From: Halobacterium noricense
GTDB lineage: Archaea; Halobacteriota; Halobacteria; Halobacteriales; Halobacteriaceae
Assembly (NCBI RefSeq): GCF_021233435.1
Contig: NZ_CP089468.1
Span: 2,170,001-2,234,000, forward strand
Direction of reading: 5' to 3'
Length of the DNA stretch: 64,000 nt
In this document: positions 1 to 64,000 of the stretch, piece by piece
Layout: every line of letters starts with the position of its first letter
Position numbering within the stretch: position 1 is the stretch's first letter
The notes under the pieces: generated by a model
Databases searched by the model: none
What the model was told of the DNA's origin: nothing
Seen by the model: the letters and a program-made list of their open reading frames with translations, nothing else
Made by a program: the position numbers and the translations under genes

Positions 1-2
1 TC

Positions 3-1856
<1,854 letters not shown>

Positions 1857-1864
1857 ACGCTAGC

Positions 1865-2094
1865 GTGCTCGGCGGAGCGAAGTGAGCACTCGGGCCGACG
1901 ACTGAACGGAGTCGTTCGAGAGAGCGAAGCTCTCTCGTGATGACGAGAGGCGCCAGCGGCGTCTCTCGAACCACGCAGCGAAGTGAAGGAGGAGTGCTTT
2001 TTCCGCAAGTTTTGCGAGCCGAGCGGGACCGGAGGTCCCGCTGTAAACGGGCGCGCAGCGCCCGTGAGCAGATGAGGCGCGCGGAGCGCGCGCC
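1865..2094. repeat. Island of at least seven short GC-rich triloop palindromes
   Basis: The gap between two convergent genes is almost entirely inverted repeats. Clear ones are 1898-1915 (6-bp stem), 1918-1936 (8-bp stem, loop GAA), 1945-1967 (about 10 bp with one mismatch, loop AGC), 2023-2041 (8-bp stem, loop GGA), 2047-2065 (8-bp stem, loop GCA) and about 2077-2092 (loop GGA). A weaker one lies at 1865-1889. Stems differ in sequence but share the plan of a 6-10-bp stem closed by a mostly purine triloop. They could terminate both convergent transcripts, or be non-autonomous repeats. A second island lies at 42712-42912. Confidence 0.8.
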
Positions 2095-2113
2095 ACGCAG
2101 CGCAAAAAGTGCG

Positions 2114-2734
2114 TTAGTCGCTGGCCCGGCGGTCGCTGCGCGAGGGTGGCGGCACCTGCGAGTCGCCGGTGTCGCGCTCGGGGAGCAGACAGCGCGCGGG
2201 CTCGTCGTTGACGTGGCCGTACTGCTCGGGTTCGTTCGCGAGCACGTGCGCGGGGTTGGTGTTGCTGTCCAACTGGGCGGCCCGCACCTCCTCGAAGCCG
2301 ACGACGCGCGCACGGATGCCACGCCAGTGGTGGTCGGCGGTCGCGGGCGGTGAGAACTCCTTGATGGGGCGGTAGTCGTGGGCGCGCGCCGCGAGCGCCG
2401 CGGTGTTGACGTCGCCCGCGAGGTCGTTGTGGTCGACCAGCACGCCGATGCGCGCGTCCCGCGGCGCGCGCGCCGCGAGCACATCCAGCCCGAGGTGGAG
2501 CGCGCGGTACTCGGCGACGTTGTTGTTCGGGGCTTCGTCCGGCACCGCGAAGCGGGCGACCCGCTCGCCGTCCCGCGTTTCGACGATGACGCCGAGCCCG
2601 CTGCCGTCGCGCGAGTACGAACCGTCGGTCGCGACGTAGAAGTCCCGCCGGTGGGACTGTGGGGGGTGCGCGATGTGCGGCGTCGGCGAGTCGTCGAACA
2701 GGTCTCGGAGTTTCGACCGGCCCACGATGGCCAT
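2114..2734 (-). CDS. rnhA: Ribonuclease HI
   Basis: This 206-residue protein is of the haloarchaeal RNase HI type, which cuts the RNA strand of RNA-DNA hybrids and can remove ribonucleotides at RNA-DNA junctions. The RNase H fold starts after a roughly 30-residue N-terminal extension. The acidic active-site residues appear as D37 (VATDGSYS), E75 (NNVAEYRAL) and D101 in VDHND, with a likely fourth at D156 (QLDSNTNPAHVLA). The C-terminal 35 residues are polar and probably disordered. It is convergent with the malic enzyme gene across the hairpin island. Confidence 0.88.
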   Translation of the reverse strand: MAIVGRSKLRDLFDDSPTPHIAHPPQSHRRDFYVATDGSYSRDGSGLGVIVETRDGERVARFAVPDEAPNNNVAEYRALHLGLDVLAARAPRDARIGVLVDHNDLAGDVNTAALAARAHDYRPIKEFSPPATADHHWRGIRARVVGFEEVRAAQLDSNTNPAHVLANEPEQYGHVNDEPARCLLPERDTGDSQVPPPSRSDRRASD

Positions 2735-2926
2735 ACGCTACGTAGCGAGCGCCACAACTTAAGCGGTCCGCCGGTCGACATCGCGGGCTGGCGTGCCCCC
2801 GAGGGGATCTGTCGTGGCAGGGTAGCCACGCCGCGTTTTGTTCACTGTATTGAACAGTTCATTCATGCCTACCGTACGCCGAGTCGCTACCAAACACTCA
2901 TTCGTGTAGATTCAGAAACACTACTT

Positions 2927-3304
2927 ATGGCAAAAGCTAACGGGACGGTCGAAGGGGGTGATTCCGACGACACGTTCCGACGGGCGACGGAGGCGGTCAA
3001 ACGCCGGGCCGGCGACGCCCTCCGCATCGTCTTCCGGTACGAGCCCGACTCCGTGGACGTCCGGTACGTCGACGACTGCCGCCTCGACGAAGACCTGCTG
3101 CCGCGCCTCCAGCGCCTCCAGGAGCGCGCGCTCGAACTCGGCGACGCCACGGCGAGCACCGAAATCGACGCCCACGGAGAGGTCGAGACCGTTCTCGCCG
3201 TCCACGAGGACGCCGTCGTCCTCTACTTGCTCGTCGCGCCCGACGAGGGACTGGTCGCTGTCCACGGCCGAACGGGGGAGCCGCTGGGCGGCGACCTGCT
3301 CTGA
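2927..3304 (+). CDS. Haloarchaeal conserved hypothetical protein, 125 aa
   Basis: I do not recognise a named function. The ATG at 2927 is chosen over upstream in-frame codons because it opens the acidic, halophile-like sequence, whereas the upstream frame reads through the rnhA promoter as arginine-rich shadow sequence. The protein looks like an alpha/beta domain of about 110 residues with a basic first helix (RRATEAVKRRAGDALRIV) and a hydrophobic strand near the end (AVVLYLLVAP). There are no membrane spans, signal peptide or cysteine motifs. It shares its direction with the CBS gene 48 nt downstream. Confidence 0.7.
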   Translation: MAKANGTVEGGDSDDTFRRATEAVKRRAGDALRIVFRYEPDSVDVRYVDDCRLDEDLLPRLQRLQERALELGDATASTEIDAHGEVETVLAVHEDAVVLYLLVAPDEGLVAVHGRTGEPLGGDLL

Positions 3305-3352
3305 CCGCACCGCATCCAAAGCGATAGGTGGCGTGGTTGCGAGGACTCCCGT

Positions 3353-3844
3353 ATGCAGGCACGCGACCTGATGACCGAAGCCGTCGAGACCGTCCACGAG
3401 GACGACGCGGTCAGCGACGTCCTCCAGCAGCTCGCTCGACGCGACTTCACGGGGTTCCCCGTCGTGGACGACGACGACCGGCTCGTCGGCGTCGTCACCC
3501 AGCGCGACTTCGTGGAGCTGTTCCAGCCCAAAGACCACACCGTCTGGATTCCCATCGGGCTGCCGCCGTTCCTCGAGACGCTCGACTACGGCATCGACCT
3601 CTCGTGGAACGAACTGGAGACCGAACTGGACCTCGCGAAGAACGCCGGCAAGCCGGTCAAGAAGATCATGACGCCGGACGTGCTCACGGTCGGCCCCGAC
3701 GCCGACGTCGACGACGTGCTCGCCATCCTCGCGGCGGACGAGCGCGACGTCAACCGCGTCCCCGTCGTCGAGGACGACGTCGTGGTCGGTATCGTCACCC
3801 GGCAGGACGTGCTGCGCGCGCTCCACGACGAGCGCAACCAGTAG
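3353..3844 (+). CDS. Two-CBS-domain protein
   Basis: The 163 residues consist of a CBS pair: the first starts at MQARDLMTEAVETVHEDD and includes GFPVVDDDDRLVGVVTQRD; the second starts near residue 103 (IMTPDVLTVGPDADV) and ends VGIVTRQDVLRAL. The roughly 35-residue linker between them (residues 62-97) is longer than usual and contains WIPIGLPPFLETLDY. CBS pairs bind adenine nucleotides or related ligands and regulate partners. With no catalytic domain attached, this is a stand-alone sensor whose partner cannot be read from context. Confidence 0.88.
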   Translation: MQARDLMTEAVETVHEDDAVSDVLQQLARRDFTGFPVVDDDDRLVGVVTQRDFVELFQPKDHTVWIPIGLPPFLETLDYGIDLSWNELETELDLAKNAGKPVKKIMTPDVLTVGPDADVDDVLAILAADERDVNRVPVVEDDVVVGIVTRQDVLRALHDERNQ

Positions 3845-3907
3845 CCGGCGGCGGCAAAACGGGTACGGCTCCGAAAGCGTAAACGTCGCGCCGCTCGGAG
3901 AGTCGAC

Positions 3908-4825
3908 GTGACCAACTACCGGAACGCCGGACTGTTTCTCGCGCTCGCAGCGGCCTGGGGGTCGGCGTTCGTCGCCATCAAGGCGGGCCTCGACGCCGGC
4001 TTCGAGCCCGTGCTGTTCGCGGCCGTCCGCTACGACGTCGCGGGCGTGCTGATGCTCGCGTACGCGGCGTACGCCGCCGACGACTGGCTCCCACAGTCGC
4101 GCGCGGACTGGACCGTCGTCGGCATCGCCGCCGTCTTCCTCATCGCCGCCTACCACGCCTTCCTCTTCGTCGGCGAACAACAGACCACGAGCGCCGTCGC
4201 CGCCGTCGTCGTCAGCCTCAGTCCCGTGCTCACGACCGGGTTCGCGCGGGCGTTCCTCCCCTCGGAACGCCTCTCGCTCGGCGGCATCGTCGGCCTGCTG
4301 CTCGGACTGGTCGGCGTCGCCGTGCTCTCGAACCCCGACCCGTCGAACCTCCTCGGCGGGAGCACCGTCGGCGTCCTCCTCGTGTTCGCGGCGTCGACGT
4401 GCTTCGCGCTCGGGAGCGTGCTCACCCAGCGCGTCGACGACGACCTCGACGTCGAGACGATGGAGGCGTGGGCGATGCTGCTCGGTGCGCTCCTCATGCA
4501 CGTCGCCAGCCTCGCGCGCGGCGAGACGCAGACGATTCCGCGGAACACGGACGCGCTGTTCGCCATCGCGTACCTCTCGCTGGTCGCCAGCGCCGCCGGG
4601 TTCCTCGTCTACTTCGAGCTGCTGGAGCGGCTCGGCCCCATCGAAATCAACCTCGTGAGCTACGTCGCGCCCGTCTTCGCCGCGGTCGTCGGCCTGCTCG
4701 TGCTCGCCGAGCCGATTACCCCGCACACGGTCGCCGGCTTCGCCGTCATCTTCGCGGGCTTCTGCCTGCTGAAGCGGCGCGCGCTCGCGGCCGAACTGCG
4801 GAGCTTCCGCGCCGCGTGGGGGTAG
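3908..4825 (+). CDS. EamA/DMT-family transporter
   Basis: This 305-residue polytopic membrane protein has about ten hydrophobic segments in two EamA repeats. The first repeat begins FLALAAAWGSAFVAIKAGL, a typical DMT opening, and the second begins near residue 155 (VLLVFAASTCFALGSVL). The family exports amino acids, nucleotides or other metabolites, and no substrate can be assigned here. The start is a GTG at 3908. The stop abuts the stop of the convergent aldo-keto reductase with no spacer. A second member lies at 42954-43883. Confidence 0.9.
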   Translation: MTNYRNAGLFLALAAAWGSAFVAIKAGLDAGFEPVLFAAVRYDVAGVLMLAYAAYAADDWLPQSRADWTVVGIAAVFLIAAYHAFLFVGEQQTTSAVAAVVVSLSPVLTTGFARAFLPSERLSLGGIVGLLLGLVGVAVLSNPDPSNLLGGSTVGVLLVFAASTCFALGSVLTQRVDDDLDVETMEAWAMLLGALLMHVASLARGETQTIPRNTDALFAIAYLSLVASAAGFLVYFELLERLGPIEINLVSYVAPVFAAVVGLLVLAEPITPHTVAGFAVIFAGFCLLKRRALAAELRSFRAAWG

Positions 4826-5794
4826 CTACTTCGCGCGGGCGATGCGGTCGAACTGGTCGGCACTCAGCGTGAGGTCCGCGGCAGCGAGGTTCTCGCGGAG
4901 CTGGTCGGGCGTGCGAGCGCCCGTAATCGGCGCGACGACCTGCTCGTGGTGGAGCAGCCACGCCAGCGACACCTGTGCGGGGGTCGCACCGACTTCGTCG
5001 GCGACGGCCTCGACTTCTTCGAGCGCGTCGAAATTCTCCGCCGTGAGGTACGAGTCCACGAACTGCTGGTCGGTCGCGCCCCGCGTCCCCTCGGGTGGTG
5101 CCTCGCCGCGCGTGTACTTCCCCGTGAGGAAGCCGCCGGCCAGCGGCGACCACGGCACGACGCCGAGGTCGTAGTCCCGGCACATGTCGAGGTAGGTCGC
5201 CTCGATTTCGCGGTTGACGGCGTTGTACCGCGGCTGGACGACCGTGAACGGCTCGTACCCCTCCCGGCGTGCGATTTCGTTGGCCTTGGCGACCTTCCAC
5301 GCGTTCGGCCCGAACGTGGACGCGCCGAGATAGTGGACTTTGCCGTCGCGGACGAACTCGTCGAGCGTGCGCATGAACTCGCGGGCGGGCGTCCGGTCGT
5401 CCCAGCGGTGGATGTAGAGGACGTCCAGGTAGTCGGTGTCGAGGCGGTCGAGAATCGCGTCGACGTTGTTCCGGAGGTGTTTGCGGTTGAGTCCGCGCCC
5501 GTTTGGCCCCTCGCGGGTGGGCCAGTAGATTTTGGAGGCGACGACGTACTCGTCGCGGTCGCGGCCGGCGAGCCACTCGCCGATGTGCTGTTCGGCGCGG
5601 CCGCTGCCGTACATGTCTGCGGTGTCGACGAAACGGCCGCCGGCGTCGGCGTACGCGTCGAGAAGTTCGTGTGCGCGTTCGCGGCCGACTTCGACCTCGC
5701 CGGCGTCGTTCTCGCGGCCGAACCGCCACGTCCCGAACGCGACCTCGGAGACGCGGAGGCCGGTGCGGCCGAGCGAAACAGCGTCGAGACCCAT
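4826..5794 (-). CDS. Aldo/keto reductase
   Basis: A 322-residue TIM-barrel oxidoreductase using NADPH. The catalytic tetrad is visible: D57 and Y62 in FVDTADMYGSGRAEQHIGEW, K88 in VVASKIYW and H129 in DVLYIHRWDD. The C-terminal segment (PITGARTPDQLRENLAA) matches the cofactor 2'-phosphate-binding region of the family. Substrate specificity cannot be predicted. It is monocistronic, converging with the DMT exporter. Confidence 0.92.
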   Translation of the reverse strand: MGLDAVSLGRTGLRVSEVAFGTWRFGRENDAGEVEVGRERAHELLDAYADAGGRFVDTADMYGSGRAEQHIGEWLAGRDRDEYVVASKIYWPTREGPNGRGLNRKHLRNNVDAILDRLDTDYLDVLYIHRWDDRTPAREFMRTLDEFVRDGKVHYLGASTFGPNAWKVAKANEIARREGYEPFTVVQPRYNAVNREIEATYLDMCRDYDLGVVPWSPLAGGFLTGKYTRGEAPPEGTRGATDQQFVDSYLTAENFDALEEVEAVADEVGATPAQVSLAWLLHHEQVVAPITGARTPDQLRENLAAADLTLSADQFDRIARAK

Positions 5795-5842
5795 GTGGGG
5801 ACCGAGATTGGGGGCGGTGTTAAGCGGCGCGTCTTCGAGCCG

Positions 5843-6088
5843 TTAGCTCGTGTTGTGGCGGTGACCGAGCACGAGCGCGACGACGTGGAGGGCGACCATC
5901 GCGGCGAGCGCGGTCTGTTGGGCCGTCGTGTCGGGACCAGCGAGCACGAGCGGCGTGTACAGGAACGGGAGAGCGACCGCCGCCCAGAAGCCAGCGACCT
6001 CGAAGGGCTTCAGGAGGGTGGCGGACGCGGGCGTGTTCACGGCGTCCGATGCGACCTCGGCCAGTGCGGAGCGGGAGGGGGCAGACAT
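5843..6088 (-). CDS. Small two-span membrane protein, 81 aa
   Basis: I do not recognise this protein by function. It has a polar N-terminus of about 25 residues, then two hydrophobic stretches (FEVAGFWAAVALPFLYTPLVL and, near the end, AALAAMVALHVVALVLG), suggesting a hairpin in the membrane with a short HRHNTS tail. A TATA-like sequence embedded in a perfect inverted repeat lies 36-55 nt upstream (6124-6143). Confidence 0.65.
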   Translation of the reverse strand: MSAPSRSALAEVASDAVNTPASATLLKPFEVAGFWAAVALPFLYTPLVLAGPDTTAQQTALAAMVALHVVALVLGHRHNTS

Positions 6089-6123
6089 TGGGTCTCACCT
6101 CGTCTACTCCACCCTACTGGCGC

Positions 6124-6143
6124 CGACCCCATATAGGGGGTCG
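6124..6143 (-). promoter_or_regulatory. TATA-like core inside a perfect 7-bp inverted repeat
   Basis: The sequence CGACCCC-ATATAG-GGGGTCG is a perfect 7-bp inverted repeat whose spacer is the only AT-rich stretch before the small membrane-protein gene on the minus strand. A palindrome centred on the presumptive TATA box suggests a repressor site or simply an overlapping promoter element. No binding protein can be named. Confidence 0.4.
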
Positions 6144-6383
6144 ACCGTTGCCCGGATTTCAGTACGTTTCACCGCGAGTCGGGCCGATTTCGGGACGTTT
6201 TACGACGGTCTTAGAATCGTCGAAACATTTTATGATTCGTTCTAAGAGTGTTTCGTGAAATCGGTGATTCGGCCGGCCACAACCGTATTGGCGGCGATTC
6301 GGCGGCTCCCGAGTCCTCCCGAGAACTCCGGAGTCGTCACTCGAGATTCGGAGGCGTCGCTCGACCGTTGGAGTGGTAGAAAG

Positions 6384-6542
6384 TGCCCGGGGAGGGTTTT
6401 GAACCCTCGATCTCCGCATGTCCCAGGTTCGAGGCTCGGCGGGCCTCGCGGACATGCTGAGCATCCACGTGGCGAGTGGGATGCCGCACCGAAGCTCGGA
6501 ACCCTATGAGTGCGGCGCTATGACCAGCTAAGCCACCCGGGC
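6384..6542 (-). tRNA. tRNA-Met(CAU), elongator, with an 85-nt intron
   Basis: The exons (6505-6542 and 6384-6419) join into a 74-nt cloverleaf with acceptor GCCCGGG/CCCGGGC, anticodon stem CCGCA/TGCGG, loop CTCATAA and T-arm GAGGGTTCAAAACCCTC. The intron occupies 6420-6504, after the base following the anticodon, the canonical archaeal position cleaved by the splicing endonuclease at a bulge-helix-bulge. An intron-bearing elongator tRNA-Met is a known haloarchaeal trait. CCA is not encoded. The gene diverges from the 6636 CDS. Confidence 0.95.
6420..6504 (-). other. Intron of tRNA-Met(CAU)
   Basis: These 85 nt interrupt the anticodon loop. They start GGGTTCC and end TGGGAC in transcript orientation, and contain complementary GC-rich segments (GAGGC / GCCTC) able to fold the intron into a hairpin. 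Confidence 0.88.
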
Positions 6543-6602
6543 TCGACTCCGGCTAGGGGGAGGTCGCTCTTGAAGGTTCTCATCTCAATCGACGCACCCG
6601 CC

Positions 6603-6611
6603 GGGTTTAAG
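6603..6611 (+). promoter_or_regulatory. TATA-like box for a leaderless transcript
   Basis: GGTTTAAGC lies 25-33 nt before the ATG at 6636, the spacing expected when transcription starts at or next to the start codon. The TTTAAG core supports choosing 6636 rather than the open frame that runs back through the tRNA. Confidence 0.5.
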
Positions 6612-6635
6612 CCGAGGCGGTTGCTTCGGGCGTAC

Positions 6636-7721
6636 ATGAACGTACCTGCGCTCGTCCAGTCCTCGCTCGGGGACGAGGACGTCGCCGCGCACGTGCCGCT
6701 GAAGGGGGAGGACGCGGTGTTCGTCACGCCGACGCGGACGCTCGTCTACACGGCCGACGGCCTGCTGAGCGACGAGAGCGTCGACGAGTTCCCGCACGAC
6801 GCCGAGGGCATCGAGGTCAGCGAGGGCCGCCGGAAGGCGAAGGTCACGCTGGACTACGGGCTGGACGGCGAGGAGTCGTTCTCGGTGCCGTCGGGGAAAC
6901 TCGACGACGTCCTGCACCCGATTATCGCGGGCGTGCTGAACGCCGCCGACGTCACTCAGCCCGGGGAGACGGTCAAGCGCACGTACCGGTTCAGCGAACT
7001 CACGCTCGTCGCGACCAGCGACCGCGTCGTGAAACACGTCGGCGCGGCCGTCTGGGGCCCCGACTACGAGCAAATCGGCTACGACTCGGTGACGGGCATC
7101 GACGCCGAGGAGGGCAACGTCTCCAGCCAGCTCGTCCTCGAAACGACCGCGCGAACCCAGCGCATCAAGGCACCCAACGAGCAGTTCCGGGACGTCCGCG
7201 AGACCGTCGAGGAGGCCGTCTACGCGTTCCACGACGCGGCCAACGCTGCGGAGTTCGAGCGCATGAACGTCGACGAGGACGCGGGCGCAGCCACCGAGGA
7301 AGTCTCGTTCGACAGCGGCGTCGAGCCAATCGACACGAGCGGTGTCGGCGAGGACGACGAGGCAGCCGCCGACGAAGCCGAGCCGAGCGCGGAAGCGAGC
7401 GCCGCGGGCGCAGGTGCGGAAGCGGGTGACGCGGCGAGCGCGACCGGCGAACCCGCCGAGCGCGCGGACGTGAACGACGACGAGTTCGCGTCCAGCGGCT
7501 TCCAGACGGCCGCGTCGAAGGTCGAGCCGCCGGTCGACCCGGAGGAATTGAACGCCGAACTGGACGACCTCGAAGACACCGTCGAGGAACTGGCCGACGC
7601 GCTCGCCGAACAGCGTGAGCTCGCCGAACGCCAGCGCGAAGCGCTCGACGCCCAGCAGACCGTCATCGAGGCCCAGCGCGACCGCCTCGCGGCGCTGCGC
7701 GACCTCGTCGACGAGGAGTAG
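6636..7721 (+). CDS. Haloarchaeal hypothetical protein with C-terminal coiled coil (DUF7115-like)
   Basis: 361 residues in three parts. Residues 1-205 form an alpha/beta region that looks like two PH-like or bacterial-PH-like halves (AVFVTPTRTLVYTADGLL and LVATSDRVVKHVGAAVWG). Residues about 210-310 are a disordered Asp/Glu/Ala-rich linker. Residues about 318-358 form a heptad-rich coiled coil (LDDLEDTVEELADALAEQRE onward). The plan resembles haloarchaeal proteins annotated DUF7115. No enzymatic motif is visible; a scaffold or membrane-associated role is only a guess. The frame is open upstream into the tRNA, but the TATA box at 6603 fixes the start at 6636. Confidence 0.75.
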   Translation: MNVPALVQSSLGDEDVAAHVPLKGEDAVFVTPTRTLVYTADGLLSDESVDEFPHDAEGIEVSEGRRKAKVTLDYGLDGEESFSVPSGKLDDVLHPIIAGVLNAADVTQPGETVKRTYRFSELTLVATSDRVVKHVGAAVWGPDYEQIGYDSVTGIDAEEGNVSSQLVLETTARTQRIKAPNEQFRDVRETVEEAVYAFHDAANAAEFERMNVDEDAGAATEEVSFDSGVEPIDTSGVGEDDEAAADEAEPSAEASAAGAGAEAGDAASATGEPAERADVNDDEFASSGFQTAASKVEPPVDPEELNAELDDLEDTVEELADALAEQRELAERQREALDAQQTVIEAQRDRLAALRDLVDEE

Positions 7722-8099
7722 CTACTCGCGGCCGGTGACCTTGCGGATGCACGACGAGCCGAACGCGCCCAGTTCGCCGTGCTCGAAGTTGATGAAGTAG
7801 CCCGTCTCGATGGACGCGCCGCAGCGCCGACACGAGAACTCATCCTCTTTCGTGACGACGTCGGACTGGAAGGAGACGTAGCTGCCGCCCTGTGGCTGGA
7901 CCTCGCCGCCCTCGCGTTCGACGACGCCGCGGCGCTCGGCTTCGTCCAGAATCCGCCGAGTGGTCCGCGGGTGCGTGGTGACGGTTTCGAGGCGGTCGAT
8001 GGAGTCGGCGACGGACAGCGACTCGAATTCGAGGTTCGCGAGCAGCTCCACCCCGAGTTCGACCGGGTCCTCGACGTTCCCGGCGTCGCCGTCGGTCAT
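7722..8099 (-). CDS. DUF5830-like winged-helix/zinc-ribbon protein
   Basis: 125 residues. Residues about 10-65 predict a winged helix (VADSIDRLETVTTHPRTTRR with a following recognition-like helix ILDEAERRGVVERE). Residues about 85-125 hold a CRRCG pair and a later lone Cys in GAFGSSCIRKVTGRE, so metal binding would need one more ligand, possibly a His. It is probably a small DNA- or RNA-binding regulator. It is convergent with the coiled-coil gene, stop to stop with no gap. Confidence 0.72.
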   Translation of the reverse strand: MTDGDAGNVEDPVELGVELLANLEFESLSVADSIDRLETVTTHPRTTRRILDEAERRGVVEREGGEVQPQGGSYVSFQSDVVTKEDEFSCRRCGASIETGYFINFEHGELGAFGSSCIRKVTGRE

Positions 8100-8186
8100 G
8101 TGTCGTGGTGGGGCGAGCGCGCGCTTAACGCTTACGCGACGCGCGAAGGGACAACGCTAAACCCGCCGCTCGGGTAGCAGGCGGCG

Positions 8187-8813
8187 ATGAAACGGTACGC
8201 GGCCGGCGTCGCGCTCACGGCGGTGCTCGTGCTCGCCGTCGTGGCGCGGCCGGCTGACGCGCTCGGCGCGCTCCGGGCGGCGCTCGCCAGCCCGTGGTTC
8301 CCCGTGCTGCTGGTCGGCCTCTACGCGGTCCGCCCGCTGTTGGGCTGGCCCATCAGCGTGCTGTCCGCGCTCGTGGGCTTCCAGTACGGACTCGTCGTGG
8401 GCGTGCCGGTCGCGCTCGCGGGCGCGGTCGTCACGAGCCTCCCGGCGTACGCCGCGGGCCGCTACGCGCCCGCAGACGGCCGGCTGTTCGGCCGGTTCTC
8501 GGACGGCAGCCAGCGCTTCTTCGCCGCCACGGGCGACGTCCGCGGCCTCGTCGCCGCGCGGTTCGCCCCCACACCAGCAGAACCGGTTTCGGCCGCGGCG
8601 GGCGCAGGCAACGTCAGCCTCCGCTCGTTCACGGCCGGCACGCTCGTCGGTGAACTCCCGTGGGTCGTCGCAACCGTTGCGTTCGGGAGCGGCCTCGACG
8701 CGTTCACGATGGCCGCGACCGACGTGAATCCGGTCGTCGTCGCGGGCGGCGTGCTCGCGGCGGCCGTGCTGTTGAGCCCGGTCGCGTATCGCGCGTGGCA
8801 ACAGCGCGCGTAG
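8187..8813 (+). CDS. TVP38/TMEM64 (DedA/VTT)-family membrane protein
   Basis: 208 residues with about five hydrophobic segments. The VTT core is recognisable: LLGWPISVLSALVGFQYG followed by the re-entrant-type loop and AGRYAPADG, then RFAPTPAEPVSAAAGAG and TLVGELPWVVATVAFG. The superfamily includes lipid scramblase- or transporter-like proteins; the archaeal role is unknown. Its stop abuts the stop of the tiny zinc-finger gene on the other strand. Confidence 0.82.
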   Translation: MKRYAAGVALTAVLVLAVVARPADALGALRAALASPWFPVLLVGLYAVRPLLGWPISVLSALVGFQYGLVVGVPVALAGAVVTSLPAYAAGRYAPADGRLFGRFSDGSQRFFAATGDVRGLVAARFAPTPAEPVSAAAGAGNVSLRSFTAGTLVGELPWVVATVAFGSGLDAFTMAATDVNPVVVAGGVLAAAVLLSPVAYRAWQQRA

Positions 8814-8954
8814 TCAGAATTTGAAGGGGTCTGCGCAGTCCGCAATTACGCCGTGCTGCGGGCAGACGTACTTGCAGTGGCGCTTGAACATCGCCGCGTC
8901 GCACATCGGACAGCGGCTGCCGCCGCGGCCCGCGCCCGTCGACTGCTCGCTCAT
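8814..8954 (-). CDS. 46-residue zinc-finger microprotein
   Basis: An open frame too short for most gene callers. Residues 15-40 hold paired ligands, RCPMCDAAMFKRHCKYVCPQHG, with C15, C18, C31 and C40 plus two His, followed by a short aromatic tail ADPFKF. The first 14 residues are Gly/Ser-rich. The CPMC...HCKYVC pattern is that of a conserved family of very small haloarchaeal zinc-finger proteins (I think of HVO_2523-like members). The ATG at 8954 follows a 48-nt spacer from the next gene. Confidence 0.8.
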   Translation of the reverse strand: MSEQSTGAGRGGSRCPMCDAAMFKRHCKYVCPQHGVIADCADPFKF

Positions 8955-9002
8955 ACCCGTGGCTGCGTGCGCGACGAGCATAGGCGTGTCCCTCGCGGGC
9001 CC

Positions 9003-10040
9003 TCAGTCCGCGGCGTCGTCGGCGAGTTCGAGGATGTTCCGCCGGCCGACGCGCAGCTTTTGAACGTCGTCGTCCTCGACCATCCGAGAAACGACGCGAC
9101 TGGTCTTCGACGGCGACCAGTCCAGTTCTTCGGCGACGGCGGCTTGTTCGACGCGGCCACCGCGGTCTGCGAGGAGTTCGCGGACGCGCTCCTCGTCGGT
9201 GACCGGCCCGCTCGTGGCCCCGGTGGAAGCGCGTGCGGCTACCGCCGCCGCACTGACTTCGCTAGAGTCGCCGCCTGTCTTGCCTCGCCTGCGGCGATAC
9301 ACGACGACTCCGGCGACCGCGACGACGACAAAGCCCGCGGCGACAGCGAGCCACGGGAACGCGCTCCCGCCGGATTCGGCTCGCGTCGTCGTGGTCGGCG
9401 CGGTCTCGGCGGCGGTGTACTCGACGTCGGGGCGTTCGTCGCCGAAGTCCAGTTGCCCGGTCCACCGGAGCGTGCCGTTCTCGAGGGCGTCGGGCTCGGG
9501 GGTCACGTTCGCGACGCGGTACTCGGGCGGCGTCGTCAGTTCGAGGAGGTCGTCCGCCGAGAGGTAGTAGCCGCCCTGGAACACGTCGCCGACCGCGACG
9601 CTGTCGCCGTTCGTGGCCGCGAACCCGCGCCACGTGAACTCGTAGGTGACGACGCCCCAGCGCCGCGGCAGCTCCTGAATGCTGGTGGACGCCGAGAAGT
9701 TCGTCGCCGTCATCTCGCGGCCGGTGGCGTTCGCCGCGCGCTCGACGACCTCCCGGATGCGGTCGCGGTACGGGTCGAGGAACTGCGAGGTGTTCTCCCG
9801 GAACCGCTGCTGGAACGCCTCGTAGTCGCTGACGGCCCGGTCGGAGTTCAGCCGCGTCCGCACGGCGACAGTCCACGTCGCGGACCCGTCGGCGGCCACG
9901 TCGATTGACGTGACGGTGTTGTCGACTTCCGGCTGGACGCTGGTCGCGTCTTGGGTGCCCGAAGCGCCGCCGACAGCCGGCGCCGCTGCGGCGACCAGAA
10001 CGGCGACCACGAGCCAGCGCGCGTAACGGCTCCCTTGCAT
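9003..10040 (-). CDS. Membrane-anchored helix-turn-helix regulator
   Basis: 345 residues. N-terminal signal peptide (residues 1-25, WLVVAVLVAAAAPAVGGASG), an extracellular beta-rich domain to about 225 with several Asn-X-Ser/Thr sites, a single membrane span at about 228-248 followed by YRRRRGK, then a cytoplasmic winged helix at about 280-340 (VAEELDWSPSKTSRVVSRM). The design couples an outside domain to a C-terminal DNA-binding domain and is common in haloarchaea. The start at 10040 is chosen because it directly opens the signal peptide. It diverges from another exported protein at 10204. Confidence 0.85.
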   Translation of the reverse strand: MQGSRYARWLVVAVLVAAAAPAVGGASGTQDATSVQPEVDNTVTSIDVAADGSATWTVAVRTRLNSDRAVSDYEAFQQRFRENTSQFLDPYRDRIREVVERAANATGREMTATNFSASTSIQELPRRWGVVTYEFTWRGFAATNGDSVAVGDVFQGGYYLSADDLLELTTPPEYRVANVTPEPDALENGTLRWTGQLDFGDERPDVEYTAAETAPTTTTRAESGGSAFPWLAVAAGFVVVAVAGVVVYRRRRGKTGGDSSEVSAAAVAARASTGATSGPVTDEERVRELLADRGGRVEQAAVAEELDWSPSKTSRVVSRMVEDDDVQKLRVGRRNILELADDAAD

Positions 10041-10203
10041 GGTCGTTGGGCGTGGATTGGGAGGCCCCGGGGAAAAGACGTGCGACCGTTGCACGGCTCC
10101 GCCGCGGAAACGAGTGCAAGCGGCTGCAAGCGTCCGTGAACGCGCGGAAGTCGATGCGACGGTCTGCCGGATTTATGGCCGAACGGGGCCAAGGCCCAGC
10201 CAC

Positions 10204-11994
10204 ATGACTCGGACGCGAACCGTCGTCACCGTGCTGGTAGCTGCCGCGTTGCTCGTCGGGACCGCCGCACCAGCGGCAGCCGGCGCGCTCCCCGGCACCG
10301 ACAGCACGCAGTCGGTAACAGGTACGGTCGACGACACCGGCGCACAGGAGAACAACACCACGCAGAACGGCTCCGTCGACGTCGCCGTCGGCCAGCAGCT
10401 GTCGACGGTGGTCTCGGTGACCAGCGACGAGGTGGAGACGGAGGTCGAGGACACCGCCTTCGAGGTGTCCTTCGAGCGCGCCAACGAGAGCGAGCGCGCC
10501 GAAGCCGTCGCTCAGCGCGTCGCGGAACTCCGCGAGCGCGCCGGCCAAATCCGGGCGGACTACCGGGACGCCACGGCGGCCTACGAGAGTGGGAACCTCA
10601 CGAAATCCGCGTACGGCCAGCGGCTCGCGACGCTGAACGCGCGCGCCGACAGCGTCCTGCACAGCCTCTCGGCGGTCCGGGAGCGCGCGACGAACGTTTC
10701 CGAGCTGGAGCTGCGCGCCGAGGGCGTGGCGAACAGCACGCTCGAAAACGCCACTGAACCCCTCTCGGCGGTCGCTGGCGCGGGCCCGTCAGCGCTGCTC
10801 CAGCGGTACCTCGGCGCGAGCGAGGGCGAAGTCGAACTGGAGACGGCCGACGGGCTCAGCATCGAGGCCGAGAGCGAGAGCGGCGAGCGCTCCCGCGAAC
10901 TCCAGCGTCCGCAGGACGACAACAACTCGATCACGGTGACTCAGTCGGCGGCGCTGGAAACCGCGCGGGGCGCGCTGTCGACGCCCGAGAACGGGTCGTG
11001 GCGCCTGCGGTCGGCGAGCGTCCACGACGACGACGGCTACTACAACTTCGAATTCGCGCTCGCGGGAACGAACAGCACCGGTGAGGCGGAGGTCCGCGTC
11101 GACGGCTCCAGCGGCGACGTGTTCCGCCTCGAAGCGGCAGTCGAGGCATCCGAGCGCGACAACGACGAAGACGACCGCGAGACGGACGAACGCGAGGGCG
11201 ACGAACTCGCGCTCGTGGTTGCCGGCGGAACGCCCGCGGCGAACGAGACGATAACCGTGCGGGCGCTGTCGAACGGCGACCCCGCGGCGAACGCCACGGT
11301 GGCGTTGAACGGCGACGTCGTCGGCACGACGGCCGCCGACGGAACGCTGTCGGTGACGCTGCCGGCGTCCGGCGAGGCCGAACTGACCGCAACCCGCGGC
11401 GACAGCGAGGGCGAGCTCGGCTTCGAGTTCGGCGACGAGGACGACGAAGTGTACCGCGCGCTCGCCGTCGACGCGTCGGTCGGCGACAACACGACCACCG
11501 TCTCGGTGACCTACGACGGTGACAGCGTCGCCGGTGCGTCCGTGTACGCGAACGGCGAGCGCGTCGGACAGACGGGCAGTGACGGCACGGTGACGTTCCG
11601 GACGCCCGGCGGCGACGAACTCGAACTCGAGGTCGTGAAAGGGGAGTTCGAAGCCGAACTCTCGTACGAACTTCGGGACGGGACCCTCGTTCAGACGGAG
11701 GGACCCCACGAGGGCGACGGTGACAAAGCCGACGGCGAACGCGAGAACGAGAGTGGGGAAGACGAGGGTGACGAGGAAGCCGCGGACGACGAAGCGGAAA
11801 ACGAGACCGAGGACGGCAGCGACGAACCCGAGGAAACAGAAGCTGAGGGGACGGAAACCGAGGACGAGGAAAGCGGCGACGCGACGGACAGCGACGACGA
11901 AACCGAGACCGAAGCGACTGAAACCGAAGACGGCGACGGCGGGGACGACACCGAAACTGAAGCGACTGAAACCGAAGACGGCGACGACGACTAA
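10204..11994 (+). CDS. Secreted haloarchaeal surface protein with acidic repeat tail (DUF7096/DUF7094-like)
   Basis: 596 residues with a signal peptide (VVTVLVAAALLVGTAAPAAA). Residues about 30-240 are helical and charged, with many N-glycosylation sequons. A PepSY-like stretch follows (ITVTQSAALETARGALSTPE). Two Ig-like or carboxypeptidase-regulatory-like beta domains come next (GDVVGTTAADGTLSVTLP and GERVGQTGSDGTVTFRTP). The last 90 residues are almost only Glu, Asp and Thr, ending in a tandem direct repeat of TETEATETEDGD. It is probably an envelope protein. The start at 10204 opens the signal peptide; the frame upstream is not credible. It diverges from the membrane HTH gene, a possible functional pair. 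Confidence 0.82.
   Translation: MTRTRTVVTVLVAAALLVGTAAPAAAGALPGTDSTQSVTGTVDDTGAQENNTTQNGSVDVAVGQQLSTVVSVTSDEVETEVEDTAFEVSFERANESERAEAVAQRVAELRERAGQIRADYRDATAAYESGNLTKSAYGQRLATLNARADSVLHSLSAVRERATNVSELELRAEGVANSTLENATEPLSAVAGAGPSALLQRYLGASEGEVELETADGLSIEAESESGERSRELQRPQDDNNSITVTQSAALETARGALSTPENGSWRLRSASVHDDDGYYNFEFALAGTNSTGEAEVRVDGSSGDVFRLEAAVEASERDNDEDDRETDEREGDELALVVAGGTPAANETITVRALSNGDPAANATVALNGDVVGTTAADGTLSVTLPASGEAELTATRGDSEGELGFEFGDEDDEVYRALAVDASVGDNTTTVSVTYDGDSVAGASVYANGERVGQTGSDGTVTFRTPGGDELELEVVKGEFEAELSYELRDGTLVQTEGPHEGDGDKADGERENESGEDEGDEEAADDEAENETEDGSDEPEETEAEGTETEDEESGDATDSDDETETEATETEDGDGGDDTETEATETEDGDDD
11911..11991 (+). repeat. Short tandem acidic-codon repeat in the C-terminal tail
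   Basis: Two near-identical units encode TETEATETEDGD and differ only by a GGD spacer, at the 3' end of the preceding gene. Such low-complexity Glu/Thr tails expand and contract by slippage and often make glycosylated stalks in haloarchaeal surface proteins. Confidence 0.6.
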
Positions 11995-12164
11995 GTAGCG
12001 GCGTCGTCCGAGCCGACTGGTTTTTCACCGCCTCCGTCGAGTGCCCGCGTTCGTGCTCCCGAAAGTGACGTCGTGACCGCGCCGTAGGCGTGGCTCCGGG
12101 GACAACGCGTCGAATGAGAGAAAGAGAAAGACCGCAGTGGCGGTAGTCGGTTAGTGGTTCGGAA

Positions 12165-15100
12165 TCAGCACTCGCTCCAGCCACAGGATTCGCAGGTTTT
12201 GCAGCCTTCGCTGTAGTACAGCGTCATCGAGCCACAGTCGGGGCATTCGGGGCTCTCGCCCGCGTCGATGAGCGACTGCGTGGCGTCGTCCTGCTGTTGG
12301 CCGTCGCCGCCAGCGCCGGAGGGGCCCTGCGGGCCGCCGACAGGGGGCTCGGAGGCAGCGCCGCCGTCAGTCTCGGGCGTGGTGGCGTCGTCGGTCACTT
12401 CGCCGAGGCGCTGCTGCTGGGGGTAGGCGGCGCGGTCGACGTCGCCGTCGAGGTAGCGCCGCAGCGCGGTGCCGAACGCGTCCGGGATGGAGTTGACCTG
12501 TGCGCCCTTGTCCCACGCGACCTTCGGCGAGCGGATGCCCTGGAGCTTGTCCGCGATTTCCTCGGGGTCGACGCCCGACCGCAGGGCCACGGAGATGGTC
12601 TTCGCGAGCGCTTCGGTGAACGAGCCCGTGAAGCCACCGGAGTTTCCGGTGTTGGCGAACAGCTCGAACGGCCGCTCCTGCTCGGGGTCCTCGTTGATGG
12701 TGACGTAGAGCTTCCCGTAGCCCGTGTCGATGCGCTGGGTGACGCCGTGGAGGAGGTCGGGGCGAGCCTGCTTCTCGGCGAACTCGCCGTCGAAGGCGTC
12801 CTCCTCGCCCGCGAAGATGTCGCGGAGGTCCTCGCCGAACGCGGCCTGAACGTCCTCGTTGTCGAGGAAGCCCTCGATGCCGCCGAACGTCTCCTGGATG
12901 GTCTCGACGATGGCCTCGGCGGCCTCGTCCTCGTCCATCTGGGAGAACTCGGTGTTGTCCGCGCGCGTCGTCAGCACCTGCTTGCTGCGGGTGCCGTCGC
13001 GGTAGACGGTGACGCCCTTCCCGCCGTTGTCGTAGATGTAGCGGTAAACCTCGTCCATGTCCTCGACCGAGGCGTCGTTCGGGAAGTTACACGTCTTCGA
13101 GATGGCGGAGTCGACGCCCTGCTGGCAGGCCGTCTGGACCGCCGCGTGGTCCTTCCCGGAGAGGTCGGAGGTCACGACGAACAGTTCGCCGATGGGGTCC
13201 GGAACCGTCTTCAGCCCTTCGACGCCGTCGAACTCGTTGTTCGACATCTGCTCCTGGGCTTCCTTCTTGACGGCCTCGACGTCGATGTCGTTGGCCTCCA
13301 GCGTGCGGAGGAAGTAGTCGTCGAACTCCACGAGCATCTCGTCGCCCTGCACGTCGTCGCTGACGTTCTTGTAGTAGGCGACGTTGTAGATGGGCTCACA
13401 GCCGCCCGTGGTGTTCCCGACCATCGAGGTCGTGCCGGTCGGCGCGATGGTCGTCGTGTTGTGGTTGCGAATCGGGAAGCCGTCCGCCCAGTCCGCGGGG
13501 TCCTCGCCCGTGTGGTGCTCGAACCACTCGGGGTAGTCGGTCGGGTTCGCGTACTTGGACTTGTCCCACTCGTCGAAGCTCCCGCGCTCCGTGGCGAGGT
13601 CGTGGGACGCTGCCTTCGACCCGTGGTCGATGTGGCGCATGACCTGCCGGGCGATCTCGTTGCCCTCCTCGCTGCCGTACTTCACGCCGAGCTGGATGTA
13701 CAGCTGCGCGAGACCCATGACGCCGAGGCCGACCTTCCGCATCTCGGCGACCTTCTCTTCGATCTCCTCGACGGGGAAGTCCGACATGGTGACGACGTTC
13801 TCCAGGAAGCGCGTCCCCATCTCGATGCGGTGGTCGAACTCCTCGTTGTCGAGCGCGTCCTCGAGGAAGCGGTCGACACCCGCTTCGAGGGTGTCGAAGT
13901 CGTGTTCCTCGCTCCAGACGCGCCAGTCGGGGGCGTCCTGAGCGGCGAGCGTCGAGAGGTTGATGTGGCCGAGGTTACACGCCTCGTACTCCTCGAGGGG
14001 CTGTTCGCCGCAGGGGTTCGTCGCGAGGATGCGGTGGTCGGGGTGTTCCTCGACGTCGAAGGAGTGCTGCTTGTTGACGCGTTCGAGGTAGATGACGCCG
14101 GGTTCGCCGTTCTCGTGGGCACCCTCGACGATGCGTTCCCAGACCAGTTCCGCGGGCAGCGTGAGCTCCTCGCCGGGCGTGACGTACTCGCCGAGCCCGT
14201 ACCGGGCGTACATCTCCTTGGTTTCCTCGGTGGCGATGTGGGGTTCCTCGGTGCGCGGGTTCGTGAACGTGTACTCCTCGCCCGCTTCGAGGGCCTCCAT
14301 GAAGCCGTCCGTGACGCCCACGGAGATGTTGAAGTTCGAGAGGTGGCCCTCCACGGCGTTGCGGAGGTGTTCGGGGACGCGGCCGTCCTCGTCGATGAGT
14401 TCGCGGGCCTCTTCGAGGGCTTCCGAGAACTCCGTGTACGTGTAGTCGTCGGGGTCGTTGAGTTTGAGCGTCTGCGCGAGGCTGACGTCCTTGTTCTTCG
14501 CGTGGATGAACTCGATGACGTCCGGGTGGCTGATGCGCATCACGGCCATCTGTGCGCCGCGGCGCGCGCCGCCCTGTGCGATGGTCTCGCACATCTGATC
14601 GAACGTCTCCATGAACGTCAGCGGGCCGGAGGCGATGCCGCCGGTGGAGCCGACGGTGTCGCCGTACGGCCGGAGCTTCCAGAACGCGTACCCCATGCCG
14701 CCGCCGGACTGGAAGACTTCCGCGGCTTCCTTGGCGGTCTGGTGGATGTCGGTGATGTCGTCGTCCGGGGAGTCGACGAAGCACGCCGAGAGCTGCTGGA
14801 GCTCGTCGCCGGCGTTCATCAGCGTCGGCGAGTTCGGCATGAACGAGAGGTCCTCCATCAGGTTCTGGAACTCGTCACGCTGGGCTTCGACGTGGCTTCG
14901 CACGTCGTCGTCGAGTTCGGGGACGACCGTGTCGTACGCGAATTTGTTGACGTTGCTCTCGGTGAGCTCGACCTCGGCGTCGTCCTCGGGGGAGATGTCG
15001 TCGTCGACGGCTTCGCCGTCTGCCTGAGGCGTCTTCGACGCCTCTCTGCCGAAGACCTCAGTGGTGAGTTCGTCGCGGCGCGGGTGGTCGGGCTTGAGCT

Positions 15101-15347
15101 GGTCGGGCGTGACCGTCACCGGCTCGTCGCTCTCGTAGACGACTTCCGCGAGCGCGATGTTCTTCGCGACGCGCTCGAAGAGGTCCTCCTGTTCTTCGAC
15201 GTGTTCGCCGTCGGCGTTCTTGCGGAGGTAGCGCGCCGGCAGGATGTTGTGGTAGGCGTTCGCGGTGAGGCGCTCTTCGAGCGAGTCGCCGGTGGTCCGC
15301 TTGATGGGCAGGTCGACTTCGTCCGCGGAGACGTTCGGCGTGCTCAT
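12165..15347 (-). CDS. nrdJ: Adenosylcobalamin-dependent (class II) ribonucleotide reductase
   Basis: 1060 residues, reducing ribonucleotides for DNA synthesis with a B12-generated thiyl radical. C189 (QQLSACFVDSPDDD) is the probable partner cysteine. The N444-x-C446-x-E448 motif (ATNPCGEQPLEEYEACNLG) supplies the radical cysteine and catalytic Asn/Glu. A conserved class II block (TTSMVGNTTGGCEPIYNVAY) follows. The C-terminus ends in a Cys-rich zinc-ribbon-like tail (CPDCG...CKTCESCGWSEC) used in re-reduction. No intein is present, though RNR genes often carry them. The ATG at 15347 has GGAGTGAG upstream; a GTG two codons earlier is the alternative. Confidence 0.96.
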   Translation of the reverse strand: MSTPNVSADEVDLPIKRTTGDSLEERLTANAYHNILPARYLRKNADGEHVEEQEDLFERVAKNIALAEVVYESDEPVTVTPDQLKPDHPRRDELTTEVFGREASKTPQADGEAVDDDISPEDDAEVELTESNVNKFAYDTVVPELDDDVRSHVEAQRDEFQNLMEDLSFMPNSPTLMNAGDELQQLSACFVDSPDDDITDIHQTAKEAAEVFQSGGGMGYAFWKLRPYGDTVGSTGGIASGPLTFMETFDQMCETIAQGGARRGAQMAVMRISHPDVIEFIHAKNKDVSLAQTLKLNDPDDYTYTEFSEALEEARELIDEDGRVPEHLRNAVEGHLSNFNISVGVTDGFMEALEAGEEYTFTNPRTEEPHIATEETKEMYARYGLGEYVTPGEELTLPAELVWERIVEGAHENGEPGVIYLERVNKQHSFDVEEHPDHRILATNPCGEQPLEEYEACNLGHINLSTLAAQDAPDWRVWSEEHDFDTLEAGVDRFLEDALDNEEFDHRIEMGTRFLENVVTMSDFPVEEIEEKVAEMRKVGLGVMGLAQLYIQLGVKYGSEEGNEIARQVMRHIDHGSKAASHDLATERGSFDEWDKSKYANPTDYPEWFEHHTGEDPADWADGFPIRNHNTTTIAPTGTTSMVGNTTGGCEPIYNVAYYKNVSDDVQGDEMLVEFDDYFLRTLEANDIDVEAVKKEAQEQMSNNEFDGVEGLKTVPDPIGELFVVTSDLSGKDHAAVQTACQQGVDSAISKTCNFPNDASVEDMDEVYRYIYDNGGKGVTVYRDGTRSKQVLTTRADNTEFSQMDEDEAAEAIVETIQETFGGIEGFLDNEDVQAAFGEDLRDIFAGEEDAFDGEFAEKQARPDLLHGVTQRIDTGYGKLYVTINEDPEQERPFELFANTGNSGGFTGSFTEALAKTISVALRSGVDPEEIADKLQGIRSPKVAWDKGAQVNSIPDAFGTALRRYLDGDVDRAAYPQQQRLGEVTDDATTPETDGGAASEPPVGGPQGPSGAGGDGQQQDDATQSLIDAGESPECPDCGSMTLYYSEGCKTCESCGWSEC

Positions 15348-15699
15348 TGACACTCACTCCTCAGTACAGTCCGTGTGGTGGGTTGTTGGTGTATCATGTA
15401 TGGTCTACTTCCGGGTGTCGATGGGGACGACAAGGTACCGGGCACGGGAGGTTAGTAGTTGCGTTTCCGGCCCCCCGTGCTGGCGGTCCCCAAAGCGGCC
15501 CGAGTCTGCGTGGCTGAACCGTTGGGCTGGGACCGATATAATGGTACCCAAAGCGCGGTGAAAGTGGCCGACTGTGCCCGACTGAAACCACCGACGTGAC
15601 CCGGGTTTCAGTTTCGGCCGTCCAGTGGAACCGAAGGGGGCACGCGAGTCCGGCCCGACTGCCCCCTCGCTTAAGTCGGTGGTCTGCGTGGACCCGAGC
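15348..15699. other. 352-bp divergent intergenic region, probable nrdJ 5' leader and promoter
   Basis: No gene is seen. The only strongly AT-rich element is ATATAATGG (about 15536-15544), a TATA-like box usable on either strand. If it serves nrdJ, the leader is about 160 nt, long for a haloarchaeon. A separate CTTAAG at 15670-15675 has leaderless spacing for the 15700 gene. A perfect inverted repeat sits at 15581-15612, and GGTACC palindromes occur at about 15435 and 15543. Confidence 0.6.
15581..15612. promoter_or_regulatory. Perfect 9-bp inverted repeat ACTGAAACC / GGTTTCAGT
   Basis: The two arms are separated by 14 nt (15590-15603), so the centre-to-centre distance is about two helical turns, suited to a dimeric regulator. 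It lies upstream of the nrdJ TATA-like element and of the 15700 gene promoter. It could also fold as a hairpin. Confidence 0.45.
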
Positions 15700-15888
15700 A
15701 TGCTCGCTGCACTCGCGCTCGCGCTCGGCGGCCTGACGTCCTCCCCGCTGGGCACGCTGCTGGTCGCGCTCGTCGCCATCACAGTCATCGTCCTGGTCGG
15801 TCGCTTCGTGCTCAGCGTCGCGTGGAAACTGCTCGTCGTCGCGACGGTGCTGGTCGGCGCGGCGTGGGTCGTGACGACGCTGCTGTAA
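15700..15888 (+). CDS. 62-residue two-span membrane protein
   Basis: Strongly hydrophobic: two membrane segments (TLLVALVAITVIVLVGRFVL and WKLLVVATVLVGAAWVVTTL) with almost no soluble part. The ATG at 15700 is preferred to upstream in-frame codons because a TTAAG box lies 25-30 nt before it. Function unknown. It ends directly at the trpG stop on the other strand. Confidence 0.65.
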   Translation: MLAALALALGGLTSSPLGTLLVALVAITVIVLVGRFVLSVAWKLLVVATVLVGAAWVVTTLL

Positions 15889-16482
15889 CTAGACGGACGC
15901 GAGGAAATTCTCCACGAGGTCGTGACCGGCAGCCGTGAGCACGCTCTCCGGGTGGAACTGCACGCACGTAATCGGGTGCTCGCGGTGACGGACGGCCATC
16001 GCGAGTTCGGTGCCGTCGTGGTCGGTGCGCGCCGAGACCTCGAAGCAGTCCGGAATCTCGCCGCAGGCCAGCGAGTGGTAGCGCGCCGCCGGGAAGCCCT
16101 GGTCGATGCCGTCGAAGACGCCGCAACCGTCGTGCTCGACGGGACTGGTCTTCCCGTGCATCGGCTCGGGCGCACGGTCGACCGTCCCGCCGTACTCGTA
16201 GACCGCGGCCTCCATCCCGAGACAGACGCCGAGCGTCGGCACCGCCGGACTGACCTCGCGGAGCACGGGCGCGGTGACGCCGACGTCGCGCTCGTTCTTC
16301 GGGTGGCCCGGGCCGGGACTGATGACGATTGCGTCCGGGTCCACGTCGCGCACGTCCTCGATGCTCGCGGTGTTCTTCAGGACCGTCGTCTCGGGACGCT
16401 CGCCGTCGACGCGCTGCTCGGAGACGTACTCCACGAGGTTGTACGTGAACGAGTCGAAGTTGTCCACGAAGAGGACGTTCAT
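15889..16482 (-). CDS. trpG: Anthranilate synthase component II (glutamine amidotransferase)
   Basis: 197-residue class I amidotransferase supplying ammonia to TrpE. It starts MNVLFVDNFDSFTYNLVEY; the nucleophile Cys87 is in PTLGVCLGMEA (the usual GVCLGHQ, with Met in place of His), the oxyanion motif is SPGPGHP, and the His-Glu pair is in CVQFHPESVLT. The start codon overlaps the trpE stop by 4 bp, so translation is probably coupled. Last gene of the trpDFEG operon. Confidence 0.95.
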   Translation of the reverse strand: MNVLFVDNFDSFTYNLVEYVSEQRVDGERPETTVLKNTASIEDVRDVDPDAIVISPGPGHPKNERDVGVTAPVLREVSPAVPTLGVCLGMEAAVYEYGGTVDRAPEPMHGKTSPVEHDGCGVFDGIDQGFPAARYHSLACGEIPDCFEVSARTDHDGTELAMAVRHREHPITCVQFHPESVLTAAGHDLVENFLASV

Positions 16483-18086
16483 CTCTCCACCTCCGGCGTC
16501 TCCGGCTTCTCCTCGGCGTCTTCGCGGATGCGCTCGACGGCCGCGAGCACGCCATCCATCTTCGCCTCCGTCTCGTCGAACTCCGCCGCGGGGTCGCTGT
16601 CCGCGACGATGCCCGCGCCGGCGCGCACGCGGAGGGTGTCCTGCTCGCCAGTATGACCGATTGTCGCAGACCGAATCGTGATGGCGAACTCGGCATCGCC
16701 GTTCCACGAGAAGTAGCCGACGCCGCCGCCGTAGATACCGCGCGGCGACGCTTCGAGCGCGTGGATGTGCTCCATCGCGCGCACCTTCGGCGCGCCCGAC
16801 AGCGTGCCGGCGGGGAAGGACGCGCGGGTCGCGTCGAAGGCGTCTTGGTCGTTCTGGAGCGTGCCGGTCACGGTGGACTCGATGTGCTGGACGTGGCTGT
16901 ACTTGAGCACGCGCATGAACTCGGGGACGCGCACGCTCCCGGGTTCGCTGACGCGGCGCACGTCGTTGCGCGCGAGGTCCACCAGCATCGTGTGCTCGGC
17001 GCGCTCCTTCTCGTCGGCGAGCATCTCGCCGGCGAGCCGCCGGTCCTCGACGGGACTCGACCCCCGGGGGCAGGTGCCCGCGATTGGGTTGTTGAGCACC
17101 GTGTCGTCGTGGACGGCGACCAGCGTCTCGGGGCTCGCGCCGACGACCGTGCGGTCGTCGTGCGAGAGCAAGAACATGTACGGCGAGGGGTTGACGTCGC
17201 GCAGTGCGGCGTAGAGGCCCCGCGGGTCGACGTCGCCGTCGAGTTCGCGCGTGCGGGAGACGACCGCCTGGTACACTTCGCCGTCCAGGACTGCTTCCTT
17301 CGCTTTCGCGACGCTGTCCTCGTACTCGTCGCGGGCACCGGCGCGCTCGTCGGTGACGCGGAAGCCACCGAACTCGGGCTCGTCCGCGTCCGCGAGTTCG
17401 CGCTGCACGCGCTCGGCTTCGGCAACCAGGGCGTCGTAGACCGCGTCGGGGTCGTCCTCCTCGCTCACGAGCGGCGTGAACACCAGCGAGACGGTGTCGG
17501 TCGCGCGGTCGAAGACGAGCGTGCGCGTCGTCAGCACGAACTCGGCGTCGGGCAGCGGCGTGTTCGGCCGCTCGACGCCGACTTCCTCCAACCAGAGGTC
17601 GTAGACGGCGTCGTACGCGAGGAAGCCGACGAGCCCGCCGTCGAGCAACTGGCGGTCCTCGTCGGGGAACCCGCGGCGCTCGACGTCCGGGAGCGTGCCG
17701 CGGAGCTGGTCGAGCACGTCGCCGTCGCCGGCGTCCAGGAACTCCGTCACGCGGTCGTCGCAGAGCGCCTGCACCTCCGTCCCGTCGGGGTGGGCGGTGA
17801 CGACGGCAGCGGGGTCGTAGCCGACGAACGAGTAGCGCGCGTGGCGGTCCTCGGTCGCGTCTGACGGCCGGAACGCGCCGTCCGGGTCGCTCGCGGACGT
17901 CTTCTCGGCGCTCTCCAGCAGGAAGCCGTACTCTCCTTCCGTGAGCGTGGCGTACGCGGACAGCGGCGAGATGCCGACGTCGAGGCTGGCGGCGACGCGG
18001 ACGACGGCAGGACCGTCGGCCGCGAGGTCCGCGAACTCGCCGCGGGTGATGTCCAATCGTGCAGAGGTCTCGTCGGCGTCGGTCAC
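16479..18086 (-). CDS. trpE: Anthranilate synthase component I
   Basis: 535 residues that convert chorismate to anthranilate. The chorismate-binding domain fills the C-terminal half, with NPIAGTCPRG, KYSHVQHIESTVTG, ASFPAGTLSGAPKVRAME and GIYGGGVGYFSW. The N-terminal region contains an LLESAEKTSASDPDGAFRPS stretch, matching the LLES element that binds feedback tryptophan in other TrpE proteins, so allosteric inhibition is likely. It overlaps trpF upstream and trpG downstream by 4 bp each. Confidence 0.96.
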   Translation of the reverse strand: MTDADETSARLDITRGEFADLAADGPAVVRVAASLDVGISPLSAYATLTEGEYGFLLESAEKTSASDPDGAFRPSDATEDRHARYSFVGYDPAAVVTAHPDGTEVQALCDDRVTEFLDAGDGDVLDQLRGTLPDVERRGFPDEDRQLLDGGLVGFLAYDAVYDLWLEEVGVERPNTPLPDAEFVLTTRTLVFDRATDTVSLVFTPLVSEEDDPDAVYDALVAEAERVQRELADADEPEFGGFRVTDERAGARDEYEDSVAKAKEAVLDGEVYQAVVSRTRELDGDVDPRGLYAALRDVNPSPYMFLLSHDDRTVVGASPETLVAVHDDTVLNNPIAGTCPRGSSPVEDRRLAGEMLADEKERAEHTMLVDLARNDVRRVSEPGSVRVPEFMRVLKYSHVQHIESTVTGTLQNDQDAFDATRASFPAGTLSGAPKVRAMEHIHALEASPRGIYGGGVGYFSWNGDAEFAITIRSATIGHTGEQDTLRVRAGAGIVADSDPAAEFDETEAKMDGVLAAVERIREDAEEKPETPEVER

Positions 18087-18730
18087 GCTTCCACCTCCCG
18101 GTGTTCGGTCGCGTTCGCGACGAACCGCCGGACTGCGTCGTGGTCCTTCTCGCCGCCCGTGCGCTCGACGCCGGAGGCGACGTCGACCGCGAACGGCTCG
18201 ACGGTCGCGGCGGCTTCGGCGACGTTTTCGGGCGTGAGCCCGCCCGCGAGCACGACCGGCGAGTCCACGCTGTCGGCGAACTCGCGGGTCGCGTCCCAGT
18301 CGTGCGTGCGGCCGGTGCCGCCCGCGCCCGCTTCGTCCACGGAGTCCACGAGCAGCGCGTCGGCGACGTCGTCGTAGCGCGCGCCCTCGGGGTCGGCGGC
18401 GTCGACGGTCTTCAGCACGGCTGCCGCGGGCGTGTTCGCCGCGACGTACGCGACGTCACTCACGGGACCGTCGCCGTGGAGTTGGACCGCGTCCGGATTC
18501 ACGCGCTCGACGAGCTCGACGGCGCGTTCCGGGGATTCGGGCATCGTCACGAGCACCGTGGTCACGAACGGCGGCGTGGCGGCGACGAGGTCGGCGGCGC
18601 GCTCGACGCTCACCTCGCGGGGCGTGTCCACGGGTACGTCGACGATGAACCCGAGCGCGTCCGCGCCGGCGTCGACGGCCGCGCGGCGGTCGCCGTCGTT
18701 CGTGAGCCCGCAGATTTTCGCGCGCGTCAT
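18083..18730 (-). CDS. trpF: Phosphoribosylanthranilate isomerase
   Basis: 215-residue TIM barrel performing the Amadori rearrangement of PRA to CdRP. The N-terminal KICGLTN carries the catalytic Cys. The acid-base Asp is expected in LLVDSVDEAGAGGTGRTHDW, and the phosphate-binding segment is VLAGGLTPENVAEA. It overlaps trpD and trpE by 4 bp each (ATGA). Confidence 0.95.
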   Translation of the reverse strand: MTRAKICGLTNDGDRRAAVDAGADALGFIVDVPVDTPREVSVERAADLVAATPPFVTTVLVTMPESPERAVELVERVNPDAVQLHGDGPVSDVAYVAANTPAAAVLKTVDAADPEGARYDDVADALLVDSVDEAGAGGTGRTHDWDATREFADSVDSPVVLAGGLTPENVAEAAATVEPFAVDVASGVERTGGEKDHDAVRRFVANATEHREVEA

Positions 18731-19737
18731 CGCGTCGCCATCGAGGGGCCGCGGAGCGTCTCCAGCGTCTCTCCGGCGGCGCCCGAGTCGATGGCTTCGG
18801 CGGCGCGCTCCGCGCCTTCTTTCAGCGAGTCAGCCTCGCCGGCGACGTGGATGGCCGCGCCCGCGTTCGCGAGGATGATGTCGCGCTTCGGCCCGGTGAC
18901 GTCGCCGGTGACGATACCGCGGAGGTCGCGGGCGTTCTCCTCGGGGGTCCCGCCGGAGACCGCTTCGATGGGAGCCCCGTCCAGCCCGAAGTCCGCGGGC
19001 GTGACCGTGTACTCCTCGATGTCGCCGTCGTCGAGTTCGGCGACGACGGACTCGCCGTGGAGCGCGAACTCGTCGAGGCCGTCGCCGTGCACGACGAGCG
19101 CGTGGTCGACGCCCATGTGCGAGAGCGCGCGAGCGAGCACGGGCACGAGGTCGGGGTCGTAGACACCCACGACCTGCGCGTCCGCGCCCGCCGGGTTCGT
19201 GAGGGGGCCGAGCACGTTGAAGATGGTGCGGATGCCGAGCTCGCGGCGCGGCCCGATGACTGCCTTCATCGCGGGGTGGAACGCGGGCGCGTGCATGTAG
19301 CCGATGCCGTGGTCCTCGATGGTCTCCTCGACCGCCTCCGGGCTGGCGTCGAGGTCGACGCCCACCTCGTCGAGCACGTCCGAACTCCCCGACGACGAGG
19401 AGACGGAGTAGTTGCCGTGTTTCGCGACGGGGACGCCGGCACCGCTGACGACGACCGTCGACGTCGTCGAGACGTTGATGGTGTCGTAGTCGTCGCCGCC
19501 CGTCCCACACGTGTCGACGAGCGGTTCGCGGTCCGGGTCGATGGTGTGGGCGGCGTCGCGCATCCCCTGCGCGAACCCCGCGATTTCGGTCTCGGTCTCG
19601 CCTTTCGCGCGGAGCGCGGCGAGCAGCGCGCCGATTTCCGCGTCTGTCGCGTCCTCGAACAGTCGGGTGACGGCGTCACGCGCTTCGTCGAGGGAGAGGT
19701 CCTCGCCGGCGGTGACGCGCTCGATGTATTCCTCCAT
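18727..19737 (-). CDS. trpD: Anthranilate phosphoribosyltransferase
   Basis: 336 residues joining anthranilate to PRPP. Family motifs are clear: VDTCGTGGDDYDTINVSTTS (PRPP pyrophosphate loop), KHGNYSVSSSSGSSDVLDEV and NVLGPLTNPAGADAQVVGVY. The ATG at 19737 opens the usual N-terminal helix (MEEYIERVTAGEDLSLDEA); the longer open frame reads through the promoter. First gene of trpDFEG, preceded by TGTACA boxes. Confidence 0.95.
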   Translation of the reverse strand: MEEYIERVTAGEDLSLDEARDAVTRLFEDATDAEIGALLAALRAKGETETEIAGFAQGMRDAAHTIDPDREPLVDTCGTGGDDYDTINVSTTSTVVVSGAGVPVAKHGNYSVSSSSGSSDVLDEVGVDLDASPEAVEETIEDHGIGYMHAPAFHPAMKAVIGPRRELGIRTIFNVLGPLTNPAGADAQVVGVYDPDLVPVLARALSHMGVDHALVVHGDGLDEFALHGESVVAELDDGDIEEYTVTPADFGLDGAPIEAVSGGTPEENARDLRGIVTGDVTGPKRDIILANAGAAIHVAGEADSLKEGAERAAEAIDSGAAGETLETLRGPSMATR

Positions 19738-19748
19738 TATGGACACCA

Positions 19749-19794
19749 GTGTACTTCTTCGCGTTATAGTGTACAACTTTGTACAGCGACTTAA
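19749..19794 (-). promoter_or_regulatory. trpD promoter with phased TGTACA boxes
   Basis: TGTACA occurs at 19770-19775 and 19780-19785, and TGTACT at 19750-19755; starts are 10 and 20 bp apart, one and two helical turns. The two perfect boxes form the palindrome TGTACAA-AG-TTGTACA on the minus strand. A TATA-like ACTATAAC (19763-19770) lies 26-33 nt before the ATG, giving a leaderless transcript with the boxes at the TFB-recognition region. TGTACA is the TRP-box consensus bound by TrpY in Methanothermobacter. Confidence 0.6.
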
Positions 19795-19886
19795 CTCTGC
19801 CGGGGCACACACCCCCACGCGGGTGCCGATTCGAAACCTTCAACTATACCCCCGGACTACGCTGGAATGCGTTCGAAGACCGCCGC

Positions 19887-19961
19887 GGGTTGGTGGTCTA
19901 GTCAGGCTATGACACCTCCTTGACATGGAGGAGGTCGGCGGTTCAAATCCGCCCCAACCCA
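19887..19961 (+). tRNA. tRNA-Val(GAC)
   Basis: 75-nt cloverleaf: acceptor GGGTTGG/CCAACCC, anticodon stem CCTCC/GGAGG with loop TTGACAT (anticodon GAC), T-arm GGCGGTTCAAATCCGCC, discriminator A. CCA is not encoded. Its 3' end is the left attachment site of the integrated element. A TATA-like CTATAC lies about 40 nt upstream. Confidence 0.96.
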
Positions 19962-19963
19962 CT
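19934..19963 (+). repeat. attL: 30-bp direct repeat at the tRNA-Val 3' end
   Basis: The 30 bp starting GTCGGCGG and ending CAACCCACT match 22413-22442 exactly. This copy is within the intact tRNA gene (T-arm to acceptor plus 2 bp), as expected for integration by a tRNA-targeting tyrosine recombinase. Confidence 0.9.
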
Positions 19964-20808
19964 ACACTCCCTCCGGTCGTGTTAACCGCACGACGGCGGG
20001 AACTTTTCCACAACTTTCGGCGCTGAGAACGAGGTATATCGCTCTCAATTCATTCCGCTTCGCAACGCCCCACTACGATGTCCGGTGATTAGGACCTAAT
20101 TTACAGAATAGCCCTGTTCGGTTGTAAATCTATGGGAGATCCATAACGACGAGAAGGCGCTAGCCGATAGTAGCCCAGTTAGAACAATAATCAATCAGGG
20201 GCGGCGTAGAATATGTGTAAGTCACTCAGAAAATTTTGGAGTTTCAGTAGGGTTTCCGGACTGCCGCAATTTTATGATTGGGCGATTATTAGCGTATTAC
20301 TAGTGTATATATCCAAAAGGATGCCACCAGCCGGATGGTTGCATATCTGAAAAATTGATATGCTTTGAGGGCGGTGTGAGCGGACTTTTTTCAAAAATAT
20401 GCAGCAAACCCCTTTTGTCCTATTAAATCTTCTTGAGGAGTCTATAAGAGAGGTTAAAATCGATTTTGGTACCATAACAGTCGTCCCATTCGACAAGAAG
20501 GGGCGCTCCCGACGTCCCTTTGAATGACTGTATAGGATAGATCTTATGGGATAGACCTTTTAGGATGTCTCAAACTCCGTTTCAATACTGCGGTCACTTC
20601 TCGTCGTTAAGGAGTGCTGTAACCAAGTAATTAAACTTCGTTTCAGTAAGAGTTACAATCTAAATGGGGTACTACTGAGGACAATAGTATGTATACAATA
20701 TATGCTTTGGTAAGAGTTAACACACAGATTAGATAGTTTGAGAAGACAGAATTAAACTATATACAGATATAACTGACTGAATGTAAAAACTGCTGAGCAC
20801 GGAGTATT
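19964..20808. other. AT-rich noncoding left arm of the element
   Basis: No convincing gene. It contains a perfect inverted repeat GCATATC-N9-GATATGC (20341-20363), direct repeats GTAAGAGTTA (about 20644 and 20711), GGATAGAYCTT (about 20537 and 20551) and CGTTTCARTA (about 20578 and 20639). These short repeats in an AT-rich tract could be replication or regulatory sites. Confidence 0.5.
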
Positions 20809-21267
20809 CTACTGTAGAACATCAAGGCGCTCCTCGTACTCCTCCTTAGAGATCTCTCCCTCCGCATATTGTTGGCGAAGTGTTTCAATAGCCGAGTTGT
20901 CTTTTCCGTTTTCCGCCACATGGTTTGTTTGGTTGTTCCGTAATCGGTTAATTTCCTCCCGTAATTCCTTAAACTCCTCATTATGCAGGAAGTTGAATCC
21001 GACTGTGTTTTCGTCATCAAACTGTTCAAAGAATCCGTCTCCACTTTCTTCATGCCCGCTTTCACCGAACTTTATGTGTCCGCCGGAAAAATAAGTGGCC
21101 TCCTCAAGGTTAATCCCTGAAATTTCGTTTAGCGGAATAGTTTTAGATGGTGGTTTATGGAAGGGGATGTATTGGCTCAAGAACCATTCATTTGTTATTT
21201 TAATTCGGTCTTTGTATAGTGTAACCTGAGCCCCCGCGCCTTTTGCAAACTGAATCTCTTCACTCAT
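20809..21267 (-). CDS. PH-like (DUF4429-type) protein with C-terminal SHOCT domain
   Basis: 152 residues. Residues 1-110 look like a PH-type beta barrel (VTLYKDRIKITNEWF, SKTIPLNEISGINLEEATYF, GGHIKFG). Residues about 128-152 are a SHOCT helix pair (IETLRQQYAEGEISKEEYEE). Such proteins recur on mobile elements and may bind membranes or form oligomers; their role is unknown. The G+C content is much lower than the host genes. The promoter has an AT-rich box (21283-21299) and the palindrome at 21308-21322. It follows the integrase in the same orientation, possibly co-transcribed. Confidence 0.75.
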   Translation of the reverse strand: MSEEIQFAKGAGAQVTLYKDRIKITNEWFLSQYIPFHKPPSKTIPLNEISGINLEEATYFSGGHIKFGESGHEESGDGFFEQFDDENTVGFNFLHNEEFKELREEINRLRNNQTNHVAENGKDNSAIETLRQQYAEGEISKEEYEERLDVLQ

Positions 21268-21307
21268 TTGTAATTAAACTGGTCTAGTATAATATATTTA
21301 AATTTGG

Positions 21308-21322
21308 TGGTGTTATACACCA
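21308..21322. promoter_or_regulatory. Palindrome TGGTGTTATACACCA, possible element operator
   Basis: Perfect 6-bp arms (TGGTGT / ACACCA) around TAT, in the 75-bp gap between integrase stop and the SHOCT gene, about 10 bp upstream of the AT-rich TATA-like tract. It could be a repressor site or the stem of a weak terminator. Confidence 0.4.
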
Positions 21323-21342
21323 ATCATTACTACCTAAGGTGC

Positions 21343-22353
21343 CTACACGTTCTCAAGATATTCTCGTCGCACCTCCGCTTTCTCCTCTTCTGTACGGGAG
21401 TCATAGTGCTGTTCCAGCACTTTCCGACTTACATTCATTCGCTCAGAAACCACATCTTTGGGGACGTCTGAGTTTAGGTGTTCAGTTATCGCACTCCGCC
21501 GGATCGGATGGGGACTAACAGAAGAGGGGCATTCATAGGATTTCTTAACGCGTTTGCGGGCACTACAGTCCGCTAATTCTTTTTCGTGAGGACATTCACC
21601 CGTATACTGACAAGGCTCCGTTAAGTGTTCCGTGTAAAGCCGGAGTGTTTGTGTAGTTGCCCGCCCTTGCCGAGTCGGAAATAGGGGCTTCCTGTCGTAC
21701 TCGTCTGTCTTATCCAAGCGATTGTGTTTGATATAGTCGGAAAGAGCGCCCTTCAGTCCATCCTGAGAAACGTAGACTGCGCGCTCTCCCTCTTCTCCAT
21801 TCTTCAACGGTGTACCTTCTTCGGGGCGGTGGCGGACGTGTAGAAGATGTTTGTCGGGCTTCCAGTCATCGACGTCTAATGCACGAATAGACCCAATTCG
21901 CATTCCGGAATGATACAGTAGGTAGAAGAGAACGTGATTCCGTGAGGCGTAGTCAAACTGCTGGTAGTATTCTAAGATAGCATTAACTCGTTCCGGGGCG
22001 ATTGTAGCGTCTCGCACGGGGTTTTCCGGTCGTGGTATATCGAGTTTGTCCGCCAGTCCATCTTCTACAAGTTCCCGTTGTTCACACCACCGGAGCAAAG
22101 CCCGGATTGACATTAGGTTGTTATACAGGGTTTGCTCGTTAATTTCAAAATTCTCCCTCCTCCATGTCTTATACTGGTTTACAACGTACCCGTTCAGATC
22201 CCCGATATCCTCAATCTCAATTTCTTCAGTCCATTCAACAAACGAGCGGAGGTGGTACTTCTGGTTGACAAGGGTACTTTCCCGAACCTCGTGTTTTCGT
22301 TCGTTCTGGAATTGGTCAATAACTGTCTGCGGCGATTCGGTGAATTTCGTCAT
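21343..22353 (-). CDS. Tyrosine recombinase / integrase
   Basis: 336 residues. N-terminal SAM-like core-binding domain (residues about 7-100), then the catalytic domain with R152 (HSGMRIGSIRALD), H282-x-x-R285 (SPHPIRRSA) and the nucleophile Y317 (VLEQHYDSRTEEE). Between residues 248 and 275 four cysteines (C248, C254, C263, C275) form a probable zinc-binding insertion, known in haloarchaeal integrases. The ATG at 22353 is chosen; upstream in-frame sequence runs into the att repeat. It catalyses integration at tRNA-Val. Confidence 0.93.
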   Translation of the reverse strand: MTKFTESPQTVIDQFQNERKHEVRESTLVNQKYHLRSFVEWTEEIEIEDIGDLNGYVVNQYKTWRRENFEINEQTLYNNLMSIRALLRWCEQRELVEDGLADKLDIPRPENPVRDATIAPERVNAILEYYQQFDYASRNHVLFYLLYHSGMRIGSIRALDVDDWKPDKHLLHVRHRPEEGTPLKNGEEGERAVYVSQDGLKGALSDYIKHNRLDKTDEYDRKPLFPTRQGRATTQTLRLYTEHLTEPCQYTGECPHEKELADCSARKRVKKSYECPSSVSPHPIRRSAITEHLNSDVPKDVVSERMNVSRKVLEQHYDSRTEEEKAEVRREYLENV

Positions 22354-22412
22354 GGTTGGGTTTGATTGAGCCCGAACCACCGGCATCGATGGACTGCCTG
22401 TGTTGTGGAGGA

Positions 22413-22442
22413 GTCGGCGGTTCAAATCCGCCCCAACCCACT
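22413..22442 (+). repeat. attR: second copy of the 30-bp tRNA-Val repeat
   Basis: Identical to 19934-19963. The sequence just left (TGTGGAGGA) resembles but does not match the tRNA anticodon arm, so this is a tRNA fragment, not a second gene. The integrase start is 60 bp away, the usual recombinase-next-to-att arrangement. Confidence 0.9.
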
Positions 22443-22458
22443 TCTCAGCGAACTAAAC

Positions 22459-22583
22459 CGGCCAGCGACGGCTCTGTCGCTGGCCGTGTGCCGATGTAAG
22501 TGGCGTTGGCGGATTTGAACCACGGAAGTCGCGCACGGCGAACGCAGTGAGCGAGCACGTCTTCCGGAGGTCCACAATCCGCC
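22459..22583. repeat. Hairpins and degenerate tRNA-Val 3'-end copies right of attR
   Basis: An 11-bp stem at 22459-22486 (CGGCCAGCGAC / GTCGCTGGCCG) is followed by two inverted, imperfect copies of the tRNA-Val T-arm/acceptor: GTTGGCGGATTTGAACC (22505-22521, minus-oriented) and AATCCGCCCCAATTC (22576-22590). Their arms GGCGGATT / AATCCGCC and CGGAAG / CTTCCG pair. They look like scars of earlier integration at the same tRNA. Confidence 0.5.
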
Positions 22584-22651
22584 CCAATTCGCTCTTGCCC
22601 CTCAATTCACGCCGACGAGCTACAGAAGATTTTCGAGGAGACCTGCCTTGA

Positions 22652-22873
22652 CTAACAACAACTGTCGCCGCCGGGACGCCACGAGCACGCGTCGCCGGTC
22701 GTGAGACCGTTCTCGTCGATGTACGACGACAGACACGCGTAGTTGCAGAAGTACGTCGGGGAGCCACAGTCGTCGTCACAGTCGCGAACACAGATTGGGT
22801 CGTGGTCGAAGATGCGCGACCCACAGTACGCACACGTCTCGTCGGAGTCGGGCGTCGCGACAGTCGTGGACAT
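22652..22873 (-). CDS. 73-residue cysteine-rich zinc-finger protein
   Basis: It begins MSTTVATPDSDETCAYCGSR. Cysteines at 14, 17, 28, 32, 36, 43 and 47 (ICVRDCDDDCGSP, YFCNYACLSSYIDE) suggest one or two zinc sites, similar to small haloarchaeal TRASH/YHS-like fingers; a CSW...SCC tail adds more. The ATG at 22873 begins the conserved part. Function unknown, perhaps metal handling or protein interaction. Confidence 0.7.
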   Translation of the reverse strand: MSTTVATPDSDETCAYCGSRIFDHDPICVRDCDDDCGSPTYFCNYACLSSYIDENGLTTGDACSWRPGGDSCC

Positions 22874-22993
22874 ACCGGAACTAGACGGCGCGCCACCGAA
22901 AGCGTTTCGCAGACCAGCGGTTCGGTCGCAGGACGTCGAATCCACGACTTCGGGTAAGCCTCTTGTTCCCTGCCGGCGATTGCAGCGGTATCG

Positions 22994-23314
22994 ATGTACC
23001 TCGTCACCTTCCGCCTCGATCCCGGAGCGTACGACGACGAGTTCCACGAACTCAACGACCGGATACAGGCAGCCGCCGAAGACACGGACGGGTATCGCGG
23101 CAAGCGCACGTGGAACGACCCGGAGAACGACGAGGTGCTCGTCGTTTACTACTGGGAGTCGCTCGACGCCCTCGATTCGTTCGGCGCCGTCGACGACCAC
23201 AAACGAGCGAAACAGCGATGGACGGAGTGGTACGACGCCTACGAAGTCACCGTCACGGAAGTGCTAGATAGGTACGGCAGCGGATTCGGCGACGACGCAG
23301 ACCCGCCCGCGTAG
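22994..23314 (+). CDS. Small dimeric alpha/beta-barrel (ABM-like) protein
   Basis: 106 residues resembling antibiotic-biosynthesis-monooxygenase-type ferredoxin folds: MYLVTFRLDPGAYDDEFHEL, then DGYRGKRTWNDPENDEVLVV and YYWESLDALDSFGAVDDHKR, the typical strand-helix-strand with a Trp-Glu-Ser motif. Members include haem-degrading and quinol oxidases and many without known substrates. It precedes a TetR-type regulator by 58 nt. Confidence 0.72.
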   Translation: MYLVTFRLDPGAYDDEFHELNDRIQAAAEDTDGYRGKRTWNDPENDEVLVVYYWESLDALDSFGAVDDHKRAKQRWTEWYDAYEVTVTEVLDRYGSGFGDDADPPA

Positions 23315-23372
23315 TTTAATCGTCGCCGGCCGGCCGACGAGGAAACGGATATGAGTCTACCGCCCCAAGAGA

Positions 23373-23993
23373 ATGGTAATGAGCGACGCAGACGGAATCG
23401 TCGAGGCAAACGACACCCGCGAGGAGATCATGGAGGCGACGTTCCGGGCACTCAGCGAGCACGGGTACAAGGACCTCCGGGTGCGGGACATCGGCGAGGA
23501 GATGGAGCTGTCGCGGCAGGTCATCCACTACCACTTCGACGGGAAGTACGACCTGCTGTCGTCGTTCCTGGCGTACATCATCGACCAGTACGAGGGCAGC
23601 GTCGAGGTCGCCGAGGACATGGACCCGCGGTCGGAGTTGGACGCGCGCATCGACCAGTGTCTGTTCGGGCCGGAGTTCGAGGAGTTCACGCACTGGGACC
23701 GCATGAAAGTGTACCACGAACTGTACGCGCACGCGCAGAACGACGACGAGCACCGCGAACTCTTCGAGGAGCACTACGCGCGGCTGCGCGGCAGCGTCGT
23801 GGCCGTCATCGAGGACGGCATCGAGCAGGGGGTCTTCCGCGAGGTGAACGCCGAACGGATGGGCCAACTCGTCACGGACGTCATTCACGCGGCCCGCGAG
23901 CGCCGCATCTCCCTCGGGCACGACGACGCGCCCGAGGAGGCGCGCGCGGCCATCGACGAGTTCGTGCTGGACTCGCTCGAACGCGGCGACTAA
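23373..23993 (+). CDS. TetR/AcrR-family transcriptional regulator
   Basis: 206 residues. An N-terminal HTH at about 14-60 (TREEIMEATFRALSEHGYKD, then IGEEMELSRQVIHYHFDGKY, the signature recognition helix) and an all-helical ligand-binding domain follow. ATG at 23373; a second ATG two codons later is equally possible. The TTTAC-N6-GTAAA motifs before the next two genes (24690 and 25525) could be its sites, but none is seen at its own promoter. Confidence 0.9.
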   Translation: MVMSDADGIVEANDTREEIMEATFRALSEHGYKDLRVRDIGEEMELSRQVIHYHFDGKYDLLSSFLAYIIDQYEGSVEVAEDMDPRSELDARIDQCLFGPEFEEFTHWDRMKVYHELYAHAQNDDEHRELFEEHYARLRGSVVAVIEDGIEQGVFREVNAERMGQLVTDVIHAARERRISLGHDDAPEEARAAIDEFVLDSLERGD

Positions 23994-24095
23994 TCCGCCG
24001 ACGGCCGCTGCTTCTCTATCGAGCGCCGCGTCCACGAGTGGGACACCCGTCGCTGGGCACTCGCACGAAAAATATCGGGTGAGAATCGGGGCGCG

Positions 24096-24659
24096 TTACA
24101 GTTCGGGGACGTCCGACGGCATGTCGAAGTCGTGGTAGTACTCGCCCTTCTCCTTCGAGAGGATGTCGAGGACGGCGGCCGCGCCGTCACCGACGGCGAT
24201 GGCGGCCTGCCACTTCGTGTCGCGGCCCATCGCGCCGGTCGCGTAGACGCCGTCGACGGACGTCCGCATGTCGACGTTCACGTCGACGACCTCCTCGTCG
24301 GTGAACTCGCAGCCGAGGTCTTCCGCGAGGTCGCGGTTGCCACCGGTCGCGAGCACGACGTAGTCGGCCTCGTACTCGCCGTCCACCGTCGTGAGGACGA
24401 AACCATCGCCGGATTGCTCGACGGCGGTGACTTCCTCGTCCTCGTGGAGGTCGGCCCCGCGGGCCTTCGCCTGCTTCTGCGCGATTTCGACGAAGGTCAT
24501 CCCGTCGATGGAGCGGACGCCCGGGTAGTTGAAGAGGTGGGCCTTGTGCATCCACGTCTCGTCGGTGTCGAAGACGACGGTGTCGAGGTCGTTCTTCGCG
24601 GCGAACTGTGCTGCGGACAGGCCGGCGGGACCGCCGCCGACGACTGCTACGTCTACCAT
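24096..24659 (-). CDS. Short FAD-dependent oxidoreductase (thioredoxin-reductase-like, no CxxC)
   Basis: 187 residues, about 60% of a normal TrxR. It has the FAD dinucleotide motif VAVVGGGPAGLSAAQFA and the second FAD motif GVYATGAMGRDTKWQAAIAVGDGAAA, but the NADPH domain with the redox CxxC is absent. This compact form recurs in haloarchaea; its electron partner is unknown. The promoter carries the 18-bp motif shared with the pirin gene. Confidence 0.82.
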   Translation of the reverse strand: MVDVAVVGGGPAGLSAAQFAAKNDLDTVVFDTDETWMHKAHLFNYPGVRSIDGMTFVEIAQKQAKARGADLHEDEEVTAVEQSGDGFVLTTVDGEYEADYVVLATGGNRDLAEDLGCEFTDEEVVDVNVDMRTSVDGVYATGAMGRDTKWQAAIAVGDGAAAVLDILSKEKGEYYHDFDMPSDVPEL

Positions 24660-24689
24660 GGGCGTGCATGCGTGCTCTCAGAGGAAGTA

Positions 24690-24707
24690 GTTTACCATCC
24701 AGTAAAA
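24690..24707 (-). promoter_or_regulatory. Shared motif TTTTACTG-GA-TGGTAAAC (FAD-protein promoter)
   Basis: On the minus strand this 18-mer lies 31-48 nt before the ATG. It matches the pirin promoter motif at 25525-25542 in 16 of 18 positions, and TTTAC/GTAAA are inverted half-sites 6 nt apart. Confidence 0.55.
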
Positions 24708-24764
24708 TCCGGCAAGGGCTGCCGAGTCACCGAACGCGACCCACAGCGACGACGCTACCGCCGT

Positions 24765-25514
24765 TCAGAGCACAAACGGGCCGCGCTGCTGAATCGGCTC
24801 GTCGTGTGGTTGGCCGGCGACGGCGACCACGCGGAGGTCGGACTCGTCGCGGAGTTCGACCGCGGTCTCGTCCGTGACCGTGAAGACGTCGCCCTCGCCG
24901 AACTCGCTCCCATCCACGGTCCCCGTGCCGGAGACGCCGTAGACGAAGCCCGTCCAGCCCTCGGGAATCGTCCACTCCCACGCGTCCGACACGCGGACAT
25001 CCAGATACTCCATCGGCGTGTGGAGAGAGAGCGGCGACCCGTCGCCGACGACCGTCGTCACCGTCGCACCCTCGTGCTCCTCGGTGGGCAGGTCGGCCTG
25101 CGTGGCGTCGACGTAGTCGGGGTCTGCGTCCTTCTTCGCGCGCGGGAGGTTCACCCAGAGCTGGAGCCCGTTGCAGCCGCGGCCGCCGGCGGGGAACTCG
25201 GAGTGGCGGATGCCGCTCCCGGTCGTGATGCGCATCGCGTCGCCCTCCTCGGCGACGTTGCTGACGCCCAGCGAGTCCTCGTGGTCCATCCCGCCGTCCA
25301 CCATGTAGGAGACGATTTCGAAGCCGCGGTGGGGGTGCATCGGGAACCCCTGGTCGGGGTCGATGTAGAACCGCTCGAAGAGGACGAACGGGTCGAGGTG
25401 CTCGGGGTGGTGGCTCGTCGGGAACGCGCGATTCGAGTTTACGCCCGTCCCGTGTCGGACTCGTTCGCCGGGAACGGGACCATCTGGTAGCTGCTGGCCG
25501 TCGTTGGCGTTCAT
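24765..25514 (-). CDS. Pirin family protein
   Basis: 249-residue bicupin. The N-terminal cupin has the metal-binding pattern FPMHPHRGFEIVSYMVDGGM...E and later GSGIRHSE; the C-terminal cupin follows a LPTEEHEGATVTTVVGDGSP boundary. Pirins act as quercetinase-like enzymes or redox-sensitive iron cofactors. Its promoter shares an operator-like motif with the FAD protein, implying common, perhaps redox, control. Confidence 0.92.
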   Translation of the reverse strand: MNANDGQQLPDGPVPGERVRHGTGVNSNRAFPTSHHPEHLDPFVLFERFYIDPDQGFPMHPHRGFEIVSYMVDGGMDHEDSLGVSNVAEEGDAMRITTGSGIRHSEFPAGGRGCNGLQLWVNLPRAKKDADPDYVDATQADLPTEEHEGATVTTVVGDGSPLSLHTPMEYLDVRVSDAWEWTIPEGWTGFVYGVSGTGTVDGSEFGEGDVFTVTDETAVELRDESDLRVVAVAGQPHDEPIQQRGPFVL

Positions 25515-25524
25515 GCCTCCCCTT

Positions 25525-25542
25525 GTTTACCAAGCAGTAAAA
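25525..25542 (-). promoter_or_regulatory. Shared motif TTTTACTG-CT-TGGTAAAC (pirin promoter)
   Basis: It lies 11-28 nt before the ATG, so TTTTAC would be the TATA-like element of a leaderless transcript and GGTAAAC would cover the transcription start. It is near-identical to 24690-24707. Confidence 0.55.
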
Positions 25543-25610
25543 CAGGTCCGGTGGGAGCATCGTTCACCCCCTCCGCGCGGACCTGTTCGCTGGCTGTGAA
25601 TCGGCGGACG

Positions 25611-26975
25611 TCATTCCACCACCGCCGCTTCGAGCAGTTCCAGCGGGTGGCGGACGTCGTAGCCCGTGCCGTGCTCCATCTGCATCGCGCAGGTCGGGCA
25701 CTCCGTCATCCCGGTCTCGCCGTCGGCGGCTTCCATGTGGTCGAACATCTCGTCGCCGATTTTCATGGAGGTCTCGTACTTCTCGGCCTTCCAGCCGTAC
25801 GTCCCGGAGATGCCCGAGCAGGAGTCGCCGACGTCCTCGACGCCCACGCCGTCCAAGTCGCCGAACAGTTCGACCGCCTGCCGGTCCAGACCCTGATTGC
25901 GGGCGTGGCAGGGCGCGTGGTACGCGAACTCCGCGGCGAGGTCGTCGCCGACGTCGGCGTCGGCGAGTTCGCCGTCGAGGTCCTCGTGGATGCGGAGGTA
26001 CTCCACGGACTCGAAGGTGTTCGCGGCGACGTCGTCGATGCCGTCGATGTCGAACAGCTCGGGGTACTCCTGACGAATCGCCATCGAACACGACGTACAG
26101 GAGGCGATGGCGTCGTAGCCCTCGTCGACGAGGTCGGCGAACGAGGAGACGTTGACTTCGGCGTCGCGGCGCGCGTCCTCGAGCATGCCGTTGGCGAACA
26201 TTGGCGTGCCCGAGCAGCCCTGCTCCGGGACGACGATTTCGTAGCCGAAGTGCTCGTAGACGCGCACGAGCGCCTTCGCCACCTCGGGGGTGTTGTACTC
26301 GGCGTAGCAGCCGTGGAAGTACGCGACCTGCTTGTCGGCGTCGAACGGTTCGCCGCGGCGCTCGCGGGCCTCGCGGGCGCGTTCTTTCGAGCCGGCAGCC
26401 CCGCCCTGCGCGGCCCACCACTCCGTGAACGTCTCCGTCGCGAAGTCGGGGAACTCGCGCTCGCCGGTGACGCCGAGCAGTTTCTCGCCGAGCCAGCGCG
26501 CCGGCCCGAAGTTCGCCGCGGCGTTCGCGAGCCGCGGTACTTTGCTCGCGAGCCACGCGGACTTCCGGTAGTTCGCAAGCAAGCGGTTCCGGACGTACTC
26601 CACGGAGAGTGTGCTCATCTCCTCGCTGACGTACTCGCCGCGCGCGGTGTTGTGCATCTGGGAGAGCCCCACGCCAGACGGACACGCGTTGTCGCAGCGC
26701 ATGCAGTTCGAGCAGTCCATCACCGAATCGTCGATTGGGTCGTCGTCCCGGCGTTTGAGTCGCCACTGCTCGGGCCCCTGGAACTTCGGGCCGGGGAAGT
26801 CGTCGTCGACCTCCGCGACCGGACAGTTGGTGTCGCAGGTCGAGCACTTGTAACAGGAGTCCGCGCCCGGGCGCAGGTCGAAGTCGTCGCTGTCGTCGAA
26901 GACGTCGACGGGCTCGAACTCCTCGCCGGTGTTCGGTGCCACTGGGTCGAAGTCGGTGGATTGGCTGTCACTCAT
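25611..26975 (-). CDS. glpC: Anaerobic glycerol-3-phosphate dehydrogenase subunit C
   Basis: 454 residues. Two 4Fe-4S binding sites lie near the N-terminus (CYKCSTCDTNCPV and CSNCMRCDNACPSG), followed by two CCG domains (GCYAEYNTPEVAKAL...CSG and YHAPCHARNQG...CSGISGTYG). GlpC passes electrons from GlpAB to the quinone pool at the membrane. Its ATG overlaps the glpB stop by 4 bp. Last gene of glpABC. Confidence 0.95.
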   Translation of the reverse strand: MSDSQSTDFDPVAPNTGEEFEPVDVFDDSDDFDLRPGADSCYKCSTCDTNCPVAEVDDDFPGPKFQGPEQWRLKRRDDDPIDDSVMDCSNCMRCDNACPSGVGLSQMHNTARGEYVSEEMSTLSVEYVRNRLLANYRKSAWLASKVPRLANAAANFGPARWLGEKLLGVTGEREFPDFATETFTEWWAAQGGAAGSKERAREARERRGEPFDADKQVAYFHGCYAEYNTPEVAKALVRVYEHFGYEIVVPEQGCSGTPMFANGMLEDARRDAEVNVSSFADLVDEGYDAIASCTSCSMAIRQEYPELFDIDGIDDVAANTFESVEYLRIHEDLDGELADADVGDDLAAEFAYHAPCHARNQGLDRQAVELFGDLDGVGVEDVGDSCSGISGTYGWKAEKYETSMKIGDEMFDHMEAADGETGMTECPTCAMQMEHGTGYDVRHPLELLEAAVVE

Positions 26976-28246
26976 CGTGTCTCCTCCGCGGCGCGCCGGC
27001 CGGCCGCGTAGCCCGTCGCAATCGAGACGCCGCCGCCGGACTTCTCGGCGGCGAAGTCGTAGCCGCCGAGCACGCTCCCGGCGGCTCGCAGGTTCTCGAA
27101 CTCGGTGCTCCCGTCTGCGGCCTCGGGCCGCAGGCTGTCGTCGGCCGCGACGCCGAATTGCGCGAACTGGTGGTCGCCGAACACGTCGTCCGCGAACCAG
27201 TCGTAGCGGTCGGCGGCATGGGCAACGTGGCACTCAAAAATCGGCTCGGAGACGCCCTCGCGGTCGGACTCGACGCCTTTCCCGACGAGGCCGCCGGTCG
27301 CGAGCACGTACTGGTCGGCGGCGTTCGGGATGCGCGCGCCGTTCTTCTCGACGTACACCTGCTCGATTCGGTCGCCGCCGTCGTAGTCGACGACCGGGTT
27401 CCCCGTCTCGATGCTGACGCCCGCTTCGTCGAGGGCGTCGAACAGCGCGTCCTCCAGTCGGAGCCCCGGCAGCGAGGGCGGCCCCATCGGCACCTCGAAG
27501 ACGGCCACGCCGAGTTCGTCGGCGAGCGCGTCGCGGACGGCCGCCGCGTCGTCGTCGCCGAGAATCGCCGGGAAGCCGACGCGCTCCTCGCCGTCGAGTT
27601 CGGTCTTCACGCGGTCCGCGAGCGCTTCCCTGACTTGCCGGTCGTGGCCGTCGACGGTCACCGTGCCGTTCGTGTCGAGGAGTTTCGCGTACCGGGTGAG
27701 TTTCGCGTCCGCGCGGAGGTCGCCCGGGAACCGAATCGTCGCGCCGCGCACGTCGAACGGCACGCCGGCGGCGTCGAGGTGCGCAGCCGCCTGCGGCGCG
27801 TCGAAGTCGACCATCGCCTCGAAGCCGACGAGGAGGGTGTCGCGGTCGTCGCTGGCGACGCCGGCGCTCGCGCCCGCGGGGTAGCGCGCGGTCGGCTTGA
27901 CGGTGCCGCCGTGAGTCGGCAGCAGCGCGTTCGCGTCCGTGTGGTCGCCCCGGTAGTGGGGCGCAGCGTCGTCGAACAGCGCCAGCGCTTCGCGGACCGT
28001 CTCCACGCCGACAGTCTGGTACGGGTGTGATTCTGGGAGGTCCGGTATCGCGTCGAAGGGGTCGACGAGCGGGCCGTCTCCGTCGGGCGTGTAGCCGAGC
28101 ACGTCCACGAGCCCCGAGGCGTGCCGGAGCGTGCTCTGCTTGTAGGAGACCAGCCGGGTGTCAGCGCCCGCTCGTGCCGCGGCGAGCGCGCTCGTCAGGC
28201 CCGCGAGCCCCCCGCCGACGACGAGGACGTCGGACTCAATCGCCAC
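26972..28246 (-). CDS. glpB: Anaerobic glycerol-3-phosphate dehydrogenase subunit B
   Basis: 424-residue flavoprotein subunit starting with the dinucleotide motif [20 protein letters not shown] and ending with a FAD-contact segment ([20 protein letters not shown]). It pairs with GlpA and hands electrons to GlpC. It overlaps glpA by 11 bp and glpC by 4 bp. Confidence 0.94.
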
Positions 28247-29945
28247 GGTTGCCTCCGTCCGTTCGGGCCGCCTCGGAGCCGCCGTCGAAGGCGGCGAAGT
28301 CCACGTCGTCGCCGTCCGCGGGGTCGTTATCGCGGTTCTGCGTGGTCGCGTGCAGCGCGTAGTTCAGCATCGCCTGCGAGAGCTGCTCGCCCCAGAGTGC
28401 GTGGCGCTGGCCCTTCCAGCGCTCCTGTAGGAGGTCGTCCCACGCTCGTCTAGCCGTCGCTTCGTCGTAGCCGCCGTCGCCGTGGAGTTCGCTGGCCATG
28501 CGGTGCGCGCAGAAGCCGCCCTGGCAGTTCCCCATCGACGCCCGCGTGCGGATGCGGACGGCGTTGAGGTCCGACCCTGATTGCCCGATGGCGTCCTGGA
28601 GTTCGGCGCGCGTGACGCCCTCGCACTCGCAGACGACCGGGTTCGGCTCCTCGGTGGCGAGCACGTCGTCTGCGCGCGACCCGAGGCGTTCGACGCTGCG
28701 CCGGCCGATTGGCGAGCGCAGGCCGAACTCGTCCATGTAGTCGCGGAGCACGGAGAACTCCTCGCTGCCTGGGAGGGGGACGTCCGCAGTCCGGCATTCG
28801 GCGTCGACGCCGAACCGCTCGCAGACGTGGTCGGCGACCGACTCCGCCATCATGCGGTAGGTCGTGAACTTCCCGCCGACGACCGTCGTCATCCCGGGGA
28901 GGTCGTCGCGGTCGGCGTGGTCCAGCAGGAAGAAGTCCCGCGTGATGTCCGTCGGATCGTCACTGGCCACGTCCGGCGGCTCGTAGAGCGGGCGCACGCC
29001 CCAGAACGAGCGAATCGTCCGCGCTTCGTCGAGCATCGGCACGAGCTCGGCGAGCGTATCGATCAGCTCGTCGACTTCCCACTGCTCCTCGGGGTAGTCC
29101 TCGGGGTCGTCGACCTCCACGTCGGTCGTGCCGAGGATGGCCGTCGTCTCGTGCGGGACGACGATGTCGGCGTCGCCCTTCGGCCGGCAGCGGTTGACGA
29201 CGGTGTCGATCTGCCGGACGTTCGTGACGGTCATCACGCCCTTCGAGGGCCGGACCGCGATATCCACGCCCGCCATGTCGCCGATGCGGCTCGCCCACGC
29301 GCCCGTCGCGTTGACCACGTGGTCAGCGAGGATCTCCTCGGTACCGCCCTCCCGGCCGTGGACGTGCTTGCCGGGGCCGGAGGCGTGTTCGACTTCGAGG
29401 CCGACGACCTCGTCGTCCTCGACGAGCAAGTCGGTGACCGTGGAGTGCGTCTCGACGCGCGCGCCGTGTTCCTGCGCGCTGGCGGCGTTCGCCACCACTA
29501 GCCGGAACGGGTCGACCGCGCCGTCCGGCACGACAATCGCCTTCTCGACGTCCTTCGCCAGGTGGGGCTCCATCTCGCGAGCCTCCTCGCCGGAGATGAC
29601 GTCCGCGGGGATGTCGCAGGCCTCGCAGCCGCGGAGTTTCTCCTGGAAGTAGTCCTCGGAGTCCTCGGGGCGCTTGACGAAGAGGCCGCCGGTCTCCTCG
29701 ACGCAGTGGCTCGCGATGTCCCGGAGCACGCGGTTCTCCGCGATGCACTCCCGCGCGCTCGCCTGGTCGGCGACGGCGTACCGGCCGCCGCTGTGGAGGA
29801 GGCCGTGCATCCGGCCGGTCGTGCCGTGCGTGAGGTTGCCCTGTTCGACGAGCGTCACGTCGAGGCCCCGCATCGCCAGGTCGCGAGCGATGCCGGTGCC
29901 CGTCGACCCGCCGCCGACGACGGCGATGTGTGGTACCGATGCCAT
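28236..29945 (-). CDS. glpA: Anaerobic glycerol-3-phosphate dehydrogenase subunit A
   Basis: 569 residues oxidising sn-glycerol-3-phosphate to dihydroxyacetone phosphate. FAD motif [20 protein letters not shown], the GlpD-type signature [20 protein letters not shown], and a C-terminal BFD-like [2Fe-2S] region with CECEG and CQGGFC. The ATG at 29945 is supported by a TATA box at 29972-29983; upstream codons are not. First gene of glpABC, divergent from glpK. Confidence 0.95.
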
Positions 29946-30243
29946 CTGTGCTCGGGTTCGACACCCACACACTTTATTTTATCGTGGAATCCGACTCCAC
30001 AGTAAATTTGAGTGCGTTCGGGTCGGTTCGCGGTGGGTGAACGCGCATCCACGGGCGCAGATTCCCGAATACTGCCGAACCCGGAACCGAGGACGAGTCG
30101 GGGAGACGCCGCTCGCGGCCGCGCGAAGCATCTTTATCCCGACTCCGAGACCTACAGCAACATTTATTATAGTCCGTTCTTATTTACTGTCAGAGCGGCG
30201 AAGTCGGTAAACTAATCGGCTGCCACACGGAGCACACCAACCC
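29946..30243. promoter_or_regulatory. Divergent glpA-glpK regulatory region
   Basis: On the minus strand TAAAATAAAG (29972-29983) gives a leaderless glpA transcript. On the plus strand TTTATTAT (30163-30170) predicts a glpK start near 30195 and a leader of about 50 nt. TTTACTG (30183-30189) and GGTAAAC (30206-30212) flank that start. An inverted half-site CAGTAAAT is at 30000-30007. CCGACTCC repeats at about 29991 and 30139. Confidence 0.5.
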
Positions 30244-31776
30244 ATGCCAGACACGTACGTCGGCTCGATAGACCAGGGGACGACCGGGACCCGCTTCATG
30301 GTCTTCGACCACAGCGGGCAGGTCGTCGCGAACGCCTACGAACAACACGAACAGCACTACCCCGAACCCGGCTGGGTCGAACACGACCCCGTCGAAATCT
30401 GGGAGAACACGAAGGCGGTCGTAACCGAAGGCCTCGACGCCGCCGGCCTCGACGCCTCGCAGTTGGAGGGGCTCGGCATCACGAACCAGCGCGAGACCAC
30501 CGTCGTGTGGGACGCCGCCAGCGGCAAACCCATCCACAACGCGCTCGTCTGGCAGGACCGCCGCACGACCGACCGCGTCGAGGAGCTCGAAGCGAACGGC
30601 ACCGTCGAGGAAATCCGGGCGAAGACCGGCCTCGAAGCCGACGCGTACTTCTCCGCGACGAAAACCGAGTGGATTCTGGACAACGCCGAACCGCTGAAGC
30701 TCCAGACCTCCCGCACCCAGAACCTCCGCGACCGCGCTCGCGAGGGCGAACTCCTGATGGGCACTATCGACGCGTGGCTCATCTACAATCTGACCGGGAA
30801 CCACATCACGGACGTCTCGAACGCCTCCCGGACGATGCTGTACAACATCCGGGACCTGGAGTGGGACGACGACCTGCTCGACGAGTTCGACGTCCCCGCC
30901 GAAATGCTGCCCGAGGTCCGGCCGTCCTCCGACGAGGACCTCTACGGGCACACCGACCCGGACGGCTTCCTCGGGGCCGAGGTTCCCGTCGCGGGCGCGC
31001 TCGGCGACCAGCAGGCCGCGCTGTTCGGACAGACGTGCTTCGACGAGGGTGACGCCAAGAACACCTACGGCACCGGCTCGTTCTACCTCATGAACACCGG
31101 CAACGAGGCCGTCGAGTCCGACCACGGCCTCCTCACCACCATCGGCTTCCAGCGCTCTGGCGAACCCGTCCAGTACGCGCTGGAGGGCTCCATCTTCGTC
31201 ACGGGGGCCGCCATCGAGTGGCTCGAAGACGTGGACCTCATCAACAACGCCGCCCAGACCGCGGAGCTCGCGCGCTCCGCCGAGTCGACCGACGGCGTCT
31301 ACATGGTCCCGGCGTTCACGGGCCTCGGCGCGCCCCACTGGGACGGGCGTGCTCGCGGGACCATCGTCGGGATGACCCGCGGCACGGAGAAGAGACACAT
31401 CGTTCGCGCGACCCTCGAGTCCATCGCCTACCAGACCCGCGACATCGCAGAGGCGATGGAGGCCGACTCCGGCGTCGAGACCACGTCGCTGCGCGTGGAC
31501 GGCGGCGCGGTGAAGAACAACTTCCTCTGCCAGCTCCAGTCGGACATCATCCAGACCAACATCGTCCGGCCGGAGGTCGACGAGACCACCGCGCTCGGGT
31601 CGGCGTACGCCGCCGGCCTCGCGGTCGGCTACTGGGACGACGTCGACGAACTGCGCTCGAACTGGCAGGTCGACCGGCAGTTCGAGCCCGAGATGGAGGA
31701 AGCGAAAGCCGACAAGATGTACGGCCGGTGGGACGACGCCGTCGACCGCTCGCTGGACTGGGCCCAGGAGGACTAA
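30244..31776 (+). CDS. glpK: Glycerol kinase
   Basis: 510 residues phosphorylating glycerol to G3P, the substrate of the divergent GlpABC. It has the FGGY fold: ATP-loop GSIDQGTTGTRFMVFDHSG, glycerol-contact segment GITNQRETTVVWD, and FGGY-type C-terminal motifs (ATLESIAYQTRDIAEAM; LRVDGGAVKNNFLCQLQSD). Glycerol from halotolerant algae is a major carbon source in brines, so the cluster is a complete uptake-independent glycerol pathway. Confidence 0.97.
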   Translation: MPDTYVGSIDQGTTGTRFMVFDHSGQVVANAYEQHEQHYPEPGWVEHDPVEIWENTKAVVTEGLDAAGLDASQLEGLGITNQRETTVVWDAASGKPIHNALVWQDRRTTDRVEELEANGTVEEIRAKTGLEADAYFSATKTEWILDNAEPLKLQTSRTQNLRDRAREGELLMGTIDAWLIYNLTGNHITDVSNASRTMLYNIRDLEWDDDLLDEFDVPAEMLPEVRPSSDEDLYGHTDPDGFLGAEVPVAGALGDQQAALFGQTCFDEGDAKNTYGTGSFYLMNTGNEAVESDHGLLTTIGFQRSGEPVQYALEGSIFVTGAAIEWLEDVDLINNAAQTAELARSAESTDGVYMVPAFTGLGAPHWDGRARGTIVGMTRGTEKRHIVRATLESIAYQTRDIAEAMEADSGVETTSLRVDGGAVKNNFLCQLQSDIIQTNIVRPEVDETTALGSAYAAGLAVGYWDDVDELRSNWQVDRQFEPEMEEAKADKMYGRWDDAVDRSLDWAQED

Positions 31777-31779
31777 CTC

Positions 31780-32035
31780 GTGTACGGGATTCTCCAACTG
31801 CCGGTCGTCGGCATGGAAGTCGAGCCGTTCGCCGTCCTCCTGATCACCGCGCTGGCGGGCGGCGCGTTCGGCGCGGGTAGCAGGCTCGCGGGAGCGGTCG
31901 ACGAGCGCGTGTTCTACTCGCCCGCGCGGCACTCACGTCGACCCCGCCGCGATAGCCATCGCCGTCGTGATGTTAGTCCTCGGCATCCTCTACCTGCTGG
32001 GCGTCGTCCCGAACGCGGGGTACCTCGGCCTCTAA
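31780..32035 (+). pseudogene. Frameshifted small membrane protein downstream of glpK
   Basis: Frame 1 from 31780 (GTG; alternative ATG 31813) encodes a membrane segment (VEPFAVLLITALAGGAFGAG) and reaches FYSPA, then degenerates into arginine-rich sequence. From about 31928 a +1 frame continues GTHVDPAAIAIAVVMLVLGI to a stop at 32033-32035. Deleting one C in CCCGCGCGGC restores a coherent two-span protein of about 75-85 residues. It is either a genuine frameshift or a sequencing error. Its position 3 nt after glpK suggests co-transcription and a glycerol-linked membrane role. Confidence 0.7.
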
Positions 32036-32102
32036 ACCGCACCAACCCCGGTCCTTTTTACTGCGTGGTTGGTCCTGTGGATAACGAACACTTCCCTACG
32101 CC

Positions 32103-33272
32103 ATGGACATCGACGCGCGAATAAAGCGGCGACAACGCCGGGACGAAGGCCCCCGCCTCGTGCAGGACTACGAGGCGCTGGCACCGGTCACGCACCTCGA
32201 CGAGCCGTCGGATCGCGGTCCCGTGCTCGAACGGCTGCTGGACCACCTCGACCCAGTGTTCGACAGCCGCCTGCCGCCGAACGCGTACGTCCACGGCCCG
32301 TGCGGATCGGGAAAGACCGCGGTCGTCACCGCGCTGTTCGGCCACCTCGAACGACTGTCCACGCAGACGCAGTCCGTTATCTACACGAGCACGCGCGCGG
32401 GGTCGCCAACCACGCCGGGGTTCGTCTACGTCGACGCCCGCGAGACGAACAGCGAGTTCGCGTTCTACCACCACGTGCTGGACGCGCTCGTCGACGAGCG
32501 CGTCCCCGAGCACGGCATCGGCACCGAGGAGATACGCGACCGCCTCCACGAGCGCGTCGGACAGTCGCGGGGCGGCGTCGTCGTCGGTGTCGACCACGTC
32601 GGCGCGCCGGACAGCACCGACGCCGACCGCCTCGTCGAGCTGTTCGCGGGGCTGCCGAGCAACGCGAGTTGGCTCGCAATCGGCCGCAAACCCCCGGCTG
32701 AGACGGCGCTCGCGGAGTACACCGCGACGACGATTCGGGTTGAGCCCTATCGACGCCAAGTGCTCGTGGACGTGTTGATGACGCGCGCGTCGGAGGGGCT
32801 CGCCCAGCAGGCGCTCACGCACGAACTCGCGCGCCGCATCGCGGACTGGGCCGACGGGAACGCCCACGACGCGCTCGCTGCGCTGTTCGTCGCAACCGAC
32901 CGCGCGAACCGCGCCGACCACGACCGGCTCACGCCCGCGGACGTCGACGCGGCGATAGCGGAGGTGCCCGAGCCGTCGGCCTCGCTGGGGCGCGTGCTCG
33001 CGCTCCCCGAGAACAAGCAGCTCGTGCTCCGGGAGCTGGTCGACCTCGACGCCGACGACCGCGACTCCGTGACCGCGACGACGGACGCAATCAGCGCCGC
33101 CGTCGACCTCTCGGCGGGGACGGTCAAGCGTTACCTCTACGAGCTGGCCGAGAGCGGCGTCGTTGAGCGCGTGCAAGCCGAACAGCGCGCGGGAAAGGGA
33201 CGACCGCCGAGCCGCGTGGAACTGCGGTTCCCGCCGACCGCGTTCCGCCGGCTGTACGACCTCCGGCAGTAG
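32103..33272 (+). CDS. Orc1/Cdc6-like AAA+ ATPase with degenerate Walker B
   Basis: 389 residues. Walker A at 65-72 (GPCGSGKT) is intact. The Walker B strand GGVVVGVDHVG has D164-H165 instead of Asp-Glu, so hydrolysis may be impaired. The C-terminus is a winged helix (AAVDLSAGTVKRYLYELAES) as in archaeal Orc1/Cdc6. The short upstream gap shows no obvious origin-recognition boxes, so this is probably a paralogue not tied to an adjacent origin. The leader contains no clear TATA. Confidence 0.8.
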   Translation: MDIDARIKRRQRRDEGPRLVQDYEALAPVTHLDEPSDRGPVLERLLDHLDPVFDSRLPPNAYVHGPCGSGKTAVVTALFGHLERLSTQTQSVIYTSTRAGSPTTPGFVYVDARETNSEFAFYHHVLDALVDERVPEHGIGTEEIRDRLHERVGQSRGGVVVGVDHVGAPDSTDADRLVELFAGLPSNASWLAIGRKPPAETALAEYTATTIRVEPYRRQVLVDVLMTRASEGLAQQALTHELARRIADWADGNAHDALAALFVATDRANRADHDRLTPADVDAAIAEVPEPSASLGRVLALPENKQLVLRELVDLDADDRDSVTATTDAISAAVDLSAGTVKRYLYELAESGVVERVQAEQRAGKGRPPSRVELRFPPTAFRRLYDLRQ

Positions 33273-33280
33273 CCCACACG

Positions 33281-33760
33281 ATGACAGAACCTATCGAACC
33301 CGGCGACCGCGTGCGCCTCGCGTACGTCGGCCGCTTCGAGAACGGGAGCGTGTTCGCGACCTCGGACCCCGAGGTCGCCGCCGAACACGGATTACTGGAG
33401 GCACAGGGCAAGGAACGCGGGGAGTTCGAGCCGCTGTCGTTCACCGTCGGCCGCGGAGACGTCATCGAGGGAATCGACGACGCGGTCGTCGGGATGAGCG
33501 CCAACGAGGAAGCCGAAGTGACGGTCCCGCCGGAGGCGGCGTACGGCGAGCACGACCCGGAGCGCGTGCGCGAGTACGACCCCGGGACGTTCGAGGGGAT
33601 GGTCGGGCAATCGCCGGCGGTCGGGCTCCACGTCGAAGCGGAGAACGGCCTCCACGGGGACGTGACCGTCGTCACCGACGAGCACGTCGCGGTGGACTTC
33701 AACCACGAACTCGCGGGGAAGACGCTGGTTTTCGACGTGCGCGTGCTCGCCGTCGACTGA
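33281..33760 (+). CDS. FKBP-type peptidyl-prolyl isomerase (SlyD-like)
   Basis: 159 residues, compatible with cis-trans proline isomerisation and chaperone activity. The FKBP half has DRVRLAYVGRFENGSVFATS, FTVGRGDVIEGIDDAVVGM and VPPEAAYGEHD; the insert-in-flap segment (residues about 85-130) holds VGLHVEAENGLHGDVTVVTD; the barrel closes with VDFNHELAGKTLVFDVRV. It follows the Cdc6-like gene by 8 nt. Confidence 0.94.
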   Translation: MTEPIEPGDRVRLAYVGRFENGSVFATSDPEVAAEHGLLEAQGKERGEFEPLSFTVGRGDVIEGIDDAVVGMSANEEAEVTVPPEAAYGEHDPERVREYDPGTFEGMVGQSPAVGLHVEAENGLHGDVTVVTDEHVAVDFNHELAGKTLVFDVRVLAVD

Positions 33761-33822
33761 GTACTCGACCGCGCGACGCTCGCTTTCCGACTGTTTATCG
33801 TGCTCGCGGGCGGTCTACTGGT

Positions 33823-34167
33823 ATGGGCATCGAGGCGGCCGGGACCGTCCTGAAAGTCAGCCACCAGCACGGCACGGACACGACGAGCTCGTTCGATGTC
33901 GAGCGGCTGCCCGCGGTAGACGCGGCGGCGTACGGCGCGGTCTACGAATCCCGGAGCGTCGACCTCGACGCACCGCCCGCGGACGCGAACGTGACAGTCA
34001 CAGTGCAGAGCGCCGCGGGCTCGTACTCGGTGCCGTGCCGCATCGTCCGCGAGCTGCGCCGCGTCGACCCCTGGGACCGCGACGTCTGCGTTCGCATCCC
34101 GCGGGACAGCAACACGCCGTTCGACGACGCGCGGTTCCGTACGATTCTCGAAGCCGGCACCGATTGA
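33823..34167 (+). CDS. Haloarchaeal hypothetical protein, 114 aa
   Basis: I do not recognise the family. All-beta or alpha/beta prediction with repeated strand-like stretches (AAGTVLKVSHQHGTDTTSSF, NVTVTVQSAAGSYSVPCRIV, RDVCVRIPRDSNTPF). ATG at 33823 with a GTTTATC box about 30 nt upstream favours a leaderless start. Convergent with a 33-residue zinc-finger gene. Confidence 0.65.
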   Translation: MGIEAAGTVLKVSHQHGTDTTSSFDVERLPAVDAAAYGAVYESRSVDLDAPPADANVTVTVQSAAGSYSVPCRIVRELRRVDPWDRDVCVRIPRDSNTPFDDARFRTILEAGTD

Positions 34168-34176
34168 CGAGCCCAA

Positions 34177-34278
34177 TCAGTCCAGTGCTGCCCCGCAGTC
34201 CGGGCACTCCTCGTCGACGACGGTCACCTGCGCGTCGCAGTGCGGACAGAACTCCAGCCAGCACGCGCGGTCTCCCAT
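34177..34278 (-). CDS. 33-residue zinc-ribbon microprotein
   Basis: Two CxxC knuckles (FCPHCDAQVTVV and ECPDCGAALD) separated by 15 residues make a complete treble-clef-like or ribbon zinc site. ATG at 34278; a GTG six codons upstream is an alternative. Tiny two-CxxC proteins are frequent and conserved in haloarchaea. It lies 26 nt after the lycopene-cyclase-domain gene in the same orientation. Confidence 0.65.
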   Translation of the reverse strand: MGDRACWLEFCPHCDAQVTVVDEECPDCGAALD

Positions 34279-34304
34279 GTGCTCGCGTACCACGGCCACG
34301 GCCT

Positions 34305-34622
34305 TTAGTCCTGCTCGTGGATGGTCTCGTGGAACGCGACGACGAGCGCGGGCACGACGACCATGAAGATGTGCTCCTCGACGGGGATGCCGAGGACGTC
34401 CACGCCGGTGCGGAGTTGGATGGCGAACACGCCGATGGTGAGGGTGTACCAGTCCCAAATGTAGGCGATTGGGTAGAGCGCGGCGACGGTGACGCCGGCG
34501 CGGCGGAGCGCGTCCGCGCGGTAGAGGAAAACGAACGCAAGCACGCCGAACGCGACCTCCGACGCGAGGTACGTGTACGTGCCGAAGACGGCACCGATGT
34601 CCGGAATGCTCACAAGTAACAC
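34305..34622 (-). CDS. Single-repeat lycopene cyclase domain protein
   Basis: 105 residues with three membrane segments. The C-terminal GIPVEEHIFMVVVPALVVAF matches the PxEE motif of the CrtYc/CrtYd-type (CarR) lycopene cyclase repeat. Full haloarchaeal cyclases (CrtY) carry two repeats, so this single-repeat protein may be a relict, form a homodimer, or have another role. It is not adjacent to the carotenoid cluster at 49.7 kb. Confidence 0.75.
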   Translation of the reverse strand: MLLVSIPDIGAVFGTYTYLASEVAFGVLAFVFLYRADALRRAGVTVAALYPIAYIWDWYTLTIGVFAIQLRTGVDVLGIPVEEHIFMVVVPALVVAFHETIHEQD

Positions 34623-34729
34623 GGGTCACAGTATGTGCTCCAGTGGCAAAACTCTGGGAGGGAGTCCGGGGTTCTGGAAGCCGCAACAAAGTTGAAGGCG
34701 CTGGTCCGCGACGTTCCACTCGAACGCCC

Positions 34730-35872
34730 ATGGATATCTCTGACATCGCTACGAACGACTACATCGAAGTCGAAGCCGAACAACGGTTGGGGAAGGCTCG
34801 CTCTATCTTCGAGGGGGAGAACCCGAAAGGCATCATCGTCACCGAAGCCGGCCAGTACGAGGGCGTGCTCACGGAGCGCAAGCTACTCGGTTCGCACATC
34901 GAAGACGACACGCGCATCGCCGGGCTCACGATGCCCGCGCCGAAAATCGACCGAACCGAGGACATCCGCGACACCGCGCGCATGCTCGTCGAGGGTGGCA
35001 CGAAAATCGCACCCGTCTTCGAGGCCGGCGACCTCTGGGGCATCGTCACTGAGGACGCCATCCTCGAAGCCGTTCTCGACAGCCTCGACGCGCTCACGGT
35101 CGGCCAAATCTTCAGCGAGAACGTCGTCACCATCGAGGAGGACGACAACATGGGCACCGTCATCAACCGCCTCCGCGAGCACGGCATCTCGCGGCTGCCG
35201 GTCGCCGACGAGGACGGCTTCCTCACCGGCGTCGTCACCGTCCACGACGTCGTCGACTTCGTGGTCCGGGACATCTCCAAGACCACGCGCGGCGACCGCA
35301 GCGGCGAAGTCGAACGCATGCTCGACCTCCCGGTCTACGACGTGATGTCCAGCCCCGTCGAGACGGTCTCCGTCGAGGACTCCGTCCAGGACGCGGTCGA
35401 GACGATGCTCGACAACGACTACTCCGGCCTCGTCGTCACGCCCGCCGACGACGACCGCGTCGTCGGCGGCGTGCTCACCAAGACGGACGTGCTACGCGCG
35501 CTCTCCTACACCGAGGAGGACCGCATGGACGTCCAGATTACGAACATCGAACTGCTGGACGCGCTCTCCCGCCAGGAGATTCAGGAGCGCATCGAGGAGG
35601 TCGCGAACAAGTACAGCGACATGAACGTCCACCACGCGCACGTGCGCCTCCACAAGCACAAGGAGAAGCTCCGCGGCACCCCGCTCATCATGTGCCAGCT
35701 CCGCCTCCGAACCAACAAGGGGCAGATGGCGGGCACCGGCGAGGGTTACGGCGCGGACAACGCCTTCTACATGGCGCTCGACCTCCTCGAGCGCAACGTC
35801 CTCGAACACAAGGGCGTCGAGCGCGACGAGGAGTACAAGGGCCAGCTCCTCCGCAAACTCAACCAACTGTAG
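34730..35872 (+). CDS. Four-CBS-domain protein with HPF-like C-terminal domain
   Basis: 380 residues. CBS motifs repeat four times: residues about 1-60 (MDISDIATNDYIEVEAEQ), 62-115 (MPAPKIDRTEDIRDTARML), 118-190 (IFSENVVTIEEDDNMGTVIN) and 200-262 (DVMSSPVETVSVEDSVQDAV). Residues about 265-380 form a separate domain (DVQITNIELLDALSRQEIQE, VHHAHVRLHKHKEK, GYGADNAFYMALDLLERNVL) with the strand-helix and Arg/Lys-rich layout of ribosome hibernation factors (HPF/RaiA). The start at 34730 opens CBS1. Ribosome hibernation tied to nucleotide sensing is inferred from the domain combination. Confidence 0.82.
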   Translation: MDISDIATNDYIEVEAEQRLGKARSIFEGENPKGIIVTEAGQYEGVLTERKLLGSHIEDDTRIAGLTMPAPKIDRTEDIRDTARMLVEGGTKIAPVFEAGDLWGIVTEDAILEAVLDSLDALTVGQIFSENVVTIEEDDNMGTVINRLREHGISRLPVADEDGFLTGVVTVHDVVDFVVRDISKTTRGDRSGEVERMLDLPVYDVMSSPVETVSVEDSVQDAVETMLDNDYSGLVVTPADDDRVVGGVLTKTDVLRALSYTEEDRMDVQITNIELLDALSRQEIQERIEEVANKYSDMNVHHAHVRLHKHKEKLRGTPLIMCQLRLRTNKGQMAGTGEGYGADNAFYMALDLLERNVLEHKGVERDEEYKGQLLRKLNQL

Positions 35873-36002
35873 ACTACGGCCGACACGCCGCTCTCGCTCC
35901 CGTTCTCGCTTCTCGTTGGACGTCGCGTAGCCGACCGGAGTGCTATGTAGACCTATTAGAACAATTTTACTCGGCGTGCCCCGACCCTCGATTCGAGACA
36001 CC

Positions 36003-36419
36003 ATGCCACAGTCCGAGTCAGGCGCGGGGCGCGCCGGCGACGTGCACGAGGAGTACGTGTTGGGCGTTCGAATTCTGGAAACGAACGGCGACGGGGTACA
36101 GTATCGTTTCGACGCGCCCGACCACGCGACCGTCGAATTCGAGGACGCCGCTGCCGCGGAGTTGTACGCCGACGTCTACTTCGACGTGAACGGGTTCGTC
36201 GAGGACGGCACCGGCGAGCGCGGCGTGCCGCCCGCGGTGGTGCAGGGCGGCACGGACACGCTCGCGGCGTACCTGGTCGCGCAGTCCGGGATGAACGTCA
36301 ACTGGGTCGCGTCGTTCTGCGGGCGGAAGCCGGGACAAGTCGAGCAGTACCTCTCGGCAGTCCAGTCGCGGGCAGCGGAAATCCGGCACGGCGTGTCCGA
36401 GCGCGACGTGGCGCAGTAG
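36003..36419 (+). CDS. Haloarchaeal hypothetical protein, 138 aa
   Basis: Unrecognised. N-terminal beta strands (VLGVRILETNGDGVQYRFDA), then an acidic helix (EFEDAAAAELYADVYFDVNG), and a C-terminal helical part that resembles a small HTH (AYLVAQSGMNVNWVASFCGR). ATG at 36003. An AT-rich tract (ATTAGAACAATTTTA) about 45 nt upstream may hold its promoter. Confidence 0.68.
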   Translation: MPQSESGAGRAGDVHEEYVLGVRILETNGDGVQYRFDAPDHATVEFEDAAAAELYADVYFDVNGFVEDGTGERGVPPAVVQGGTDTLAAYLVAQSGMNVNWVASFCGRKPGQVEQYLSAVQSRAAEIRHGVSERDVAQ

Positions 36420-36509
36420 GCCGCGGTGGTCGGGTCGTCACGGAGAGGAAGTGGGGTCCAAGGAGGTTCGTCCGGGTTCGTACTGCTACGTACCCGTTCT
36501 TCGTTTATG

Positions 36510-36535
36510 ACCCGTATATATCGAAATTATAAGCG
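36510..36535 (+). promoter_or_regulatory. AT-rich promoter elements of phoX
   Basis: GTATATATCG (36514-36523) and AAATTATAAG (36524-36533) precede the phoX ATG by about 40-55 nt. The downstream box fits a start near 36555-36560. The upstream TATATA could be a second promoter or an activator site such as a phosphate-response element; this cannot be decided by eye. Confidence 0.4.
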
Positions 36536-36570
36536 CTTTTTCAGTCGTTTACCGACTCACTCGACGCCGC

Positions 36571-38733
36571 ATGGTAGACATCAATCGACGAACGTTACTG
36601 AAGTCGTCAGTGGCGGCGGCGCTGGGCGCGAGCATCGTGGGGACAGCAACGGCGGACGACGGGAACACGGCGGGCGCGCCGATGGTGGACGGCGACCTCA
36701 AGCGGTTCGCGACGACGGCGTTCGGCGCGGAAGTGACGGGGCCGTTCGTCGTCGGGAACGGGACGCTCATCTTCAGCCTGCAGCACCCGCTCGACCCCGA
36801 CGAGGCGGCGGAGACACCGGCCGTGGTGAACGACGAGCGGTTCCAGGACGGCGGCATCGGCTACGTCAGGGGCTTCCAGTTCGAGGACGGTGCGGACAAC
36901 GAGGAGTTCACCGAGCTGTCGACGCCGACGACCGCCGACGAGCAGGGGCGCGTGCGGACGGCGGGCGGGGAGTATCGGCTGCTAGCGCGGGAGAAACAGC
37001 CCATAGCCGGCGGCGATGAACGGCTCGGCGTCCCGAAGACGCCCGATGGGACGCCCGTCGACGAACTCTCGGGGTCGCAGTACTCCCAGTTCGGGAACGA
37101 CCCCGACATGAACCAGTTCGTCGCGACGCCGGACGGCGAGTACGACGGCTACCTGTTCACGAACTTCGAGCAGACGCCGGGCACGCTCACGCGGATTCCG
37201 CTCGACGTCGCCGACGACGGGAGCCTCGCGGCGGACCTCGACGCCAGCACGAACCTCGCAAACACGGACAACTACCGGGCGGTCGGGGGCACGAAAATCA
37301 ACTGCTACGGCGACCTGAGTCCGTGGGGGACGCCGCTCTCGGCGGAGGAAGAGTACGCCCATCCGCGCGTGTCGCTGTCCGCGACGGTCAGCGACATGGT
37401 CGAGAATGGGGGCGTGGGCCGGCGCGGCGGCGCGGCGTTCTGGAATCGCCCGAACCCCACCGGGATTTCGGGGCTGGTCGGCGAGTACTACGACACCGGC
37501 TGGTACCCGCAGGGGACGTTCGGGCTCGCCGGCACCGAACTGCTGGCGTACTACCTCGGTGCCGAGCGCCGCGACCAGACCGCCGACGGGAACGGACCCG
37601 CCCCGATTGGCGGGCGCTACCCGAACCGCTACGACTACGGCTACATCGTGGACTTCCGGAATCCGGACGCCGACGACCCCGCCGACGTCGAACCGGTGAA
37701 GTACTACGTGATGGGGCGGGCCGCGTGGGAGGCTCCCGACATCCAGCGCGACCAGCGGACGGCGTACCTCACCTCGGACGGGTCGAACAAGGGCATCTAC
37801 AAGTTCGTCGCGGACCGCCCGATTCCGAGCTACCGCGACCCGATGGACGTCGCGGGGACGCTGTACGCGCCGCTGGTCACGAACAAGGCGGCCGCACGGG
37901 ACAAACCGCCTGCGGAGGTGTCGCTGGACATCGAGTGGCTGGAACTCGGGCACGCGACCAACCGCGAGGTCGAGTCGTGGATTGCCGACTACGAGTACGT
38001 GACGCAGGTCGACTACCTCGAAACCCACGCCGAGACAGACTGGCGGGAGGACTTCGGGGCGGCGCTCGAAGAGGCCGACCGCGCGGTCGTCGAGAACGGC
38101 AACCGCGACTACATCACCGACGAGGAGATTCTGGAGTGGGCCCGACAGTACGAGGCCCGCGGCCCGAGCGAGGTCGACGAGGACCTGCGGCGGGTGCCGT
38201 TCCTCGAAACGCGGGCGGCCGCCAAGGAACTCGGCGCGACCATCGAGTTCCGGAAGGCCGAGGGCATCGACAGCGTCGACGACGCGACCCCCGGTGACTA
38301 CGTCTACGTCGGGCTCTCGGAGGTCAACGACGGGTTCGTCGACGACGAGGGCAAGGTTCGGACCCAGCGCGTGGACGGCGGAATGGTCTACCGCGCCGAG
38401 CTGGAGTCCGACTACAACATCTCGACGCTGGAGCCGGTGCTCGTGGGGCCGGACGCCACGGACGCCAGCGACGTCGCGGACGACTCGCTGCTGAACGTCG
38501 ACAACGTTTGGGTGATGGACGACGGGCGCGTGCTCTGCTGCGAGGACGCCGACCAGTTCAGCCGCTCGTACCCCAACGACTGCATGTACGTCTTCGACCC
38601 TGCCGACCGGCAGTCGGGCGGTGACGACAATCCCGGCCGCGGACGCGGGAACGACGAGTCGAACCCGGGCCGGGGCCGCGGTCCGGACGGCGACCGCGAG
38701 GACGAAGACGAGAACGAAGAAGACGACGAGTGA
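36571..38733 (+). CDS. phoX: Exported alkaline phosphatase, PhoX (DUF839) family
   Basis: 720 residues. The N-terminus INRRTLLKSSVAAALGASIV is a Tat signal with twin arginines, so it is exported folded. The body is a six-bladed-propeller type DUF839 protein (VRGFQFEDGADNEEFTELST, YLTSDGSNKGIYKFVADRP, NVWVMDDGRVLCCEDADQ). PhoX enzymes need calcium and iron and release phosphate from phosphoesters. The C-terminal 45 residues are a Gly/Arg/Asn then acidic repeat tail (NPGRGRGNDESNPGRGRG). Confidence 0.88.
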   Translation: MVDINRRTLLKSSVAAALGASIVGTATADDGNTAGAPMVDGDLKRFATTAFGAEVTGPFVVGNGTLIFSLQHPLDPDEAAETPAVVNDERFQDGGIGYVRGFQFEDGADNEEFTELSTPTTADEQGRVRTAGGEYRLLAREKQPIAGGDERLGVPKTPDGTPVDELSGSQYSQFGNDPDMNQFVATPDGEYDGYLFTNFEQTPGTLTRIPLDVADDGSLAADLDASTNLANTDNYRAVGGTKINCYGDLSPWGTPLSAEEEYAHPRVSLSATVSDMVENGGVGRRGGAAFWNRPNPTGISGLVGEYYDTGWYPQGTFGLAGTELLAYYLGAERRDQTADGNGPAPIGGRYPNRYDYGYIVDFRNPDADDPADVEPVKYYVMGRAAWEAPDIQRDQRTAYLTSDGSNKGIYKFVADRPIPSYRDPMDVAGTLYAPLVTNKAAARDKPPAEVSLDIEWLELGHATNREVESWIADYEYVTQVDYLETHAETDWREDFGAALEEADRAVVENGNRDYITDEEILEWARQYEARGPSEVDEDLRRVPFLETRAAAKELGATIEFRKAEGIDSVDDATPGDYVYVGLSEVNDGFVDDEGKVRTQRVDGGMVYRAELESDYNISTLEPVLVGPDATDASDVADDSLLNVDNVWVMDDGRVLCCEDADQFSRSYPNDCMYVFDPADRQSGGDDNPGRGRGNDESNPGRGRGPDGDREDEDENEEDDE

Positions 38734-38775
38734 GGCACCTTCGGGCGAGCGTCGCCGCGCCCGCCCGCGCTGTTC

Positions 38776-39474
38776 TTATCGCTGTTCGACGCCCTCGATG
38801 CCGGTGTCGGTGATTTTGAAGCGCGTATGCTCGCCCTCGGGCTTCGAGCGGTGTTTTTCGAGAGTGGCGCGGCGGTTGCCGCCGCGGAACCGGTCGACGC
38901 GCATCACGACGCCCGTCCAGTGGTTGAGCGTGTGGCCGCCGAGCGGGCGGACGCGGTCGCTGTCGCTGTCGACGTCCGTGAACACCTGGTTCGTGACGAC
39001 GACCGCGAGGTCGTGTTTGCGCGCCAGCGAGAGCAGGTGCGTAATCTGGTCGGCGACCCGGCGGAGCGCGTCGCCGCCGTCGTCGGCGTCGCGTTCGAGG
39101 CGGTAGAAGCCCGTCGCGGAGTCGAGAATGATGAGGTCCGCGCGCTCCGCGAAGTCCGCGGCGTCCCGGACGGCTTCGGCCTGCTCCTCGAAGTCGTGGG
39201 CGTCGGAGAGAATAATGCGACTGGAAGCGTCCTCGGGGTCGTCGGCGCGCGCGGTCAGCAGTTGGTCGAAGCGCTCGACGGAGAGCCCCTCGGTGTCGAT
39301 GTAGACCGCCGTGCCGCCGTCGGCAGCGACCTCGACGGCGGTCGAGAGCGCGACGTTCGTCTTGCCCGCGCCCGGGGGCCCGTAGACCTGCGTGACGGTG
39401 CCGCGTTCGACGCCCCCGCCGAGCAGGTCGTCGAGGCCGGCACAGCCCGTCGAGATGTGGGTGTCGTCGCTCAC
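38776..39474 (-). CDS. radB: DNA repair and recombination protein RadB
   Basis: 232-residue RecA-fold protein lacking the N-terminal domain of RadA. Walker A is GPPGAGKTN at about residues 32-40; Walker B is LIILDSATGFYRL; the segment AVVVTNQVFTDVDSDSDRVR matches the L2 region. RadB assists RadA during homologous recombination in euryarchaea. It diverges from a RuvC-like gene, 104 bp start to start. Confidence 0.93.
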   Translation of the reverse strand: MSDDTHISTGCAGLDDLLGGGVERGTVTQVYGPPGAGKTNVALSTAVEVAADGGTAVYIDTEGLSVERFDQLLTARADDPEDASSRIILSDAHDFEEQAEAVRDAADFAERADLIILDSATGFYRLERDADDGGDALRRVADQITHLLSLARKHDLAVVVTNQVFTDVDSDSDRVRPLGGHTLNHWTGVVMRVDRFRGGNRRATLEKHRSKPEGEHTRFKITDTGIEGVEQR

Positions 39475-39578
39475 TACCGCTCAGTTGGTCGCTCCCGGGC
39501 AAAAGACCCCCGGTGTGTCGGCTGTGCGAGGACACGGCGCGGGCAAGCGTTTTGCTGTCGGCGGCCGCACGTGCGGTC

Positions 39579-40301
39579 GTGATAGTCGTCGCGACGACGG
39601 ACTTCGAAGTGTACCACGAGGTCGTCGAGGAGCTGCGGGACCGCGACGTGGCGTTCACGACGGTCGAGCCCGGCGAGCCGCTGCCCGAGACGACGGCCGT
39701 CGTCATCACGGCCGGCGAGGATATCGAGGCGGCGGCTCCGGTCGTAGTCGCGGACGCCGAGCGCGCGCGACAGACCATCGAGGAGGCGCTCGTCTACCTG
39801 CGGGGCGGCGAGGGCCGGACCGTCGTCGGCGTCGACCCGGGGACGCGCCCCGGTATCGCGGTGTTGCGCGGCGGGATGGTCGTTTCCGCATTTCAAGTGC
39901 CAATCGAGCGGGCGGCCGAAGTGGTGAGCGAGGAGGTCGCCGAGGAGGACGACGCCGTGGTGCGCGTGGGGGACGGCGCGCGGTTGGAGGGTGCGCGCAT
40001 CATCGACGGCCTCGACGAGGTGCGCGTGGAACTCGTCGACGAGACGGGAACGACGCCGTTCCTCGGGCCGGGCGCACGCGGCATGGGCGACGTGCTCGCG
40101 GCGGCGAACATCGCGCTGATGGCGGGCGAGGAAATCGAGGGCCGGACCATCGAGCCCACGGAGGGCGAAATTCAGGTCATCAAGAGCCGGTCGCGGGAGG
40201 AAAGCGAGCAGAACCGGACCATCACGGAGGAACTCGCGCGGAAGGTCGCGCGCGGCGAACTCACACTCGACGAAGCGCTGGAGGCGCACCGCGAGGAGTG
40301 A
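39579..40301 (+). CDS. RuvC/YqgF-like RNase H-fold protein
   Basis: 240 residues from a GTG at 39579. Residues 1-78 form an N-terminal alpha/beta domain (VIVVATTDFEVYHEVVEELR). Residues about 80-195 show an RNase H-fold series: VVGVDPGTRPGIAVLRGG (first Asp), RVELVDETGTTP (Glu, like the DERLTT of YqgF) and RGMGDVLAAANIAL (last Asp). The C-terminal 55 residues are a charged helix pair. It is a probable nuclease or pseudo-nuclease; divergence from radB hints at a recombination link. Confidence 0.7.
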   Translation: MIVVATTDFEVYHEVVEELRDRDVAFTTVEPGEPLPETTAVVITAGEDIEAAAPVVVADAERARQTIEEALVYLRGGEGRTVVGVDPGTRPGIAVLRGGMVVSAFQVPIERAAEVVSEEVAEEDDAVVRVGDGARLEGARIIDGLDEVRVELVDETGTTPFLGPGARGMGDVLAAANIALMAGEEIEGRTIEPTEGEIQVIKSRSREESEQNRTITEELARKVARGELTLDEALEAHREE

Positions 40302-40472
40302 CCAGGGGCACGCGGAGTGGCGTATTCGAGTGACGGGGTCGCGGCAGAACGGGCAGGAGACAGCACGCCTTTCTGCCCTCGCGTGTTAGTAGTTGACAGC
40401 CACGGTGGGGTGTGGCGGAAAGTACTTCCGTTACGACGCCGGATTCGCACACATCCGCCGTAGCCTCCAATC

Positions 40473-42698
40473 ATGAACGAAGTCCAACTTGAGGTGGCGA
40501 AAGCCTACCCGAACGACTCGGGCAGGGGTATCGCTCGCCTCGACCCCGACACGCTCCTGCACCTGAAGCTCAGTCCGGGAGACATCATCGAGATCGAGGG
40601 TGCCGAGACGACCGCCGCGAAGGTCTGGCGCGCCGACCGGCAGGACTGGAACACCGACACCATCCGCATCGACGGGTTCACCCGGCAGAACGCCGACGTC
40701 GGCATCGGCGAACGCGTCAAAATCCGCAAAGCCGACGCCCAGAAGGCCGACCGGCTCGTGCTCGCACCGCCGGAGGACGCCAGCGTCCAGTTCGGCAGCG
40801 ACGCCGCCGGCATGGTGAAACGCCAGATTCTCAAGCGCCCCGTCGTCTCACGGGACATCGTGCCGGTGATGTCGAGCACGAACCACCCGTTCATGCGCTC
40901 GCCGGGGCAGGCCATCCCGCTCATCGCCGTCGAAACCGAGCCGGAGGGCGTCTGCCTCATCACGGAGGACACGGACGTCGAACTCCGCGAGGAGCCCATC
41001 AGCGGCTTCGAGCGCACGGGCGGCGGCATCACCTACGAGGACATCGGCGGCCTCGAAAGCGAGATTCAGCGCGTCCGGGAGATGGTCGAACTCCCGATGA
41101 AACACCCCCAGATCTTCCAGAAGCTCGGCATCGAGCCGCCCCAGGGGGTGTTGCTGCACGGGCCGCCGGGCACCGGGAAGACGCTGCTCGCGAAGGCCGT
41201 CGCCAACGAGACGTCGGCGAGTTTCTTCTCCATCGCCGGCCCGGAGATCATCTCCAAGTACTACGGGGAAAGCGAACAACAGCTCCGGGAAATCTTCGAG
41301 GACGCCAAGGAGGACTCGCCCTCGATCATCTTCATCGACGAACTCGACTCCATCGCGCCCAAGCGCGAGGACGTCACGGGCGAAGTCGAGCGCCGCGTCG
41401 TCGCCCAACTGCTGACGATGATGGACGGTCTCGAAGGCCGCGGCCAAGTCATCGTCATCGCCGCGACCAACCGCGTCGACGCCGTCGACCCCGCGCTCCG
41501 CCGCCCGGGCCGCTTCGACCGCGAAATCGAAATCGGCGTCCCCGACGAGGTCGGCCGCGAGGAGATTCTGAAGATTCACACCCGCGGCATGCCCCTCAGC
41601 GACGACGTGAATCTCTCGTCGTTCGCCGACGACACGCACGGCTTCGTCGGCGCCGACATCGAGAGCCTCACCAAGGAAGCCGCGATGCGCGCACTCCGGC
41701 GCTACCTCCCCGAAATCGACCTCGACGAGGAGGACATCCCGCCGAGCCTCATCGACCGCATGATCGTCAAGCGCGACGACTTCAAGGGCGCGCTCAACGA
41801 GGTCGAACCCTCCGCGATGCGGGAGGTCCTCGTCGAACTCCCGAAGCTCTCGTGGGACGACGTCGGCGGCCTCAAGGACGCCAAGGAGGACATCAAGGAA
41901 GCCGTCGAGTGGCCGCTCAACCAACCCGAGAAGTTCACCCGCATGGGCATCGACCCGCCCGCCGGCGTGCTGCTGTACGGCCCGCCGGGCACCGGGAAGA
42001 CGCTGATGGCGAAAGCCGTCGCCAACGAGACTAATGCCAACTTCATCAGCGTCCGCGGCCCGCAACTGCTCTCGAAGTGGGTCGGCGAGTCCGAGAAAGC
42101 CATCCGGCAGACGTTCCGGAAGGCCCGCCAGGTCTCCCCCACGGTCATCTTCTTCGACGAGCTCGACAGCCTCGCGCCAGGCCGCGGGCAGGAAGTCGGG
42201 AACAACGTCTCCGAGCGCGTCGTCAACCAACTGCTGACGGAGCTGGACGGCCTCGAAGAGATGGAGGAAGTGATGGTCATCGCCGCGACCAACCGCCCCG
42301 ACATCATCGACCCCGCGCTCATCCGCTCGGGGCGCTTCGACCGCCTCGTCCAAGTCGGCCAACCGAACGTCGAAGGCCGCGAGCAGATTCTGAAGATTCA
42401 CACGCAGGATATCCCGCTCGCGCCCGACGTCAGCCTCCGCGAACTCGCGGAAGTCACTGACGGCTACGTCGGCAGCGACCTCGCGAACATCACCCGCGAA
42501 GCCGCCATCGAGGCGCTCCGCGAGGACGAGGACGCCGAAGAAGTCGAGATGCGGCACTTCCGCCGCGGCATGGAGGACGTCCGCCCCACCGTCACGGAAG
42601 ACCTCATGGACTACTACGACCGCGTCGAAGAACAGTTCAAAGGCAGTCAGAACCCCGAAACCCGCCGCGAGAGCGGCGGTCATATCGGATTCCAATAG
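40473..42698 (+). CDS. cdc48: CDC48/VAT-type AAA ATPase
   Basis: 741 residues. N-domain (residues 1-180: [20 protein letters not shown]), D1 ATPase with Walker A at 230-237 (GPPGTGKT) and Walker [15 protein letters not shown], and D2 with a second GPPGTGKT near 503 and [14 protein letters not shown]. It unfolds proteins for the archaeal proteasome and quality control. Both ATPase sites have intact Asp-Glu. A second paralogue usually exists elsewhere in haloarchaea. Confidence 0.97.
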
Positions 42699-42711
42699 GG
42701 CCTTTTTATTG
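42699..42711 (+). terminator. T-rich terminator of cdc48
   Basis: GCCTTTTTATT immediately follows the stop codon, the usual archaeal termination signal; the strong 12-bp hairpin 42712-42738 follows at once. Confidence 0.5.
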
Positions 42712-42912
42712 CGAGCGGTGGCCTGCGGCCACCGCTCGATAAAAAGCTACGCTAAAAATCGCGGCGGCCGCCAGTCGCGGCGCTCCGCGCCGCGGTAGTT
42801 GGCCGCCGCGACCGCTCGCTCACTTCGTTCGCTCGCGGTGTCCTCACGAACGGAGTGAGTGAGGGCTCGGCAAGCTCTGCTTGCCGGTGAAACGCGCGGC
42901 TTCGCCGCGCGT
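42712..42912. repeat. Second island of GC-rich triloop palindromes
   Basis: Between convergent cdc48 and the DMT gene: 42712-42738 (12-bp stem, loop TGC), 42761-42809 (9-bp outer arms GCGGCGGCC/GGCCGCCGC enclosing another hairpin), 42842-42863 (CCTCAC arms), 42868-42886 (8-bp stem, loop TCT), 42892-42912 (9-bp stem, loop TTC). It has the same construction as 1865-2094 but unrelated stem sequences. Confidence 0.8.
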
Positions 42913-42953
42913 ATGCTCGACTCGTACAGCTACCGCGCCGTCCCGGCTCGGCG

Positions 42954-43883
42954 CTACGCTACGTGGCTGATTCGCTGGTAGACGCGACCGAGTTCTTCCC
43001 TGACGACCTGTCGTTCGAGCACCGCGACGCCGGTGACGACGACGAGGAAGCCGACGGCAGTCGAGGGGGTGACTCCTTCCCCGAACAGAATCCACGCCGT
43101 GATGGCGGCGAAGATGGGGACGGCGTACGCGACGAGGTTCGTCCGGACCGGGCCGATTCTCCGGATGAGGATGAAGAAGATGGGGTAGGCGACGGCCGTC
43201 GAGAGCACGCCGAGCACCAGCACCGCGTAGAGGATTGGCGTCGTGACGACGGCGTCGGCCGCCGACTCGCCGATGCCGACGCTCACCACGTGGAGGAGCG
43301 CAGCGCCGAGTGCCATCGCCCACGCAGTCAGCGGGATGCTGTCGAGGGTGGCGTCCACGCGCCGCAGAAGCACGCTCCCGAGCGCGACCGCCGCCGCCGC
43401 GGCGAGCACGGATAGCTGGCCGATGGTCGACCCGGACGTCAGCGTCTCCGGTGATGGCTGGACGATGATGGCGACGCCGACCAAGCCGACTGCGATGCCG
43501 ACGAGGCTGACCGCGTCGAGGCGTTGGTCGAGGAGGACGAACGCGAACGCGGGCGCGAGAATCGGGTTCAGGCCGTACATCACGGAGGCGGCAGCCGGCG
43601 TTATCGCCTGCTGGCCGAGGAAGAGGAAACCGTTGTTCCCCGCAATAAGCGCGACCGCGCCGACGGTGATGCCGGCGTAGTCGGCACGACTCTGCGGGAC
43701 CCACGTGCCGTAGCGCCACGCGACGAACACCAGGAGGAGGGGAACGGCGACGTCGAACCGGAGCGCGGCGAAGAACACCGGCGGGAGCGCGCTCAGCCCG
43801 GTCTTGATGGCGACGAACGAGAACCCCCACAGCACCGCGAGCAGGACGAAAAGCCCCGCGTGCAGGTAGCGAGCGTCGTTCAT
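42954..43883 (-). CDS. EamA/DMT-family transporter
   Basis: 309 residues with about ten membrane segments in two EamA repeats (LAVLWGFSFVAIKTGLSALP; later GEGVTPSTAVGFLVVVTGVA). It parallels the 3908 protein in its WVPQSRAD loop and PSP/PDPS bend after the fourth helix pair, so the two are paralogues. The ATG at 43883 opens the first repeat; the longer open frame upstream is not coding. Confidence 0.9.
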   Translation of the reverse strand: MNDARYLHAGLFVLLAVLWGFSFVAIKTGLSALPPVFFAALRFDVAVPLLLVFVAWRYGTWVPQSRADYAGITVGAVALIAGNNGFLFLGQQAITPAAASVMYGLNPILAPAFAFVLLDQRLDAVSLVGIAVGLVGVAIIVQPSPETLTSGSTIGQLSVLAAAAAVALGSVLLRRVDATLDSIPLTAWAMALGAALLHVVSVGIGESAADAVVTTPILYAVLVLGVLSTAVAYPIFFILIRRIGPVRTNLVAYAVPIFAAITAWILFGEGVTPSTAVGFLVVVTGVAVLERQVVREELGRVYQRISHVA

Positions 43884-44043
43884 GGCGACGGAGAGCGTGC
43901 GGCAGACATTCGAGTGTGGTCGTGGTACGGCGCGAGCGAGGATAAGTTCGGCTGAACCGGAACGACGGCACACAGCGGCCGCCGGAACGGTCGCGTTCAG
44001 CAGGCGCTGACGAGCGCGAGAAGACGGAGAGAGAAGTCGGGCG

Positions 44044-44415
44044 TTACTCGACGAGGACCGCGTTGACCTGGCCGTCCTGGCCGGGGCGCGAAGTGACGCG
44101 GGCGCGGCCGGCGTCCGTCTCGATGATGGCGCCCTTCGTGATGATGCTCCGGCGGGCGTAGTTCGGGTTCGCGCCGTTTTCGACGACGTCCTCGATGGTG
44201 GCGCGGACGGCGCCGTCGTCGGTGGCGACGTTGGCGACGTTCGTGGAGAGCGCGCGGACCTTCTCGTTGTCGCCGCGTGCGTCGACGGTTCGGAAGCGCT
44301 GTTCGCCGACGGTCGTCTCCGTGGGCGAGCGGCCCGTCTTGGACTTCTTCTTCTTGCTCTGGGGACGGAGTCGCGCGCCGGTCTTCGAGCGCTTGGAGCG
44401 GCCTTGGTATTGCAT
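44044..44415 (-). CDS. rps8e: Ribosomal protein S8e
   Basis: 123 residues of the archaeal/eukaryotic small-subunit protein eS8. It starts MQYQGRSKRSKTGARLRPQS and has the basic run KKKKSKTGRSP, then VVENGANPNYARRSIITKGA and ITKGAIIETDAGRARVTSRP. It is monocistronic and divergent from the DUF2240 gene. Confidence 0.97.
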   Translation of the reverse strand: MQYQGRSKRSKTGARLRPQSKKKKSKTGRSPTETTVGEQRFRTVDARGDNEKVRALSTNVANVATDDGAVRATIEDVVENGANPNYARRSIITKGAIIETDAGRARVTSRPGQDGQVNAVLVE

Positions 44416-44502
44416 ACCCGGGAAGTGGCGCAGGACGTACTTGAAAGGCTCGGTTGGACGGGAATAGCGGGTTTTACCGGCGTCGCCGCCGTCGCGGTTC
44501 CC

Positions 44503-44949
44503 ATGAGCCTCCGGGTCGCGGTCGCCGCGCCGTTCAAGCAGAAGGGCAAGCGCAGGATACCTGAACAGGCGTTCGTGGTGGCGCTGTCGCTGGACCGCGA
44601 CTGGATGAGTCCCGACCAGGCCAAGCGCCTGCTGGACGTCGCGACCGGCGAGGGCCTCGTCGAGCGCGCGGACGGCGAACTCGTCGCGGACTTCGACCCC
44701 GAGAGCGTGGAGATTCCGGACGACTTCACGCCCGAGGCGTCGCTGTTCCAGGAGCGGTCGGCGTTCGAGCGCGCGCTCGACGCCGTGGTCGACGCCGGCC
44801 ACGACCGACAAGAGACGGTCGCCGCGGTGAACCAGCTCCAGCAGGAGCTCGGGGTCACGGCTGACGCGGCGGCGGTCGTGTACGCGCGCCGGCAGGGCGT
44901 CGACGTGGACGGTGCGGCGGCGAAAGCACGCAGCGAACTGGAGGGCTAA
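44503..44949 (+). CDS. DUF2240 family protein
   Basis: 148 residues matching the archaeal DUF2240 pattern: SLRVAVAAPFKQKGKRRIPE, then FVVALSLDRDWMSPDQAKRL (winged-helix-like) and a C-terminal helical part (VAAVNQLQQELGVTADAAAV). Possibly a nucleic-acid-binding protein. ATG at 44503 opens the conserved block. The next gene starts 1 nt after its stop, so they form an operon. Confidence 0.82.
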   Translation: MSLRVAVAAPFKQKGKRRIPEQAFVVALSLDRDWMSPDQAKRLLDVATGEGLVERADGELVADFDPESVEIPDDFTPEASLFQERSAFERALDAVVDAGHDRQETVAAVNQLQQELGVTADAAAVVYARRQGVDVDGAAAKARSELEG

Positions 44950-44950
44950 G

Positions 44951-45334
44951 ATGGTCGAAAACACCGAGACAGACGGCAAACGATTGGCGGAACTGTTGTC
45001 GAGTGAAGTGACCGGCCACGAGAACGCGCCGTACGACGCGCTCGCGGTGACGAACGCGGACTCGGACGTGGAGCCGACGACGGACGGCGCGCGCGCCTAC
45101 GACGTCGAACGCGACGGCGAGCGGCTGGCGAGGGTCTACGTACAGCCCGACCGAGCGCGAGTGGAGCTGTACGACGGTCTCGAAGCCGCCGAACGGAAGG
45201 CCGAGGACGGCGACCTGCGCGCGCGGCCGGTCGGCGGGCAGCCGCCGCGGCTGCTCGTGTTCGTGACCACGGGCGCGGAAGTCAAGCGCGCGCTGGACGT
45301 GCTCGGCGCGGCGGCCGACGCGTCATCCCGGTGA
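44951..45334 (+). CDS. Haloarchaeal hypothetical protein, 127 aa
   Basis: Function not recognised. A helical N-terminus (TDGKRLAELLSSEVTGHENA), a middle beta region (ERLARVYVQPDRARVELYDG) and a C-terminal strand (PPRLLVFVTTGAEVKRALDV). It is tightly coupled to the DUF2240 gene (1-nt gap) and followed by pyrF 65 nt later in the same direction. Confidence 0.68.
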   Translation: MVENTETDGKRLAELLSSEVTGHENAPYDALAVTNADSDVEPTTDGARAYDVERDGERLARVYVQPDRARVELYDGLEAAERKAEDGDLRARPVGGQPPRLLVFVTTGAEVKRALDVLGAAADASSR

Positions 45335-45399
45335 TCGCGTAATCGAGCGTGGACGACGGAAAGCGAATTGCTTTTGCTGGTCTGCCGGGACGGCGACGT

Positions 45400-46203
45400 A
45401 TGAGCTTCTTCGACGACCTCGCGGCGCGCATCGAGGACGCCGACACCGTGGTCAGTGTCGGCCTCGACCCGGACCTCGACCGACTCCCCGAGGAGGTGCG
45501 CGACCACGACTTGCCGCGGTGGGCGTTCAACCGCCGCATCATCGACGCGACCCACGAGCACGCGGCCGTCTTCAAGCCGAACGCGGCGTTCTACGAGGAC
45601 GCGGACGGCTGGCGCGCGCTCCGCGAGACGGTGGCGTACGCCCACGGGAAGGACGTGCCCGTGCTGCTGGACGCCAAGCGCGCGGACATCGGGAATACGG
45701 CCCGCCAGTACGCCGACGTGCTGGAGTACGCGGACGCCATCACGGTCAACCCCTATCTCGGCGAGGACGCGCTCCAGCCGTTCCTCTCCCAGGAGGAGGC
45801 GGGCGTGTTCGTGCTCTGCCGGACGTCGAATCCGGGCGGGATGGACTTCCAGCACCTCGAACTTGCGGCGTACGACCGCCGGCTCTACGAGCACGTCGCC
45901 GAGCGCGCCGCCGGCTGGAACGACGAGTACGACAACATCGGGCTCGTCGTCGGCGCGACCGCGCCCGAAGAGTTAGAAGAACTGCGCGACCGCGTGCCCG
46001 AACTCCCGTTCCTCGTGCCGGGCGTGGGCGCGCAGGGCGGCGACGCGGAGGCCGCGGTCCAGTACGGGCTGAACGACGAGGGCGTCGGCCTCGTGAACTC
46101 CACGCGTGGCATCATCTTCGCCGGCGAGGACTCCCCTGAATGGGCGCGTGCTGCGAGTGAGGCCGCGCGCCGGCTGAAGAACCGCCTGAACGAGCACCGG
46201 TAG
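45400..46203 (+). CDS. pyrF: Orotidine-5'-phosphate decarboxylase (type 2)
   Basis: 267-residue TIM barrel making UMP from OMP. The catalytic Asp-Lys-Asp array is in PVLLDAKRADIGNTARQYAD; the substrate-binding start VVSVGLDPDLDRLPEEV and phosphate loop FLVPGVGAQGGDAEAAVQYG follow the subfamily 2 pattern. ATG at 45400 opens the conserved FFDDLAARI. Confidence 0.96.
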   Translation: MSFFDDLAARIEDADTVVSVGLDPDLDRLPEEVRDHDLPRWAFNRRIIDATHEHAAVFKPNAAFYEDADGWRALRETVAYAHGKDVPVLLDAKRADIGNTARQYADVLEYADAITVNPYLGEDALQPFLSQEEAGVFVLCRTSNPGGMDFQHLELAAYDRRLYEHVAERAAGWNDEYDNIGLVVGATAPEELEELRDRVPELPFLVPGVGAQGGDAEAAVQYGLNDEGVGLVNSTRGIIFAGEDSPEWARAASEAARRLKNRLNEHR

Positions 46204-46205
46204 GG

Positions 46206-46370
46206 TTAGCTCGGGCCCGGCCCAGAACCTCCCCGTACCTCGGCGGCGCACTCCGTGCAGTAGCCGGTCGAGGGGTCGTAGTGGGCCTGGCAGACGAGCG
46301 CACCACACCGGTCGCAACTGAACTGTGCTTGCTCGCTCTCGCAAATCTGACAGAGGCCGGTGACGCTCAT
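46206..46370 (-). CDS. 54-residue B-box-like zinc-finger protein
   Basis: Eight potential ligands: [20 protein letters not shown], then [19 protein letters not shown], giving two interleaved zinc sites like small B-box/TFIIB-type fingers; the tail GGSGPGPS is flexible. ATG at 46370 lies 30 nt from the divergent J-domain gene. Probably an interaction module. Confidence 0.7.
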
Positions 46371-46399
46371 GTCGTCGCGTTCGACGCCGACCCCCAAGA

Positions 46400-46960
46400 G
46401 TGTGGGCCAACAGCCTTTACGTGCGCGCGACGAACTGGCGCGTAACCGTGAGGACCGACGCGAGCATCGTCTGGGGGCTGGCGGGCACGTTCGGCGTCCT
46501 CGGCGTCGTGTTCGGGATTCTGGGCGTCGTCTACAGCCCGGTCGCGCTCGGCGTCGCGGTGCCGTTCGCGCTCGCTGGGGGCGTGTTCTACCTGCACGCG
46601 TCGGGCCGACTCGCGGAGTCGGCGTTCCGCAAGCGCCGCGTCTCCCGCGAGCAGTACGAACGCGAGCAGCGCCAGCAATCCCGCCAGCAGCAGGGTCGGG
46701 CGAGCGGGCGCAGCCGCGAACGCAACCGGGGGCGTGCGGGGGCCGGGCGGACGAGCCAGCGTCAGACCGCGGGCGGCGCAGCGGCGACCGGGCCGCGCCG
46801 CGAGGACTACCGCGTGCTCGGCGTCGAACCCGGCGCGAGCGCCGAGGCGGTGAGGGCGGCGTACCGCGAGAAGGCGCGGGAACTCCACCCCGACCGGGGC
46901 GGCGACGAGGCCGAGTTCGCGCGCGTCAACGAGGCCTACGAACGGCTGAAAGACGACTAA
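46400..46960 (+). CDS. Membrane-anchored J-domain protein
   Basis: 186 residues. Two N-terminal membrane segments (about 23-67: [20 protein letters not shown] and [20 protein letters not shown]), a Gln/Arg/Gly-rich cytosolic linker, then a C-terminal J domain (residues about 135-186) with the HPD motif in [20 protein letters not shown]. The last J-domain helix is short. It would recruit DnaK to the membrane. Start GTG at 46400; GTG at 46448 is an alternative. Confidence 0.83.
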
Positions 46961-47031
46961 TCGGCGTCTCCGTACGTCTCCGGACCGCTACCCGGGGAAG
47001 GCTTTTATTCGCTTCTCCCCAACCCGCTGGC

Positions 47032-48657
47032 ATGGGCCGTGACCGTGCCCGCCTGGTTCGCGCGCTCGACCGCGGCGAACAGGAGGGCGGCAGCGTCGAG
47101 TTCAAGGAACGGTTCAGCCGCGACGTGCACCTCGCCGACGGCCGCATGGAGAGTCTCGCCGCGCAGCTCCGGCACCGCGTGCTCTCCGGCGACGGCGAGG
47201 CAGAGTACGTCCTCGGCGTCACCGACGACGGCGGCCTCGCGGGGGTGCCCCCGGAGACGTTCTCCGAGACGATGGACGTGCTGAGCCTGCTCGCCGAGGA
47301 GGCCGGCGCGCATATTGCGGACGTCCAGACGTGGAGCGTCGACAGCGTTCGCGACGACGACGGCGACGCCGAGGAAGGCATCGTCGGCGTCGCAGTCGTC
47401 CGGGACGGCGCGTCGCTGGCACCCGACGACGACCACATCATCGTCGGGACGGCGGGCCACGTCGACCACGGGAAGTCCACGCTCGTCGGCAGCCTCGTCA
47501 CCGGCGACCCCGACGACGGCGACGGCGACACGCGCGGCTTCCTCGACGTGCAGCCCCACGAGGTCGAGCGCGGGCTGTCAGCGGACCTCTCCTACGGCGT
47601 CTACGGCTTCGACGAGGACGGGCCGATGCGCGTGCGCAACCCCCACCGAAAGGACGAGCGCGCGGCCGTCGTGGAGAACGCCGACCGCGTGGTGTCGTTC
47701 GTGGACACCGTCGGCCACGAGCCGTGGCTCTCGACCACGATTCGGGGCTTGGTCGGGCAGAAGCTCGACTACGGGCTGTTGACCGTCGCCGCCGACGACG
47801 GGCCGACCGACACGACCCGCGAACACATCGGCGTGCTGCTGGCGACCGACTTGCCGACCATCGTCGCCGTCACGAAGACCGACCTCGTGGACGACGACCG
47901 CGTCGCGGAGGTCGAACGCGAGGTCGAGCGCCTGCTCCGGAACGCGGGCCGCACGCCCCTCCCCGTGGAGCGCCACGGCGTCGACGCCGCCATCGACGAA
48001 ATCGGGGACAACGTCGTCCCCATCGTGCGCACGAGCGCGGTGACGATGGAGGGCCTGGACGTCCTCGACGAGTGCTTCGGGCGGCTCCCGAAGACGACGG
48101 CCGTGAGCGGGCCGTTCCGGATGTACATCGACCGCTCGTACGAGGTGACGGGCGTCGGCGCGGTCGCCTCCGGCACCGTGAAGTCCGGCACCGTGGAGGC
48201 GGGCGACGAACTCCTGCTGGGGCCGTTCCCGAACGGCGACTTCCGCGAGGTGGAGGTGCGGTCCATCGAGATGCACTACCACCGCGTGGACCAGGCACAG
48301 GCCGGCCGCATCGTCGGCATCGCCCTGAAGGGCGTCAGTGAGGCGGCCGTCGAGCGCGGGATGGTCCTGCTGCCGGCGGACGCCAAGCCCAGCCCGGTCA
48401 AGGAGTTCGAGGCCGAGGTGATGGTGTTGAACCACCCCACGCGAATCGACGCGGGCTACGAGCCCGTCGTCCACCTCGAAACCATCGGGGAGGCCGCGCG
48501 CTTCGAGCCCACGAACGGCCAGTTGCTCCCGGGCGACACGGGCGAGACGAGCGTCCGGTTCAAGTTCCGGCCGTACCTCGTCGAGGAGGGCCAGCGGTTC
48601 GTCTTCCGCGAGGGCGCGAGCAAGGGTGTCGGCACGGTGACCAGTGTCTCCGACTAA
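47032..48657 (+). CDS. GTPBP1-type translational GTPase
   Basis: 541 residues. An N-terminal domain of about 130 residues (GSVEFKERFSRDVHLADGRM) precedes the G domain: G1 GTAGHVDHGKST, G2/Thr region, G3 DTVGHEPW, G4 TKTD. EF-Tu-like domains II and III follow (GPFRMYIDRSYEVTGVGAVA; VVHLETIGEAARFEP). Homologues act in ribosome or mRNA quality control. A TATA-like CTTTTATT lies 24-31 nt before the ATG at 47032 and supports this start. Confidence 0.92.
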   Translation: MGRDRARLVRALDRGEQEGGSVEFKERFSRDVHLADGRMESLAAQLRHRVLSGDGEAEYVLGVTDDGGLAGVPPETFSETMDVLSLLAEEAGAHIADVQTWSVDSVRDDDGDAEEGIVGVAVVRDGASLAPDDDHIIVGTAGHVDHGKSTLVGSLVTGDPDDGDGDTRGFLDVQPHEVERGLSADLSYGVYGFDEDGPMRVRNPHRKDERAAVVENADRVVSFVDTVGHEPWLSTTIRGLVGQKLDYGLLTVAADDGPTDTTREHIGVLLATDLPTIVAVTKTDLVDDDRVAEVEREVERLLRNAGRTPLPVERHGVDAAIDEIGDNVVPIVRTSAVTMEGLDVLDECFGRLPKTTAVSGPFRMYIDRSYEVTGVGAVASGTVKSGTVEAGDELLLGPFPNGDFREVEVRSIEMHYHRVDQAQAGRIVGIALKGVSEAAVERGMVLLPADAKPSPVKEFEAEVMVLNHPTRIDAGYEPVVHLETIGEAARFEPTNGQLLPGDTGETSVRFKFRPYLVEEGQRFVFREGASKGVGTVTSVSD

Positions 48658-48693
48658 CGGAACGTTCTCGGTGCCGGGTTTCGAAGCGCGTGT

Positions 48694-49062
48694 ATGGTCA
48701 GCCGCCGCACCCTCGAATTTCTCGTCGGCGTCGTCGCAGCCGCCACCGTCACCGGCGGCCTGTCGCTGTACGTGGCGACGCCGTACGCGCTCGCGGTCGG
48801 GCTGGCGGCGGGGACGCCGTCGCTGGTCCGGACGAGCGCGCGCCTCGACCTCGACGCCTACGACGCCGCGACGTCCAGCACCGAGCAGGTCGTGGACGGC
48901 ACGGTCGCCGCCGGGTCGACGCTCGTCGTCGGCCTCGCCGCGGCGTCCCTCGCACTCTCGAACGGCTACGACGGCCCGGTAGCGGCCGCCGCCGTCGCGG
49001 CGCTGGGCGTGCTCGCCGGGCAGGTCGCGTTCTACGCACGCAGCCGCGAGTTCACCGAGTAA
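48694..49062 (+). CDS. Small polytopic membrane protein, 122 aa
   Basis: Three to four hydrophobic spans (LVGVVAAATVTGGLSLYVAT, YALAVGLAAGTPSLV, STLVVGLAAASLALSNGY, VAAAAVAALGVLAGQVAFYA) with short loops. No family recognised. It starts 37 nt after the GTPase gene and converges on the next gene stop to stop. Confidence 0.68.
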   Translation: MVSRRTLEFLVGVVAAATVTGGLSLYVATPYALAVGLAAGTPSLVRTSARLDLDAYDAATSSTEQVVDGTVAAGSTLVVGLAAASLALSNGYDGPVAAAAVAALGVLAGQVAFYARSREFTE

Positions 49063-49542
49063 TCAGTCCGCGCGGTATTCTCCATCAGCGCGCTCGGCGA
49101 GGCCCAGCAGGACGGCCCAGTCGAGGCGGCGCTCGACGCGTTCGGTCCAGAAGCCCTCCCAGTCCTGTCGTTTCGTGCGCTCCCAGCGCGGCACGCGCTC
49201 GCGGACGGCCTCGAAGACTGCGTCCGCTGGCTGGGGGGCGTCGCCGAGCGCGTCGAGGATTTCAGGCGCAAGGAAGACGTTCTCGGGGAAGTTGTCGGCG
49301 AGTTCTTCGTGGTCGGGGTCGTCGCGCGACTGCGCGTATCCGAGGTCCGTCTCCTCGACGGCACCGAGCGCAGTCAGGAAGACGAGCCACGCGGACGCCT
49401 CCCCGCGGTCGTGGACGTCCGCGCGTTCGACGAGCCGCCGACAGCAGTCGTCCTCGGACTCGGGAACCAGCGGCACCGCGTCGCGGACCTCGCGGACGCG
49501 GGCCAGCGACGCCGGCGCGGGCGGGACGGGTTTGCGCTGCAT
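49063..49542 (-). CDS. Haloarchaeal hypothetical protein, 159 aa
   Basis: All-helical, acidic, no membrane segment. Recognisable blocks are SLARVREVRDAVPLVPESED, DVHDRGEASAWLVFLTALGA and WEGFWTERVERRLDWAVLLG. Function unknown. The ATG at 49542 (MQRKPVPP) is preferred to the arginine-rich upstream frame. Divergent from crtB; the shared region may co-regulate them. Confidence 0.65.
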   Translation of the reverse strand: MQRKPVPPAPASLARVREVRDAVPLVPESEDDCCRRLVERADVHDRGEASAWLVFLTALGAVEETDLGYAQSRDDPDHEELADNFPENVFLAPEILDALGDAPQPADAVFEAVRERVPRWERTKRQDWEGFWTERVERRLDWAVLLGLAERADGEYRAD

Positions 49543-49703
49543 ACCGGTGGCTGGGGCGTGGACGGCCTTGAGTTCGGCGACGTCGCGCTGAGAGCCGGCG
49601 GGGGTCGCTGCCGACACCGTGTTTTTTGATTGTTCACACCTAACATAGGGATAGCACAGCCGGGAGCTGCACGCGCCGGAGTGCCGCATCTGGCCCCCAA
49701 CAA

Positions 49704-50672
49704 ATGGTCGACAGCACCCAGATATCGACGAGCAAGGCGATACAGCAGCGGACGGGCAAGACGTTCCACCTGGCGACGCGTCTCCTCCCCGAGCGCGTGC
49801 GTCACGCGACGTACGTCCTGTACGCATTCTTCCGCGTCGCCGACGACGTCGTGGACACGACCGCGGACCGCGACCCGGCCACCCAGCGCACGGAGCTAGA
49901 GGCGATTCGGGCGGCGGCGCTCGGCGAGGACGCCAACTCGGAGTTCCCCGACGCGGAGACGGCGGACGTGTTGGCGGCGTTCGCCGAACTCGCCGAGCGC
50001 TACGACGTCCCCGACGAGGACGTGGACACGTTCGTGGACGCGATGCTGACGGACCTCGAACAGACGCGCTACGACACCCACGAGGACCTGGCGGCGTACA
50101 TGCGAGGTTCCGCAGTCGCTGTCGGGAACATGATGGTCGCCATCATGGAGGTCGAGGACCCGGAGGCGGCGACTCCGCACGCGGCGGCGCTCGCGGAGGC
50201 GTTCCAGTTGAGCAACTTCCTGCGGGACGTCCGCGAGGACGTCGACGACTACGACCGCGTCTACCTCCCCGGGGAGACGCGGCGCGAGCACGGCGTCACC
50301 GTCGAGCAGTTGCGCCGCGGCGAGGTGACGGCGGGCTTCCGAGACGCGATGCGCGCGGAGTTGGCGCGCACGGAGACGAAGTACCGGGAGGGCGTCGCGG
50401 GCATCAAGTACCTGCCCGAGGACTGCCAATTCGCGGTGTTGCTGTCGGCGGTGCTGTACGCCGACCACCACCGCGAGATTCGGCGCCGGAACTACGACGT
50501 GCTCACGGAGACGCCGAGCCTCTCGACGACGCGGAAGCTCTGGCTGCTGGCGAAGACGCGGGCGCTGTGGGCGTTCTACGAGGACCCCGAGTACGTGTTC
50601 TACCGCGTGAGTTGTATCGCGTCGTCGAGCGACCACCGGCGCGGTCACGGCGACCCCCACCCCGCGCCGTAG
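49704..50672 (+). CDS. crtB: Phytoene synthase
   Basis: 322 residues condensing two GGPP to phytoene, first step of carotenoid synthesis. Aspartate-rich motifs DDVVD (FFRVADDVVDTTADR) and NFLRDVREDVDDYDRVYLP bind Mg-diphosphate; MLTDLEQTRYDTHEDLAAYM is the family signature. It faces the crtI-lyeJ-cruF operon, stop to stop with cruF. Confidence 0.96.
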   Translation: MVDSTQISTSKAIQQRTGKTFHLATRLLPERVRHATYVLYAFFRVADDVVDTTADRDPATQRTELEAIRAAALGEDANSEFPDAETADVLAAFAELAERYDVPDEDVDTFVDAMLTDLEQTRYDTHEDLAAYMRGSAVAVGNMMVAIMEVEDPEAATPHAAALAEAFQLSNFLRDVREDVDDYDRVYLPGETRREHGVTVEQLRRGEVTAGFRDAMRAELARTETKYREGVAGIKYLPEDCQFAVLLSAVLYADHHREIRRRNYDVLTETPSLSTTRKLWLLAKTRALWAFYEDPEYVFYRVSCIASSSDHRRGHGDPHPAP

Positions 50673-51512
50673 TTACCGCGCGGGGTTCCGCCGGAGCACG
50701 CTGAAGTCGAAGCGGTCGGTCTCGACGAGTGCAACGCCGAGCAGCCCCGCCGCCAGCGCGGGGACGAGTTGGCCGAACGCGAGGTTCACCGCGCCCCACA
50801 GCAGCACGAAGCTCACGAGGTCGTCGAGGAAGAACGGGCACTGCGTGAGGCGGTCGCGGAGCGCGGCGCGGTCGAACCCCCAGTCGAGGACGGCGACGGA
50901 GACGGTCGCGGAGAGCACCCAGCCGAGGTAGTTCGACAGCGGGACGCCGTAGTACGCGCCGGCGGCGTCGTACGCCCAGAAGCCGAGCGCGACCGCGCCG
51001 GGGTCGAGGACGACGTCCATCCAGACGACGACCGCCGCGACTGCGGGCAGGCGGACGACCGCGCGGCGGGTGTGGCGTCCGAACAGCAACAGCACGAGGA
51101 GGTAGCTGTTGACGACCAGCGGCAGGAAGAACACCGGGAGGCCGAGCGGGACGCTGCCGGCGAGCATCGGTCCGAGGTCGATTAGGTACTCGAAGTGCCC
51201 GTACGGCCAGCCGATGGCGACGCCGACGAACTCGATGGCGAAAGCGTACGCGACGAGCGCGAGCACCGCGACTGCGGCCTTGCGGTCGACGAGCGGGAGC
51301 AGGCCCGCAATCAGGGGGAGGCGCATCACGGCGACGCCCGCGAGCACGAGGTAGGGGTTGAACGCCAGCTGCTCGGGGAGCCACCCCCACGCCGAGGCGA
51401 GCAGGAGGGCGGCCCCGACGACGGGGAACACGACGGCGATTTCGAAGCGGTGGCCGGCGACGAGTTCGTCGAGGCGGCGCTCGACGAGAGCGCGCGCGGA
51501 GGCCTCAGACAC
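50673..51512 (-). CDS. cruF: Bisanhydrobacterioruberin hydratase
   Basis: 279-residue polytopic carotenoid hydratase with about seven membrane segments. The CruF pattern includes FAIEFVGVAIGWPYGHFEY, GLPVFFLPLVVNSYLLVLLL and VVWMDVVLDPGAVALGFWAY. It adds water to the C50 intermediate to give bacterioruberin. Overlaps lyeJ by 8 bp, so translation is coupled. Confidence 0.93.
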   Translation of the reverse strand: MSEASARALVERRLDELVAGHRFEIAVVFPVVGAALLLASAWGWLPEQLAFNPYLVLAGVAVMRLPLIAGLLPLVDRKAAVAVLALVAYAFAIEFVGVAIGWPYGHFEYLIDLGPMLAGSVPLGLPVFFLPLVVNSYLLVLLLFGRHTRRAVVRLPAVAAVVVWMDVVLDPGAVALGFWAYDAAGAYYGVPLSNYLGWVLSATVSVAVLDWGFDRAALRDRLTQCPFFLDDLVSFVLLWGAVNLAFGQLVPALAAGLLGVALVETDRFDFSVLRRNPAR

Positions 51513-52332
51513 GGGTGAGCCTCCAGAGCGCGCCGAGGGTGAGCGCGGCGCCGACGACCGTGTTCACGATTGGGAACCACCAGTACGCGCGGTCGACCGC
51601 GACATCGGCGGCGACGATGCCGGCGACGAGGACGGGATACGCGAACAGGACCGCGCCGAGCCGCCAATCCACGGCGGCGAAGACGGCGGCGGACACGAGC
51701 CAGCACGCCGCGCAGTAGGCGTACGTGCGGCGCTCACCGAGTGCCGTGGCGGTAGTCGTAATGTTGGCTTCGCGGTCGGGCTCGATGTCCGGAATCGCGG
51801 AGAACGTGTGCATCCCCATCGCCCACAGCCAGCCGCCAGCGACTGCGAGCAGCGGGGGCTGGTAGCCCGCGACGGCGGCGTACGCGGCAGCGCCGGGGAG
51901 CACGTAGAGGCCGTTCGAGAGGGAATCCAGCAGCGGCGTCGTCTTGAAGCGCAGCGGCGGCGCGCTGTACTCCACGGAGAGGAGCGCCCACGCGACGAGC
52001 CACGGGGACGCGCCCGCCGGCAGGACGGCTGCGACCGGGACGAGCAGCAGTCCCGAGGCGACGACGATCGCCGAGACGGCGCGACCTCCCCTGAATCGCG
52101 CTTCCTTCTCGTCCTTTTTCGGGTTCAGTTCGTCGACGTCGCGGTCGAAGGCGTCGTTGACGCCGTAGAGGAAGACGTTCGCGGGGACGAGGAAGTACGC
52201 GAACAGCGCGACCGCCGGCAGCGAGAACAGGTCGGGGACGGTCTCGGCGGCGTACGCGATGCCGACGACGACGGGGCCGGCGAGGTAGAACCAGAACCGC
52301 GGCCGGGAGAGGACGAGGAGGTAACGCAGCAT
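51505..52332 (-). CDS. lyeJ: Lycopene elongase/hydratase (UbiA prenyltransferase)
   Basis: 275 residues, about eight membrane spans. Both Asp-rich prenyl-diphosphate sites are visible: NDAFDRDVDELNPKKDEKEA and SAIPDIEPDREANITTTA. In haloarchaea LyeJ adds dimethylallyl units to lycopene and hydrates it, and its activity is controlled by bacterioopsin where that is present. The first base of the ATG shares the crtI stop. Confidence 0.93.
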   Translation of the reverse strand: MLRYLLVLSRPRFWFYLAGPVVVGIAYAAETVPDLFSLPAVALFAYFLVPANVFLYGVNDAFDRDVDELNPKKDEKEARFRGGRAVSAIVVASGLLLVPVAAVLPAGASPWLVAWALLSVEYSAPPLRFKTTPLLDSLSNGLYVLPGAAAYAAVAGYQPPLLAVAGGWLWAMGMHTFSAIPDIEPDREANITTTATALGERRTYAYCAACWLVSAAVFAAVDWRLGAVLFAYPVLVAGIVAADVAVDRAYWWFPIVNTVVGAALTLGALWRLTRV

Positions 52333-53867
52333 TACGCGTCTTCGAGGACGTAGTCGGCGGTGATTTCGCCGCTGATGAGGCACATCGGCACGCCGATGCC
52401 GGGCGTGGTGAACGCACCCGTGAAGTAGAGGCCGTCGAGGGCCGTCGAGCGGTGGGGTGGCCGGAGCAGCGACGTCTGGCGGAGCGTGTGCGCGAGGCCG
52501 AGCGCGGTGCCCTGGTAACTGTTGTAGCGGTCGGCGAACTCGGAGACGGAGAAGCGCTCCTCGACGACGATGCGGTCCCGGAGGTCTACGCCCGTGTTCT
52601 GTGCGACGTCGTCGAGCACGAGGTCGCGGTACTCGTCGCGGACCTCCGGGGTGTCGTCGAGGCCGGGCGCGACGGGGACGAGCGCGAACAGGTTGCTGTG
52701 GCCGTCGGGTGCGACCGCGTCGTCGGTCTTCGAGGGGACGCAGAGGTAGTACGCGGGGTCGTCGGGCCACGCGGGGTCGTCGAAAATCTGGCCGAAGTGC
52801 TCCTCCCAGTCGGAGGGGAGCACGAGCGTGTGGTGGGCGAGCGGGTCGACGTCGCCCTCCACGCCGAGGTAGAGGAGGAAGGCCGACGGCGCGTACGTCC
52901 GAGACTCCCAGTAGTCGGCGTCGTACTGGCGTTTCTCCGGCGGGAGGAGTTCCTGCTCGGTGTGGGCGTAGTCGGCGTCCGAGACCACGACGTCCGCGAG
53001 CACGTCCGTCTCGCCGCTGGTCTCGACCTTGAAGCCGCCGCGGTAGCCGTGAATCTTCGTGACGGGGTGGTCCGTGCGGAACTCTACACCCAACTCCTCG
53101 GCGAGTTCGGCGACGCCGTCCGCGACCCCGGACATGCCGCCCTCGGGGTAGTAGACGCCGAGGTTGAAGTCCACGTGACTCATCAGGTTGTACAACGCTG
53201 GCGTCGTGTTCGGCGCGCCGCCGAGGAACACCAGCGTGTACTGCAGTATCTGCTGGAGCTTCGGGTGGTCGAAGTAGTTCTCGACGTGGTCCTGCATCGA
53301 CCCGAGTAGGGTGAGGCCGCGGGCGTGCTCCGCGAGGTCGGGGTCGAGCCAATCCCGGATTCGGGGGCGGTCCTCGTAGACGAAGTGCTCCATTCCCACC
53401 TCGTAGTTCTCCCTCGCTTGCGCGAGGTAGTCGTCGAGCCGCTCGCCCGCGCCGGGCTCGTAGGCGTCGAACACCTCCTTGACTTGCTCGCGGTCGGGCG
53501 TCACGTCGACGACGTCGCCGTCCGCGTTCACGTCGAGCCCGGGTGCATCCCGGCCCGGGCGACGGCCGGCGTTGTCCTTGAAGAAGATGCGGTAGTGGGG
53601 GTCGAGGCGTTCCAGCGAGTAGTAATCCGAGGGGTCCCTGTCGAAATCCGCGAAAAACCGCTCGAAGACGTCGGGCATCAGGTACCACGACGGCCCCACG
53701 TCGAAGGTGAAGCCGTCCCGTTCGAGCGCGCTCGCACGCCCGCCGACCTGTTCGTTCTTCTCGACGACGGTGACGTCCGCGCCCGCGTCCGCGAGGTAAC
53801 AAGCCGTCGAGAGGCCGCCGAAGCCCGCGCCGATTACGGCGACCGACTGACCCGACAGGGCATTCAT
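52332..53867 (-). CDS. crtI: Phytoene desaturase
   Basis: 511 residues. N-terminal FAD fold SVAVIGAGFGGLSTACYLAD; C-terminal CrtI signature YFTGAFTTPGIGVPMCLISG. It introduces double bases bonds to give lycopene and the later bacterioruberin desaturations. ATG at 53867 directly opens the FAD domain; an upstream ATG is less likely. First gene of crtI-lyeJ-cruF. Confidence 0.95.
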   Translation of the reverse strand: MNALSGQSVAVIGAGFGGLSTACYLADAGADVTVVEKNEQVGGRASALERDGFTFDVGPSWYLMPDVFERFFADFDRDPSDYYSLERLDPHYRIFFKDNAGRRPGRDAPGLDVNADGDVVDVTPDREQVKEVFDAYEPGAGERLDDYLAQARENYEVGMEHFVYEDRPRIRDWLDPDLAEHARGLTLLGSMQDHVENYFDHPKLQQILQYTLVFLGGAPNTTPALYNLMSHVDFNLGVYYPEGGMSGVADGVAELAEELGVEFRTDHPVTKIHGYRGGFKVETSGETDVLADVVVSDADYAHTEQELLPPEKRQYDADYWESRTYAPSAFLLYLGVEGDVDPLAHHTLVLPSDWEEHFGQIFDDPAWPDDPAYYLCVPSKTDDAVAPDGHSNLFALVPVAPGLDDTPEVRDEYRDLVLDDVAQNTGVDLRDRIVVEERFSVSEFADRYNSYQGTALGLAHTLRQTSLLRPPHRSTALDGLYFTGAFTTPGIGVPMCLISGEITADYVLEDA

Positions 53868-53934
53868 GCACGCAACGTTAGTCGCGCACAAGATAAAACG
53901 ACGCCCTCCGGCGGCTACGGCTGCAACGAGCGAG

Positions 53935-54870
53935 TTACGCGACGTCGAAGCCCTCGGCGAGCAGGTCCTCGTGGACGTCGCCGAGCGCGTACGTCGGGCC
54001 GCCCGTGACGTCGATGGTGACCTGCGCGGGGCCGAAGACGCCCTCGTCGACGGCGCTGGCGTCCCAGTCGGCGTCCGCGAAGATGTCCGCGAACGGCTTT
54101 CCGTAGCGGTCCGCGGCGGAGGATGGCACCGCCTCGAACTCGTCGAAGTCCTCGGTGACGGTGAGGTGGACGCGGCCGCCGTACGCGAGCGCGTCGTTCG
54201 TGCGGCCGATGGCGGCTTCCTCGTCGCCCGCGACGGGCGCGACGGGCGCGCTGCCGGAGGCGGTGAGGACGTTCGTCGGGTCGTAGCCGAGTTCGAACAG
54301 CCGGAACAGCGCGAGTTCGGCGGCGCGCGACGCGGCGGTGACGCTGCCGGCGACGCTCGCAGTGCGGTACGCAGGCAGGTAGACGCTCTCCGCGTTCACG
54401 TCCGCGAGTTCCGCGACCTGCTCGGCAGCAGACTCGGTGGGGAACGCGTCGCCCTCCAGCGCGAGCACTGCGAACTCGAAGGCGTCGACGTAGTCGATGG
54501 CCTCGTACTCGCCCTCGCGGGCGACCAGCGCGCGGGCGGGCCCGCTGCCGAGCCCTTCGTAGTCGTCGACGGTGAGCTCCCAGCCCGCCTTCTGCGCGCC
54601 CAGCAGGGCGACGGCGGGGCGGTCGCAGGCGAGTTCGACGTGCGGGAACGTCGCGTCCGCGACGTCGTCGACGCGCGTCTGCACGGTCGCCAAGCCCGCG
54701 GTCTGGAGTTCCGCCAGCAGCAGGCCGGCTTCGAGGCCCCCGCGGTGCTCGACGCCGAAGTCGATGACCGTCGCGCCGTTGTCCAACTCGAACGCGCCGA
54801 TGTCCAACTCCTCGGTGAATTCGAGGGCTTCGTCGGCGAGCTCCAGCGCCATCCGGTTGAGACTGTCCAT
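53935..54870 (-). CDS. mch: Methenyltetrahydromethanopterin cyclohydrolase
   Basis: 311 residues, interconverting formyl- and methenyl-pterin C1 carriers. Typical Mch stretches: LDNGATVIDFGVEHRGGLEA, AESVYLPAYRTASVAGSVTA and GYDPTNVLTASGSAPVAPVA, with AIGRTNDALAYGGRVHLTV. In non-methanogenic haloarchaea it serves tetrahydrofolate-type C1 metabolism. ATG at 54870. Confidence 0.95.
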   Translation of the reverse strand: MDSLNRMALELADEALEFTEELDIGAFELDNGATVIDFGVEHRGGLEAGLLLAELQTAGLATVQTRVDDVADATFPHVELACDRPAVALLGAQKAGWELTVDDYEGLGSGPARALVAREGEYEAIDYVDAFEFAVLALEGDAFPTESAAEQVAELADVNAESVYLPAYRTASVAGSVTAASRAAELALFRLFELGYDPTNVLTASGSAPVAPVAGDEEAAIGRTNDALAYGGRVHLTVTEDFDEFEAVPSSAADRYGKPFADIFADADWDASAVDEGVFGPAQVTIDVTGGPTYALGDVHEDLLAEGFDVA

Positions 54871-54920
54871 GCCGCCGGATTCGTCGCCCCGACACAAGAG
54901 GTTTCTCAGTCCACGCGCGG

Positions 54921-55232
54921 TCAGCGGTCCGACCGCGCCTCGTGGCCGAGTTCGCGCTCGACGGCGTCGACCTTCTCGCGGGCGGTCTGGTCGCTCGTGC
55001 GCTTGTCGTCGATTTTCAGGAACGTGCTCACGCGGTCGCCCTCGACGGCCTTGTGGGCTGCGCCGACCGCGTCCAGGAGCGTGTCGACGTCTTCGGCTTC
55101 GATGACCGTCCCCATCGGGTTCGTCTCGTAGGTGACGTCGAAGTCGTCGAGCGCGGCGACGGCGTCGGCGACGTCGCTCGCCATGCTCTGTTCGGTGACC
55201 GGTGCGACGCTGAGGAGTGCGATGACTGTCAC
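54921..55232 (-). CDS. MTH1187-family thiamine-binding-type protein
   Basis: 103-residue ferredoxin-like protein of the YqgV/MTH1187 (DUF77) family: VIALLSVAPVTEQSMASDVA, YETNPMGTVIEAEDVDTLLD and DRVSTFLKIDDKRTSDQTAR. Members bind hydroxymethylpyrimidine or thiamine; role unsettled. Lies 50 nt upstream of mch on the same strand and may share its transcript. Confidence 0.9.
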   Translation of the reverse strand: MTVIALLSVAPVTEQSMASDVADAVAALDDFDVTYETNPMGTVIEAEDVDTLLDAVGAAHKAVEGDRVSTFLKIDDKRTSDQTAREKVDAVERELGHEARSDR

Positions 55233-55275
55233 GGCCGGTACTGCGTCGGGCTGGTACTTAGCGGCAGCGACGCGA

Positions 55276-56571
55276 TCAGTCCTCGGCGGCGTCGGCCGCC
55301 GCGTTTCCGGCGGTGTCGGGCGATTCGTACTCCGCGCTCACGGGCGGGACGACCAACCAGAGGACGAACGACGCGACGAGGAAGATGGCGCCGAGGATGG
55401 CGACGGACGTGATAGTCGTGAACATCCCCGCGAGGATGCCGCTGCCGACGCGGAACGGGATGCCCGCGACCTGCCGGAGCATGTTCACCGACGACAGCAG
55501 CGTGGCGCGGCCGACGGACTGCACCTGGTCGTTGATGTAGCGGTTCTGGATGGGGCCCATCAGCGCGCCGCCGCCCTTCATAACGAAGAACATCGGGAAC
55601 GCGAGTACCGCCCACATTCCGGCGAACACGTAGGAGACAGCGATAAACGCGGGAATCAGCATCATCGCCTTGCGGACGCCCAGGAGTTCCTCGACGTCGC
55701 TGGCGTAGTCGCTGACGACCGCGGAGACGAGCGTGAACGCCGAGTACAGCAGCCCGAGGATGACGCCCTCGGTAAGCCCCCACGACTCCAGCGTCGGGCC
55801 GAACGACGCACGCAACGACTCCTGAGCGATGGGCTGAATCCACATGTCCATCGTGAGGATGGCCCCCGCGAACAGCGCGAGGTAGACGACGAACCACCGG
55901 AGGTCGGGCGCGCGCAACTGGTCGCGGATGACCGGGAGCGCGTCCACGATGGTGAGTTCCTCGTCCTCGTCGTCGTCCAGTTCGTCCTCGTCGACGCCGT
56001 CGTCGTACATCCGGTTCTTCGGGAGGCGGAGCACGAAGACGAGGCTGAGCGCCGCGGCAGCGACGCCCGCGTAGAACGGGTAGAACCGGTCGATAGAGTA
56101 GAGCACGCCGCCGACGGGGATGGTGAGGACCTGCACCCAGCGCGAGAGCGCGCGCGAGCGCCCGGAGACGTGCGTGTACTTGTCTTCGACGTCGTGCTCT
56201 TTGAGCGTGTCGTAGAGCCACGCGCTCCCGCTGCCGGAGAGGAACGTCCCGCCGAACGACAACATCACGAACGTGAACGTGAACCCGACGAAGTCGGTCG
56301 CCACGAGGTAGCTGGCGTTCGAGACGAGCATCAGGAACCCACCGACGGCGAGGCTGTTCCGCCGGCCGATGCGATCGCCGACGTAGCCGGTGGGAATCTC
56401 GCCGGCGACGACCACCACGGACTGGACGGTCGCGATGAGCCCGATTTGGGGGAGCGAGAGCCCGTTGAACAGGAGGAACAGCGTGTAGACGGGGTAGTGG
56501 AAGTTCGGCCGCGCGGTCGCCCGGTAGAGGTAGTACCGGCGGACGACCGCGGCCTTCGACAGGCGGCTCAT
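55276..56571 (-). CDS. MFS transporter
   Basis: 431 residues with twelve membrane segments split by an acidic central loop (EDELDDDEDEEL). Family motifs include TGYVGDRIGRRNSLAVGGFL (motif A, loop 2-3). Substrate unknown; likely a drug or metabolite exporter. A perfect 8-bp inverted repeat lies 34-56 nt before its ATG (56605-56627). Confidence 0.92.
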   Translation of the reverse strand: MSRLSKAAVVRRYYLYRATARPNFHYPVYTLFLLFNGLSLPQIGLIATVQSVVVVAGEIPTGYVGDRIGRRNSLAVGGFLMLVSNASYLVATDFVGFTFTFVMLSFGGTFLSGSGSAWLYDTLKEHDVEDKYTHVSGRSRALSRWVQVLTIPVGGVLYSIDRFYPFYAGVAAAALSLVFVLRLPKNRMYDDGVDEDELDDDEDEELTIVDALPVIRDQLRAPDLRWFVVYLALFAGAILTMDMWIQPIAQESLRASFGPTLESWGLTEGVILGLLYSAFTLVSAVVSDYASDVEELLGVRKAMMLIPAFIAVSYVFAGMWAVLAFPMFFVMKGGGALMGPIQNRYINDQVQSVGRATLLSSVNMLRQVAGIPFRVGSGILAGMFTTITSVAILGAIFLVASFVLWLVVPPVSAEYESPDTAGNAAADAAED

Positions 56572-56604
56572 AGGGGACAGCCGACTGTTATCCTAATCAG
56601 ACAT

Positions 56605-56627
56605 ATAACCACCGAGACTGTGGTTAT
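56605..56627 (-). promoter_or_regulatory. Inverted repeat ATAACCAC-N7-GTGGTTAT upstream of MFS gene
   Basis: Perfect 8-bp arms; the outer part (GGTTATATG on the minus strand) overlaps the likely TATA box. This layout is typical of a repressor operator controlling an efflux pump. Confidence 0.5.
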
Positions 56628-56800
56628 CAATCCCGAACTGCCTCGGGGAAACGGCCCACTGACCCGGGAACTGGCACTTCCACCGTTCCCGGAGCGCGGA
56701 TTCCGTGATCTGAATTACAGTCCAGTCTTTGATACGTTCGCCGCGGAGCACCGGCGACGCGGAACCAGCGTTGAAGTGGCTACCGCGAGTAGGGCCGCGT

Positions 56801-56980
56801 ATGCCCGGTCGTGACAGCCGCTTCCCGCTCGTCGCCGCGCTCGCGTGCGTCCTCGGCATCGTCGGCTACGTCGTCTTCGGCTGGCGGTTCGGGGACGGTA
56901 CCACCGACTCCATCACGTTCGCCGTTGCGCTCGTCGCCGTCGCGTTCGCGGTCGCCGCCACCGTCCGCGACAGACGGTAA
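56801..56980 (+). CDS. 59-residue two-span membrane protein
   Basis: Starts MPGRDSRFPLV and has two hydrophobic segments (VAALACVLGIVGYVVFGW and ITFAVALVAVAFAVAATV). No family recognised. The ATG at 56801 is chosen because the longer frame upstream crosses the MFS promoter. Confidence 0.6.
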   Translation: MPGRDSRFPLVAALACVLGIVGYVVFGWRFGDGTTDSITFAVALVAVAFAVAATVRDRR

Positions 56981-57022
56981 TCTGCCACAATCTTCTTTCC
57001 GGCCACGGCCGACGACCCACGC

Positions 57023-57193
57023 ATGGTACACCAGTTCAGCTGCCGAGACACCGGTCACGACTGCGACTTCTTCCTCGAATCGGGCGACATCGACGAGCTC
57101 GTCCACCACGTCCAGGACCACGCCGAACGGAAACACGACCGCGAACTCTCCCGCGCAGACGTCGAAGACCACGTCACCGAAGTGCAGGGATAG
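57023..57193 (+). CDS. DUF1059 family protein, 56 aa
   Basis: MVHQFSCRDTGHDCDFFLES then DIDELVHHVQDHAERKHDRE, the conserved Cys/His pattern of DUF1059, followed by ELSRADVEDHVTEVQG. Small soluble, perhaps metal-binding. ATG at 57023, 42 nt after the previous stop. Too short for most automatic calls. Confidence 0.85.
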   Translation: MVHQFSCRDTGHDCDFFLESGDIDELVHHVQDHAERKHDRELSRADVEDHVTEVQG

Positions 57194-57290
57194 GCGGAGA
57201 CGAGTGTAAGGTCGACAGCGAGGAGTACGACTGCGACCGTCGGCTCCATCACTCTCGAAGACGACTTCGGACGGTTCTAATTCTCAGTAT

Positions 57291-57298
57291 CTTTATCC
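57291..57298 (+). promoter_or_regulatory. TATA-like box before the HsdR_N-type gene
   Basis: CTTTATCC lies about 20-30 nt before the candidate ATGs at 57314 and 57323, consistent with a leaderless transcript. Confidence 0.45.
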
Positions 57299-57313
57299 GG
57301 TTGCCAGAATGAG

Positions 57314-58390
57314 ATGCACGAAATGACGCTTCGGGAGGAGTTATCGGAGTATGCGGAACGCTCCTCGGGTCTCATCGAGGACTCGCCGCAGATGGACGAG
57401 GAGAACACCAAGCGGAAACTCATCGAGCCGCTAATCGACCTTCTCGGATGGGACATTCTCTCCTCGGCTGTCGAACTGGAGTATTCTGTACAGATGGGGG
57501 CAACGACGAAGCGGGTGGATTACGCGCTCAAAATGGACGGAACTCCAGTCGTATTCGTTGAGGCGAAAGGATGCGATACGCCGCTCGGACAGAGTCACGA
57601 GGAGCAACTCAAGAGCTACATGCGGCAGGTCGGGGTCGATTGGGGACTTCTCTCGAACGGACGGGAGTTCAAGATATTCCGCCATCACGTTTCGAGCAAC
57701 AGAGTCAACCTGATTTCGCTCTCGGAGTTCGTCATCGAGGAGGTTCCGGACAACGAACACCCTCTCAAAGCCCTCTCACGTGAGTCCATCGACTCCGGTG
57801 AATCCCGACAGATTGCGGAGAAAATCGAGGCAGTACAGAACGCAGTCAAATCGCTTCGAGGGAACAAGGAAGAACTCGCGGAGGATGTGACGGGAGTAGT
57901 GTCGGGCGTTGCCGGGAATGCGGTGTCACAGCAAGTCGAGGACGAGGCGAAGAGTTTCGTCGACGACCTGATTGCGACGTTGGAGGAACAAGCACATCGG
58001 ACAGAAGTAACTCGTAAGCCGGCTGGTGGTAGTGAGGAGTCCGGAGACGAAGAGTACGTAGTTCGGCTCACTCGGAACGGCGGAGAGGTTCATCGAGTCG
58101 TCGCGGATGTACAGTCCGAAGCGATGGCTGCGCTCGTCAACTATCTAATTGGGGAAGAGGAACTACTGGACGAGATCGCGATTCCATACCTCCCGGGCAC
58201 TGGCCAAGGGAGTCGTGCGCTCCTCAACGACAAGCCCGAGCATCCGAATGGGTCGGATATGAGGGCCCAACAGCGGGTGTCAGGTGGCTACTATCTGCTC
58301 ACGAACCTGAGTGCGGAGGACAAGAAGCGGTACGTCTCTGAACTGCCGGAGAAGGTCGGGCTGGAGTGCGAATTCTCCGGCGGCTGGTGA
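57314..58390 (+). CDS. Stand-alone HsdR_N-type PD-(D/E)xK protein with novel C-terminal domain
   Basis: 358 residues. The N-terminal 150 residues match the type I restriction R-subunit nuclease domain: RKLIEPLIDLLGWD, then D69 (TKRVDYALKMDG) and E83-x-K85 (VVFVEAKGCDTP) followed by EEQLKSYMRQVGVDWGLLSN. No helicase domain follows. Residues about 160-230 are helical linker, and 245-358 form an unassigned beta-rich domain (YVVRLTRNGGEVHRVVADVQ; GYYLLTNLSAEDKKRYVSEL). No HsdM/HsdS nearby. G+C is lower than the neighbours. ATG 57314 or 57323. Possibly a defence or mobile-element nuclease. Confidence 0.82.
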   Translation: MHEMTLREELSEYAERSSGLIEDSPQMDEENTKRKLIEPLIDLLGWDILSSAVELEYSVQMGATTKRVDYALKMDGTPVVFVEAKGCDTPLGQSHEEQLKSYMRQVGVDWGLLSNGREFKIFRHHVSSNRVNLISLSEFVIEEVPDNEHPLKALSRESIDSGESRQIAEKIEAVQNAVKSLRGNKEELAEDVTGVVSGVAGNAVSQQVEDEAKSFVDDLIATLEEQAHRTEVTRKPAGGSEESGDEEYVVRLTRNGGEVHRVVADVQSEAMAALVNYLIGEEELLDEIAIPYLPGTGQGSRALLNDKPEHPNGSDMRAQQRVSGGYYLLTNLSAEDKKRYVSELPEKVGLECEFSGGW

Positions 58391-58519
58391 TTTAGAACGA
58401 AGGTTCAGCCATATCTATCGAAGAAGCGGAGTTCGGTTTCCGGCGATAAAGCGACTGTCACACCGGTATCTGACGCTATTGAACGAATCTAATAGCGGCC
58501 GGCGTTGAATCGAAGCTAT

Positions 58520-58963
58520 TCAGACAGTCTCGATTTTCCACTCATCTTCTTCTCTGTAGAGTCGATACTTTTGCTCACGTTGTCTATCCGGGGGTAGATT
58601 AGCGTCTTCACAGTCGATTAGTAACCCGGCAACAAAATCTTCGTACTTCGTCACCGAGTCCTCTGTCGGGTGTTCAACCGGATTAAGTTTCTCGCGGAAC
58701 CCCTCCTGCTTATGGATTTTGTGGTGGCAACCCATACACACCCCTAACACGATTTCAACAGGAAAGAGGCCGAACCGTGCAGCATAGCTGACGTGATGTT
58801 CCAGCAATTCCTTCACTTCGCCACAGATTGGGCACGTTCTCTCGATCGCATCTTCGCCCATCGACGAATGAGTAACTTCGTTCTTGGCGTGGTGGTCTGC
58901 CCACTGTCCCTCTGTCATACCGTTCGGCATATCACGGGCCATACCGACAGGGTAGGAAAACAA
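58520..58963 (-). CDS. HNH-type endonuclease-like protein
   Basis: 147 residues. The zinc/HNH core is CPICG (C44, C47), then LLEHHVSYA (H56-H57) and GVCMGCHHKIHKQ (C76, C79, H80-H81, H84), the order of the HNH betabetaalpha-metal fold. The N-terminal QWADHHAKNEVTH is His-rich. It converges on the HsdR_N-type gene. Base composition is AT-richer than the chromosome average here, suggesting acquisition. Confidence 0.78.
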   Translation of the reverse strand: MFSYPVGMARDMPNGMTEGQWADHHAKNEVTHSSMGEDAIERTCPICGEVKELLEHHVSYAARFGLFPVEIVLGVCMGCHHKIHKQEGFREKLNPVEHPTEDSVTKYEDFVAGLLIDCEDANLPPDRQREQKYRLYREEDEWKIETV

Positions 58964-59123
58964 ACGTATAATATTTCCCCCTATAAAATTATATTCTCGG
59001 TGTTATTGGCAATAGTAGTCCTACTATAACCATCAATTGTAGGGGGAGTTGTAATGGGTGTTGAACCTGTACTGTTATTACCGCTAAAGTCACTTTTCTC
59101 GTAAATTTCCTATCGATTCTTTT

Positions 59124-59237
59124 TCATCGTACAGGAGGAAGCGCGGGCGGGCAGAGTACCATGAGCACCTCGATGGTTTCCTGCGCGACGAGAGGGAAGT
59201 CGAAGTCTTCACTCTGGGCTTCTCCATCGAAGTTCAT
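59124..59237 (-). CDS. Possible 37-residue peptide gene with strong ribosome-binding site
   Basis: GAGGAGGTCTGCACATG gives a Shine-Dalgarno GGAGG 7 nt before an ATG, unusual in haloarchaea where most genes are leaderless. The peptide starts MNFDGEAQSEDFDFPLVAQE and ends with a hydrophobic, proline-rich segment (IEVLMVLCPPALPPVR). Acidic head and hydrophobic Cys/Pro tail could suit a secreted or membrane-active peptide, but this is inferred only from one short frame. Confidence 0.4.
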   Translation of the reverse strand: MNFDGEAQSEDFDFPLVAQETIEVLMVLCPPALPPVR

Positions 59238-59372
59238 GTGCAGACCTCCTCGCGCGTATTTTCGGTTCCTACTCGGTCGAAAGGATTGAGTGGAATCGGG
59301 ATTTTCATAGTCGTCGCTTGTTGTTTGTAGCGACGACGAAAACCGGGCGGAGAGCCGCGTTAGCGGCTGAAG

Positions 59373-59443
59373 TGCGCTGGCTGGGATTTGAACCCAGGTT
59401 GTGACCATGGCAAGGTCACGTGATACCACTACACTACCAGCGC
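59373..59443 (-). tRNA. tRNA-Gly(GCC)
   Basis: 71-nt cloverleaf: acceptor GCGCTGG/CCAGCGC, anticodon loop TTGCCAT within stem GTGACC/GGTCAC, T-arm CTGGGTTCAAATCCCAG, discriminator A. CCA not encoded. TTATATG (59482-59488 on the minus strand) is the likely TATA, about 40 nt upstream. Confidence 0.96.
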
Positions 59444-59450
59444 GCGTGCC

Positions 59451-59470
59451 TTCGTTCGCATTCGAACGAA
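59451..59470. repeat. Perfect 8-bp inverted repeat in the tRNA-Gly leader
   Basis: TTCGTTCG-CATT-CGAACGAA lies between the TATA-like box and the mature tRNA-Gly 5' end, so it would form a hairpin in the primary transcript. Confidence 0.45.
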
Positions 59471-59707
59471 CGGCGGGGTCACATATAAATCCGTTCTTTG
59501 CGACCGACCGTGAGAGGCACCGACAGGCTGCCGCCCGCGTGGGGTTCGCGGGTCGCGTGCGCGTAGTGAAATATAGTACGTCGCCGACGCGGCCGAGAGT
59601 GAGAACGTCTCGCATACGATTCGGGCGGTAGACGGGCGTGAAACGGTCACACAGGGTGGAAGGGGAAACGCCACCCTTTTACAGGAGGGGTCGGTATCTA
59701 CGCTACA

Positions 59708-59722
59708 GTCTCGTGACGAGAC
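59708..59722 (+). promoter_or_regulatory. Palindrome GTCTCGT-G-ACGAGAC before the S10 operon
   Basis: Perfect 7-bp arms, 17 nt upstream of the SPOUT gene ATG. A TATA-like CTTTTACA (about 59674-59681) would place it in the 5' leader of the ribosomal operon, as an operator or RNA hairpin near the start codon. Confidence 0.4.
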
Positions 59723-59738
59723 ACGGACGCGACACGGC

Positions 59739-60647
59739 ATGACACGCAGCGTACTCGTGCCGTCGTCCATCGTCCGGGAAGCCGAGGACAAACGCGAGGC
59801 AACTCGCAAGCTCGGTTACGTCGCCCGCGCGGCGGCGGTGTTCCGGATGGACCGGCTCGTCGTCTTCCCCGACGAAGACGGCGAACGGCACTGGGGCGGC
59901 GGGTTCGTCGAAACGGTGTTGCGGTACGCCGCAACGCCACCGTACCTCCGAAAGGAGGCCTTCGACACGCGCGACGAACTGGAGTACGCCGGTGTCCTGC
60001 CGCCGCTCCGTCTCTCGTCATGGACCGGCTCAGACTCGAGCGGGTCTGGGTCGTTACGACAGGGAATCGTGACCCAGGTCGGATCTGAAGGGCGCGTTCG
60101 GGTCAATTGCGGCATGCAACACCCAATCTCGCTCCAGACGCCTCCCGGTATGGAGGTCGAGGAGGGAGAGCGCGTGACCATCAGGGTCTCTTCGCGACGA
60201 CCGGTCCGTGCGAAGCTGGTCGACGAACCCCTCCCGGGGTTCTCGGTCGAACGCACGGGCCTCGGTGACGCTCTCGACCGACCCGACGCGGGCGTTCGCA
60301 TCGCCACCTCTCGCCACGGGACGCCGCTTGCCGCGGCCTCCCTGGAGGGGTACGTCGAACGCGCCGCCCGGGACGGACTGACTGTCGCCTTCGGTGCACC
60401 CAAGCGCGGGCTTCCGCCCATGCTTGGGCTGGAGCCGGACGAAGTCGGCTCCGAACGAGCGAGCGGGGAACGCAGTGACCCGCGAGTCGCCGAAGACGAG
60501 GTCAGCGAGGCGGTCGCCGACCCATCTACCGACGCACCCGCGCGATTCGACGCCTGGCTCAACACCATCCCGTCGCAAGGCAGCGAGGTTGTGCGAACTG
60601 AAGAAGCGATGTTCGCCTCCCTCGGCTGTCTGACGCTCACGGAGTGA
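59739..60647 (+). CDS. SPOUT-family RNA methyltransferase (DUF171/SPOUT1-like)
   Basis: 302 residues. N-terminal alpha/beta SPOUT half (TRSVLVPSSIVREAEDKREA; AAAVFRMDRLVVFPDEDGER), a central OB-like insert (LRQGIVTQVGSEGRVRVNCG), and the C-terminal SPOUT knot (TVAFGAPKRGLPPMLGLEPD; FDAWLNTIPSQGSEVVRTEE). The family is annotated as putative RNA uridine N3-methyltransferase. In archaea it commonly heads the rpl3 operon; here rpl3 follows after 4 nt. Confidence 0.92.
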   Translation: MTRSVLVPSSIVREAEDKREATRKLGYVARAAAVFRMDRLVVFPDEDGERHWGGGFVETVLRYAATPPYLRKEAFDTRDELEYAGVLPPLRLSSWTGSDSSGSGSLRQGIVTQVGSEGRVRVNCGMQHPISLQTPPGMEVEEGERVTIRVSSRRPVRAKLVDEPLPGFSVERTGLGDALDRPDAGVRIATSRHGTPLAAASLEGYVERAARDGLTVAFGAPKRGLPPMLGLEPDEVGSERASGERSDPRVAEDEVSEAVADPSTDAPARFDAWLNTIPSQGSEVVRTEEAMFASLGCLTLTE

Positions 60648-60651
60648 TACG

Positions 60652-61665
60652 ATGCCACAGCCAAACCGACCACGCAAAGGCTCGATGGGGTTCAGTCCCC
60701 GCAAGCGCGCGGAGAGTGAAGTACCGCGCTTCAACTCGTGGCCCGAAGACGACGGCCAAGTTGGCCTCCAGGGCTTCGCTGGCTACAAAGCCGGCATGAC
60801 CCACGTCGTCCTCGTCGACGACAAGGCGAACGCGCCGACGGAGGGCATGGAGACGACCGTGCCCGTCACCGTCGTCGAAACGCCGCCCATGCGGGCGGCG
60901 GCCGTCCGCCTCTACGAGGACACGCCGTACGGCAAGAAGCCGCTAACGGAAGTCTGGGCCGACGACACCCACGAGTCTCTCGACCGCGCGCTCTCCGTCC
61001 CGGAAACGGACGGAGAGACAGACGAATTGACCGAAGCGCTCGAAGCCGAAGACATCGCCGACGTCCGTGTGGTTACCCACACGGTGCCCGGCGAGCTTTC
61101 GAGCATGCCGAAGAAACAGCCCGACATCATGGAGACGCGCGTCGGCGGCGGCTCCCTCCAGGAGCGCGTCGATTTCGCTGCGGACCTCCTCGAAGACGGC
61201 GGCGCACACGAGTTCGGCGACGTCTTCCGTGCCGGCGAGTTCACCGACGTCGCCGGCGTCACGAAGGGCAAAGGGACCCAGGGGCCCGTCAAGCGCTGGG
61301 GCGTGCAGAAGCGGAAAGGCAAGCACGCCCGTCAGGGCTGGCGGCGCCGCATCGGGAACCTCGGACCGTGGAACCCCTCCCGGGTTCGCTCGACGGTCCC
61401 CCAGCTCGGGCAGACAGGCTACCACCAGCGCACCGAACTCAACAAGCGCGTCATCGACATCGGTGACGGCGACGACGAGGCCGTGAGCGCGGCCGGCGGC
61501 TTCCCGAACTACGGCGAAGTCGACGGCAACTACACGCTCGTCAAGGGCTCGGTGCCCGGTCCGGAGCAGCGCCTCGTGCGATTCCGCCCGGCCGTCCGGC
61601 CGAGCGAGTCGCCGCGCCTCGACCCCGAGGTGCGCTACGTGAGCACCGAATCTAACCAAGGATAA
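60652..61665 (+). CDS. rpl3: Ribosomal protein L3 (uL3)
   Basis: 337 residues at the peptidyl-transferase centre and exit of the large subunit. Begins NRPRKGSMGFSPRKRAESEV, has the archaeal insert VGGGSLQERVDFAADLLEDG and the conserved VTKGKGTQGPVKRWGVQKRK. The 2-nt gap to rpl4 indicates one operon. Confidence 0.97.
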   Translation: MPQPNRPRKGSMGFSPRKRAESEVPRFNSWPEDDGQVGLQGFAGYKAGMTHVVLVDDKANAPTEGMETTVPVTVVETPPMRAAAVRLYEDTPYGKKPLTEVWADDTHESLDRALSVPETDGETDELTEALEAEDIADVRVVTHTVPGELSSMPKKQPDIMETRVGGGSLQERVDFAADLLEDGGAHEFGDVFRAGEFTDVAGVTKGKGTQGPVKRWGVQKRKGKHARQGWRRRIGNLGPWNPSRVRSTVPQLGQTGYHQRTELNKRVIDIGDGDDEAVSAAGGFPNYGEVDGNYTLVKGSVPGPEQRLVRFRPAVRPSESPRLDPEVRYVSTESNQG

Positions 61666-61667
61666 CT

Positions 61668-62420
61668 ATGCAGGCAACTGTACGCGACCTGAACGGCGAC
61701 GACGCCGGGACGCTCGACCTGCCGGACGTGTTCTCGGAACCCGTCCGACCAGACCTCGTCAAGCGTGCCGTCCTCGCCGCTCAGGCCAACCGAACCCAGA
61801 AGCACGGCTCCGACGAGTACGCGGGCCTGCGCACTTCCGCCGAGTCCCACGGTAGCGGACGCGGCATGGCTCACATCCCGAAGACGGAGGGTCGTGGCGC
61901 GCGCGTCCCGCAGACCGTCGGCGGTCGCAAAGCGCACCCGCCGAAAGCCGAGAAAGACCCGGGTCTCGACGTCAACGACAAGGAGCGGAAGGCGGCCGTC
62001 CGGAGCGCCATCGCGGCGACCACGGACGCCGACGCCGTCGCCGAGCGCGGCCACGCGTTCGACGCCGACACCGAACTCCCGCTCGTCGTCAGCGACGACT
62101 TCGAGGACCTCGTGAAGACCCAGGACGTCGTGGAGTTCCTGGAATCGGTCGGCGTCCACGCGGACGTCGAGCGCGCCGACGACGGACGCAACGTCCGCGC
62201 CGGCCAGGGGACGCTCCGCGGCCGGAAGTACCAGGAGCCCTCGTCGCTTTTGGTCGTGACCTCCAGCGAGACCGGGCCGTCGAAGGCGGCACGGAACCTC
62301 GCGGGCGTCGACATCGCGACGGGCCGCGAAGTCAACGCCGAGGACCTCGCGCCGGGTGCCGAGCCCGGCCGGCTAACCGTCTGGACGGAGAGCGCCGTCG
62401 AGGAGGTGGCCGACCGATGA
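61668..62420 (+). CDS. rpl4: Ribosomal protein L4 (uL4)
   Basis: 250 residues; [20 protein letters not shown] opening and the basic loop [20 protein letters not shown] that lines the exit tunnel. Archaeal L4 lacks the attenuator role known in E. coli; no hairpin is seen at its start. It overlaps rpl23 by 4 bp. Confidence 0.97.
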
Positions 62421-62671
62421 GCGGCATCATCGACTACCCCATCGTGACCGAGAAGGCGATGGACGAGATGGACTTCCAGAACAAGCTCCAGTTCGTCGTC
62501 GACATCGACGCCGCCAAACCCGAGATTCGCGACGCCATCGAAGCGCAGTACGACGTGACAGTCACGAACGTGAACACGCAGATCACGCCGGAAGCCAACA
62601 AGAAGGCGACCGTCACGCTGTCCGACGAGGACGACGCACAGGACGTCGCCTCCCGCATCGGGGTGTTCTGA
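62417..62671 (+). CDS. rpl23: Ribosomal protein L23 (uL23)
   Basis: 84 residues with [20 protein letters not shown] and [20 protein letters not shown]; docking site of SRP and chaperones at the tunnel exit. The ATGA overlap with rpl4 implies coupled translation. Confidence 0.97.
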
Positions 62672-62673
62672 AC

Positions 62674-63396
62674 ATGGGACGAAGAATTCAAGGCCAACGA
62701 CGCGGCCGCGGTAGTTCGACGTTCCGCGCGCCGTCCCACCGGTACAAGGCAGAGCTCTCGCACCGCAAGACCGAGGAGACCGACGTGCTGGCCGGCGAGG
62801 TCGTCGACATCGAACACGACCCCGCCCGCAGCGCGCCGGTCGCGAACGTCGAGTTCGAGGACGGCGACCAGCGCCTCGTGCTCGCCAGCGAGGGCGTCGC
62901 CGTCGGCGACACCCTCGAAGTCGGCATTTCGGCGTCCATCGAGGAGGGCAACACGCTGCCGCTCGGGGAGATTCCCGAGGGCGTGCCCATCTGTAACGTC
63001 GAGAGTCAGCCGGGCGACGGCGGCAAGTTCGCTCGCGCGAGCGGGGTCAACGCCGACCTCGTCACGCACGAGCGCGACGCCGCGGTCGTGCAGCTGCCCA
63101 GCGGCGAAGTCAAGCGGCTCTCGCCGGACTGCCGCGCCACCATCGGCGTCGTCGCCGGTGGCGGTCGCACGGACAAGCCGTTCGTGAAGGCAGGCAACAA
63201 ACACCACAAGATGAAGACCCGCGGCGGCAAGTGGCCCATCGTCCGTGGTGTTGCGATGAACGCCGTCGACCACCCGTTCGGTGGCGGCGGCCGCCAGCAC
63301 CCCGGCCGACCGAAGAGCGTTTCGCGTAACGCGCCGCCGGGCCGGAAAGTCGGCGACATCGCCTCCAAGCGCACTGGCCGCGGAGGCAACAAGTAA
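62674..63396 (+). CDS. rpl2: Ribosomal protein L2 (uL2)
   Basis: 240 residues; [20 protein letters not shown] start and the PTC-proximal [20 protein letters not shown] near the C-terminus, ending in a basic KRTGRGGNK tail. Two-nt gaps on both sides. Confidence 0.97.
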
Positions 63397-63398
63397 CC

Positions 63399-63821
63399 AT
63401 GAGTACGGAATACCGAACCGGCCGCGAGGGTGAGTTCACCTACCGCGGCTACGACCTCGACGAACTCCAGGGGATGAGCCTGGACGAAGTCGCGGAACTG
63501 CTCCCCGCACGCCAGCGGCGAACCATCACCCGTGGGCTGTCCGACGACCACCAGAAGGTGCTCGAGGAAGCCCGCGAATCGGAGCCCGAGGAGACGGCAA
63601 ACGACCCCATCCGGACGCACCTGCGCGACATGCCGGTGCTGCCGGAGTTCGTCGGGCTGACGTTCGCGGTGTACACCGGACAGGAGTTCGAACGCGTCGA
63701 GATTCAGCCCGAGATGATCGGGCACTACCTCGGCGAGTTCCAGCTCACACGAAACTCGGTCGAACACGGGCAGGCGGGCATCGGCGCGACCCGCTCCTCG
63801 AAGTTCGTGCCGCTCAAGTAA
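63399..63821 (+). CDS. rps19: Ribosomal protein S19 (uS19)
   Basis: 140 residues; archaeal-type N-terminal extension ([20 protein letters not shown]), the core [20 protein letters not shown] and C-terminal [20 protein letters not shown]. Small-subunit head protein. Confidence 0.97.
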
Positions 63822-63824
63822 ACT

Positions 63825-64000
63825 ATGGGAATCAGCTACAGCGTGGACACCGACCCGGACGCCACCGCGAAAGCGATGCTCCGGGAGCGGCCCATCAGCC
63901 TGAAGCACAGCAAAGCCATCGCCCGCGAAGTCAAGGGCAAGACGGTCGCCGAGGCACGCGAGTACCTCGACGCCGTCATCAACGAGGAGCAGTCCGTGCC
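63825..64000 (+). CDS. rpl22: Ribosomal protein L22 (uL22), 3' partial
   Basis: The reading frame from ATG 63825 encodes MGISYSVDTDPDATAKAMLR then LKHSKAIAREVKGKTVAEAR, the archaeal uL22 N-terminus, and runs off the window end. It follows rps19 by 3 nt. Confidence 0.95.
   Translation, partial: MGISYSVDTDPDATAKAMLRERPISLKHSKAIAREVKGKTVAEAREYLDAVINEEQSV

Follow-up and report, generated by a model that had tools for sequence, protein, structure and literature searches.

The window analysed here, a stretch of 64,000 nucleotides from Halobacterium noricense, contains a tRNA-Val(GAC) gene that is the target of an integration and is intact after it. The last 29 bases of this tRNA, together with one more base, recur as a direct repeat (30/30 matches), with the two copies lying 2,479 bp apart (Table 1). 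GC content is 0.40-0.51 between the repeats, compared with mostly 0.61-0.74 outside, and two convincing genes are found inside, an integrase gene and a gene for a SHOCT protein, whereas no convincing gene occupies the ~845 bp that separate the SHOCT gene from the tRNA. Replication, relaxase, conjugation and structural genes could not be found among the recognisable ORFs of the 2,479-bp element, and pleolipovirus spike, membrane protein, NTPase and replication genes are absent, the integrase and SHOCT ORFs being the only ones recognised. An earlier reading of the DNA from its letters and ORFs (the sequence-only reading) had described an AT-rich tRNA-Val element bounded by an exact 30-bp duplication of the tRNA 3′ end, with only an integrase, one SHOCT cargo gene and about 850 bp of noncoding DNA, and without replication or structural genes; this description is confirmed.

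Table 1. Features of the tRNA-Val element; positions are numbered from the first nucleotide of the window.
Feature	Position	Strand	Basis
tRNA-Val(GAC), target	19887..19962	+	ARAGORN; in 12 other species of the genus also beside trpD
tRNA-side attachment repeat, 30 bp	19934..19963	+	Perfect direct repeat
Chassis left end (conserved; putative attP arm)	19964..20057		81% match to G156; further pairs alike
GACGAGAAGG motif, copy 1	20148..20157	+	Interior motif count
GACGAGAAGG motif, copy 2 (1 mismatch)	20492..20501	+	Interior motif count
GACGAGAAGG motif, copy 3 (1 mismatch)	20596..20605	-	Interior motif count
SHOCT cargo gene, 152 aa	20809..21267	-	Pfam; ORF length versus shuffles; distant homologues
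SNJ2-type tyrosine integrase, 336 aa	21343..22353	-	Pfam, NCBIfam, PHROGs; catalytic residues and Cys4; dN/dS
Distal attachment repeat, 30 bp	22413..22442	+	Perfect repeat; 59 bp upstream of the integrase start

The tRNA-Val gene is present with identical sequence in 13/13 genomes of the genus that were searched. The comparison with empty sites, proposed for sister strains in the sequence-only reading, was made across species of the genus. In the 12 other species, the trpD left flank is kept and the tRNA-Val follows without any element DNA, and at four loci (L016, L023, L025 and L026) the tRNA-Val is directly continuous with DNA matching the right flank of the window element. Since so many species carry the tRNA-Val without this element, several of them running straight into the right flank, the arrangement is not a chance repeat but an insertion. 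To the right of the distal repeat (22443-22590), a stem-loop is followed by a palindromic unit, the arms of which (GGCGGATTTGAACC...GGTTCACAATCCGCCCCAA) look like the tRNA-Val 3′ end copied in inverted and in direct orientation. Some version of this unit lies downstream of tRNA-Val in most species of the genus, with several in tandem at L023, and it could be what previous integrations left behind, or a repeat derived from a tRNA.

The integrase gene is open from its ATG to its stop, and its frame has no stop further upstream as far as a TTG that lies within the distal repeat. The protein matches Phage_integrase (PF00589) at 2.9e-10 in Pfam, with further support from NCBIfam and PHROGs, and contains R152, K184, H282, R285, H316 and Y317 as well as cysteines 248, 254, 263 and 275, including all of the residues read earlier as those of a tyrosine recombinase with a Cys4 insertion (R152, H282/R285 and Y317). 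The catalytic residues and Cys4 are also conserved in the SNJ2 and HHPV4 integrases, to which the protein is 37.5-40% identical over 98% of the query (37.5% to SNJ2), and by these sequence characters it is a member of the SNJ2-type family. According to the open literature, integrases of this type are widespread and restricted to Halobacteria. Neither the integrase, the integrase-pair alignment nor the SHOCT protein found a relative in IMG/VR, and a scan of the genome contigs with the integrase returned one distant locus. Compared with a relative that is 73% identical (G156, see below), dN is 0.17 while dS is saturated (at least 1.67) and 60% of third positions differ, which indicates that the integrase has remained functional since the divergence of the two and is under purifying selection. 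By analogy with ICEKp1/ICEclc (PMC13023037), an att-dependent integrase promoter was also considered.

Related loci were sampled as 20-kb regions around integrases of the family, most of them at or above about 40% identity, in which tRNA-end repeats bracketing the integrase were sought. Among 128 haloarchaeal integrase loci, the window included, 47 could be delimited by such repeats, and all of these have one layout, with cargo beside the tRNA, the integrase antiparallel to the tRNA and the integrase start close to the distal repeat (56-201 bp away in 37/37 delimited elements listed under 6.5 kb). Three further matches have another layout and repeats of just 14-18 bp. The 47 elements span 1,745-10,431 bp with a median of 3,141 bp, those larger than about 10 kb being under-counted because the surveyed regions were 20 kb, and 27 of them, distributed over 25 genomes and five host families, are smaller than 4 kb. 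The window element ranks 13th in size, and the smallest, L162 (1,745 bp), belongs to the same genus; with 12 smaller relatives, the suggestion that it would be one of the smallest archaeal integrative elements does not stand. The window element is ordinary within its class, and the interesting finding is the class itself, small, with fixed ends and exchanged cargo. The catalytic set and the four cysteines are invariant and no stops occur in 47/47 delimited relatives, a count to be read with a search threshold that favours full-length frames and under-samples frameshifted integrases. The family integrases L072 and L100 have tRNA-end repeats spaced by about 3.1-3.3 kb, which looks as though two elements had been stacked in a single tRNA gene.

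The genome G156, from a different family of the same order, contains the closest relative of the window element at the same trpD/tRNA-Val(GAC) site, where 2,958 bp separate 32-bp repeats. The two elements are 81% identical at the left end (element positions 3-124, att repeat included) and 71% identical over a stretch that starts inside the integrase gene and reaches the distal repeat, whereas their interiors are mostly without significant match and their cargo ORFs differ. Since this nearest relative, located at an identical site, has unrelated cargo, the SHOCT gene is no constant component of the element. In nearly all further close pairs, a left end of ~90-190 bp and the part from about the integrase stop to the distal repeat are kept and the interior is mostly or wholly replaced; L075 and L103 match in the integrase block alone, and some larger pairs have an interior segment in common. 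Two pairs with integrase blocks 90% identical illustrate the replacement: L110 has a 244-aa protein where L102 has two other proteins, and L106 has a 163-aa membrane protein where L157 has a 467-aa lipoprotein-like protein. In the integrase tree, tRNA isotype changes seven times, the minimum for eight classes, compared with a mean of 22.8 after shuffling, and sister pairs join different host families. This indicates that, across the genomes compared, the integrase lineage goes with its tRNA target while the elements cross host families.

Short motifs were found in the interiors and at the left ends. The interior of the window element holds three copies of GACGAGAAGG at up to one mismatch against 0.06 expected, and the G156 element, with an interior that is otherwise unrelated, has two to three similar sites there against 0.06-0.07 expected (10-mer, one mismatch). 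A longer GACGAGAAGG consensus occurs nowhere else in the genome at up to two mismatches and is not a host motif; such sites may serve the integrase as arm sites, act in regulation or mark cargo junctions. A single left-end sequence common to all elements was sought and could not be found, and just short motifs are enriched in the left ends of the 47 elements. These are an inverted T-arm, GATTTGAA, in 9/47 left ends compared with 0.1 in shuffles, about 65-115 bp and mostly 73-114 bp after the tRNA end, which may be part of attP, and a GACAGCG-like motif in 22/47 compared with 10.2.

The cargo ORF of the window element is longer than the longest ORF of the cargo zone in all 100 shuffles. Its C-terminal SHOCT domain (PF09851) scores 31.4 bits against a Pfam cut-off of 27, whereas the PH-like DUF4429 (PF14472) in the N-terminal part reaches 19.4 bits against a cut-off of 25, so that of the DUF4429-like/SHOCT gene described in the sequence-only reading the SHOCT half is secure and the DUF4429 half is sub-threshold. 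A single-sequence AlphaFold model reached a pLDDT of 50, too low for the fold to bear on the DUF4429 assignment, and PADLOC gave no defence match for this protein. Distant homologues share 31-43% identity. The SHOCT protein was also considered as a constant partner of the integrase, an idea that was rejected: its homologues in G281, G376, G268 and a Halalkalicoccus plasmid sit in other settings, with no SNJ2-type family integrase near the three chromosomal ones (G281, G376 and G268). A constant pairing of integrase and SHOCT gene is contradicted both by these settings and by the different cargo of the nearest relative at the same site. The genome encodes eight SHOCT domains above the cut-off, two on contig C1 and six on contig C2, and both of those on C1 are inside mini-elements, namely the window element and a second one, L060 (C1 of G000, start about 6849; 3,395 bp), which sits in an intron-containing tRNA-Trp and carries a zinc-ribbon-like/bPH (bPH_3)/SHOCT protein. 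On contig C2, two pairs of SHOCT domains lie in a seemingly duplicated segment, at about 51.5-52.7 kb and 205.5-206.8 kb.

Across the class, cargo types include SHOCT proteins, a His1-like capsid protein, a GmrSD nuclease, a flavin reductase and membrane proteins. SHOCT cargo could be found in three elements below 4 kb, the window element, L060 and L076, the last at 25.3 bits, just below the cut-off. A His1-type capsid protein lies beside the integrase in L125 (tRNA-Arg, 3,141 bp; E 1.1e-22) and L172 (tRNA-Tyr, 2,623 bp; E 3e-32), the two proteins being 57% identical over 67 aa, and these elements are possible satellites or remnants of a spindle-shaped virus. L109 (tRNA-Arg, 5,132 bp) has, next to its integrase, a resolvase-like ORF and a GmrSD-type nuclease that could be a mobile defence gene; among the elements below 4 kb, L084 carries a pyridine nucleotide-disulphide oxidoreductase, L115 an HNH protein, L086 a protein with a weak NERD match, and the larger element L078 a Prim-Pol gene. 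PADLOC returned at most weak HNH-type matches, for one cargo, among the others. Homologous membrane proteins are shared by L083 and L106, with a visibly similar protein in L148, and the remaining cargos belong to no recognised family, many having membrane segments predicted by simple hydropathy. The longest cargo ORF exceeds all shuffles in at least 20 of the 27 small elements, and L162 and L171 (1,774 bp) contain no ORF beyond the integrase longer than in shuffled sequence.

Given these observations, the 2,479-bp stretch is probably a minimal integrative element that is still intact, one of a class in which one or two genes are shuttled. Its SNJ2-type integrase would recognise the tRNA-Val 3′ end and recombine a circular form into the tRNA gene, a reaction that would restore the tRNA and place another copy of its end at the far side. 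The chassis would comprise ~1.3 kb, made up of a left end of ~95 bp, the integrase gene directed at the tRNA, the distal att and a short leader between these two, and the DNA between the left end and the integrase stop would be exchangeable cargo, in the window element the SHOCT protein. As expected from the tyrosine-recombinase mechanism and published work on IntSNJ2 (PMC8371274), recombination of attL with attR would excise a 2,479-bp circle that could re-integrate at attB. Because the element has no replication or transfer genes, its spread would have to use the machinery of others, cell fusion or uptake, and the circle might travel when cells fuse or take up DNA, in vesicles, or as a passenger of plasmids and viruses. 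The absence of homologues of SNJ2 gp2/gp3 (Orf2/Orf3) from the 47 elements (tblastn, E 0.01) counts against the intact-element reading; Orf2 and Orf3 raise the efficiency of SNJ2 integration and are not essential (PMC8371274). A more far-reaching proposal is tentative and somewhat doubtful, namely that such haloarchaeal nano-elements are a widespread autonomous gene shuttle, the ~1.3-kb chassis of which swaps single genes between left end and integrase stop, possibly at element-specific repeats like GACGAGAAGG, and carries these genes from species to species, inserting in the same tRNA gene.

The locus might instead be a decayed remnant of a pleolipovirus provirus or an integrative plasmid, of which the integrase, the att sites and one gene are left. 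The integrase family is indeed that of betapleolipoviruses and haloarchaeal plasmids, sizes form a continuum of 1.7-10.4 kb with a Prim-Pol gene in some of the larger elements (L078), and two elements have kept the His1-like capsid gene. The sequence-only reading had taken longer relatives or a disrupted integrase as signs of such a remnant; same-family elements of up to 10.4 kb do exist, but small ones recur in five host families, and the integrase is open in the window and intact in all delimited relatives, under purifying selection and between perfect repeats. Moreover, cargo between close relatives is replaced and not merely deleted. From simple decay one would not expect intact integrases and swapped cargo in small elements of five host families, and this explanation is quite unlikely.

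It is also unlikely that the elements are selfish units of an integrase alone, comparable to an insertion sequence confined to tRNA genes, with accidental, functionless passenger DNA as cargo. L162 and L171 fit this description, but most of the small elements have a cargo ORF longer than in any shuffle, and both membrane-protein cargo (L083 and L106, and similarly L148) and SHOCT cargo (in three elements) recur. A virus satellite, the circle of which would be packaged by a pleolipovirus or spindle-shaped helper that the cargo helps or blocks, is very unlikely: the window element has no packaging signal or helper-derived gene, no relative of its integrase was found in IMG/VR and most cargos have no viral matches, even if the integrase is common to pleolipoviruses, L125 and L172 contain His1-type capsid proteins, and predicted membrane segments are frequent among cargo proteins.

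Tycheposons and other bacterial tRNA-targeting cargo islands also combine a tyrosine recombinase, a tRNA att and variable cargo, and are much larger than the window element. Integron gene cassettes offer an analogy in that single-gene cargo is moved by a tyrosine recombinase, whereas elements of the window type carry their own integrase and a tRNA-derived att, with no attC and no array platform. The betapleolipovirus SNJ2 resembles the window element in its tRNA-end target, in the same catalytic and Cys4 residues and in an integrase gene that is intact after integration (the classical type), but it is a 17-kb virus genome with Orf2 and Orf3, whereas the 2.5-kb element has neither, contains no replication or structural genes and has its distal att directly upstream of the integrase. 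Judged by its sequence, the window element is thus SNJ2-type by its integrase, without the SNJ2 accessory genes, and is not a pleolipovirus provirus. PYG1 of Pyrococcus abyssi is likewise an archaeal island with no identified replication module, and is reported to occur in circular form by means of its own integrase (PMC8371274); it differs in integrase group and host order according to the table of that review. In the open literature that was searched, which covers few of the subscription journals and not the central SNJ2 paper (NAR 2018), no description of a small class with swapped cargo could be found, and these tiny integrase elements, widespread as they are, appear to be undescribed.

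If active, such elements would be a very economical vehicle for gene exchange in haloarchaea, consisting of one enzyme, two ends and one gene, and would explain strain-specific single genes beside tRNA genes. They would also provide ready-made tRNA-specific integrases for building halophile tools, and would raise the testable question of how elements that lack genes for replication and transfer can persist and pass from one host family to another.
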